Source: Oscillospiraceae bacterium
Lineage (GTDB): Bacteria > Bacillota > Clostridia > Saccharofermentanales > Saccharofermentanaceae
DNA length: 38,710 bases
Assembly (NCBI GenBank): GCA_902776845.1
Contig: CACYRM010000006.1
Span: 1-38,710 of the forward strand
Direction: 5' to 3'
The position numbers and the translations under genes are program-made. Shown one piece after another: positions 1 through 38,710 of the stretch (within the stretch, counting starts at the first letter, position 1; each line of letters starts with the position of its first letter). The notes beneath the pieces were generated by a model. The model was not told the origin of the DNA, ran no database searches, and saw nothing but the letters and a program-made list of their open reading frames with translations.

Positions 1-569
1 GTCTCAAGAGGGATCAGTATCTCGGTGAACACCTCGGTATCGGGCTTCCAGCGCTGGATAGTACCGGTCCTGTTGAATCTGTAAGGTGACTGGATAAGCT
101 GTGTGACAGGCTCGCCCTTCTTAAATGACATCTCATACTTTGTATGATCCCTGAATACGGTTACCTCGAAAAACTCCGAAGCATACTGTGTTGCGCACGC
201 GCCCAGTCCGTTGAGACCCAGCGAAAATTCATAATCGCCGGATGCGTTATTGTTGTATTTACCGCCCGCATAGAGCTCGCAATATACAAGCTCCCAGTTG
301 AACCTTCCCTCTTTGGTATTGAAATCCATGGGGATACCGCGGCCAAAGTCCTCAACTTCAATAGTACCGTCGGCAAATCTGGTGATGATTATCTTGTCGC
401 CGTGGCCTTCCCTGGCCTCGTCTATGGAATTAGATAAGATCTCGAAGAACGAATGGATGCATCCTTCAAGATTATCAGAACCGAATATAACGGCAGGACG
501 AAGTCTGACCCTGTCCGCTCCCTTGAGCATCGAAATACTCTCATTGCCGTAATCCTTCTTTCCCGGCAT
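1..569 (-). CDS. Type IIA DNA topoisomerase B subunit (GyrB/ParE family), N-terminal part only
   Basis: The first 189 codons of a GHKL-ATPase topoisomerase subunit; the gene continues past the left edge. It would supply ATP for strand passage together with a GyrA/ParC-type partner. Visible landmarks are the ATP/Mg Asn motif EILSNSIDEA near residue 45, DFGRGIPMD near residue 75, and GLNGLG near residue 118, where most family members have GLHGVG. The ATG at 569 is preceded by AAGGAG at a good distance. The start MPGKKDYGNESI is shorter than in housekeeping GyrB. The changed GLHGVG loop hints at the divergent second topoisomerase found in many Clostridia rather than the main gyrase, but the fragment cannot settle GyrB against ParE. 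An extended -10 promoter lies just upstream. Confidence 0.85.
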   Translation of the reverse strand, partial: MPGKKDYGNESISMLKGADRVRLRPAVIFGSDNLEGCIHSFFEILSNSIDEAREGHGDKIIITRFADGTIEVEDFGRGIPMDFNTKEGRFNWELVYCELYAGGKYNNNASGDYEFSLGLNGLGACATQYASEFFEVTVFRDHTKYEMSFKKGEPVTQLIQSPYRFNRTGTIQRWKPDTEVFTEILIPLE

Positions 570-616
570 ATTCCAAACAACTCCTTAATAATAATAAAAT
601 AATGTATGACTTTTCG

Positions 617-647
617 ATTATAACACAAAGAATTTAATATCCTTCAA
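617..647 (-). promoter_or_regulatory. Promoter of the topoisomerase gene
   Basis: On the minus strand the -10 is TATAAT (622-617) with an upstream TGT, giving the extended form TGTTATAAT. A weak -35 TTGAAG (647-642) lies at a long 19-base spacing. The transcript would start about 40 bases before the ATG at 569. Confidence 0.55.
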
Positions 648-695
648 GCCCGGACGGGGTATGACAAAAGTTGTCCTCAAAACGGGATAAAAAAC

Positions 696-731
696 AAAAA
701 AAGGGCATCCCGTTACGAGATATCCCTTTTT
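696..731 (-). terminator. Rho-independent terminator after tRNA-Arg
   Basis: Read on the minus strand, GGG plus ATCTCG pairs with CGGGAT plus CCC around a TAA loop, with a small internal bulge, and is followed by seven T residues. It starts right after the CCA end of tRNA-Arg and ends the tRNA transcript. Confidence 0.75.
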
Positions 732-807
732 GGTGAGCCATGGGGGACTCGAACCTCCGGCCCACAGCTTAGAAGGCTGTTGCTCTATCCAGCTGAGCTA
801 ATGACCC
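731..807 (-). tRNA. tRNA-Arg (anticodon UCU)
   Basis: A 77-base cloverleaf with encoded CCA. The acceptor stem GGGTCAT pairs with ATGGCTC, using G-U pairs. The anticodon stem ACAGC/GCTGT frames the loop CTTCTAA, so the anticodon is TCT and it reads AGA/AGG. The T arm GGAGG-TTCGAGT-CCCCC has one A-C mismatch. Its 5' end touches the CCA of the upstream tRNA-Gly relic with no spacer, so maturation must separate the two by a cut exactly at the junction. Confidence 0.92.
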
Positions 808-863
808 TGGAGCGAGTGATGGGAATCGAGAAGGCTGAAGTTCTACCATTGAACTACACTCGC
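808..863 (-). pseudogene. tRNA-Gly with an internal deletion (would-be anticodon UCC)
   Basis: The ends match a bacterial tRNA-Gly: acceptor GCGAGTG pairs with CACTCGC, followed by TCCA, and the D arm TAGTTCAATGGTAGAAC is intact. The 5' anticodon strand CAGC and loop start CTTC run straight into TCGATTCCC of the T loop. The 3' anticodon strand, variable loop and 5' T-stem strand are missing. The element is 56 bases against about 74 normally, so about 18 bases are gone. It cannot fold as a cloverleaf and should be non-functional unless the gap is a sequencing or assembly error. It sits first in a transcript with tRNA-Arg, under a good promoter. Confidence 0.85.
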
Positions 864-867
864 GTAT

Positions 868-887
868 GGCACTTTTTGCTAAGTGCC
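868..887 (-). other. Hairpin in the tRNA leader
   Basis: A perfect 7-base stem GGCACTT/AAGTGCC encloses a six-base loop, between the tRNA promoter and the tRNA-Gly relic. It may help leader processing; no T tract follows, so it is not a terminator. Confidence 0.4.
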
Positions 888-892
888 TATGT

Positions 893-921
893 ATATTACA
901 CTAAGGTTTGAAAATAATCAA
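893..921 (-). promoter_or_regulatory. Promoter of the tRNA-Gly/tRNA-Arg unit
   Basis: On the minus strand TTGATT (921-916) and TAATAT (898-893) are separated by 17 bases, and transcription would start about 23 bases before the tRNA-Gly relic. A perfect 14-base palindrome CTGATAATTATCAG (922-935) overlaps the stop of the upstream SH3b gene; it lacks a T tract, so read-through into the tRNA unit is possible. Confidence 0.6.
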
Positions 922-931
922 CTGATAATTA

Positions 932-1360
932 TCAGTCAGGCATAGTTCCTGTAAGATATGTCTCAGAAACATAGAATCCGTCCTGAGTCTTATACCATCC
1001 GCCGCTTGCTTTGGCAACACAGACTATAGCCTGTCCCCTTGTCAGTGTTCCGACCTTCTCGTAACCGACACCGGGACCTTTCCTGACATTGAGGAACTCG
1101 CCCTTTGATACTTTTGCGTAATAAGTGGCAGGAGTCTCAAGGTTTGTCTCTGTCCAGCTTATCTCTTCGTCATTTGTAAGCGGACCCGAATATTCAGGAA
1201 GTGTTGTTGTAGGGATCGTCGTGGTGGTGGTAGTTGTCTGTTCAGTTGTTTCAAGAGTTGTTTCCGTAGGCTGTGTCTTCTTGCACGCAACAATTCCAAG
1301 CGCCATAACGCCTGTCAGCATTGATGCAATAAGTACGGTAGTAAATCTCTTTCTGTTCAC
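932..1360 (-). CDS. Lipoprotein with a C-terminal bacterial SH3 domain
   Basis: A 142-residue exported protein. The N-terminus has a basic n-region, a hydrophobic core and a Cys after GIVA that fits lipid modification. A Thr/Glu-rich stretch of about 35 residues, typical of a wall-spanning linker, leads to an SH3b domain (about residues 80-138) with the hallmark LNVRKGPGVGYEKVGTL and a closing GGWYKT. SH3b domains usually bind peptidoglycan or cell-wall peptides. The GTG at 1360 is chosen because GGAGGTGAT stands eight bases before it; a longer reading up to 1402 would put that site inside the gene. No enzyme domain is present, so it is probably a wall-binding or sensory lipoprotein. Confidence 0.85.
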   Translation of the reverse strand: MNRKRFTTVLIASMLTGVMALGIVACKKTQPTETTLETTEQTTTTTTTIPTTTLPEYSGPLTNDEEISWTETNLETPATYYAKVSKGEFLNVRKGPGVGYEKVGTLTRGQAIVCVAKASGGWYKTQDGFYVSETYLTGTMPD

Positions 1361-1482
1361 AATTATCACCTCCGCATAATCGTATAGTTTATTATTACAC
1401 ACTTTACAAATAAATTTATAGATTTTTTGTTACAAGTTAGGGCAAATTTAAGTTTCGGGCAAAATAATGCCTGAAAAAAGCG

Positions 1483-2076
1483 TCACATATCATCTTCAAG
1501 AATATAGAAAGCTTCATGATCCCTGTATTTTCCGTTGATGTGCATATAAGACTTTCTCATTCCCTCATAATGGAATCCGAGCCGTTTGACCAGGTTAATG
1601 GAAGGTTCGTTTTCGGGAAGTATGAAAGCTTCTATCCTGTGCATCTTATATTCGTCGAAAACAAACGCCATCGCACCTTTGAGCGCCTCTGTCATATAAC
1701 CCCTGCCGGTATGATCCTTGTCCAGATGATATCCGCAGGCGCATGACATCATGCCTCCGAACGCGAAATTGAAAAAGGATACTCTTCCTATGACCTGCTC
1801 ATTACCTTTCAGGGAGATCCAAAGAGGGACCAGCGTCCCGTCAAGAAATGACTCGCAGTCGTATATCAGGTATTTTTTCTGGGTCGGCACAGTAAAATAG
1901 TCATCCGTATGAGTCTGCGAGAACTGTCTGTGGAACTCACGGTTTTCAAGGAAATACTCTGTTATCCTCGAAGCCTCGCTTTTACGCAGAACCGCAAGTC
2001 TCAGATTTTCAGTCTCCAGCGCGAGCATCTCATATCTTGCTCTTTTCGCCGCAATACTGTAACCGGATCTCGACAT
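1483..2076 (-). CDS. GNAT-family N-acetyltransferase, RimJ/RimL type
   Basis: About 197 residues. The GNAT core is clear: a first strand LETENLRLAVL near residue 20, the acetyl-CoA loop DHTGRGYMTEAL near residue 125, and the terminal NLVKRLGFHYEG with a C-terminal EAFYIL, as in ribosomal-protein and small-molecule acetyltransferases of the RimJ/RimL group. The substrate cannot be read from sequence. The ATG at 2076 lies 20 bases after the stop of the GH5-like gene, so the two are probably cotranscribed. A TTG six bases upstream (2082) and an internal ATG about 16 codons in, nearer the usual start of the fold, are alternatives; none has a strong ribosome site. Confidence 0.85.
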   Translation of the reverse strand: MSRSGYSIAAKRARYEMLALETENLRLAVLRKSEASRITEYFLENREFHRQFSQTHTDDYFTVPTQKKYLIYDCESFLDGTLVPLWISLKGNEQVIGRVSFFNFAFGGMMSCACGYHLDKDHTGRGYMTEALKGAMAFVFDEYKMHRIEAFILPENEPSINLVKRLGFHYEGMRKSYMHINGKYRDHEAFYILEDDM

Positions 2077-2096
2077 CAGCAAAGGATCAATACCTG

Positions 2097-3344
2097 TTAT
2101 TCATCATCGTCATCAGTCTCCTCACCGGTTTCCGTATCATCCGCTTCTGCGGGAACCTTGAGAAACTGTTCTCTTGTATAGAGTCCCGATCTCGAGATAA
2201 GACCGTCAGGCCAGTGTCCTGCGGCTTTCTGCTCGAAAGTATAGTCCGTAGAATTCATCAGCAGCGCATTCGTGTCGTTGCCGTTATCACTGCCGATCGC
2301 GTAATTGCACCATGAGATATCATTCTCATCCATGAAAGCTGCCCACACATCACTCTCGGACGTGAATATACCGCCTTTAAGATCAGTTGTGCAGTAACTC
2401 CATTCGGTTATAAAAACACAGGCATCGTTATCAAGAGCCTCACTGATCCGGTCTCTCTGCTCCTGTTTGTTTGTTCCCGAGAACAAACGGCATCCGTAAC
2501 AGATATTGTCGTAATCGAGCATGGAATCAGAAGCAACGTCTACACCGAGTCCGTTCTCCGGCGCACCGACGATAAAAATGCATTCAGGACTGTTTTCCCT
2601 TACAGCCTCGATAACTGCGGAAGCAAATGGCTTAATGCCGTCTTCCCATTCATCGAAATCATCCTCATCCTCATCATCGTCATCGTCGTCATCAACATCT
2701 TCTGCCGGGAGAGCATAATTATTGATCTCATAGATGATATTATCCGATTCAGAATAGATCGTGGACAGTCGCTTAAAGAAATCCACAGCCAAATCCTGAT
2801 TATCATCGGAACCATCAGTGTACAGAACATCCCAGTCAACAATAACGTAAATGCCCTGCTCAATGCACAGATCACAGATCTTGCAGACCGAATCAAAATA
2901 AGCTTCAGGATTATCCATATAACCCTTGCTGTCCTCATCACCGGTTACCGCGATCCTCAGGACATCACAGCCCCAATCCTCAGCCAGAGTCTTTACGATC
3001 TCCGCAGTAAAGAAGTCACTGCTTTCATCGATTCCGAAAGAGCTTATACCCTTAAGAACAATGGTCTCATCCTCACTGTTGACTATCTTTGTTCCGTCAA
3101 TCTTAAGACGGCCGTTATTTTCCACGATGCTTTCAGTAATGACCGCTGTACTGGTAGGTTCCGGTTCTTCCGTTGCAAAAGTCTCTTCTGTAACTTCAGT
3201 CTCTACTGTTACTTCGGTCTCTTCAGTTTCCGAAGCAGTTGTAATTGACGGTAACGTCTCAGGTCCCAGATTAGTCGAACAGGAGCTGAGCAAAAAAGCC
3301 CCCGCAAGCCCTAAAACAGTTAATCCGCGCAGTTTTCCATCCAT
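2097..3344 (-). CDS. GH5_2-like lipoprotein, catalytically degenerate, with an acidic loop
   Basis: A 415-residue lipoprotein: signal peptide with lipobox LLSSC, a Thr/Glu-rich linker (about residues 25-75), then a full GH5 subfamily 2 cellulase-like barrel. Fold landmarks are KGISSFGI, DWGCDVLRIAV, GIYVIVDW, DNIIYEI, IKPFASAVIEAVR, FIVGAP, FITEW and DISWCNY. By eye against GH5_2 endoglucanases, the nucleophile Glu (ITEW) is kept, but the proton donor in the usual NEP motif is Tyr (INNYALP, about residue 208). The conserved His in SSHG is Phe, the one in DWH is Asp, and the one in HFY is Arg. Right after the lost proton donor comes a run of about 15 Asp/Glu residues. It is probably a binding or structural protein, not a cellulase. 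The ATG at 3344 has AGGA eight bases upstream; the in-frame extension to 3368 is less likely. Confidence 0.85.
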   Translation of the reverse strand: MDGKLRGLTVLGLAGAFLLSSCSTNLGPETLPSITTASETEETEVTVETEVTEETFATEEPEPTSTAVITESIVENNGRLKIDGTKIVNSEDETIVLKGISSFGIDESSDFFTAEIVKTLAEDWGCDVLRIAVTGDEDSKGYMDNPEAYFDSVCKICDLCIEQGIYVIVDWDVLYTDGSDDNQDLAVDFFKRLSTIYSESDNIIYEINNYALPAEDVDDDDDDDEDEDDFDEWEDGIKPFASAVIEAVRENSPECIFIVGAPENGLGVDVASDSMLDYDNICYGCRLFSGTNKQEQRDRISEALDNDACVFITEWSYCTTDLKGGIFTSESDVWAAFMDENDISWCNYAIGSDNGNDTNALLMNSTDYTFEQKAAGHWPDGLISRSGLYTREQFLKVPAEADDTETGEETDDDDE

Positions 3345-3451
3345 CTTGATTATCCTCACAAAATTCAACCAAATTAATAAAAAATCAATTCATTTTTTTC
3401 ATCTTTAAATGTATAATCGAAAGTATTATAGAGCATAATATATCAAAAACT

Positions 3452-3492
3452 AACATCGGTTTAGGATTTTTTGGTGATACTGATGTTTTTTT
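3452..3492 (+). other. Hairpin with a T tract between divergent genes
   Basis: AACATCGGT (3452-3460) pairs with ACTGATGTT (3479-3487), allowing one G-U, and is followed by seven T residues. It looks like a plus-strand terminator, yet no plus-strand gene precedes it; downstream lie a TATAAT (3506-3511) and the HEAT gene. It may block stray transcription or act in the leader of the minus-strand gene. Confidence 0.4.
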
Positions 3493-3548
3493 GCTTAATT
3501 TAATCTATAATATTGTTAAGTATTAACGATATCAGGAGTCTATAGGCT

Positions 3549-3890
3549 ATGGGACGTACAGATGCTTTAAAAGATAAGATCCTGAAGCTCGGAGCTAAAC
3601 AGAAACTTAGCGCTTTGCTCAAGTACGCTGACAACCCCGAAGATGACGTTCGCATGACCGTTGCCATGGCTATGGGAATGATCCCCAATTATGAGTCCGG
3701 AATGGCCCTGATCCCTCTTTTGCGTGATTCTTCTCCTATGGTAAGAGCCTCTGCGGCTACTGCTGCGGCTGAGATCCATGCAAAGCATTGCGAGGAGTAC
3801 GTTAAGAAGCTTGCATTCGCAGACTCAGACCCTAATGTAAGACAGGTCGCTAAAGCAGCTTTCGACAAACTCAAAGACAGCGTTGTCTGA
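3549..3890 (+). CDS. Small HEAT-repeat protein
   Basis: A 113-residue soluble protein. Two to three helical hairpins carry the HEAT signature of a Pro/Asp turn followed by VR: NPEDDVRMTVAMAMG (about residues 28-42), SSPMVRASAATAAAE (60-75) and SDPNVRQVAKAAFDKL (92-108). Such repeats form a curved solenoid that binds proteins or nucleic acids; no catalytic motif is present and no partner is evident. The start has AGGAG ten bases upstream, and a TATAAT (3506-3511) could be its -10. It is a single-gene unit closed by a terminator. Function unknown. Confidence 0.8.
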   Translation: MGRTDALKDKILKLGAKQKLSALLKYADNPEDDVRMTVAMAMGMIPNYESGMALIPLLRDSSPMVRASAATAAAEIHAKHCEEYVKKLAFADSDPNVRQVAKAAFDKLKDSVV

Positions 3891-3916
3891 TCAGGCAAAT
3901 CAACACAGATAAATAC

Positions 3917-3952
3917 CGGGGTATCTCAGTTTTTATGAGGTACCCCGTTTGC
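3917..3952 (+). terminator. Terminator after the HEAT-repeat gene
   Basis: CGGGGTA plus CTCA pairs with TGAG plus TACCCCG around a short T-rich loop, followed by TTT. The stem is nearly the same as that of the terminator at 22460-22494. Confidence 0.75.
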
Positions 3953-4120
3953 TTCATTTCCAATAATTTTCCTGAAAACCGTATTTCAGGCAACCGTTTT
4001 CGTAATATCGCAGTTTTTTGCTTAAATTGTTACCTAAATCCTTCAAGCCTGGAAATATGTAGGAAATTTGAGGTTTGCACACACTAGCACACATAAGATT
4101 GCAGCCGTTTTCATTAACTA

Positions 4121-4150
4121 AAAGAGGATGTCGGTTAAGACATCCTCTGA
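4121..4150 (-). terminator. Terminator of the 8950-to-4172 gene run
   Basis: A perfect 10-base stem AGAGGATGTC/GACATCCTCT with a six-base loop, then TTTTAG on the minus strand. Between the HEAT terminator and this hairpin (3953-4120) I see only AT-rich sequence with no gene. Confidence 0.8.
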
Positions 4151-4171
4151 AAGCAGATCATAAATCAAGCT

Positions 4172-4834
4172 TTACTCCTCGATAGGAACGATATTCTCCG
4201 CATCCTTGAAGATATGCTTTTCAGGAATAACACCCCTGACTCTTGAGAGCGGATAAACGCGGCATCCTCTTCCGATAACAGTACCCGGATTAAGCACGCT
4301 CTGGCATCCTACCTCAACATTGTCACCCACGATCGCGGCGAACTTCTTAAGACCGGTCTCGATAACCTCGTCTCCGTTCTTAACACATACAAGTGTCTTG
4401 TCAGACTTAACGTTCGATGTGATAGCTCCTGCGCCGAGATGTGACTTGAATCCGAGAATGGAATCGCCTACATAATTGTAGTGAGGAACCTGTACGTTGT
4501 CGCTGATGATAACGTTCTTAAGCTCCGTGGAATTACCGATAACGCACTTGCTTCCGATGAGAGCGCTGCCTCTGATGAATGCGCACTGACGGACTTCGGT
4601 CTCAGGTCCGATTATGCAGGGACCGGCAATATATGCAGAATCAAAGACCTTGGCGCTTTTAGCGATCCAGATGCCTTCCCCTTTATTCTCATAAACTTCG
4701 GGATCAAGCGTGGGACCAAGCTGAAGGATAAATTCCTTTATAAGCGGCAATGCCTCCCATGGATACTTCTTGTCTTCCAGAATGGGAGCTGCAAGGGTAT
4801 GCGTTAAATCGATAAGGTCTTTTGTTTCTAACAT
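4172..4834 (-). CDS. Left-handed beta-helix protein, GlmU C-terminal-like
   Basis: A 220-residue protein made mostly of hexapeptide repeats ([I/V]-G-x-x-x-x). They start near residue 60 (IWIAKSAKVF, YIAGPCIIG) and run through VIGNSTELKNVIIS, YVGDSILG, GAGAITSNVK, AAIVGDNVEVG and SVLNPGTVIG. This matches the acetyltransferase half of sugar-nucleotide pyrophosphorylases (GlmU C-terminal or Glc-1-P thymidylyltransferase-like), but no nucleotidyltransferase domain precedes it. The usual annotation is UDP-GlcNAc pyrophosphorylase-like; an acyltransferase or carrier role is equally possible. It lies 37 bases after the CdaA-CdaR fusion, where many Bacillota have glmM, so a link to UDP-GlcNAc supply fits. 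The start ATG at 4834 has AAAGGA upstream. Confidence 0.8.
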   Translation of the reverse strand: MLETKDLIDLTHTLAAPILEDKKYPWEALPLIKEFILQLGPTLDPEVYENKGEGIWIAKSAKVFDSAYIAGPCIIGPETEVRQCAFIRGSALIGSKCVIGNSTELKNVIISDNVQVPHYNYVGDSILGFKSHLGAGAITSNVKSDKTLVCVKNGDEVIETGLKKFAAIVGDNVEVGCQSVLNPGTVIGRGCRVYPLSRVRGVIPEKHIFKDAENIVPIEE

Positions 4835-4871
4835 TTCTTTTTCCTTTCTGCCCGGAGGCAATAAAAAAATT

Positions 4872-6362
4872 TCAGTTAACAGAATATACAGTTACAGATA
4901 TGGTCTCAGGCAGCTGCCTCTCGACACGGAAATAAACATTTCCGTCCTTGCTTGATATCGTGACCGGAAGCTCGACAACGCCTGAATCTCCTGCGGTAAG
5001 CTGCGAATAATCGATCTTGGCGATTATGTCGTCAGCTGTCATGGCATTCAGGGTTCCGGCACGTCCTACGATCTCAAGATCCACAGTCTTGATCGGATAG
5101 GATACATCCATATTCTCGGGAAGCTTTTCAGTCTGATCATATTGGATGGGAACCGTAATGGTTCTCGTTACAACAGGGTTGGTATTTATCTGGATATATA
5201 TCCAGAGTGACAGTGACAATAATATCGAGACTATAAGGAAAACGATCCTGGTGGCAGTACCGACACTCTTTGAATTGGAAGCCTGGTCAGCAGCCTTTGT
5301 CTTTATTGAGATAGGGACAGCAGTTTCACCCGCGATCTCCACCTGAGTCTCCGCGGTCACAGGGGCCGAAGAAGCGGATGACTTGCTCTTGGAGGCCTTC
5401 CCGACATCCTCCTGGGACAGCAGTTCCTTATCCTGCGCAGGTTTACCGTGGAACTTATCCAGGAATTTACCGATAAAGGTCTTCTGCTCTCCTCCGTATT
5501 CTTTAAGGCCTAACAGATATGAGAGGTTTGCCTCAAGTTCTCTGGTTGTTTTCATCTCGAAAAGTCTTCCGTTAACGGCTATGGAGGTCTTGCCTCTTTC
5601 CTCGGATACGACAACCGCGACTGTATCACCCATCTCGCTGGCTCCGACAGCTGCTCTGTGTCGGGTACCCGAACGTTCAAGAGAATGCATCGTTACAGAG
5701 AGCGGAACATGGCATCTCGCCGCGATTATCCTGCCGTCACGGATAAGAAGACCGCCGTCATGCATCGGCGAACCCTTGTAGAAAATACTCTGAAGTACAG
5801 AACTGGTGACTTCCGAATCGAATGTTACGACATTCTCCTGGGACAAAAGCTCATCCAGTCGTGTATGTCTCTCGATAAGGATCAAAGCGCCGGTATATGT
5901 TCTTGACATCTCTTTGCAGGCTAAGCTTATCTCCTTGATAAAAGAATTCAGTTCTTCCTTGGTCATGACCGATTCGCTGTGCCTGAAAGGACTTGTCGCA
6001 TTTGATGTTCTAAGGCCCACAGTCTCCAGGGCTCTTCTCAGCTCAGGCTGGAATAAAACAACGAACAGTATCGCGATGATATAAAGGAGTCTGTTGAAAA
6101 GGAACCCGACCATGTCAAGTCCGACCAAACCGCAGAATGCAACGAATACAAGGATCAGAACGATACCCTTGATAAGCTGCCATGCTCTCGTCTGCCTTAT
6201 AAACATAAGGACCGTATAGAACAGGAAAGTTACCATAACGATATCGATAGCGTATCTGACAAAATCCCAGACACTGCCAAAGAAGAGCGTGCCTTTATCA
6301 AGGCTGTTAAAAAGCTCTCCTATAAACTCAAATATCTGGCTGATGAAAGATGTGGTAGACAT
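4872..6362 (-). CDS. cdaA: CdaA diadenylate cyclase fused to a CdaR/YbbR domain
   Basis: A 496-residue membrane protein that should make cyclic di-AMP from two ATP. The N-terminal part is CdaA: three transmembrane helices (about residues 30-100), then a DisA_N cyclase domain with MHDGGLLI (about residue 200; the family usually has DGA) and the ATP-binding GTRHRAAVG (about residue 232). A Lys/Ser/Ala linker (about 315-365) leads to a fourth transmembrane helix and an extracellular YbbR-like domain (about 395-496). In most Bacillota CdaR is a separate downstream gene that regulates CdaA; here the regulator is in the same chain. The start at 6362 has AAGGA eight bases before. An extended -10 promoter lies between it and the M28-like gene, so it can be transcribed alone or by read-through. 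Confidence 0.9.
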   Translation of the reverse strand: MSTTSFISQIFEFIGELFNSLDKGTLFFGSVWDFVRYAIDIVMVTFLFYTVLMFIRQTRAWQLIKGIVLILVFVAFCGLVGLDMVGFLFNRLLYIIAILFVVLFQPELRRALETVGLRTSNATSPFRHSESVMTKEELNSFIKEISLACKEMSRTYTGALILIERHTRLDELLSQENVVTFDSEVTSSVLQSIFYKGSPMHDGGLLIRDGRIIAARCHVPLSVTMHSLERSGTRHRAAVGASEMGDTVAVVVSEERGKTSIAVNGRLFEMKTTRELEANLSYLLGLKEYGGEQKTFIGKFLDKFHGKPAQDKELLSQEDVGKASKSKSSASSAPVTAETQVEIAGETAVPISIKTKAADQASNSKSVGTATRIVFLIVSILLSLSLWIYIQINTNPVVTRTITVPIQYDQTEKLPENMDVSYPIKTVDLEIVGRAGTLNAMTADDIIAKIDYSQLTAGDSGVVELPVTISSKDGNVYFRVERQLPETISVTVYSVN

Positions 6363-6398
6363 CGTTAATGTCCTTCTTCTCTGACGCTTATCTTATTT

Positions 6399-6407
6399 AG
6401 TATAACA
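6399..6407 (-). promoter_or_regulatory. Extended -10 promoter of the cdaA fusion
   Basis: On the minus strand TGT precedes TATACT (6404-6399), the TGn extended -10 form. No consensus -35 stands at 16-18 bases; a TTGATT is about 14 bases upstream. The leader would be about 30 bases. Confidence 0.45.
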
Positions 6408-6446
6408 TAAGGAGAATAAATCAATGCTTAATTTTTGTAAGAAAGA

Positions 6447-7850
6447 TTACACCGGAGATGATTCAGAAGCGTAGGTCTGTCTGGTCTGTTCGATCCTGTA
6501 AGCTTCATACTCGGAAGGCGTCATTCCCTTGTCAGATCCCTTAAGGAGTGATTCAACAATGATAAAAGCGACGCAGTTGATCCTGATCTGAAGCCTGTCG
6601 CCGGAACAGTCAACCTCACCGTCTCCGTTACGGTCATAATCCTCCTCCAAAAGAACAGAATCCAGGAAATATGTACAATCCGCGGGAGTTCCCCTTACGT
6701 TTCCGCCGAAATCCTGAAGGCTCAGGTTCTTCGTTTCCTTCATCTGGTTCATGGAGGTGAAATTATATTCATAACTCTCGAAATAGACCACAGGGATCAT
6801 CCGGTCGTCAAAAGCTCTGAAATCAGACGAATTCTTCGGCATTTCCTTGAAAATATCACTGTTGCCGTCTTCATCAAGGTCTGTTTTTATTCCCGACTCA
6901 TTGTAATAGAGGTCAAAACCGTAATTAGTGTAAAGAGTGTTGGAGAAACAGACATCATATGCCTGATAGAGCTTTCTTCTCAGCTCATATTTTTTGCCGG
7001 GAACAATGGATTTATAACCTGAAGACGCATATATCTTGTCTCCGGCATAGAGACTGTCAACATCATACATAACGTCTATGCTGTCTAACTCTTCCCTGCT
7101 TAATGAGTTACAGAAAGCCTCCGCGCCTCTGAAATCATCAGTGCCGGCGCCGAAGAAAACGAACCAGACATCATAACTGACATTTGAATAATCCTTATAT
7201 GCCATTAAAGCCGTCAAAACGCAGGCTGTTCCGGATGCATTGTCGGAGATACCGTCGAAAACATATCTGGAATCATAGGTTTCCTCATTCTCATCGTCAT
7301 CCTCGTCTTCATCGTCATCCTCATCCTCGTCGTCTTCGTCGTCTTCGTCCTCATCATCCTCATCGTCATAATCTTCATCATCTTCTTCGTCTTCATCATA
7401 GTATTCATCCTCATCGATGAATTCGGGAAGAAGTGAAGCATCATAATGGGCACCTATGACCGCAACCCTGTGTTCCAGTTCGAACGAACCGTCGTCCCTG
7501 GCACAATAAAATCCTGTTCCTGCGATCTTAACGATATAATTCTTTGAACTGCCGCCGGGACCCTGAAAAGTCTGAACTTCAGGCTGATACCCGAGTTCTT
7601 TGATCTTCTCTTCTATATAATCGCCGGTCCGGCTTTCACCGGAGGAGTAGGCTCTCCTGTCAGGGAATTTGCCCGCGATCTCTCTGGCGATATCAGAACC
7701 GAAAGACCCGTAATCCGCAGGCTTTTCAGCACCCTTATTCTTTCCCTTGCAGGATGTGAGCATCAGAGGCTGTGCCATGACAGCGGCACAGGATACGACT
7801 GCTATTAATCTTTTCACAAAAACACTTTTCATAACCCGGTAATTATACAC
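6447..7850 (-). CDS. M28-like lipoprotein, probably inactive, with a 45-residue Asp/Glu loop
   Basis: A 467-residue lipoprotein (lipobox LTSC) with the M28 zinc aminopeptidase fold. Kept: the first His in GAHYD (about residue 136), the bridging Asp in SDNASG (about 203) and the Asp of YDVDSL. Lost by eye: the two Glu of the usual EExGLxGS motif (here GTDDFRGA, about 238), which include the catalytic base, and the last zinc His (SDF for SDH, about 342). Between the first His and the bridging Asp sits a run of about 45 residues that is almost all Asp and Glu (about 146-190). Peptidase activity is unlikely; cation or cationic-peptide binding is possible. The GTG at 7850 overlaps the preceding stop by one base (TAGTG) with GGGGA upstream. 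The ATG at 7832 also gives a good signal peptide but has no ribosome site. Confidence 0.82.
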   Translation of the reverse strand: MYNYRVMKSVFVKRLIAVVSCAAVMAQPLMLTSCKGKNKGAEKPADYGSFGSDIAREIAGKFPDRRAYSSGESRTGDYIEEKIKELGYQPEVQTFQGPGGSSKNYIVKIAGTGFYCARDDGSFELEHRVAVIGAHYDASLLPEFIDEDEYYDEDEEDDEDYDDEDDEDEDDEDDEDEDDDEDEDDDENEETYDSRYVFDGISDNASGTACVLTALMAYKDYSNVSYDVWFVFFGAGTDDFRGAEAFCNSLSREELDSIDVMYDVDSLYAGDKIYASSGYKSIVPGKKYELRRKLYQAYDVCFSNTLYTNYGFDLYYNESGIKTDLDEDGNSDIFKEMPKNSSDFRAFDDRMIPVVYFESYEYNFTSMNQMKETKNLSLQDFGGNVRGTPADCTYFLDSVLLEEDYDRNGDGEVDCSGDRLQIRINCVAFIIVESLLKGSDKGMTPSEYEAYRIEQTRQTYASESSPV

Positions 7851-8950
7851 TAAGCTTCCCCGTCATTTGAGGCAATTGCAGAAGAGCCTGCGGTAATCTT
7901 CTTAAGCCGGTCCTCAAGGATCTCCAAAGCCTCTTCATCGGAGGGATTGTTAATGACCCAGCTTCCCTTTCCGTCTTTTTCCTCATAACAGACCATCGGC
8001 TTATCCGACGAAGAGCCTTTCCGGTATGATTCCTTAAGTGAATTCATTATCGCGTTAAAGCTGACACCCTTGAGTTCAGTCGGAAGATTCAGCTTAAGAT
8101 ATATGGCTGCTATCGCTGTTCTGGCCTTATCCGGGACTGTCGCATAAAGGCTTAATGCCAAAGCCTCTCCCTCGGAATAGTTCATGAACCTGAAATATCC
8201 CTCGATAGCCTCGGAGAGTTCACTTCCCAGCTTAAGGAGAACAGGATTCTTTCTGTCGATCGCCGCCCTTGCCGCATAAACACGGTTAAGAAAGACTCTT
8301 ATATCGGAAAGGCTTGAATCCGAAATATCTATCAGAGCCGTCAGAAGTCCGAAGTCCGACAGAAGCGCATATCTTATGATCTGCGCATAGCCGTTAGGAA
8401 TGTATTTCTTAGGCACCGTCGAAAGATACTTGGGGTCAACAAAGACCGCAGTCTGCGTGACCGGTACCGAAGCAGTATTCTTACGGCTGCCTGAATTCAG
8501 GAATGCATTGTCGGAACAGCACGTCTCAGCCATTGACGAGAGTGTCGTGGGGACAGCGATAAAACGTGATCTTCCCGTATAAAGCGAAGCGGCAAAAGCC
8601 GCAATATCATGGACGGCCCCTCCTCCGAAGGCAATTATCCAGTCATTGCTGTTCATCCCGGAGTCGGTAAGTTCCTTGATCACGTTATTGACCTGCGAAA
8701 GATTCTTGTTCTGTTCGCCTTCTTCAACTGTAATAAGGCAGGTCTTAATATTCCTTTCGACGAACTGTTTCTCAAAAGCATTGTAGTAATATCCGCTGAC
8801 CTGTCTGTCGGAAATGATCGCCGCCTTTATCTCCTGACCGGTAAGATCTTTGTTGGCATACTGCTCAAGAATAAACCCGGCAACGAACTCATCGGCTATA
8901 CCGTTGCCGGTAAAGCAGTCGCAGCTACGGTTACAATCAAGTCTGTCCAA
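7850..8950 (-). CDS. Degenerate 3-dehydroquinate synthase (AroB) homologue
   Basis: A 366-residue protein collinear with AroB: the NAD-binding GGGAVHDIAAFAASLY (about residue 107), FIAVPTTLSSM, then FVDPKYLSTVP and a C-terminal helical half. All three metal-ligand positions of AroB appear replaced. The Glu of G-x-A-E-x-I-K is Gln (GYAQIIR, about 187), the His of GHT is Ser (GSELSEAIE, about 242), and the His of HGEA is Glu (SEGEALAL, about 257). The substrate Lys in GGK is also absent. NAD may still bind, but dehydroquinate synthesis is not expected. No other shikimate gene is near. The TTG start at 8950 has AAAGGAG about ten bases upstream. It overlaps the M28-like gene by one base, so the two are translationally coupled. 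Confidence 0.8.
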   Translation of the reverse strand: MDRLDCNRSCDCFTGNGIADEFVAGFILEQYANKDLTGQEIKAAIISDRQVSGYYYNAFEKQFVERNIKTCLITVEEGEQNKNLSQVNNVIKELTDSGMNSNDWIIAFGGGAVHDIAAFAASLYTGRSRFIAVPTTLSSMAETCCSDNAFLNSGSRKNTASVPVTQTAVFVDPKYLSTVPKKYIPNGYAQIIRYALLSDFGLLTALIDISDSSLSDIRVFLNRVYAARAAIDRKNPVLLKLGSELSEAIEGYFRFMNYSEGEALALSLYATVPDKARTAIAAIYLKLNLPTELKGVSFNAIMNSLKESYRKGSSSDKPMVCYEEKDGKGSWVINNPSDEEALEILEDRLKKITAGSSAIASNDGEA

Positions 8951-8983
8951 GCTTTCAAGGCTCCTTTCACTCGCAAAGTCAAT

Positions 8984-9011
8984 TTGTATATTAACACAAA
9001 AGTGCTAAAAT
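8984..9011 (+). promoter_or_regulatory. Promoter of gltX-glnS
   Basis: TTGTAT (8984-8989) and TAAAAT (9006-9011) are 16 bases apart. A short inverted repeat ACGCT/AGCGT (9013-9024) lies at the expected transcription start. The leader is too short for a T-box. Confidence 0.55.
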
Positions 9012-9054
9012 ATACGCTCAAGCGTCATATTAGATAAATAAATAGAGGTTCAGT

Positions 9055-10506
9055 ATGAAAATAAGAACAAGATTCGCTCCCAGCCCTACGGGTTTTATGC
9101 ATGTCGGCAATCTCCGCACTGCGCTTTACGAATACCTTACCGCCAAGCATGAAGGCGGCACATTCGTCTTAAGAATAGAGGATACTGACCGTGAGCGTTA
9201 TGTTGAGGGCGCAACCCAGGTCATTTATGACACCATGAAGCTTGCCGGTCTTACTCATGACGAAGGACCCGATATCGGCGGAGACTACGGCCCGTATGTA
9301 CAGAGCGAGAGGCTTTCCATGTATAAGCCTTATGCCGAGAAGCTCGTTGAGGAAGGCAAGGCTTACAGATGCTTCTGCACAAAAGAGCGTCTTGAGGCTC
9401 TTAAGGAGAACGCGCCTGAAGGAACAGGTTATGACCGCCACTGCAGGAATCTGTCTCCCGAAGAGATCAAAAAAAACCTCGATGCAGGAATGCCCTATGT
9501 AATCAGACAGAAGATGCCGCTTGAGGGATCAACTTCTTATCATGACCTCGTATACGGTGATATCACCTTCCCTAACGAAGATCTCGACGATCAGGTATTG
9601 ATCAAGACAGACGGATTCCCTACTTATAATTTCGCCAATGTAATCGATGACCACACCATGGGTATCACGCATGTCGTAAGAGGCAGCGAATATCTGTCAT
9701 CCACACCTAAGTACAACCTGCTCTATGATGCGTTCGGATGGGAAATACCCACATACATCCATTTGCCTCTGATCATGGGCAAGTCCGTCGATGAGGAAGG
9801 CAATGAGGTTATCTCCAAGCTTTCAAAACGTCACGGTTCGACAGGTTTTATGGATCTTGTTAATGAAGGCTATCTGCCCGAAGCGATCATCAACTATATC
9901 GCTCTTCTGGGATGGGCGCCCAAGGATACGAGAGAGATCTTCTCGCTTGAAGAACTTACCGAAGCCTTCGATATCAACGGGATCTCCAAGTCACCTGCAG
10001 TTTTCGACTACGACAAGCTCTCATGGGTCAACCAGGAACACATCAAGGCCATGTCCGACGAGGAATTCCTTGAGCATGCAAAACCTTTCTATGATGAAGC
10101 AGGTGTTGATCCTTCATGCTATGCATTGCTCGCCGAGCTTTTAAAGCCCAGGATCGCAAAGTTCAACGAGATCGTTGAAAAGCTTTCCTTCATTAAGGAA
10201 TACGGCGATTTCGACCTCGCTCTTTTCGAGCACAAGAAGAGCAAGTCCACATTGGAATCTTCAAAGCAAATGCTCGAAAAGGCAATCCCCGTACTTGAGA
10301 ACCTTGATTGGGACAGGGATGCCATCACGGAAGCAATGAAGACTTTGGCAGAGAGCCTTGAAGTCAAGAACTCTGTCGTTATGTGGCCGGTAAGGATCGC
10401 TGCCGCAGGTGTTGCGGTAACCCCCGGCGGATGTTCTGAAGTCATGCTTCTTCTGGGCAAAGACGAATCGCTCAGAAGGATCAGATACGCTTATTCAAGA
10501 CTTTGA
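9055..10506 (+). CDS. gltX: Glutamyl-tRNA synthetase
   Basis: A 483-residue class I synthetase that charges tRNA with glutamate in the cytoplasm. It opens with RTRFAPSPTGFMHVGNLRTAL, where the HIGH signature is HVGN, and LRIEDTDRERY follows. The KMSKS loop is KLSKRHGS near residue 257. The C-terminal helical part, from about residue 320, is the anticodon-binding cage. Length is normal for the family. GAGG stands upstream of the ATG. The next gene, glnS, follows after 18 bases, so both Glu- and Gln-tRNA synthetases are made from one transcript. Confidence 0.97.
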   Translation: MKIRTRFAPSPTGFMHVGNLRTALYEYLTAKHEGGTFVLRIEDTDRERYVEGATQVIYDTMKLAGLTHDEGPDIGGDYGPYVQSERLSMYKPYAEKLVEEGKAYRCFCTKERLEALKENAPEGTGYDRHCRNLSPEEIKKNLDAGMPYVIRQKMPLEGSTSYHDLVYGDITFPNEDLDDQVLIKTDGFPTYNFANVIDDHTMGITHVVRGSEYLSSTPKYNLLYDAFGWEIPTYIHLPLIMGKSVDEEGNEVISKLSKRHGSTGFMDLVNEGYLPEAIINYIALLGWAPKDTREIFSLEELTEAFDINGISKSPAVFDYDKLSWVNQEHIKAMSDEEFLEHAKPFYDEAGVDPSCYALLAELLKPRIAKFNEIVEKLSFIKEYGDFDLALFEHKKSKSTLESSKQMLEKAIPVLENLDWDRDAITEAMKTLAESLEVKNSVVMWPVRIAAAGVAVTPGGCSEVMLLLGKDESLRRIRYAYSRL

Positions 10507-10524
10507 TCAGGGAGAATTATAAAA

Positions 10525-12186
10525 ATGGCTGACAGCAAGAATTTTATTGAGCAGATCATTGACGAGGAACTTAAGGAAGGCGGAAGGGTCTACGGCAAAA
10601 AGATCCACACGAGATTCCCGCCCGAGCCTAACGGATACCTTCATATCGGCCACGCAAAGGCTCTGGAGATCGACTTCGGTACCGCCGAAGCATATAACGG
10701 TCTCTGCAATCTCAGAATGGACGACACGAACCCCACCAAAGAGGATGAGGAATACGTTGAGGCCATCAAGGAAGATATCCATTGGTTAGGTCACGACTGG
10801 GATGACAGATTCTTCTACGCATCCGAATATTTCGAGAAGATGTATGAATTCGCAATTGAGCTCATCAACAAGGGTCTTGCTTATGTATGCGAACTCACAC
10901 CTGACCAGATGAGAGACATGAGGGGCGACACCAAGACTCCTGCCGTCTCCCCTTACCGTGACAGACCAATCGAAGAGAGCCTTGATCTCTTTAAGAGAAT
11001 GAGAGCAGGCGAATTCGAAGACGGAAAGATGACACTCCGCGCAAAGATCGACCTCGCTTCAGGCAATTTCAACATGAGAGATCCCGTTATCTACAGGATC
11101 AATCACCTGCCCCACCACAGAACAGGAACAGAGTGGTGCATCTACCCCATGTATGACTTCGCACATCCGATCGAAGACGCTTTGGAAGGCATCACACACT
11201 CCCTCTGCTCTTTGGAGTTCGAAGCTCACAGACCTCTTTACGACTGGGTAGTAAACAACATCTCCGTTGAGTGCAAGCCCCGTCAGATCGAGTTCGCAAG
11301 ACTCGGAATCACACACACAGTCCTTTCCAAGAGAAAGCTCCGTGCCATGATCGAAGCAGGCATCGTATCAGGCTGGGATGATCCCAGAATGCCTACTCTC
11401 TGCGGTCTCAGAAGAAGAGGCTACACACCCGCATCGATCCATAACTTCAGCGCACGTAACGGCGTGGCAAAGGTCAACTCCGTTGTTGATTTCGCATTCC
11501 TTGAATACTGCTTAAGAGAGGATCTTAACGATCACGCTCAGAGAGCCATGGCTGTCTTAAAGCCCATAAAGCTTATAATAGACAACTATCCTGAGGGACA
11601 GTCCGAAGATTTCGATGTTGAGAACAACCCTAAGGACGAGAACGCCGGCACACGTAAAGTCTCCTTCTCCAGGGAACTCTGGATCGAATCAGAGGACTTT
11701 ATGGAAGTTCCCGCACCCAAATACTTCAGACTCTTCCCCGGCAATGAGGTGCGCCTCAAGTCCGCTTATGTTGTTAAGTGCGTTTCCTGCGATCACGATG
11801 CCGATGGCAAAGTTACAGCGGTTCACTGCACATACGATCCTGAATCAAGAGGCGGAAATACCTCTGACGGCAGAAAGATCAAGTCAACGATCCACTGGGT
11901 TGACGCAAACAACTGCGTTGACGGTGAGATCAGACTTTATGACAGGCTCTTCACTACCGAGCAGCCCGACCTCGCAGACTGCAATTATCTGGACTTCATC
12001 AATCCTGATTCACTCGAGATCATCAAGGGTGCCAAGCTCGAAAAGTTCCTTGAGAACACTCAGCCTGCAGATAGGTTCCAGTTCCTGAGAACGGGCTATT
12101 TCTGTGCTGACTCAAAGGATTCATCACCCGAGCATCTTGTGTTTAACAGAGCGGTATCACTGAAGGATTCATATAAACCCGAGTAA
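10525..12186 (+). CDS. glnS: Glutaminyl-tRNA synthetase
   Basis: A 553-residue class I enzyme that charges tRNA-Gln directly. The catalytic start reads [18 protein letters not shown] (HIGH at about residue 38), MDDTNPTKE follows, and the second signature is VLSKRKL near residue 267. The C-terminal two-barrel anticodon-binding region (about 340-553) is complete. Most Bacillota make Gln-tRNA-Gln through GatCAB, so a glnS here marks the clostridial groups that acquired one. It is cotranscribed with gltX, with GGGAG before the ATG, and ends at a strong bidirectional hairpin. Confidence 0.97.
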
Positions 12187-12258
12187 AAAAATAATCCCCG
12201 GCACTTCGGACAGTATTTGCTTGCGCAAATAACTCGTGCCAGCGGGGATTATTTTTTA
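12185..12258. terminator. Long bidirectional terminator between glnS and the EFR1 gene
   Basis: AAAAAATAATCCCC (left) pairs with GGGGATTATTTTTT (right), a GGCAC/GTGCC step follows, and an inner TATTTGC/GCAAATA stem closes it. Both ends give an A/T tract, so it can serve both convergent genes. The remaining 12259-12474 is AT-rich with three TCATTT[C/T] motifs and no gene I can support. Confidence 0.8.
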
Positions 12259-12474
12259 CTTTCGATTAAGGAAAACTCATGGTGCAAACAAGATTATTTC
12301 GTGCCCTGAAGTTTTTTCTATCTAATATGGACTCATTTCCTAACTATTTCTTGAAAATGCTATATCTGGAAATGATCTATGTAAAAAACGGTCATTTTAC
12401 AATAATCATTTCTTAAATCCGTCATTTCCGGCAATATTTAGAAAATCTGAATCCGTGGCCCACAAGAAGATTAA

Positions 12475-13236
12475 TCATTTGCTGTTTTTCTCGTAGGTGG
12501 GCTGCTCATATAATGTCTTGCCCAAAAGCGTCATCGCCTGCTTCGGGCAGTGATCTATGCACCTGTAACACATCGTGCATTTTGAAGAAGCAACTGCTTT
12601 ACCGTTCTTAATCATTATATTCTGCGTCGGACAGTTCTTCGCGCAAATACCGCACCCGATGCACTTTTCCGGATTAATCTTTACCTTATCGGTATAGCCT
12701 GTCGTCTTATTATAGAACCAAAGTCTCTGGCCGAATAATCCGGCAAGGTGCGCTGCAAATGACAGACCTTCTTTTGGATAGTTACCTGCCCTCATCTGTT
12801 TTGCCGCTTCAATGACGCGTTTATCGGCTTTCGCGATTATTTCCTTATTCTGTTCCTTAGTCTTTTTAAGAGCCTTGCAGTCGCCGATAGAATCCGGCAT
12901 GACTATCTGAAGGCCGCCTGTAATCTCTGCACCGTGCTTTTTGAGAAGCCTTGCAGCACAGCCTGTGCCGTCACCTGCAAAAAGACCCATTGTAGTTATC
13001 AGGAAGATCTTCTTCCCTTTCCATGCTTTCTCATGAGTATTTATAAAGTCTCTTACAAGATATGGAATGTTCGAAAACATCGTCGGATAAGCAAGAATTA
13101 TCTCCTCACCTTCTAATACCTCCATTGCATCTTCTGATTCAACAGGCGCGCATATTCCGGCGCTGCCGAGTTCATTTATGAGCAGAGTTACGATATGCTT
13201 TGTGTTGCCTGAACCGCTTAGATATATTGCATTCAT
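12475..13236 (-). CDS. EFR1-family flavodoxin-ferredoxin fusion
   Basis: A 253-residue electron-transfer protein. The N-terminal half is a flavodoxin-like domain with the FMN phosphate loop SGSGNTKH (residues 7-14) and the ILAYPTMFSNIPYLVRDF segment. The C-terminal part (about residues 190-235) has two 4Fe-4S motifs: CIGCGICAKNC with a following CP, and CTMCYRCIDHC with CP. Such proteins are thought to pass electrons between low-potential carriers in anaerobes; the partner is unknown. The ATG overlaps the TetR stop by four bases (ATGA) behind GGAGGGGG, so it is coupled to and presumably regulated by that TetR protein. Confidence 0.93.
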   Translation of the reverse strand: MNAIYLSGSGNTKHIVTLLINELGSAGICAPVESEDAMEVLEGEEIILAYPTMFSNIPYLVRDFINTHEKAWKGKKIFLITTMGLFAGDGTGCAARLLKKHGAEITGGLQIVMPDSIGDCKALKKTKEQNKEIIAKADKRVIEAAKQMRAGNYPKEGLSFAAHLAGLFGQRLWFYNKTTGYTDKVKINPEKCIGCGICAKNCPTQNIMIKNGKAVASSKCTMCYRCIDHCPKQAMTLLGKTLYEQPTYEKNSK

Positions 13237-13841
13237 ATAGCCCCCTCCAAAAGCATCTTAAATGCTTTCCTCAGGTATTCTTCTTTAGTCATGTTGAATC
13301 TGAGTTTAAGATATTCTTCCTTGTCGATTGCCATTGAGATAATTCCTGATATTGATGACCACATCATTATGACCGCCGGATAGATGTCGATGTCTTTCCT
13401 GACAACGCCCTCATCTATTCCGCTTCTGATGAACTCCGCAATCTCCTCATTGGTCTGTTCGCCGATATCATAGATCTTCTTATAGATATCCTGCTCCATA
13501 TCGACAGATATCTTTCCCAATGTACCTTTGCAGAACACAGGGTGTTTCTCGAACTTATCTGCAATATCAAAGCAGAGCTTAAAGTATCTGTCCTCAAAGC
13601 TACCCTTGCCTTCAGCCGCCTTTCCCGCGATCTCCAAAAGCTGCTCCATATATTTGCATACGATCGAATCCCAGATAATCTGTTTGCTCTTGAAATAAAC
13701 ATAGAGCGTAGATTTGCTTATTCCGGTGTGTTTCGCGATATCATCAGTTGAAGTCGCCTCATATCCCTTAGCTTCGAAAAGCTCTTCTGCCGCAGTCAGT
13801 ATCGATGCCGTATTGCGGTCAACCATCCATTTTTTTGGCAT
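13233..13841 (-). CDS. TetR-family repressor
   Basis: A 202-residue regulator. The N-terminal helix-turn-helix is typical: ILTAAEELFEAKGYEATSTD then IAKHTGISKSTLYVYFKSK (about residues 14-55). The C-terminal ligand domain is helical and gives no ligand clue. The start at 13841 follows a perfect AGGAGG. The promoter upstream is overlaid by an inverted repeat that is very likely its own operator, so it probably represses itself and the coupled EFR1 gene until an inducer binds. Confidence 0.93.
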   Translation of the reverse strand: MPKKWMVDRNTASILTAAEELFEAKGYEATSTDDIAKHTGISKSTLYVYFKSKQIIWDSIVCKYMEQLLEIAGKAAEGKGSFEDRYFKLCFDIADKFEKHPVFCKGTLGKISVDMEQDIYKKIYDIGEQTNEEIAEFIRSGIDEGVVRKDIDIYPAVIMMWSSISGIISMAIDKEEYLKLRFNMTKEEYLRKAFKMLLEGAI

Positions 13842-13852
13842 ATGCGCCTCCT

Positions 13853-13895
13853 AAATCGAACTGTTAGTACAATTATTGTACTGTTAGTTCGATTT
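13853..13895. promoter_or_regulatory. Double operator for the TetR regulator
   Basis: A 43-base nested inverted repeat: outer arms AAATCGAACT/AGTTCGATTT and inner arms GTACAAT/ATTGTAC. It can also be read as two copies of the small palindrome ACT-GTT-AGT, in GAACTGTTAGTAC and GTACTGTTAGTTC, which is how two TetR dimers would bind. It covers the -10 and most of the promoter spacer. Confidence 0.8.
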
Positions 13896-13903
13896 TGTGT
13901 CAA
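13875..13903 (-). promoter_or_regulatory. Promoter of tetR-EFR1
   Basis: A consensus -35 TTGACA (13903-13898), a 17-base spacer and TACAAT (13880-13875) on the minus strand. This is the strongest promoter in the window by eye, and it lies inside the operator repeat. Confidence 0.85.
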
Positions 13904-13926
13904 GAATGGTCTTGAAGCGAACTTCT

Positions 13927-15075
13927 TTACTTTACGCCCGGTACCGCAAGTATCCTGTCCAAAGCTTCATTTACAACGCTTTTCGGACATGCGACATTCA
14001 TCCTGATAAAGTCTTTTCCGCTGTTTCCGAAGAATCCGCCTTCCGATAATCTGACGTGAGCTTTATCAAGGAAAAACTCTGCAGGATCACTTACACATAA
14101 TTCAGAAGCATCTATCCACATAAGATAAGTTCCTTCAATATCAGTCACCTTCAGTTTTGTATCCTTAAGACGGTTTCTGACAAGAGTTATATTCCCGGAG
14201 AGATACTCAAGGAGCTCATCAAGCCAGACTTCCCCGTATGTGTAAGCTGCCCTTGTTGCAGCTATGCCCATCACGTTAAGGCCATACGCACCTGTAACGA
14301 GAGACAGCCTGTCGACCGCGCGTCTCATACTGTCATCGGCAATGATTATGTTTGCTGCCTGTATCCCCGCAAGGTTAAAGGTCTTTGTAGGCGAGGTGCA
14401 TGTTACTGTTATCTTTCTCAGGTCATCAGATAATGAAGCTACCGGGATATGCTTATGCCCCGCATAGACAAAGTCGGCATGTATCTCATCGGAAACGATG
14501 ACCATATCATTCTCGAGGCAGATGTCTCCGATCTTAAGAAGTTCCTCTCTTGTCCATACCCTGCCGACAGGATTATGGGGATTGCAAAGGACCAGCATCT
14601 TCACGTTATTATCTTTGATCTTTCTTTGCATGCCTTCAAAGTCAATCTCATAGCGGGAACCGGTGCGGACCAGATCAGAGATTACAAGCTTACGGCCATT
14701 GCCTTTGATGCATTTTGCGATAGGGCCGTATAACGGCTCAAAGATAAGGATACTGTCTCCGGGCTCTGTAAGCGCTCTGACCGAAAGCGATATGCCGAGC
14801 ACTACCCCCGGAAGCTTAAGGACCGTTCCGGGATCGATCTCAACATCATATCTTCTCTTAAACCAGTCAACAAGAGCTTTATCGTAAGACGGATCGGCTT
14901 CTGAATACCCGAAGATTCCGCGCGTGGAAATGTCCGACAGAACTTTTCTGACCTCGACGGGACTTCTGAAATCCATGTCGGCAACCCACATCGGAATGAG
15001 GTCGCTGATTCCTTTGATATCAGAGTATTTGATATCCTCCGGAGTATTCCTGTTAACTATCTCATCAAAATCCAT
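13927..15075 (-). CDS. MalY/PatB-type aminotransferase or cystathionine beta-lyase
   Basis: A 382-residue PLP enzyme of fold type I. MWVADMDFRSP (about residue 28), LCNPHNPVGRVW (about 160), VSDEIHADFVY (about 195) and the PLP lysine in SPTKTFNLAG (about 230) are the MalY/PatB signature. These enzymes cleave C-S bonds in cystine, cystathionine or S-conjugates, releasing pyruvate and ammonia. Its ATG overlaps the stop of the ABC ATPase by one base (TGATG), so it is the last gene of the transporter operon. That supports uptake followed by cleavage of a sulfur amino acid, probably cystine. It could also act as an aminotransferase. Confidence 0.88.
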   Translation of the reverse strand: MDFDEIVNRNTPEDIKYSDIKGISDLIPMWVADMDFRSPVEVRKVLSDISTRGIFGYSEADPSYDKALVDWFKRRYDVEIDPGTVLKLPGVVLGISLSVRALTEPGDSILIFEPLYGPIAKCIKGNGRKLVISDLVRTGSRYEIDFEGMQRKIKDNNVKMLVLCNPHNPVGRVWTREELLKIGDICLENDMVIVSDEIHADFVYAGHKHIPVASLSDDLRKITVTCTSPTKTFNLAGIQAANIIIADDSMRRAVDRLSLVTGAYGLNVMGIAATRAAYTYGEVWLDELLEYLSGNITLVRNRLKDTKLKVTDIEGTYLMWIDASELCVSDPAEFFLDKAHVRLSEGGFFGNSGKDFIRMNVACPKSVVNEALDRILAVPGVK

Positions 15076-15833
15076 CAATAATCTGATAAAAATGCCTTTG
15101 TTCTTTCCTGTTTGGGATTCGTCACGAGATCATAAGCGGGACCTTCTTCAACGATCACACCGCCGTCCATGAAGATTATCCTGTCCGCAACGTCTCTCGC
15201 AAAGCTCATCTCGTGGGTTACGATAACCATTGTCATCTTCTCTTTGGCGAGTTCTTTTATTACCGTCAAAACGCCCTTTGTGAGCTCAGGATCCAATGCC
15301 GATGTAGGCTCATCGAAAAATATGATCTCGGGATTAGTCGCAAGAGCTCTCGCGATAGATACTCTCTGCTGCTGACCGCCCGAAAGATTGCAAGGATATG
15401 CATCTGCTTTCTCCGCGAGTTCCATCTTCTTCAAAAGAGCATCGCAGATCTTGTCTGCTTCTTCCCTGCTCTTATTATGCACATGTATCAGGGCTTCAGT
15501 GATATTTCTCCTGACGGAGAAATGCGGGAAAAGATTAAAATTCTGGAATACGAGACCGAACTTCGAACGGATCTCTTTTTCCTGCTTTTTTCCGCAGTAT
15601 GAACCGTTGTCGCAGAGGACATCACCTCCGATAACGATCCTGCCTGTATCGACTTTCTCCAATGTGGTGGCACACCTTAACAGAGTTGATTTACCGCCGC
15701 CCGAAGGACCGATAACGGCAACAACTTCTCCTCTTTCGACCTGCATGCTGATACCTTTAAGCACCTTCAGATCCCCGAAGGACTTGTATATCTCGCTGAT
15801 CTCTAAAACGATGTCTTTATTTGTGTCAGGCAT
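15075..15833 (-). CDS. Polar amino-acid ABC transporter ATPase (GlnQ/TcyC type)
   Basis: A 252-residue ABC ATPase with all motifs: Walker [10 protein letters not shown] (about residue 39), Q-loop FQNFNLFPH (about 95), signature [16 protein letters not shown] (about 148), Walker [15 protein letters not shown] and the switch His in VTHEMSFA. The ATP-hydrolysis module matches the polar amino-acid uptake family. It follows the permease by 15 bases and is coupled to the lyase gene downstream. Confidence 0.95.
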
Positions 15834-15848
15834 TTTGTTTGACCCCGT

Positions 15849-16520
15849 TTAAGAATAATAAGACATGGATTTTTCAACACGGTTAAGGATAGTCTCAATG
15901 ATCAGGTTCATTGCATAGTAGAAAGCTCCGGCTACAACAAACGGCACAACGGATACCTGCGCCGATGCAGCGGCCGATGCTTTGGTAAACATCTCTGTAA
16001 CCGACAGGACCTGGGCAAGCGACGTGTCTTTAACAAGTGTTATGATCTCATTCGAGACAGAAGGCAGCACCCTCTTAATAACCTGCGGAAGAATGATCTT
16101 GAAGTATGTCTGTATTTTTGAGAAGCCCAGAACAGTTGCGGCTTCATACTGTCCTTTGGACATTGACTGTATTCCGCCTCTGAATATCTCGGCAAAATAA
16201 GCAGCGTAGTTCAGCGAGAACGCGATTATCGTAGCTATGAATCTGTAATTGAACGGTCCTATCTGAATGCTTCCGAGATTTACTCCGAATATGTAATACG
16301 GTCCGAAATAGACCAGCAGCAGCTGGAGCATGAGAGGCGTTCCTCTGAGGACGGAAATATACAGCTGAAAGATCAGGGATACTATCTTTATCTTAGACAT
16401 CCTTCCCCTGGAAACTAAAAGTCCAAGCGGAATGGAAAAGATCAGGGTAAAGAAAAAGATACCGAAAGTGAATTTCAGTCCCTGAGCCAGCTGAATCAAT
16501 GTAGACTGTAATGCTTGCAT
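15849..16520 (-). CDS. Polar amino-acid ABC transporter permease
   Basis: A 223-residue membrane protein of the HisM/GlnP family: GLKFTFGIFFFTLIFSIPLG opens the first helix, SVLRGTPLMLQLLLVYFG is typical, and the ATPase-contact EAA loop is EAATVLGFSKIQTYFKIILP (about residue 140). Around five transmembrane helices are visible. It probably works as a homodimer, since there is only one permease gene. The ATG at 16520 sits one base after the stop of the small lipoprotein and the reading frame upstream overlaps that gene, so this start is preferred to 16559. Confidence 0.93.
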   Translation of the reverse strand: MQALQSTLIQLAQGLKFTFGIFFFTLIFSIPLGLLVSRGRMSKIKIVSLIFQLYISVLRGTPLMLQLLLVYFGPYYIFGVNLGSIQIGPFNYRFIATIIAFSLNYAAYFAEIFRGGIQSMSKGQYEAATVLGFSKIQTYFKIILPQVIKRVLPSVSNEIITLVKDTSLAQVLSVTEMFTKASAAASAQVSVVPFVVAGAFYYAMNLIIETILNRVEKSMSYYS

Positions 16521-16521
16521 A

Positions 16522-16950
16522 TCAATATCCCGGCATAGCCCATACAACCTCAGTCTCACCGAAGTCCATAATATACCAGGACACAGTATGCTTCAGCATA
16601 TTTACCGAGACGTTCCTCATAAAACCGTTGGCCGCATTTCCATAGCTGTATGTTGACAAGATTTCAGTCAGTTCCTTAAAAGCTGCTTTTCTCTCGTCGT
16701 CCGTCATTTCCTTATAATATTCACTTTTGCCGAACTTATCCAGAACAGCTCTGGGAAAATCGATCTCAAAATTCTTCAGATCATCTTCATCGGCGGAATA
16801 CTTTGTTGCGGGAACAAGGATTCTGCACTCATCAATAAACTTTTGGGCATCAAAAGGCTCAGTCTGATTTGTATTTGCCGGTGTACAGCCGGCAAATACA
16901 AACAGTGAGATTACAGTGATCAAAATGTAAGTAATTACATGTTTATTCAT
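16522..16950 (-). CDS. Small lipoprotein of unknown function in the ABC operon
   Basis: A 142-residue exported lipoprotein: a hydrophobic signal segment with lipobox VFAGC (about residue 20), then a mostly helical acidic domain with no motif I recognise. It lies between the substrate-binding protein and the permease, one base from the permease start, so it is very likely cotranscribed and may assist the transporter. An in-frame TTG (16962) would add four codons; the ATG is preferred although no strong ribosome site is visible. Confidence 0.75.
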   Translation of the reverse strand: MNKHVITYILITVISLFVFAGCTPANTNQTEPFDAQKFIDECRILVPATKYSADEDDLKNFEIDFPRAVLDKFGKSEYYKEMTDDERKAAFKELTEILSTYSYGNAANGFMRNVSVNMLKHTVSWYIMDFGETEVVWAMPGY

Positions 16951-17007
16951 GCGTATCTTCAAATATCACGTGTTTTTCTTTATAACCCGGATAACAAAGC
17001 AGCAGGC

Positions 17008-17784
17008 TTATTTTCCGATGATAGTAACGTCAGAACCGAACCACTGCTCAGAGATCTTTGCCATTGTTCCGTCAGCAGCCATCTCCTCAAGTGTCTTCTG
17101 GACTTCATCACGGAGTGCTGTATTTCCCTTAAGGAAACCTACGCCGTATTCCTCTGAAGCAACAGCCTCATCAAGAACTGCAAAAGGCTTTCCTGAAGTC
17201 TGGATCTCATAACGCGCAACGATCTCATCCATAACGATAGCGTCAATACTGCCCATCTCAAGCTCCATCATGGCATTGAGATAAGTATCAAGTTCGATCA
17301 TCTCACCGAATGTGTCTGTAAGAGCCGGATTGTCATTAAGAGCTGCAAGACCGGAAGAGTCCTTCTGAACAGCAACTTTCTTTCCTGCCAGATCAGCAAG
17401 TGAGGTAATGCCGGAATCATTCTTAACAACAACGACCTGATCATTGACCATGTAAGCTTCAGACCAGGTGTAGCCGTCTTCTCTTCCGCTGATCGTAAAT
17501 CCGTTCCAAATGCAGTCGATATTGCCTGTAGCGAGCTCCTGATCCTTGGAATCCCATGCGATAGGCTGTGCCACGAATTCACGTCCCATACGCTTTGCTG
17601 CTTCCTTGGCGAGATCAAGGTCAAAACCCACATAAGAGCCGTCATCAGCGACGAAACCCATAGGCGGGAATTCCTGGTCAAAACCGACAACGAATTTCTT
17701 AGTATCCTTCTTGCCGCATCCTGCGAATGCAAATGCCATAGTTGCAGCTGCCAGAACAGATGCAACAACCTTCTTCATAACCAT
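17008..17784 (-). CDS. Polar amino-acid (probably cystine) binding lipoprotein
   Basis: A 258-residue SBP_bac_3 receptor. The signal peptide ends in a lipobox FAGC (about residue 23). The domain starts FVVGFDQEFPPMGFV and has YVGFDLDLAKEAAKRMG, IDCIWNGFTISGRE and the family's late IDAIVMDEIVARY. It binds substrate outside the membrane and feeds the permease. The C-S lyase in the operon suggests cystine or a related sulfur amino acid; the pocket alone does not prove it. GGAGG precedes the ATG by ten bases. upp lies 31 bases upstream without a clear terminator. Confidence 0.92.
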   Translation of the reverse strand: MVMKKVVASVLAAATMAFAFAGCGKKDTKKFVVGFDQEFPPMGFVADDGSYVGFDLDLAKEAAKRMGREFVAQPIAWDSKDQELATGNIDCIWNGFTISGREDGYTWSEAYMVNDQVVVVKNDSGITSLADLAGKKVAVQKDSSGLAALNDNPALTDTFGEMIELDTYLNAMMELEMGSIDAIVMDEIVARYEIQTSGKPFAVLDEAVASEEYGVGFLKGNTALRDEVQKTLEEMAADGTMAKISEQWFGSDVTIIGK

Positions 17785-17815
17785 AAAACACTTTCCTCCA
17801 ATTTGTTTTTATGAA

Positions 17816-18460
17816 TTATTTGGTGCCGAAAATACGGTCACCCGCATCTCCCAGGCCAGGGAGAATATACGCGTTTTCATTAAGCTCTCTATCAACATTG
17901 CCGACATATATCTCGATATCCGGATGAGCCTTTGCAAGTCTTTCGATACCTACCGGAGCAGCGATGATGCACATAAACTTGATATGCTTTCCGCCGTGAG
18001 CCTTGATGGAATTAATGGCGTCAACAGCAGAACCGCCGGTTGCAAGCATAGGATCGACAACGACTATGAGACGCTGGTCGATGGGATCAGGGAGCTTGCA
18101 GTAATAATCATGAGGTTCATGAGTCTCGGGATCCCTGTAAAGACCGATATGACCTACTTTGGCAAGAGGCGTAAGAGCCTGGACACCCGGAACCATTCCA
18201 AGACCGGCACGGAGAATAGGAACTATAGCGAGTTTCTTACCGTCGATCATGGGAGTCATAGTCTTCTCAAGCGGTGTCTCAACTTCAACATCCCTCAAGG
18301 GAAGGTCTCTCAGGGCTTCATAGCCTTCAAGCGTGGCGATCTCTTCAACAAGATGTCTGAACTCATAAGTTCCGGTCTCGATCTTTCTCAGAAGCGAGAT
18401 CTTGTGCTTGATGAGAGGATGTTCCATTATCTGTACATTCTTAAAATCCTTGTACTGCAT
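17816..18460 (-). CDS. upp: Uracil phosphoribosyltransferase
   Basis: A 214-residue enzyme that makes UMP from uracil and PRPP. The core is complete: [14 protein letters not shown] near the start, [12 protein letters not shown] (about residue 77), the PRPP loop [13 protein letters not shown] (about 128) and the uracil-binding end [16 protein letters not shown]. The ATG at 18460 is behind GGGAG and matches the usual N-terminus; longer in-frame readings start in the promoter region. A uracil permease gene lies 2.3 kb away on the other strand, so both parts of uracil salvage are in the window. Confidence 0.96.
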
Positions 18461-18506
18461 ATCCGTCTCCCTTTCTTTTCGAAACAGGTTATTTAAATCA
18501 TTTGTT

Positions 18507-18535
18507 ATTTTAGTATTATGAACCGAAATCCGCAA
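18507..18535 (-). promoter_or_regulatory. Possible upp promoter
   Basis: TTGCGG (18535-18530) and TAAAAT (18512-18507) on the minus strand are spaced by 17 bases, about 45 bases before the start codon. Confidence 0.4.
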
Positions 18536-18648
18536 GGAAGGCGGAACATCGTTATCAGACAGCGCCCGAAACAGCCTCCTTAAAAAGAAAACTCTGTAAA
18601 TCGTGTTAGAATAAACGAATAAAACCCTTATTTCCGGAGGTCGGGCTT

Positions 18649-20646
18649 ATGAGATTTACTGACGGCGCATGGAGAACGGCAGAAGGCTTTGATATACACA
18701 AGGCAACGGAAATCCGGTTCATTAAGAAGGATGAAGATAAGATCACACTCACTATGCCGTCGTTCCACATCTATGTCAGGGGTATGACTCTAAGCGGACC
18801 CTATATCACGACGGAGATCTCCTCTCCTGCCGAAAATGTCTTCCATATAAGGGCTTATCATTTCAAGGGAGACAGATCACTCGCGGATTCTTACTTCAGC
18901 CTTAATGAAGGATGCATCATTCCAGACATCGAAGAAGACGACAAGACAGTTTCCGTCAAAAGCGGCGCAAGCACTCTCATCTTCAGCAAAGAAAACTACG
19001 GATATGAACTTATCAGGGACGGGCATACAATAACCGGTTCACACGAAGGCGCTCTGGCATATATTGACGGCAGCAACGGCTGCTTTATGAGAGAACAGCT
19101 CGATCTCCGGGTAGGCGAACACGTTTACGGTCTCGGTGAACGGTTCGGGAATTTCATCAGGAACGGACAGAGCATCGAGATCGTCAACAAGGACGGCGGC
19201 ACATTCTCCGAACAATCCTACAAGAACATTCCGTTCTACATTACCGATAACAACCTCGGTGTCTTCGTGAACCATACCGAAGAGATCGATTTTGAGGTTG
19301 CCTCCGAACATGTCTCGAAAGTCCAGTTCTCCGTACGTGGCGAGTGCCTTGATTATTACCTTTTCGCGGGAAAATCCATGAAGGATGTTATCACGCTTTA
19401 CACAGGACTCACGGGACGTGTTCCTAAGCTTCCCGACTGGTCATTCGGACTGTGGCTGTCAACTTCATTCTCGACTGATTACGACGAGAAGACTGTCCTT
19501 TCTTTCGTTGACGGTATGCGTGACCGCGGGATCGATCTGTCGGTGTTCCATTTCGACTGTTTCTGGATGAAAGACAGCCATTGGTGTAATTTCCTCTGGG
19601 ACAGTGACATGTTCCCTGATCCCGCAGGACTTATCTCAAAACTCCACGACAGAGGAGTTCATGTCTGCGTGTGGATCAACCCTTACATCGCCCAGCAGTC
19701 AGAGATCTTCGATGAGGCAGCAGAAAAAGGTTATCTGATCAGAAAGACCGACGGAAATGTCTGGCAGACTGACCTGTGGCAGGCCGGAATGGGGATCGTA
19801 GACTTTACGAATAAGGAAGCTGTCAGATGGTATCAGGACAAACTCAAAGCTCTTCTTGATATGGGTGTCGACTGCTTCAAGACAGACTTCGGCGAGAGGA
19901 TCCCTGTTGATGACGTGATCTTCGCCGACGGCTCAGACCCTCTAAGAATGCACAACTACTATACGTATCTCTATAACAAAACTGTTTTCGAACTGCTCGA
20001 AAAAGAGAAAGGCAAAGGAGAAGCTGTCGTATTCGCGAGAAGCGCAACCGCAGGATGCCAGAAATACCCCGTCCACTGGGGCGGCGACTGCCACTCGGAT
20101 TATCCTTCAATGGAACAGACGATCAGGGGCGGCTTATCTCTCATGCTCTCCGGCTTCTCCTATTGGAGCCATGACATCGGCGGATTCGAAGACAAATCCA
20201 CACCTGATGTCTATAAGCGCTGGTCCGCATTCGGTCTCTTAAGCTCCCACAGCAGACTCCACGGAAGCACATCCTACCGTGTGCCGTGGAACTACGACGA
20301 TGAATCCGTCGAAGTCTTAAGACATTATGTTGAACTCAAGAAATCACTCTTGCCGTACATAAATGAAGCACGCAAAGAAGCTGAAGACAGCGGTCTCCCA
20401 GTTATGCGTCCCATGATACTCGAATTCCAGAGCGATCCCGTCTGCGCATTTCTTGACAGGCAGTATATGCTCGGTAAAAACATTCTTGTCGCACCTGTTT
20501 TCGATAAGGAGGGCATAGCCGAATTCTATCTGCCCGAAGGCACATGGGTCTCCGTTGATGGCAAAGACAGACGTGAGATAACGAACGGCAGTTTCTTAAG
20601 GGAAAAGCGAGGATATCTTGAGATGCCCGTTTATATCAGGGAATGA
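18649..20646 (+). CDS. GH31 alpha-xylosidase/alpha-glucosidase (YicI type)
   Basis: A 665-residue cytoplasmic glycosidase (no signal peptide). After an N-terminal beta-sandwich come YGLGERFGNFIRNG (about residue 162), the barrel signatures FHFDCFWMKD and FLWDSDMFPDP, the nucleophile Asp in CFKTDFGERIP (about 410) and the acid/base Asp in HWGGDCHSDYPSM (about 482). The GERIP context and the WMK/FPDP motifs fit alpha-xylosidases such as YicI better than plain alpha-glucosidases. It would trim xyloglucan oligosaccharides after import. All catalytic residues are intact. GGAGG stands eight bases before the ATG. No sugar transporter or regulator is nearby. Confidence 0.93.
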   Translation: MRFTDGAWRTAEGFDIHKATEIRFIKKDEDKITLTMPSFHIYVRGMTLSGPYITTEISSPAENVFHIRAYHFKGDRSLADSYFSLNEGCIIPDIEEDDKTVSVKSGASTLIFSKENYGYELIRDGHTITGSHEGALAYIDGSNGCFMREQLDLRVGEHVYGLGERFGNFIRNGQSIEIVNKDGGTFSEQSYKNIPFYITDNNLGVFVNHTEEIDFEVASEHVSKVQFSVRGECLDYYLFAGKSMKDVITLYTGLTGRVPKLPDWSFGLWLSTSFSTDYDEKTVLSFVDGMRDRGIDLSVFHFDCFWMKDSHWCNFLWDSDMFPDPAGLISKLHDRGVHVCVWINPYIAQQSEIFDEAAEKGYLIRKTDGNVWQTDLWQAGMGIVDFTNKEAVRWYQDKLKALLDMGVDCFKTDFGERIPVDDVIFADGSDPLRMHNYYTYLYNKTVFELLEKEKGKGEAVVFARSATAGCQKYPVHWGGDCHSDYPSMEQTIRGGLSLMLSGFSYWSHDIGGFEDKSTPDVYKRWSAFGLLSSHSRLHGSTSYRVPWNYDDESVEVLRHYVELKKSLLPYINEARKEAEDSGLPVMRPMILEFQSDPVCAFLDRQYMLGKNILVAPVFDKEGIAEFYLPEGTWVSVDGKDRREITNGSFLREKRGYLEMPVYIRE

Positions 20647-20770
20647 TCAGACCTGTTTTCCGTAAATAAATCAGTTCGAAAAAAGCCTCCGAATATTACA
20701 AACAGATTACTTGATTTTTGAATAAGAGTGCTATTATTTATCTAGTTTACATCCTAAAGGAGGGTTTGTT

Positions 20771-22438
20771 ATGGGTCAATCCAGTCTTAAGGATGGTGCG
20801 GTCTACGACGCGAAAACTCTAGGTGCCGGTCGTGTTATAGTACTCGGTTTCCAACACATGTTCGCCATGTTCGGATCGACTGTCCTTGTCCCCGCTCTCA
20901 CCGGGCTGTCGGTGTCAGCAACACTTCTTTTCGCAGGTCTCGGAACAATTCTCTTCCACCTTATCTCCAAGAGAAAAGTACCTGCATTTTTAGGTTCATC
21001 ATTCGCATTCCTTGCAGGTTACTTTGCCATCGCACCTAACGGTGAAAAAGAACTCCTGCCATATGCATGTTTCGGCGTTGCGGTTGCAGGTCTTGTGTAC
21101 CTCATCCTTGCAGGTCTGATCAAGGCCTTCGGCGTCAACCGCGTAATGAAATTCTTCCCGCCTATCGTAACAGGTCCGATCATCATCGCTATCGGTCTGT
21201 GCCTTTCCGGAACAGCCATCAACAGCTGCTCAACCAACTGGGGCGTAGCCATCGTAGCAATCATCATCATCGTTATCTGCAACATCTGGGGCAAAGGAAT
21301 GGTCAAGATCACACCTATCCTACTGGGTGTCCTCGGCGCATGCGCGCTCTGCATCATCCTCACCCTTGCGGGAAGCCAGCCGGTAGACGGTTACTATTGC
21401 TTCATGGGTGACCCCAACTTCCAGTTGTTCTCGGTCGCAAGCATCGAAAATATTAAGACGGCTTCATGGATCGGTTCACCTTTCATGTTCAGGGACACCG
21501 CCATCTCGATCTTCACAGGCGGCAATATCAATACCAGCCTTCTCATTACTTCTATCATCACGATCGTTCCAATCTCTCTTGCAACTATCGTTGAGCATAT
21601 CGGTGACGTCTCCGCTATTTCCTCAACAGTCGGAAGCAATTTTATTCAGGATCCCGGACTTCACAGAACGCTCATCGGTGACGGTCTCGCCACAACGCTG
21701 GCATCCCTCTTCGGCGCTCCCGCAAATACAACATACGGCGAGAACACAGGCGTTCTTACGCTTTCCAAAGTTTATGACCCGCTGGTCGTTGAACTTGCAG
21801 CTTTCTTCGCAATGTTCTTCTCGGTATCTCCTAAGCTCGCAGCCTGCATTTCCGCAATCCCGACACCTGTTGTCGGCGGCATCTCACTTGTCCTCTACGG
21901 AATGATCTCCGCTGTCGGCGTAAGAAACATCGTTGAGAACAAGGTCGATTTCGGCAAGGCAAGAAACGTTATCATCGCCGCTATAATCCTCGTTCTCTCG
22001 ATTGGAGTCACATACAGTTCGCTTACGGCTATAAAGATCCCTGTCGGCAAAAAGATCGTTGAGCAGACTTCACAGTATATTGAAGTTGATAATTCAAGAT
22101 ACTATCTTAATGCTGACAGCACTGTCGGTCTGCCTGCAGATATCTTAGCTTCTGCCGGAAATGCCGAGATCAAGGAAGAGACCGTTCAGGTCGAAGAACC
22201 CCTGCTCGTCATTTCGCTGTCAGGCCTCGCAGTAGGATCACTTGTCGGAATCATCCTCAATGCGGTCCTTCCGGGCAAGGATTATGATTTCGCCAGCAAT
22301 CAGACTGCAACACAGTCAAAAGCCGAAATGATCAAGCCCGAACCTGCTAAACAGCAATCTTCTTTAAGCAAGAGTTCAAACAATAATTCAAACAAGAACT
22401 CTAATAAGAATTCAAACAAAAAGAAGAAGAAAAAGTGA
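20771..22438 (+). CDS. uraA: Uracil permease (NCS2 family) with an Asn/Lys tail
   Basis: A 555-residue transporter, longer than the usual 420-450. The start VIVLGFQHMFAMFGSTVLVP, the helix-3 LGSSFAF, the TTYGENTGVL motif (about residue 318, with the conserved Glu) and ISLVLYGMI are characteristic of UraA-type proton/uracil symporters. Two additions stand out: a polar insert of about 45 residues before the last helix (about 425-475), and a hydrophilic tail that ends in repeated Asn-Lys-Ser units and six Lys. AAAGGAGG precedes the ATG. A weak promoter (TTGATT 20711-20716, TATTAT 20732-20737) is upstream, and a terminator follows. Confidence 0.93.
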   Translation: MGQSSLKDGAVYDAKTLGAGRVIVLGFQHMFAMFGSTVLVPALTGLSVSATLLFAGLGTILFHLISKRKVPAFLGSSFAFLAGYFAIAPNGEKELLPYACFGVAVAGLVYLILAGLIKAFGVNRVMKFFPPIVTGPIIIAIGLCLSGTAINSCSTNWGVAIVAIIIIVICNIWGKGMVKITPILLGVLGACALCIILTLAGSQPVDGYYCFMGDPNFQLFSVASIENIKTASWIGSPFMFRDTAISIFTGGNINTSLLITSIITIVPISLATIVEHIGDVSAISSTVGSNFIQDPGLHRTLIGDGLATTLASLFGAPANTTYGENTGVLTLSKVYDPLVVELAAFFAMFFSVSPKLAACISAIPTPVVGGISLVLYGMISAVGVRNIVENKVDFGKARNVIIAAIILVLSIGVTYSSLTAIKIPVGKKIVEQTSQYIEVDNSRYYLNADSTVGLPADILASAGNAEIKEETVQVEEPLLVISLSGLAVGSLVGIILNAVLPGKDYDFASNQTATQSKAEMIKPEPAKQQSSLSKSSNNNSNKNSNKNSNKKKKKK

Positions 22439-22459
22439 GTTAAGGTTATAAATAACTTA

Positions 22460-22494
22460 AACGGGGTTCTCAAAAATGAGATACCCCGTTTTTA
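22460..22494 (+). terminator. Terminator after the uracil permease
   Basis: ACGGGGT plus CTCA pairs with TGAG plus ACCCCGT around an AAAA loop, with a small bulge, followed by TTTTTAT. Confidence 0.85.
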
Positions 22495-22531
22495 TATTGA
22501 GATAACTGCCCGAACCGGCGAAAACAATGAA

Positions 22532-23107
22532 TTATACTATCGCCATAATAGCGATACCGGTGATTTCCAGAACGACCACGATGCCAAGCAACAACGTGTA
22601 CAGCTTGAGCTTGGCAATATCCTCTGAAGGCTGTTCACTCCTTACGTTATCAGCCTTCTCGACTGTCTCGACACCGCTCATGGCATCAGCGATATAATCC
22701 GTCGAAGCTGCCGCGTCCTCTTCAGCAATATAAACAGGCTGTTCAGGTTCAGCAACAACCGGTTTCCTTACCTTTGTCCTCACATCCTCCGTATCTGTCT
22801 CAGGAACAAAGATCTTGCTCTCTACTTTGACCACTCCGGTCCTTACACCTACAACCTTCGGCTTGACATCGCCCTTCAGGAGCGCAGCATCCTCAAAAGG
22901 ATTCATGGCATTAACAGACATTTCCGTAAACTCGGGTGAATCATTATCCCTTACAAAAGTCTTTTTCGCCTCATCATAATGGATATTAACGTCGACCCTG
23001 TCACTTCTGGTGATAGGAACACGGCGGTCGGGATCAAGCCGTCCCGGCCGTTCATAGAGAGGAACTTTCTCAGCATTATATATAAACGGATTATCCTTAT
23101 CGTCCAT
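22532..23107 (-). CDS. Tail-anchored hypothetical protein
   Basis: A 191-residue protein I do not recognise. The first 150 residues are hydrophilic and charged with no motif. The C-terminus is one hydrophobic helix (YTLLLGIVVVLEITGIAIMAIV), so it is probably anchored with its bulk in the cytoplasm. The ATG at 23107 is chosen because a TGGTATAAT promoter ends only seven bases before it; there is no room for a ribosome site, so the mRNA may be leaderless. The longer reading from 23128 would start inside the promoter. It lies just downstream of the giant helicase gene. Confidence 0.7.
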   Translation of the reverse strand: MDDKDNPFIYNAEKVPLYERPGRLDPDRRVPITRSDRVDVNIHYDEAKKTFVRDNDSPEFTEMSVNAMNPFEDAALLKGDVKPKVVGVRTGVVKVESKIFVPETDTEDVRTKVRKPVVAEPEQPVYIAEEDAAASTDYIADAMSGVETVEKADNVRSEQPSEDIAKLKLYTLLLGIVVVLEITGIAIMAIV

Positions 23108-23114
23108 AGCGAGC

Positions 23115-23123
23115 ATTATACCA
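23115..23123 (-). promoter_or_regulatory. Extended -10 directly before the start codon at 23107
   Basis: TGG plus TATAAT on the minus strand. Transcription would start at about the ATG itself. Confidence 0.5.
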
Positions 23124-23153
23124 TGCATTCAGGAATATGTATTTCCCGGCAAT

Positions 23154-26100
23154 TCATTCCTCCGCCTTAACAAAGAAATTATCATCCATAACAAGCAGAC
23201 CGTGGTTGATACAGTAATCAACAGCAAGTTTGCCGAGTCTGTAAGCATCTGAATCCTTTGGAACTCTCGTAAAGCCCAGCGTCTTGCCTGTCTCCACGGT
23301 CAAGGCTTCATACGGCATTCCGTACTGGGACCTCGCCAGATAGTTCGCTGCGCAGGCAGCTTCCTCAACCGCGATATCAGAGGCCTTTCTGGGCTTCTCT
23401 CCTTCAGCCGGCACTCTGTAATAATTCATCACTTTGCTGACATCATCGTCCTTGTTCCACAGGAAAAGTGTCTCTTCATCATCTGACGAAGGATCAAGTT
23501 TCTGTGTCCTTGGCTGCGTCTTGGACTGGACGCTTTTAATAAGATAAGCACAACGCTCTCTGAGAGCAGGTGTCACCTTGCTCAGACCGACAGCGCTGAC
23601 CAGTTCTTTTGTGATCTCCTCAGAGCTTACAGGCGCCTGCTGTTCAACGATCTCCAATATCTTCTGCTTCAGATATTCGGTAGTCTCGTTACTCTTAAAA
23701 CAGAATTCGCCTTCACTCATCTGCCTGATGTTCAGTTCAGAAGAATAACTTACAACCGCAGGGCAACCGTCATCGATTATGGTTCCGGCGTCAACCGTTT
23801 TTTTTTGCGTCTGATCCTCAGGCTGCTCTTCCGGCTGACATTCGGACTGATCCGCAGTCTCCTGTCCGTAAATTACCACTTCCGGACCTGAGCCGGCATC
23901 TTCAGCTGCTTTTTCTTCAGCCCCGGCATCTGTCTCAGGCTTTACGGGAATTGTTTCTTCACCGGCTGCACTCTCCTCACCGGGAGCATCAGCCTTTTTC
24001 TTACTGTCCTCGATCAAAGCGACAAGCTTTTCGAACACACTGTCGGGATTCTCCCACCACTCGAGAGACCATATCCTTACTACGTTCCATCCGAATCCCT
24101 TGAGCATTGATATCTGGGAGACTTCCCTTGAAGTGGTCGTGCCAGAGGATGCATAGACGGGACCGTCAAGAAGTATTCCGAGACAATAAGTACCGTCCTT
24201 TTCGGGTGATACAACACCGATATCGATCTTGAATCCTGACTTGCCCACGCCCTTGTCGGTATCGTAACCTGCTGCTTTGAACCTGGAGCAGATATCGTCT
24301 GCGATTCCCGTAAAGGCAGCATTCCTGTCGATAATGGGAGTTCCGGAATTGTCTGATGAATTGCCGGAGGAAGCGATATCCTGATCCCAGACCTCACTGC
24401 CTGACGCATACTGAAGGAACCGCTTAAATGATCTAACGCCCTCTGAAGAAGTATCAGTGATCCTTATCTCTTCGGGGGAGATCGATGAGAACACCTTCAT
24501 CTCGATCCTTGATCTTGTAACCGCAACGTTCAGTCTTCTCCAGCCGCCGTCCCTGTTAAGAGGACCGAAGTTCATAATGAGTTTGCCGTTCTCGTCTTTG
24601 CCGTATCCGACGGAGAACAGGATAACATCACGTTCGTCACCCTGGACATTTTCGAGATTCTTGATAAAGACAGGCTCTTCGCTGCCGAATGCCCATTTCT
24701 CAAGTTCCGGATCTTTGCTCGCAGCTTCATCCAGGAGATCTTCGATAAGCGACTGCTGCTGGATATTGAAAGTAACGACGCCAACACTGTACTTCGAAAG
24801 AACAGGGTCGTGCGCTCTCTTAACGATCTCGTCAATAACAGCCTGCGCTTCGATCCTGTTTGTTCTGGTCTTGCCTGAATCGAAGGATCCTCCGCAGTCG
24901 ACCATAGTTACCTTGGCCTGCCTGTTATCAGGCGACGGGAATGTGTAAAGTCTTCCCTCATAGAAAGCCTTATTTGAGAAAGTGATAAGGCTCTCATGAC
25001 GGCTCCTGTAGTGCCATGCAAGGAACATCTGCGGCATGCTTATAGCAAGGCAGTCATCAAGGATACTCTCGAGATCGTCTGTCTCGAAATTATCGTCGCC
25101 GTCATCCACCTGTTCCATGAAGAAAGACGTAGGCGGCATCTGCTTGGGATCGCCGACAATAACGGCTTCCTTTCCTCTCGCTATAACACCGATCGCCTTG
25201 CATGTCGGCAGCTGGCTCGCCTCGTCGAAAACAACGACATCGAACATTCCGATCTTATCGGGATCTATAAACTGAGCGCATGAAAGAGGGCTCATGAGAA
25301 CACAGGGACAGAGCTTCAGAATAAGATCTCCGATCTGCGTGAACAGGGTTCTTATAGATACTCCCCTTCCGCCTGCCTTGATCGCGTGCTGAAGTATTCC
25401 CAAAGCGGAAGATACGTTAGCGTCACGGCTCATATCCGGAAGGTTCTTCGCGATCCTCAGGTAGATCTCCTGTCTTGTCAGTTTCTCAAATTCGTCATTG
25501 ACCTTTGAAAGTTCCCTTATCTTATTCTCGAAAACAAGTCCGCTGAAAGTCCTGAGAACATCGCTGTTATCTATTATCTTCGAGATGAGACTGCTGCTGT
25601 AACCCTTGCGGAACGAGCTGATTATATCCTCTCCACCGACTGTTCCGTTATCGTAGGCATTTACAATATTGGATACTTTATACTGAGCGCATCTTGAAGC
25701 CATGAGATTGAACTGCATTCTGTCCCTCAGGTAATCACTGTCGGCTTTAAGTGTTTCAGCCATCTGCTTCTTTGTCTCGAGAAGAGCGGTAAGCGGTTCA
25801 TAAGCGCCCGTCTCAAAACCGTATGTATTCTTGAGCGCGCCGTAAGAAGCCGCATAAGCAGAGGTCTTCAGGTTAAAATCATTTACCGTACTGATAACCG
25901 AAGGATCTCCGGAACCTATCAGTTTCCGGAGTGCTCCTGCAGGATCGAAAGCGGCAAACTCCGCAAATACGGCATGGGCATTCTCATTCATTGATTCAAC
26001 ATAGGCCGTATCAAATCCCGGGAACGGCGATGCCGGGTTATAAAGCTCGCCTAGATAGCTTCTTGACGAAGCGATTGAATTCAAAGCGAACTGAAGCGAA

Positions 26101-28178
26101 TTCTTATATTCGATGAGGAGCTTAAAATCCTGCTCAAGATACTCCTTGCGGCTTCCTTTGAGATCGTATGCCCTGACCTTCTTGTATACGTTATTCTCCG
26201 CAGCGCCTCTCATAAGGGCATTTTTGGACTTGGCCGTCATAAGCTCATTCAGCAGAAGCGAGCCGTCAAGATCGAGGAATCCGGGCTGCCAGAAAGCCAG
26301 CAGTCCGTCTCTTTTGGCAACCGCGTCCTTACAACTGATAATCGTATCTCTTAATGAAAGATAGGCATTCTCGGTATTGTCACAGCAGATGATCCCTTTG
26401 GGAAGCTTGAGGTTATTAAGCTTAACGATAGCGATACCGCAGGCATTAAGACCGGCGATCCTTCCGACAGTCTGAGGTTCACAGGCTATCCTGCAGCCAC
26501 ATGCTGCTGTGAGCTTTTCGAAATTGGCTATGCTTACGGTCAGTTCGTCATAAGCCTTAATGAACTCATCCGCCAATGAAGTTAACTTGTTCTTTGCATC
26601 CTGTGAGTATTCTGAAGACTTTACGAACGGGAGTTTTCCGGCAAGCCTGCCCGAAGACGCAACAAGCTCTCCCAGAGCCGTCTCGGTCTCTCTTATCCCC
26701 GCAGATGTGAGTTCATCCTCAAATCCGGCATCGAAAGTCCCCGCATCGGCAGCGTTCTGATTGGAAGCATAGACATTGATCAGTTCATATAAAGACATGC
26801 CGCATTCACGCGTTGAATGAAGCTCATCAACATATTTATCGAGTTCTTTACGCTTGGCCTCGATATCCGCGAGAGCCTTATCGTAGCCGCCGTCAACACC
26901 CGGATTCAGTCTGACTTCGCTCGCAGTCTTGAGCTGGTCAAGGACATAGCTCTTACGGACTTTGTTGGAATGAAGTTCAAGGCAGAAAGGCGCGATTCCT
27001 ATCTTCTCAAGACGTTTGTAAACGACATCGAGAGCAGCTTTTTTCTCAGCAGCGAAAAGCACCTTTTTATTATTCGCCAGACAATTGGCGATTATAGACG
27101 TAATAGTCTGTGACTTGCCCGTTCCCGGAGGACCGTGCAATACAAAGCTTGCTCCTTCGCCCGCCTTCTTGATGGCGGCAAGCTGGGAGCTGTCGGCAAC
27201 TATAGGAAGATAAACATCATCTTCTGAAACTTTTCCGGAAGATGCGATATTCTCATAATCCCATTCGAGCTGACCGTTGATAAGGCTCTTTACGATCTTA
27301 TTCTGGGCGATCGAATCCCTGTGGCTGTGCATATCGTTCCACATAACAAACTGCGAGAACGAGAACAGTCCCAGAACACAGGACTCAACGACTTCCCACT
27401 TGAGAGAACGGACAGCTTCCTTAACCGCCTCAAAAACTTTCCTGACATCGACTCCGTTCTCATCTGCAGGAAGAGTCTTGCTGAAATCATCAAATTCGAT
27501 CCCGAAATCCTGTCTCAGCTTCTCTGAAACGGTGACATTGAACTGGACATCCTCGTCCCTTCTTCTCATCGTGTACTTGATACCGAACTTCTTGACAAGC
27601 TCGACCGGGATCAGAAGTATCGGAGCGTAACACGGATCCTTCCTGTCCTTTTCGAACCATTTAAGAAATCCGCAGGCAAGGAACAGAGTGTTGGCGCCGT
27701 TCTCTTCGATCGAAGATTTGGCACCTCTGTAAAGTGTCTTGATATTCTTATCCAGAACGGCATTTGTAAGGGATGAGACAAGAACACCCTTCTCACATTT
27801 CTTGTCGATGAATTCCTTGAATTCCGTGATATCGGCAAGATCTTCGATGGAATAATCCTTTGCGGGTATGTCCTTGATCTTCTTTGCTTTAGCTTCCTGA
27901 ACAGGCTTTTCATCGGGAACTTCAGCACCTTCAGTTTTTTCCTCCGGTGTAATCTCCTCAGTTTCTTCGGTCTCGTCCTCATCACCGCGTGAAATAATGG
28001 AGAAGCTCTTCTCCTGGGCGATCATGTCTTCTATATTTGCGCATTCAGGAACAAAGAGCGGGATGCATGATCCCTTTATCCTCAGATTCAGAAGCGAATT
28101 ACGTGTGCTTAAGTCAAGGAGTTTGCGTTCCCATAAGTCGAATTTGACCTTGCTCCGTTCAAGATTGAGCTCACCCAT
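23154..28178 (-). CDS. Giant DUF4011/SF1 helicase/Vsr-like/DUF3320-type protein
   Basis: A 1674-residue protein. The N-terminus has the DUF4011 motif WERKLLDLSTRNSLLNLR (about residues 16-33). The split SF1 helicase follows: Walker A GPPGTGKSQT (about 348), a long alpha-helical insert (about 420-890), Walker B VVFDEASQLP (about 982), GDPKQMPP, and VQGDERDVI with LNVAVTRSR (about 1220). A Vsr/DUF559-like nuclease fold follows (KIDIGV about 1315, LGILLDG about 1333, RIWSLEWW about 1368). By eye the Glu expected before CDG/VDG is Leu and the following His is Ala, so cutting may be lost. An acidic/Gln linker and two winged-helix-like C-terminal segments end it. This architecture occurs in predicted phage-defence proteins. 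GGAGGAA precedes the ATG. Confidence 0.88.
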   Translation of the reverse strand: MGELNLERSKVKFDLWERKLLDLSTRNSLLNLRIKGSCIPLFVPECANIEDMIAQEKSFSIISRGDEDETEETEEITPEEKTEGAEVPDEKPVQEAKAKKIKDIPAKDYSIEDLADITEFKEFIDKKCEKGVLVSSLTNAVLDKNIKTLYRGAKSSIEENGANTLFLACGFLKWFEKDRKDPCYAPILLIPVELVKKFGIKYTMRRRDEDVQFNVTVSEKLRQDFGIEFDDFSKTLPADENGVDVRKVFEAVKEAVRSLKWEVVESCVLGLFSFSQFVMWNDMHSHRDSIAQNKIVKSLINGQLEWDYENIASSGKVSEDDVYLPIVADSSQLAAIKKAGEGASFVLHGPPGTGKSQTITSIIANCLANNKKVLFAAEKKAALDVVYKRLEKIGIAPFCLELHSNKVRKSYVLDQLKTASEVRLNPGVDGGYDKALADIEAKRKELDKYVDELHSTRECGMSLYELINVYASNQNAADAGTFDAGFEDELTSAGIRETETALGELVASSGRLAGKLPFVKSSEYSQDAKNKLTSLADEFIKAYDELTVSIANFEKLTAACGCRIACEPQTVGRIAGLNACGIAIVKLNNLKLPKGIICCDNTENAYLSLRDTIISCKDAVAKRDGLLAFWQPGFLDLDGSLLLNELMTAKSKNALMRGAAENNVYKKVRAYDLKGSRKEYLEQDFKLLIEYKNSLQFALNSIASSRSYLGELYNPASPFPGFDTAYVESMNENAHAVFAEFAAFDPAGALRKLIGSGDPSVISTVNDFNLKTSAYAASYGALKNTYGFETGAYEPLTALLETKKQMAETLKADSDYLRDRMQFNLMASRCAQYKVSNIVNAYDNGTVGGEDIISSFRKGYSSSLISKIIDNSDVLRTFSGLVFENKIRELSKVNDEFEKLTRQEIYLRIAKNLPDMSRDANVSSALGILQHAIKAGGRGVSIRTLFTQIGDLILKLCPCVLMSPLSCAQFIDPDKIGMFDVVVFDEASQLPTCKAIGVIARGKEAVIVGDPKQMPPTSFFMEQVDDGDDNFETDDLESILDDCLAISMPQMFLAWHYRSRHESLITFSNKAFYEGRLYTFPSPDNRQAKVTMVDCGGSFDSGKTRTNRIEAQAVIDEIVKRAHDPVLSKYSVGVVTFNIQQQSLIEDLLDEAASKDPELEKWAFGSEEPVFIKNLENVQGDERDVILFSVGYGKDENGKLIMNFGPLNRDGGWRRLNVAVTRSRIEMKVFSSISPEEIRITDTSSEGVRSFKRFLQYASGSEVWDQDIASSGNSSDNSGTPIIDRNAAFTGIADDICSRFKAAGYDTDKGVGKSGFKIDIGVVSPEKDGTYCLGILLDGPVYASSGTTTSREVSQISMLKGFGWNVVRIWSLEWWENPDSVFEKLVALIEDSKKKADAPGEESAAGEETIPVKPETDAGAEEKAAEDAGSGPEVVIYGQETADQSECQPEEQPEDQTQKKTVDAGTIIDDGCPAVVSYSSELNIRQMSEGEFCFKSNETTEYLKQKILEIVEQQAPVSSEEITKELVSAVGLSKVTPALRERCAYLIKSVQSKTQPRTQKLDPSSDDEETLFLWNKDDDVSKVMNYYRVPAEGEKPRKASDIAVEEAACAANYLARSQYGMPYEALTVETGKTLGFTRVPKDSDAYRLGKLAVDYCINHGLLVMDDNFFVKAEE

Positions 28179-28212
28179 AAGTGATTCCTCCCGATAAGGC
28201 TTTTATCAAATA

Positions 28213-28221
28213 ATTATAACA
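28213..28221 (-). promoter_or_regulatory. Extended -10 promoter of the giant helicase gene
   Basis: TGT plus TATAAT on the minus strand, about 35 bases before the ATG; no consensus -35. Confidence 0.5.
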
Positions 28222-28263
28222 AAATATAGAACAACTTGTTTGGAAAGAGTGATAGATGTCTTC

Positions 28264-28977
28264 TCACTTCTCATTCAGTCTCTTTCTCATCACTTTATAA
28301 TCAGGAATGATCTCACCGACTATAGCCCAGAAGCGGCTTGAATGATTGGGCTCGATAAAGTGGGCGAACTCATGGACCACAACATATCTGATCAATTCCC
28401 TGTCCTTCTCGAAAAGTCTGTAGCTGAACTTCAGCACACCCCTTTTCGAGAAGCATTCGCCCCAGAAAGACTTGTATTCACCCAGCACGATTCTGTTCGG
28501 AGGCTTCACACCGCGGCGTTCAAAAAGAGGATAGATCTCATTGCAGTAATCAACGATCACGCTTCTAAGGCACGCTCTCCGCCACTTCTCATATGTCATA
28601 TATCTGGTCCGGTAATCCGAGGGATCCCTGACTTCCAAAGTGATGATTCCGTTCTCAGCCCTGCAGATATTACGGGTACCCTGAACGACCTTTAAAGTAA
28701 AGGGCTCGCCGAACACCATAAAAGTCTCACCTTCAAGGAACTGCCTGGACAGACTTTCAGACTTCTTCTCGGAAACAATACTATCCAGTGCATTAAGCAG
28801 ATAATCCCTCTTGGAGATAATGAAAGCCTCGGCTTCATTCTGCGAAACATAATATGGAAGTGAACAGTATAAAGTTCCGTCACGCCTTACGCGGACATTG
28901 ATGTTCTTTATGCGTTTGCGTTCGAATTCGACTGATACTTCACGGGTCCCGAGAATGATCTTACGGATGGAAGACAT
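28264..28977 (-). CDS. YgjP-type (DUF45, M48-like) metallopeptidase
   Basis: A 237-residue soluble protein. The C-terminal half has the zinc motif VVHEFAHFIEPNHSSRFW (about residue 200), with HExxH and a third ligand His in NHSSRFW, plus GEYKSFWGECFSKR and LKFSYRLF, the marks of the YgjP/WTI group. The N-terminal part has VRVRRDGTLYCSLP. Members often sit beside restriction genes; their substrate is unknown. All zinc residues are present. Its start is six bases after the acyl-CoA synthetase stop with no ribosome site, so it depends on coupling to that gene. The giant helicase is the next gene downstream. Confidence 0.9.
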   Translation of the reverse strand: MSSIRKIILGTREVSVEFERKRIKNINVRVRRDGTLYCSLPYYVSQNEAEAFIISKRDYLLNALDSIVSEKKSESLSRQFLEGETFMVFGEPFTLKVVQGTRNICRAENGIITLEVRDPSDYRTRYMTYEKWRRACLRSVIVDYCNEIYPLFERRGVKPPNRIVLGEYKSFWGECFSKRGVLKFSYRLFEKDRELIRYVVVHEFAHFIEPNHSSRFWAIVGEIIPDYKVMRKRLNEK

Positions 28978-28983
28978 GGATGA

Positions 28984-30852
28984 TTATTTATTTGACTTGA
29001 TAAGCTTATCGAAGTTCTTGCCGTTAACGTCATACATTGTATGACCCAATTCGGCGAGGCGGGATTCGATATGCTCCTGCTCCTTGGGACGCTTGATCTT
29101 GAGCGTTGTCGTCTTGATCATATCTTCTTCGGAGAAGACATAGTTGCGTACGATCTTATACTGGGGCATCTTGTGGTTAGCCTCGTGGATCTTATCATTG
29201 AGATATGTCTCGATCTGTCCGTCATCAGCCTCAGTCGCAAGACCGAGCTCAGCGCCGATGATCTTACGGTTTATAAGGATCTTGGCGCAGATATCAATGG
29301 CTTCACGGTCATTTTTATTGCCCCAGACAAACGCCTCGGTGACACCCTTGATCTCGGTAAGAACAGCCTCGATCTCTTCAGGGAAAGCCTTTTTGCCGTT
29401 CGTCAGAACGATCATGGACTTAACACGGCCTGTAATGTGGATGGAACCGGTCTTATCGATATATCCCATGTCGCCCGTATGGAACCAACCATTCTCATCG
29501 ATAGCATCCTTGGTGGCTTCCTCATTCTCATAGTAACCGAGCATGACGCAATCTGACTTGGTAAGGATCTCGCCTACGGCCTTGGGACCTTTACCTTCAG
29601 CATCGATAGCAACCGTTATTCCCGGCAGAGGGCGTCCTACGGAGCCGTGAACATCACAGACCTCCGTGTTTACGGAGATAACCGGCGATGTCTCGGTAAG
29701 GCCGTAACCCATGTAGAACTGGAGGCCGAAGTCCGTAAAAGCATCAATATATTTCTTGTCGATTCCGGCGCCGCCGATAACGACCATACGGAAATTACCG
29801 CCGAGTTTATCAAGGATATCCTTGAAAACATTGCGTCTTACGTCGATACCGCACTTTTTGAGGAAACGAGTCACGGGTCTCGCAATAGCGATGATCCTCT
29901 CTTTTCCTGAGGATTTGATTCCGTCTTCGATCTTCTCGTAAATGTTTTCGAAAAGAAGAGGCACGGAAATACATACATCAGGCTTCCATTCCTCCATATT
30001 CTTGACGATATATCTGAGACCGTCGCACATGCAGATACAACCGCCGCTGGACAGGATAAAGAAATCGCAAGTGTTCTCGAACGTGTGATGCAGAGGAAGG
30101 ATGGAGAAAGCCCTGTCGCCTCTTCTGACATCAAGCGTCTGCGCAATCGAATATACATTGGAAACTATATTGTTATGTGAGAGCAGTACACCCTTGCTCA
30201 TGGAAGTCGTTCCCGAAGTAAAGAGGATGATCTTTGCCTCATTTACATCGATCGGGGTATCCATGAATTTGGTATCACCTGCTTCAATATAGACGTTGCC
30301 TTCTTTGATAAGGTCGTAGATATCAGCAAAACGGTCATCGTCCTCAGGCCATGTGTCATCCTTTGTCTTTCCGGAGAGACCGTCCTTATAGAAGATTACA
30401 AACTTATCAAGCGGTATATCCAGCTCGCCGGACTTGATCTTGGCAGCTATGGAAAGCATCATCTTGTGATGTCTGTGGTGATAGAAGATAAGTCTGGATT
30501 TTGATCTGACAAGGAGCTGGATGAGTTCATCTTCCGGAAGCGCCCTGTCCAGAGGAACGCCGACACAGGCTGACGACAGGATAGCGTTATATGAGACAAA
30601 CCATTCGTAAGCGTTCTCACCTACCACGGCAATTCTCTGTCCCGCATATTCACTGTTAAGGAGATATGTGGCCAAGCCCTTGATATCGTTCCCGTATTCG
30701 AAAAAACTCCTGTGGATCTCGGAAAGCTTCGGGGAACGTCTGAATATGAAAGCATCCAGTTCAGAGTACTTTGCGCAAGTACGGACCACCAGATCCCTTA
30801 TGTCCGTAAACTTCTCAGCTGTATAAACAGGCGTACCCTGTACAGGATCCAT
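28984..30852 (-). CDS. Long-chain acyl-CoA synthetase-like AMP-forming ligase
   Basis: A 622-residue ANL-family enzyme that would activate fatty acids with ATP. The AMP loop LFTSGTTSMSKGVLLSH (about residue 213), the YGLTETSP motif (about 380), WFHTGDMGYID (about 455) and the hinge ITGRVKSMIVLTNGKKAFPEE are complete. The C-terminal catalytic Lys would be in KTTTLKIKRPKE (about 590). Chain length specificity cannot be read. GGAGG lies before the ATG. It is divergent from a PlsC acyltransferase gene, which suggests that the activated acyl groups feed phospholipid synthesis. Confidence 0.92.
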   Translation of the reverse strand: MDPVQGTPVYTAEKFTDIRDLVVRTCAKYSELDAFIFRRSPKLSEIHRSFFEYGNDIKGLATYLLNSEYAGQRIAVVGENAYEWFVSYNAILSSACVGVPLDRALPEDELIQLLVRSKSRLIFYHHRHHKMMLSIAAKIKSGELDIPLDKFVIFYKDGLSGKTKDDTWPEDDDRFADIYDLIKEGNVYIEAGDTKFMDTPIDVNEAKIILFTSGTTSMSKGVLLSHNNIVSNVYSIAQTLDVRRGDRAFSILPLHHTFENTCDFFILSSGGCICMCDGLRYIVKNMEEWKPDVCISVPLLFENIYEKIEDGIKSSGKERIIAIARPVTRFLKKCGIDVRRNVFKDILDKLGGNFRMVVIGGAGIDKKYIDAFTDFGLQFYMGYGLTETSPVISVNTEVCDVHGSVGRPLPGITVAIDAEGKGPKAVGEILTKSDCVMLGYYENEEATKDAIDENGWFHTGDMGYIDKTGSIHITGRVKSMIVLTNGKKAFPEEIEAVLTEIKGVTEAFVWGNKNDREAIDICAKILINRKIIGAELGLATEADDGQIETYLNDKIHEANHKMPQYKIVRNYVFSEEDMIKTTTLKIKRPKEQEHIESRLAELGHTMYDVNGKNFDKLIKSNK

Positions 30853-30910
30853 ACTATTACCTCCATGAGTCGAAAGCTCCCGAGCTTAACGAAAGCAGTC
30901 GAACTAAGAA

Positions 30911-30940
30911 AATATATCATATTTAAGAATAAAATTACAA
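30911..30940 (-). promoter_or_regulatory. Promoter of the acyl-CoA synthetase gene
   Basis: TTGTAA (30940-30935), an 18-base spacer ending in TGA, and TATATT (30916-30911) on the minus strand. It shares the intergenic region with the divergent plsC. Confidence 0.5.
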
Positions 30941-31010
30941 GAATTCGCTAAAATGCTGTTTTTGCGTTATATTAGTGTATTATTTTGTCAGAAACCTTTC
31001 AGGAGTATAT

Positions 31011-31787
31011 ATGTCTGAAGAAGAAAAAACATTAAAACCTGACGGAATGGCCTCTGCGGACACCGAGCCCAGGATGTCAAAAGCCGATCATCACAAACAA
31101 CTTGACGAGAAATATCCCACCAAGCGCGGATTTTGGGATGTAATGGCCAAAAACGGCTTTCTTCTCCTGACACATATCCTCTGCGACATGAAATGTATCG
31201 GCAGAGAGAATTTCCCGAAGAACAATCCTTATGTCGTCGCGTCCAACCACCAGAGTTACCCGGACGGCGTCCTTATCATAGATTATCTCCCGAAAGGTCA
31301 TTTCAAATGGATGTGCTGCCTCGCGGCTTCAGACCTTGAGACAAACCACGGCAAGCTCGGCCGTCTCATCATGAGAGTCGGCAGAGGAATCGCGGTAGAC
31401 CGTTACGGCAATCCCGTAAGAGGTCTCATCAAGGCAAAGAAGGAAGTCGAAAAGGGCAATATCTGCTTTGTCTTCCCCGAAGGCACAAGATCCCATACCG
31501 GCAAACTGGCCGAAATGAAAGACGGTGCCGCTTACCTTGCCATCAAGGCCGGCGTCCCCATGGTACCCGTCTACATTGCGGGAGCATATCAGATCTGGCC
31601 GAGAACATCCAAAAAGCCTCATCCCCTTAACGGCCTTCACCGCCGTAAGATCAGGATCTATGTAGGAGAACCTCTGAACGGAGCTGATTTTGACAACGAT
31701 GCCCACAAGATGACTGAGGCTCTTTCCGCCTGGATGCATAAGCATGAGGATCTGTACTGGGATCCCGAGACGAATTTCGAAGCGTAA
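31011..31787 (+). CDS. plsC: 1-acylglycerol-3-phosphate acyltransferase (PlsC family)
   Basis: A 258-residue acyltransferase that would form phosphatidic acid. It has the NHxxxxD motif NHQSYPD (about residue 77), the block around GRGIAVDR (about 125), and FPEGTRSHTGKLAEMKDGAAYLA (split over blocks III, about 158), then VPMVPVYIAG. A charged N-terminus of about 40 residues precedes a weak hydrophobic segment. The ATG at 31011 has AGGAG; in-frame upstream sequence lacks a ribosome site. It converges with the transporter-acyltransferase fusion, with only eight bases between the stops. Confidence 0.92.
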   Translation: MSEEEKTLKPDGMASADTEPRMSKADHHKQLDEKYPTKRGFWDVMAKNGFLLLTHILCDMKCIGRENFPKNNPYVVASNHQSYPDGVLIIDYLPKGHFKWMCCLAASDLETNHGKLGRLIMRVGRGIAVDRYGNPVRGLIKAKKEVEKGNICFVFPEGTRSHTGKLAEMKDGAAYLAIKAGVPMVPVYIAGAYQIWPRTSKKPHPLNGLHRRKIRIYVGEPLNGADFDNDAHKMTEALSAWMHKHEDLYWDPETNFEA

Positions 31788-31795
31788 TACTTCAA

Positions 31796-34456
31796 TTACG
31801 AATACAGCCCGCCCAGGTATTCAGTCGCGAACTGGATCTTGGTGGGATTGAACACTTCCCTGCTCTCTTCCGTCGGATAGATGAAGAATGTGTCATCGTA
31901 AGTTGACAGCGTGACACACGGACCGTATTTGCCCCTGTAATCATATTCGGTATGAAGCGAGATCATGGATTTAGCCGGAAACTTAAGAGTCTCGTGCTTT
32001 TCGCTCCTGTAGTTATCGAATTCCAGCGAAAACCCGCTGTTGTCCTGGATAAATCTTCCTTCACCACAATCAACGAAATTAACAGCATTAGGCAGCGCCC
32101 AGATTCTGACGGGAATATCAAGCCTATAAGCACCTGACCTGATCTCCTCATGGACAAATCCTCTCTGCCACTCATACCAGTCAGGGATATGCACCGTCTC
32201 ACCGGACCCGGAATGAAGCCGGCCGTATTCATCCATCTCATACGAATCACCGCAGTATTTGCACGTGATCCTGCTGCCGGATGAGGTCATGGCAAAGTCC
32301 TTACCGCACTTTCTGCATCTGTACAGCGGATAATGAAGGCCCTCTGCTCTCCACTCATCATCTATTTTGATCTTGTTTTCGAGCTGGTACTTATACTCAT
32401 CGTAAGTAAGCTCTTTGGATATCCTCGAAAGGATCTCATCAACGGAAAGCTTATCTATCTCATCCGCCGTTACGACACACTTAAGATCTGCATGTAATCT
32501 CGCGCCCTTGCGTTCCTTAAGATTCCAGATAGGCTGCTGCAGATAGTTTCCCTGCATATTCAGTGTCACGACAGGCACCTTAAGCATCTTTGCCAGTTTT
32601 GCAATAGACGGGGCAAGATGGGAATTAGTTCCGACATTTGCGTATCTTGCCTCGGGATAGATGACCATAATGTCGCCGCGCTTTATGACACGGGCAATAT
32701 TTCTGATCAGTGACTGGTCGTTGATGAATTTACGGGTGCCGAGGCATCCTGCCTGACGGTAGATCCACTCGCCGAAGTTCTCAAATCCTTCAAGTTCCGA
32801 GATGTAGTTTGCCCTGTAAGGCTTCAGGGCAAGCGGAGTTACATAGAAATCCATAAATGAATTATGGGAACCGTATACGAGGAACGGCGGCTTGATGCCC
32901 TCCATATTATGCTTATCGATCTTAAGCTTATAAGGCGAGACCGTTATCCTGCATAACAGCCACATCAGAGGCAGGAAGAACAGATTCTGCCTCGGAGGAA
33001 CCTTTGCCCTGTCGAAAGGCCTCTTGTCCGGACTTGCATATGTATCTCTTCTGATATAGCGGCGAACGCCGGGTATCCTGCTGAGCAGCAGATACAGAAC
33101 TCCAGTAAAGATAAAAGATGCCAGCGTCGGAGTAAGCATGAACAGGATCTTATTGTGGATGATCCCCTTTATCGGATCGTAAACCAGAAGCGTAAATCCG
33201 AAGCCCAGTGCCAGGCAGACGATACCTACGATATTGAATCCTTTAGAATACTGATAGGCATTGTGACCCGGCATCTCATAAGCGCTCTTCAGGTCTATCT
33301 TCTGCTTCCTGATAAGGAAGAAATCGACAAAGAGAAGAGCTGCCAGAGGCGCGTAAACACATGCGCCTATAGTAAGGAAACTGCCGAAGTATTCAGTGAT
33401 CTTTCCCCAAACGCAAAGAAGACCGACATAAAGACCCAGAACAAGAACAAGGACCTTGTATGAAGATTTCTTGAAAGTCGATTTGAGCATTACGCCATAA
33501 ATATATGAGCCTACCGCCTGTGTTCCGATATTCGCGAAAGCGACCAAAAGGAGTGATGACAGTCCGAGGATAGGCGCGGACAAAGTCGCCATCATGAGAG
33601 TAGGGTCATCCACCATCTTTCCCGTCACATACTGCATGGCGATTGCCATTACGGCTCCGACAACAACGAAGAAAGATCCTGCGGCACCCTGCCCCAATAC
33701 TCCGGCATAGTATCCGGATCTCTCGGATTTACAGAGTCTCGGAACCTCTGCCATTCCTCCGACGAGTGTGATGACAAACGCGAAGTTGGCTTCGATGCTG
33801 AGAACATAATTGACGGTCTTATCCGCATCACCCGCAAGCTCAGGCTGATAGTTCCAGATAACGTCCATAGGAACGGATGTGAATCCGACTATAACAACAG
33901 CCACACCGACAAGGAGAAGGAGCGGCACGAGGATCCTTGTGGTCCATGTAATAGTGCCTACGCCCCTTAACGCGATCACCGTACCGATGATAACGCACGA
34001 AAGGCTTAAGATCAGATGGGCCCCGTCAAACAGTTGTATTCCGAACAGTCCCAGGAGATTTCCCATAGAGTCTGCGAACAGTTCGCAACACACTGCATAC
34101 CACGGGAAATTAACAGCAATTATGATTATCGTAACGATCTTATTTCCTCTTGGCCCGAAAACGCTCCTGAGCCAGATCCATATATCTATGCCGTATCTGA
34201 CAGACATTATTACAGGCAGCTGGTATACCATCAGCATGAAGATTGCTGCCAGGAAAGCGCCTATCAGAAGCTGTTTAAACCCTACCAGGGTTGCAAGATA
34301 CGAGCCCTGAGTATAGCTCCATGTCGCTATGCAGTATCCTGACAGGACAAGAAGCGCATCTATAAATCCGTATTTTCTCTCTTTGGGCAGAACAGGAAGC
34401 GTTCCGCAATAGACTTCATTCTCTATCTCTTTATTAACATCATGTTTGCGGCTCAC
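31796..34456 (-). CDS. NCS1-type nucleobase transporter fused to a PlsC acyltransferase and zinc ribbon
   Basis: An 886-residue single chain. Residues about 20-465 form a twelve-helix NCS1 (cytosine permease/CodB-like) transporter: YGFIDALLVLSGYCIATWSY at the start, VNFPWYAVCCELFADS and a TQAVGSYIYG segment. Residues about 490-690 are a PlsC-type acyltransferase: HNSFMD (the HxxxxD motif, about 531), YISELEGFENFG, GCLGTRKF, and YPEARYA in place of FPEGTRS. At 712-733 is a two-pair zinc ribbon (CRKC and CKYC), followed by about 150 residues of unknown beta-rich sequence. The boundary region shows no stop or frameshift. The GTG start overlaps the stop of a 51-residue membrane peptide by four bases. 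Substrate and reaction are unknown. Confidence 0.88.
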   Translation of the reverse strand: MSRKHDVNKEIENEVYCGTLPVLPKERKYGFIDALLVLSGYCIATWSYTQGSYLATLVGFKQLLIGAFLAAIFMLMVYQLPVIMSVRYGIDIWIWLRSVFGPRGNKIVTIIIIAVNFPWYAVCCELFADSMGNLLGLFGIQLFDGAHLILSLSCVIIGTVIALRGVGTITWTTRILVPLLLLVGVAVVIVGFTSVPMDVIWNYQPELAGDADKTVNYVLSIEANFAFVITLVGGMAEVPRLCKSERSGYYAGVLGQGAAGSFFVVVGAVMAIAMQYVTGKMVDDPTLMMATLSAPILGLSSLLLVAFANIGTQAVGSYIYGVMLKSTFKKSSYKVLVLVLGLYVGLLCVWGKITEYFGSFLTIGACVYAPLAALLFVDFFLIRKQKIDLKSAYEMPGHNAYQYSKGFNIVGIVCLALGFGFTLLVYDPIKGIIHNKILFMLTPTLASFIFTGVLYLLLSRIPGVRRYIRRDTYASPDKRPFDRAKVPPRQNLFFLPLMWLLCRITVSPYKLKIDKHNMEGIKPPFLVYGSHNSFMDFYVTPLALKPYRANYISELEGFENFGEWIYRQAGCLGTRKFINDQSLIRNIARVIKRGDIMVIYPEARYANVGTNSHLAPSIAKLAKMLKVPVVTLNMQGNYLQQPIWNLKERKGARLHADLKCVVTADEIDKLSVDEILSRISKELTYDEYKYQLENKIKIDDEWRAEGLHYPLYRCRKCGKDFAMTSSGSRITCKYCGDSYEMDEYGRLHSGSGETVHIPDWYEWQRGFVHEEIRSGAYRLDIPVRIWALPNAVNFVDCGEGRFIQDNSGFSLEFDNYRSEKHETLKFPAKSMISLHTEYDYRGKYGPCVTLSTYDDTFFIYPTEESREVFNPTKIQFATEYLGGLYS

Positions 34457-34608
34457 AGAAAGAATCCCCCTATTATCCCGATAAGAGAGATCACGATTAT
34501 GACCGCTGCGATTATATAATCTCTTTTCGTCATGCGGGGGATACTGTTATCCTTCTCCGCTTTGAGGACTTCTCCGATCCTCGATTCGAGTTCACTGTTG
34601 CTGTCCAT
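34453..34608 (-). CDS. 51-residue membrane peptide coupled to the fusion transporter
   Basis: A short gene read directly from the sequence: MDSNSELESRIGEVLKAEKD, a basic stretch around MTKRDY, then one hydrophobic helix of about 20 residues (IIAAVIIVISLIGIIGG) ending FFL. AAGGG stands seven bases before the ATG at 34608. Its TGA overlaps the GTG of the transporter-acyltransferase fusion (GTGA), so the two must be translated together. It is probably a small subunit or regulator of that fusion, with its N-terminal charged helix in the cytoplasm. Confidence 0.8.
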   Translation of the reverse strand: MDSNSELESRIGEVLKAEKDNSIPRMTKRDYIIAAVIIVISLIGIIGGFFL

Positions 34609-34692
34609 AATATCCCTTTCTTTTTTCGAAACTCTTCAAATAAAAATGATATCATTAAAGTACAAATCTATTACAAAATGGAGATTGCAAAT

Positions 34693-35193
34693 ATGATCTG
34701 GTCAGCGCCGACAGAAACTGAACATAACTCAGTCCTAAAAAACATAAAGCATGAGCGCAGGAGCGACATAATCTGGTGCACTGTCTTAGCCGTATTCGGT
34801 GCTATGTTCCTGGCTGCCGGCATATATGCAGTCATCGATAAGTTCGATCACGCTGCAGGATTTTTCGTCGCGGCTTTTTTCGTATTATTGGTCGCAGGCG
34901 GATTCGCGCTCAGCGACACGGAAAAATATAAAAAGATCAGGAACCATGAATATGAAGTCTGCCGCTGCCGTGTGATCAGCCGTTCGGCCACCAGGACTAA
35001 ATATTCAACAAACAGGAAAGTAACGGTTCTTATTCTTTCTGACGGAAAACAATCCACATATAAGGTCTCTTCCGCATCATACAGGAAAGCCCGTGAAGAT
35101 GCCGCTGCCCTTCTGGTCGATTACACAAAAGAACACGAGGGAAAACGTGATATTCCGATAGATGTGGTAATACCTGAACCGGTTGATGAGTGA
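34693..35193 (+). CDS. Small membrane protein with two helices, function unknown
   Basis: 166 residues. Two transmembrane helices (about residues 25-48 and 58-77) form a hairpin, followed by a basic cytoplasmic domain with VCRCRVISRSATRTKYS and a strand-rich end. I do not recognise the family. The ATG at 34693 is preferred over 34678 because GGAG stands nine bases before it and nothing precedes the other. It is divergent from the transporter-fusion unit and is followed by a strong terminator, so it is a single-gene unit. Confidence 0.72.
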   Translation: MIWSAPTETEHNSVLKNIKHERRSDIIWCTVLAVFGAMFLAAGIYAVIDKFDHAAGFFVAAFFVLLVAGGFALSDTEKYKKIRNHEYEVCRCRVISRSATRTKYSTNRKVTVLILSDGKQSTYKVSSASYRKAREDAAALLVDYTKEHEGKRDIPIDVVIPEPVDE

Positions 35194-35198
35194 GATAT

Positions 35199-35236
35199 CA
35201 GAGGCTGCCTTAACAAATTGAAGGCAGCCTCTTTCT
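35199..35236 (+). terminator. Terminator after the two-helix membrane protein
   Basis: A perfect 12-base stem AGAGGCTGCCTT/AAGGCAGCCTCT with a nine-base loop, then TTCT. The T tract is short. Confidence 0.75.
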
Positions 35237-35273
35237 ATCCCCCTATCCCAAAAACTTAACGATAATTATTCTA

Positions 35274-35453
35274 TTAATCTCCAAGACTCTGGACCTGCCC
35301 GGTCACATTGCTGAAAGCGCCCTTCCAGTCGTACTCCATTGCCTTTCCGCCAAGCTTGATCGCAAACAGGCCAATCGTGATTATGGCCATAAAGCAGGCA
35401 AGGAAAAGAGCAACCGCACCGGTGATCAGTAACTTAATATCTTTCTTTTCCAT
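35274..35453 (-). CDS. 59-residue membrane peptide at the end of the PadR operon
   Basis: Read directly from the sequence: start MEKKDIKLLI, a hydrophobic helix of about 25 residues (ALFLACFMAIITIGLFAI), then a short polar end with EYDWKGAFSNVTGQ and LGD before TAA. GGGGGAGG from the end of the HAAS gene serves as its ribosome site, three bases after that gene's stop. Small membrane proteins or DUF4097 proteins commonly follow PadR-HAAS pairs; this one is too small for the latter. Function unknown. Confidence 0.78.
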   Translation of the reverse strand: MEKKDIKLLITGAVALFLACFMAIITIGLFAIKLGGKAMEYDWKGAFSNVTGQVQSLGD

Positions 35454-35456
35454 AGA

Positions 35457-36026
35457 TCAGTCCTCCCCCAGGCCATAGTTCCAAACGTTCTTGTTCCATC
35501 TTATGTAGGACTTGAGTCCCTTTGCATAGTACTTGATTCCGAGGATCAGTAATACGATCAGGAAAACTGCCACACATATAAGGGTAAGAACAAGGAAAAT
35601 AAAAGGAATGATGTATTCCATTAATGTTCCCGCAACCAGACCTGCAACGATAAGTCCAATGATCGCGCAGTCACCTGCAAGGAACATGAATGCCGCAATG
35701 ATAGCTGCAAGGAAGAGAAGCCACATCTCGATTCCGACGAAAGCATTGAAAACGATTACAAAGATCCTTCCTCTTCCGTCAGGTCCCTTGAAGTTATCTG
35801 ACATCTTGCGCTTCTTGATTATCTGCTTGAACTTGGCGCCGTCCTTAAACTCCATTGCCAATTCCTTGGGATCACCAAGGCTCTCCGCAATCTCTTCTTC
35901 GCTTCTGCCTTCACTGATACCCTCTTCAAAATGCTCTTCAATAGATTGGATGATGTCCTTAACATCACCATAAGGCATGTGCCCCAATTCATCGGTGAGC
36001 TTTTTAAGATATTCCGTCTTATTCAT
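35457..36026 (-). CDS. HAAS/DUF1700 membrane protein
   Basis: 189 residues. The N-terminal 75 residues are the HAAS domain: EYLKKLTDELGHMP, DIIQSIEEHFEEGISEGRSEEEI and SLGDPKELA. The rest is three to four transmembrane helices (about 90-180). HAAS proteins are partners of PadR-type regulators and are thought to sense envelope stress. The ATG at 36026 overlaps the PadR stop and is behind GGAGG, so the pair is coupled. The usual third piece is replaced here by the 59-residue membrane peptide. Confidence 0.9.
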   Translation of the reverse strand: MNKTEYLKKLTDELGHMPYGDVKDIIQSIEEHFEEGISEGRSEEEIAESLGDPKELAMEFKDGAKFKQIIKKRKMSDNFKGPDGRGRIFVIVFNAFVGIEMWLLFLAAIIAAFMFLAGDCAIIGLIVAGLVAGTLMEYIIPFIFLVLTLICVAVFLIVLLILGIKYYAKGLKSYIRWNKNVWNYGLGED

Positions 36027-36351
36027 CGGCTTTTCCTCCATTCCCCTTGCTGAGAATTTCATTCACTTCCCCGCAGAACTTGATCCACTCATCACGTTCA
36101 GCATTTAACTTGTTACGTCCAGCATCCGTGAGATGATAATATTTGCGCGGCGGCCCGTTCTGAGATTCCTGCAGGTAAGTCGATACCACGCCTTCAGAAG
36201 CAAGCTTACGCAATATCGGATAAACAGTTCCGTCAGCTACTTCGACTTTGCGTGCAAGGTTTCCTGCGAGATCGTAGCCGTAACTGTCACCTTTCTCAAG
36301 CAACGCCAGCACACACAAATCGAGAACGCCCTTCTTGATTTGGCTGTTCAT
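36019..36351 (-). CDS. PadR-family transcriptional regulator
   Basis: 110 residues, a compact PadR. The winged helix is full: KKGVLDLCVLALLEKGDSYGYDL, VADGTVYPILRKLASEGVV, and the wing RKYYHLTDAGRNKL, then a C-terminal dimer helix. It should repress its own operon until a signal arrives. The ATG at 36351 is behind GGGGA; a reading from 36369 is less likely. The promoter upstream carries an imperfect ATTG-CAAT inverted repeat over the -35, which may be its operator. Confidence 0.93.
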   Translation of the reverse strand: MNSQIKKGVLDLCVLALLEKGDSYGYDLAGNLARKVEVADGTVYPILRKLASEGVVSTYLQESQNGPPRKYYHLTDAGRNKLNAERDEWIKFCGEVNEILSKGNGGKADE

Positions 36352-36387
36352 TGGCAATTCCCCTTTCATTCCGATTTGACGGGCTAT

Positions 36388-36414
36388 GGGGCGCCCCCTA
36401 TTCCTAAGCGCCCC
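36388..36414. other. GC-rich hairpin in the PadR mRNA leader
   Basis: GGGGCGC (36388-36394) and GCGCCCC (36408-36414) form a 7-base GC stem in otherwise AT-rich leader sequence. The left arm is also half of a self-complementary GGGGCGCCCC. No T tract. Confidence 0.4.
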
Positions 36415-36427
36415 GCCGTCACTATCA

Positions 36428-36456
36428 TTTATAGCACACTACTGTTTATTGTTCAA
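36428..36456 (-). promoter_or_regulatory. Promoter of the PadR operon
   Basis: TTGAAC (36456-36451), a 17-base spacer and TATAAA (36433-36428) on the minus strand, about 75 bases before the start codon. Confidence 0.7.
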
Positions 36457-36501
36457 TACTAAATCATAAACAATTCCAAATCACCGAAATTTGCCCCGAT
36501 T

Positions 36502-36529
36502 TTGTTCAAATAATAAAGAATGATATTAT
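36502..36529 (+). promoter_or_regulatory. Promoter of the amidase-like gene
   Basis: TTGTTC (36502-36507), 16 bases, then TATTAT (36524-36529) preceded by TGA (extended -10). The transcript would start right at the ribosome binding site, so the leader is very short. Confidence 0.6.
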
Positions 36530-36544
36530 CTGAACGGAGGGTCT

Positions 36545-37603
36545 ATGCCACAGAAAGAAGACATCGCAAAGTTTAAGCAGATAATCGATAAGCTTCCTGA
36601 AAAAGAAAGAAAGCTTCTCTACAAGCATCTCCACGATATGCCTGAAGCTAAAAGAGAAGCCTTTATCTCAGATTATATAAAAAAATACTATAGCGAAAAG
36701 AAAAAGCCGGCTCCGCAGAAAAACGTCGCTCAAAGCATTCTGCTGGGTCTTTTCGCGGCTTTATTCATTGTAGGCGTTTTTTATTTTATATACCTGCTCA
36801 ACAAGGACAGGATCGATAACAGATTCAACGAGATGTTAGGCATGCCCCCTGCTGAGTCCATTGATACTTCATCTGATCCGGAAGGCATCATGGGACCTGA
36901 GCCAAGGAAGTTCCCTACGGACACACCCACTCCGGTTCCCGCAACGCCTACACCCTCCCCTGTTCCCCTGGCTGACGACCATCCAGATCTCTCGGGGCTG
37001 GTTATAGTGATCGATCCCGGACATCAGCAGGTTCCGGATACTGAACTGGAAGAATCCATTCCCGGTTCGACCGCAGAAAAAGAAAAGGCATCTTCCGGAG
37101 CAACCGGTATAAACAGCGGTGCTAAGGAATATGAGATAACACTTCAATATTCACTCGTGCTTAAAGAGTATCTTGAAGGATGCGGCGCGGAAGTTATCCT
37201 TACCAGGACTGAAAATGACGTCAATATCTCAAATATCGAGAGAGCCGCGATTGCCACGGAAAGCGATGCCGACTTCTTTATCAGGATACATGCCGACAGC
37301 GCGCCTGACAGCGACATACGCGGCGTAAAGGTATATGTTCCTTCAACCGGTAAGTACTCGAAGAGCGCCGGATCAGACGGAGAAGATCTGGCCGACATCG
37401 TTGCCGAAGCTATCGGTTCCGATTCTCTGGGATCAGTCCAATCCAATATGTATACAGGTCTTAATCATGCTGACTCGATAAGATCATATCAGCTCGTGAT
37501 AGGTTATCTTTCGAACAGCGAAGATGATGCGCTTATCAATCAGGAAGAAACAGCATACAAAACAGCTGTCGCTATTTCGGAATTTCTGGACAGCAAAAAC
37601 TGA
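36545..37603 (+). CDS. Membrane-anchored amidase_3 protein lacking the catalytic Glu
   Basis: 352 residues. A charged cytoplasmic N-terminus (1-60), one transmembrane helix (about 64-86), a Pro/Thr linker (about 100-150), then an N-acetylmuramoyl-L-alanine amidase domain. The zinc ligands are present: His in DPGHQ (about 160), Glu in AKEYEITL (about 197) and His in IRIHAD (about 249). The catalytic Glu of the usual E-x-G-F-x-S-N motif is Val (LVIGYLSN, about 317), although the SN remains. The domain could bind peptidoglycan without cutting it, or act poorly. The orientation is N-in, with the amidase outside. CGGAGGG precedes the ATG. Confidence 0.88.
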   Translation: MPQKEDIAKFKQIIDKLPEKERKLLYKHLHDMPEAKREAFISDYIKKYYSEKKKPAPQKNVAQSILLGLFAALFIVGVFYFIYLLNKDRIDNRFNEMLGMPPAESIDTSSDPEGIMGPEPRKFPTDTPTPVPATPTPSPVPLADDHPDLSGLVIVIDPGHQQVPDTELEESIPGSTAEKEKASSGATGINSGAKEYEITLQYSLVLKEYLEGCGAEVILTRTENDVNISNIERAAIATESDADFFIRIHADSAPDSDIRGVKVYVPSTGKYSKSAGSDGEDLADIVAEAIGSDSLGSVQSNMYTGLNHADSIRSYQLVIGYLSNSEDDALINQEETAYKTAVAISEFLDSKN

Positions 37604-37619
37604 GATTTCTTTTTCGTGA

Positions 37620-37646
37620 TTGAAAATCCAAAATGTTTGTTATAGT
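37620..37646 (+). promoter_or_regulatory. Possible promoter of the zinc-ribbon gene
   Basis: TTGAAA (37620-37625) and TATAGT (37641-37646) with a short 15-base spacer. Confidence 0.35.
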
Positions 37647-37689
37647 AGATGTATTGAAGCAAACAAAATAATTGAGGAGGTAGGTTAAT

Positions 37690-38271
37690 ATGCAAGATTT
37701 CGATGCTGCTCTGATGAAGGATATGGCAAAGCTCAAGAATGCCAATGAGGCAGATGCGCTTCTTCGTGACATGAAAGGCGGCACTCCCCAGGAAAGTGAA
37801 GTCAAGAACGAGTATAAGGCTCTTAAAGAAGTCGAAGAACTCAGACGTATGGTTGAAAAGCAGTCTTTTATTGTTCATGCCCTCTGGATCCTTCTCCAGG
37901 AAAAGGGAGCAACAGGTGAAGAACTCGACAAAGCGTTGAATGAAGCCGTTCTTCTTTCCAAGAGAACAGATTACAAGCAGTCAACTGCCTGCCCCAACTG
38001 CGGCAAACCGCTTCAGTCCATGGAGAATAAACCTTTTACCTCCAAGTGCTACTACTGCGGTGTTGAACAGCTGAATAACCCTTTCAAGAAATACGAAGGA
38101 CTTGATCCGTACAGCAAGATCTACGGAGATAAGAACATTGAAGAACCCGAGCCCTACATTTCAGATGATGAAGCTGATGAAAAGGAATTCAAGGAAGCTA
38201 CAGATGTCATCAGCCAGAGCTTCGAGCCCTATGATGTAACCAAAGACCTGAACTTTGATGATGAGACTTGA
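37690..38271 (+). CDS. Coiled-coil zinc-ribbon protein, function unknown
   Basis: 193 residues, soluble. The N-terminal 80 residues are helical and charged, with a likely coiled coil around YKALKEVEELRRMVEKQS. A zinc ribbon follows (CPNCGK near residue 101, CYYCGV near 118), and the tail is very acidic. I do not recognise a family. GGAGG lies before the ATG. It is the last gene before tmRNA and has no operon partner. Confidence 0.78.
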   Translation: MQDFDAALMKDMAKLKNANEADALLRDMKGGTPQESEVKNEYKALKEVEELRRMVEKQSFIVHALWILLQEKGATGEELDKALNEAVLLSKRTDYKQSTACPNCGKPLQSMENKPFTSKCYYCGVEQLNNPFKKYEGLDPYSKIYGDKNIEEPEPYISDDEADEKEFKEATDVISQSFEPYDVTKDLNFDDET

Positions 38272-38295
38272 ATTTCTCATCTGAGAATGTATAAT
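38268..38295 (+). promoter_or_regulatory. Probable ssrA promoter
   Basis: TTGAAT (38268-38273), 16 bases, TATAAT (38290-38295). It starts in the stop codon of the zinc-ribbon gene. Transcription would begin near 38302, before the hairpin at 38310-38344. Confidence 0.55.
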
Positions 38296-38309
38296 CACGC
38301 GTAAGCTTA

Positions 38310-38350
38310 ATTGCTTCGGTCACATTTTCCGTGACCGGAGCAATATTTTT
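38310..38350 (+). terminator. Terminator-like hairpin before tmRNA
   Basis: A 14-base stem ATTGCTTCGGTCAC/GTGACCGGAGCAAT with one G-U and a seven-base loop, then ATTTTT. It should end the zinc-ribbon transcript, but it lies between the apparent ssrA promoter and the RNA. Confidence 0.75.
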
Positions 38351-38357
38351 CAGACTT

Positions 38358-38706
38358 GGGGATGTACCGGTTTCGACGGGGCTTCTGAGGTCGGGAAAGC
38401 GGGTGGAGGATCCTCGTTGTGCCTCCTTAAAAAACGGGGAATTGCAAGTAATTGCAGACACAACAGAGCTCGTAGCAGCCTAAGGCTAGCACGTACACCG
38501 AAGACCTCGCCTGAGAGAGGTTAAGCAGGCAGTCCTACCGGTTAAGCTTTGCGCCGGATAGCGACTTTAATTCCATGAAGCTACTGGAACCGAAGCCCGC
38601 CGATGGGCCACGCGGGAATAGGAATAATTCATCTGTCGGCTGCACCCGGAGATTGTCCCGGAGGAAGAGGTTTCGGACAGGAGTTCGATTCTCCTCATCT
38701 CCACCA
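38358..38706 (+). ncRNA. ssrA: Transfer-messenger RNA (tmRNA)
   Basis: A 349-base one-piece tmRNA that rescues stalled ribosomes. The tRNA-like ends pair as GGGGATG/CATCTCC with an encoded ACCA. The 5' part reads ACCGGTTTCGACGGGG as in other tmRNAs, and the T arm is GGAGTTCGATTCTCC. The tag frame best starts at GCA (38454) and ends at TAA (38481-38483), coding ADTTELVAA. The final residues Val-Ala-Ala are a normal ClpXP/ClpAP-type degradation end. Pseudoknot regions lie between 38500 and 38660. Confidence 0.96.
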
Positions 38707-38710
38707 AATA

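Follow-up and report, generated by a model that had tools for sequence, protein, structure and literature searches.

What does a bacterium gain from joining a membrane transporter to an acyltransferase in one polypeptide? The window analysed here, 38,710 nucleotides of contig CACYRM010000006.1 of an Oscillospiraceae bacterium, harbours such a gene. A sequence-only reading had described it as a nucleobase transporter fused in a single frame to a phospholipid-type acyltransferase and a zinc ribbon, with a 51-residue membrane peptide overlapping its start by four bases. The ORF coordinates bear out both the fusion, which opens with GTG and contains no internal stops, and the overlap, and the two CxxC pairs noted earlier are the four cysteines of the zinc ribbon. 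The features are as follows:

31796-34456, minus strand: fusion ORF of 886 aa, NCS1-fold transporter, PlsC-type acyltransferase, zinc ribbon and C-terminal domain
33029-34429, minus strand: NCS1/LeuT-fold transporter domain, residues 10-476 (Pfam and structure match)
33791-33793, minus strand: codon of Glu222, which places an acid at the substrate site on TM6a (Glu or Asp in all 12 aligned members)
32387-32989, minus strand: PlsC-type acyltransferase domain, residues about 490-690 (Pfam and profile match to 5KYM)
32849-32866, minus strand: HX4D catalytic motif, H531-D536 (invariant in 28 of 28)
32645-32656, minus strand: PEAR, residues 601-604, in place of EGTR of the classical PlsC motif III (alignment)
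32252-32317, minus strand: zinc ribbon cysteines C714, C717, C732 and C735 (invariant in 28 of 28)
31796-32179, minus strand: C-terminal domain, residues about 760-886 (structure model)
34453-34608, minus strand: ORF of a 51-aa single-TM peptide, putative accessory subunit, overlapping the fusion start by 4 bases (GTGA)

Both halves matched their families in the Pfam search at scores above the cut-offs: Transp_cyt_pur at residues 21-419 (E 3.8e-14, 52.8 bits versus 23.5) and Acyltransferase at residues 513-634 (E 5.2e-7, 30 bits versus 23). Zinc-ribbon models from Pfam matched weakly at residues 712-738 and no Pfam family matched the C-terminal domain. In an AlphaFold2 model of the fusion, built on 68 aligned relatives (mean pLDDT 85.4), this last domain consists of seven strands followed by a C-terminal helix, predicted with high confidence; going by strand order alone, it is possibly PH-like.

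We propose, with slightly better than even confidence, that the locus is an uptake-and-acylation module for a choline-type substrate, made up of an importer, an accessory peptide and a fused acyltransferase. A choline-type compound, meaning a quaternary or methylated amine, would enter through the 12-helix NCS1-fold importer, with the one-helix peptide as the importer's dedicated accessory subunit. The acyltransferase at the importer's cytoplasmic C-terminus would acylate either this compound or a lipid derived from it. In known structures NCS1 carriers have 12 helices and a cytoplasmic C-terminus, so the enzyme would sit at the inner membrane face, where acyl donors are. We infer the substrate class of the fused form, the subunit role of the peptide, the coupling of both activities and the product.

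The distribution of the two halves was studied in 76 loci, one genome per species, taken from the best 80 matches listed; because only these were listed, the proportions of fused and split forms are no census. Among these matches, single-frame fusions were found in the ORF table for 41 of the 76 loci (one cut by the contig end), while in 26 loci the halves are separate but neighbouring genes, often overlapping. The remaining classes are broken-frame fusions (2), acyltransferase-only loci (6) and a transporter-only locus (1). In total, the halves are fused or adjacent in 67 of the 76 matches listed, in several families and in two contigs binned as Treponema (L086 and L096), which carry the split form. 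Fusion carriers include the isolates Ruminococcaceae AB4001, Lachnospiraceae NE2001 and Acetivibrio mesophilus, as well as the complete genome of [Clostridium] asparagiforme. The distribution is patchy, mostly in gut or rumen Clostridia, and among 398 genomes across the phylum the fusion was found in none besides the window's own genome. Both the fusion and the peptide thus recur in related genomes. According to the sequence-only reading, the fusion would have to be given up if all close relatives had separate halves and a sequencing frameshift had joined them here. The halves are indeed separate in many relatives, but they are adjacent and often overlapping there, and a frameshift or assembly artefact was ruled out because the fusion is seen again and again in independent assemblies and in isolates.

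The junction sequences point to one or more old fusion events; L072, whose linker is longer, may represent a second one. A 960-aa ORF of L008 and L039, considered as a natural triple fusion with the peptide, proved to read through the peptide region out of frame. A search of the window and nine relatives found no riboswitch, and among the 76 loci no neighbours of the transporter and acyltransferase are conserved beyond the genus.

The acyltransferase half reached the Pfam gathering score and contains the HX4D motif of PlsC/LPLAT enzymes, and its family profile matches the PlsC structure 5KYM. In this half (ACYLTRANSFERASE), none of 28 members, even among paralogues at 23-30% identity, departs from H531, D536, P601-E602 or the four zinc cysteines. 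The classical motif III EGTR is replaced by PEAR(Y), and the LPAAT model TIGR00530 scored 17.4 bits versus a cut-off of 102.95. With PEAR(Y) instead of EGTR, the acceptor may be other than lysophosphatidate.

Do the two halves serve one substrate? The sequence-only reading had suggested a possible coupling between transport and acylation of a single substrate, an idea that the adjacent-gene and fused forms support. Coupling is not obligatory, because the acyltransferase can be found where the transporter is absent: acyltransferase-only loci (L102-L104, L107 and L108 at 53-59% identity, L081 at 77%) have kept all catalytic residues, and paralogues of about 30% identity stand alone in most of the genus. 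L102 and L093 share their flanking genes, and in L102 the transporter gene is missing from this common locus while the acyltransferase is intact. These observations favour a different explanation, in which a choline-type importer and an acyltransferase are co-expressed for membrane remodelling and have no common substrate, the enzyme acting on cell-made lysolipid and being merely anchored. We regard this as rather unlikely, since the halves are adjacent or fused in 67 of the 76 matches listed, with two broken fusions in addition, and nothing else is conserved around them.

In L107 and L108, the acyltransferase-only copies lie directly after a saccharopine-dehydrogenase-family gene, possibly encoding carboxynorspermidine synthase. 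Apart from the fusion, the window's own genome contains a distant acyltransferase/zinc-ribbon paralogue (L187, 5575-8194). It overlaps a DcuC-family transporter gene at that gene's start, which makes a second transporter-acyltransferase link.

The transporter half has the NCS1 fold. In a structure search, residues 10-476 matched both solved NCS1 structures, CodB (Z 38.1, 398 residues, 2.5 A) and Mhp1 (Z 34.9), with matches spanning 398-428 residues at 16-18% identity. Among 12 aligned members, W46, Y48, W119 and W350 are nearly invariant, and position 222 is always Glu or Asp, corresponding in the profile alignment to Gly218 on TM6a of Mhp1. Asn224 of the fused clade aligns, with moderate confidence, to Mhp1 Trp220, the TM6 stacking aromatic. 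Of the aromatic sandwich, the TM3 tryptophan (W119) is therefore kept, as in CodB and Mhp1, whereas the TM6 Phe/Trp is absent at this moderate alignment confidence. The fusion transporter further differs from both proteins in its acidic residue, its fused enzyme and its accessory peptide. The TM6 stacking aromatic is conserved throughout NCS1 (PMC9379551), and CHT choline transporters use an aromatic cage (PMC13220886). Since the site has an acid and aromatics on TM1 and TM3 but no TM6 stacker, the pocket would suit a cation more than a nucleobase.

The neighbours of unfused relatives point to the class of such a cation. Five of the six unfused relatives at 42-52% identity (L105, L178, L182, L183 and L190, the latter grouped here via its 69% identity to L183) directly adjoin a choline-kinase gene. 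In the first four this is licCA, a fused cytidylyltransferase-choline kinase (NTP_transferase and Choline_kinase domains), and in L190 the choline-kinase part of licCA lies beside the transporter. The gene order is licCA-peptide-transporter wherever it is readable, LicD is encoded near L178, and no informative neighbour was found beside the sixth relative, L179. In L105 (4026-9952), licCA, the peptide, the NCS1 transporter, a second cytidylyltransferase and a choline-binding-repeat protein are encoded in a row. The more distant L180 and L181 (32-33% identity) adjoin genes for MTTB, Dimeth_Pyl (dimethylamine methyltransferase), a corrinoid protein and pyrrolysine. In L181 (1206-13350), the peptide and NCS1 transporter lie in one cluster with pyrrolysine genes and several corrinoid/methylamine methyltransferases, and this transporter may carry methylamines. 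L184 (22-24% identity) adjoins a haem-dependent N-demethylase and an aldehyde dehydrogenase. The theme common to these neighbours is methylated and quaternary amines.

The fused clade itself lies outside choline operons and has uninformative neighbours, so the substrate of the fused form is transferred from the relatives at 42-52% identity. Within the genus, a link between licCA and the fusion was rejected as inconsistent (G008 and G023 carry the fusion but gave no licCA match, G009 the reverse). A Lic1-type operon, with a transporter beside licA/licC, is present in the five choline-kinase loci and absent from the window. In their licCA operons, the unfused relatives fill the slot of the choline importer, which in Lic1 choline uptake is LicB. 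Known LicB resembles EamA-family transporters (PMC12155760) and is not an NCS1 protein, and the window differs from Lic1 in having no licCA beside the fusion.

These findings bear on the reading that the transporter carries a nucleobase (or a thiamine precursor or hydantoin), with the acyltransferase acting on an unrelated or nucleoside-like acceptor. Although Transp_cyt_pur, weak matches to TIGR00800 and the CodB model, and CodB and Mhp1 as nearest solved folds agree with it, the NCBIfam 'nucleobase:cation symporter' model TIGR00800 scored 53.9 bits versus a cut-off of 353.1, and the cytosine and allantoin permease models stayed far below their cut-offs. Moreover, no purine or pyrimidine genes were recognised nearby, the relatives sit in choline and methylamine operons, and the NCS1-wide TM6 aromatic (PMC9379551) is Asn here, with an acid added. 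We consider this reading improbable; the fusion transporter is probably not a nucleobase transporter, and this part of the earlier description is not supported. That the transporter half no longer transports and is only a membrane anchor or lipid-binding scaffold, as had also been proposed, is very improbable and unneeded as an explanation, because its TM1, TM3 and TM6 site residues (W46, Y48, W119, E222) and the peptide are common to transporter-only relatives in licCA operons, and peptide and transporter remain together.

The peptide ORF has 50-60 residues and the pattern ELExRI..ME...FP.RF.KKDYI........CL..I.GAFL. In almost all loci that include upstream sequence, it immediately precedes the transporter gene, and the two often overlap. 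In a 40-sequence alignment, D30 and G48 are invariant, the invariance of D-Y being partly by construction because this motif belonged to the collection filter. The pN/pS of 0.20 over 105 pairs from 15 near relatives indicates purifying selection. No Pfam or NCBIfam family matched the peptide, and as judged from its conservation it is a new, unnamed small-protein family. When 398 phylum genomes were searched with a profile, strong matches outside its own genome were found in G155 and G329 and a weak one in G397, each directly preceding the gene of an NCS1 homologue that lacks the acyltransferase. In the genus, the peptide accompanies ten fusions and two transporter-only copies, and genus genomes holding only acyltransferase paralogues gave no strong match. 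It also precedes the transporter-only genes of L015/L182, L105, L178, L179, L180, L181, L183 and L190. The peptide thus tracks the transporter rather than the enzyme, because transporter-only genes have it and acyltransferase-only genomes gave none that is strong.

The N-terminal segment of the peptide is charged and conserved, and basic residues ahead of its sole TM helix suggest an N-inside orientation. A model of the L072 stop-read-through chain (peptide, linker and transporter) placed helices at peptide residues 6-22 and 29-51 (pLDDT 79.7, pTM 0.83; these scores describe the fold of the chain, not contact). Its linkage to the transporter gene makes the peptide a putative dedicated accessory subunit of the transporter. 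A precedent is SGLT2-MAP17, in which a LeuT-fold transporter carries a one-helix accessory subunit (PMC10803289), although that pair is eukaryotic and unrelated in sequence. A literature search, mostly outside subscription journals, found no paper on an NCS1 small subunit. We know of no earlier accessory subunit for an NCS1 transporter branch, and within the reading as a choline-lipid module the peptide is, tentatively, the first.

Which product would the proposed uptake-and-acylation module make? Phosphatidylcholine from scavenged glycerophosphocholine or lyso-PC is possible, though the odds are against it, acylated choline or a similar compound is doubtful, and another choline-type lipid is a further candidate. 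Glycerophosphocholine and lyso-PC may be too big for the small NCS1 pockets. In mitis streptococci and Xanthomonas, phosphatidylcholine is made via glycerophosphocholine import and double acylation, and the genes for the transporter and the glycerophosphocholine acyltransferase were described as unknown (PMC6805115, PMC10434233). Import and acylation of a choline compound is also what we propose for the fusion, and the fused protein is a candidate for this step. Conceivably, the three-part system makes membrane lipid straight from choline compounds that the cell scavenges, such as glycerophosphocholine, and supplies the missing transporter and acyltransferase, but we hold this only tentatively. 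Beside the fusion, the window contains a divergent pair of genes for an AMP-binding acyl ligase (28984-30852, minus strand) and a PlsC-like acyltransferase (30975-31787, plus strand), found at this position in 14 loci, all of this genus. The ligase and second PlsC-like gene would suit two acylations, with synteny within one genus only.

The closest known arrangement is LplT-Aas, which acts on lysophospholipids as a complex and is one chain in some bacteria (PMC11416262). In LplT-Aas of E. coli and in fused forms (MFS-PlsC-ligase, PRK06814/PRK08633), transporter and PlsC-type acyltransferase are likewise adjacent or one polypeptide, and the acceptor is delivered to an acyltransferase at the cytoplasmic face (PMC11416262), as proposed for the fusion. 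However, LplT-Aas combines MFS, PlsC and acyl-ACP ligase domains, whereas the fusion has an NCS1/LeuT-fold transporter, no ligase domain, and in addition a zinc ribbon, a C-terminal domain and an accessory peptide. By analogy, it may work like LplT-Aas while being built from other parts and not a member of that system. The architecture is apparently undescribed, as the sequence-only reading had supposed: our literature search, mostly outside subscription journals, found no paper on a cytosine-permease/acyltransferase fusion, and a C. difficile match was unrelated.

If the proposed module is real, a branch of annotated cytosine/purine permeases would import choline-type compounds and have a small subunit that has been overlooked. 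In one sub-branch import would be coupled to acylation, a second, independently built case of the LplT-Aas principle of a transporter joined to its own acyltransferase. It would also open to direct testing the step for which bacterial choline-lipid scavenging still lacks a transporter and an acyltransferase, in bacteria of gut and rumen, where the use of choline influences how much trimethylamine is produced.

Elsewhere in the window, genes for a PadR regulator, a HAAS-domain membrane protein and a 59-aa membrane ORF (35274-36369) lie directly upstream of the peptide gene and are conserved in the genus. A 1674-aa DUF4011/AAA helicase with MTES_1575 nuclease and DUF3320 regions is encoded at 23154-28178, a type frequent in defence loci. 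The window also contains a tRNA gene (734-807, minus strand) and, identified by Rfam, a tmRNA gene (38358-38706).
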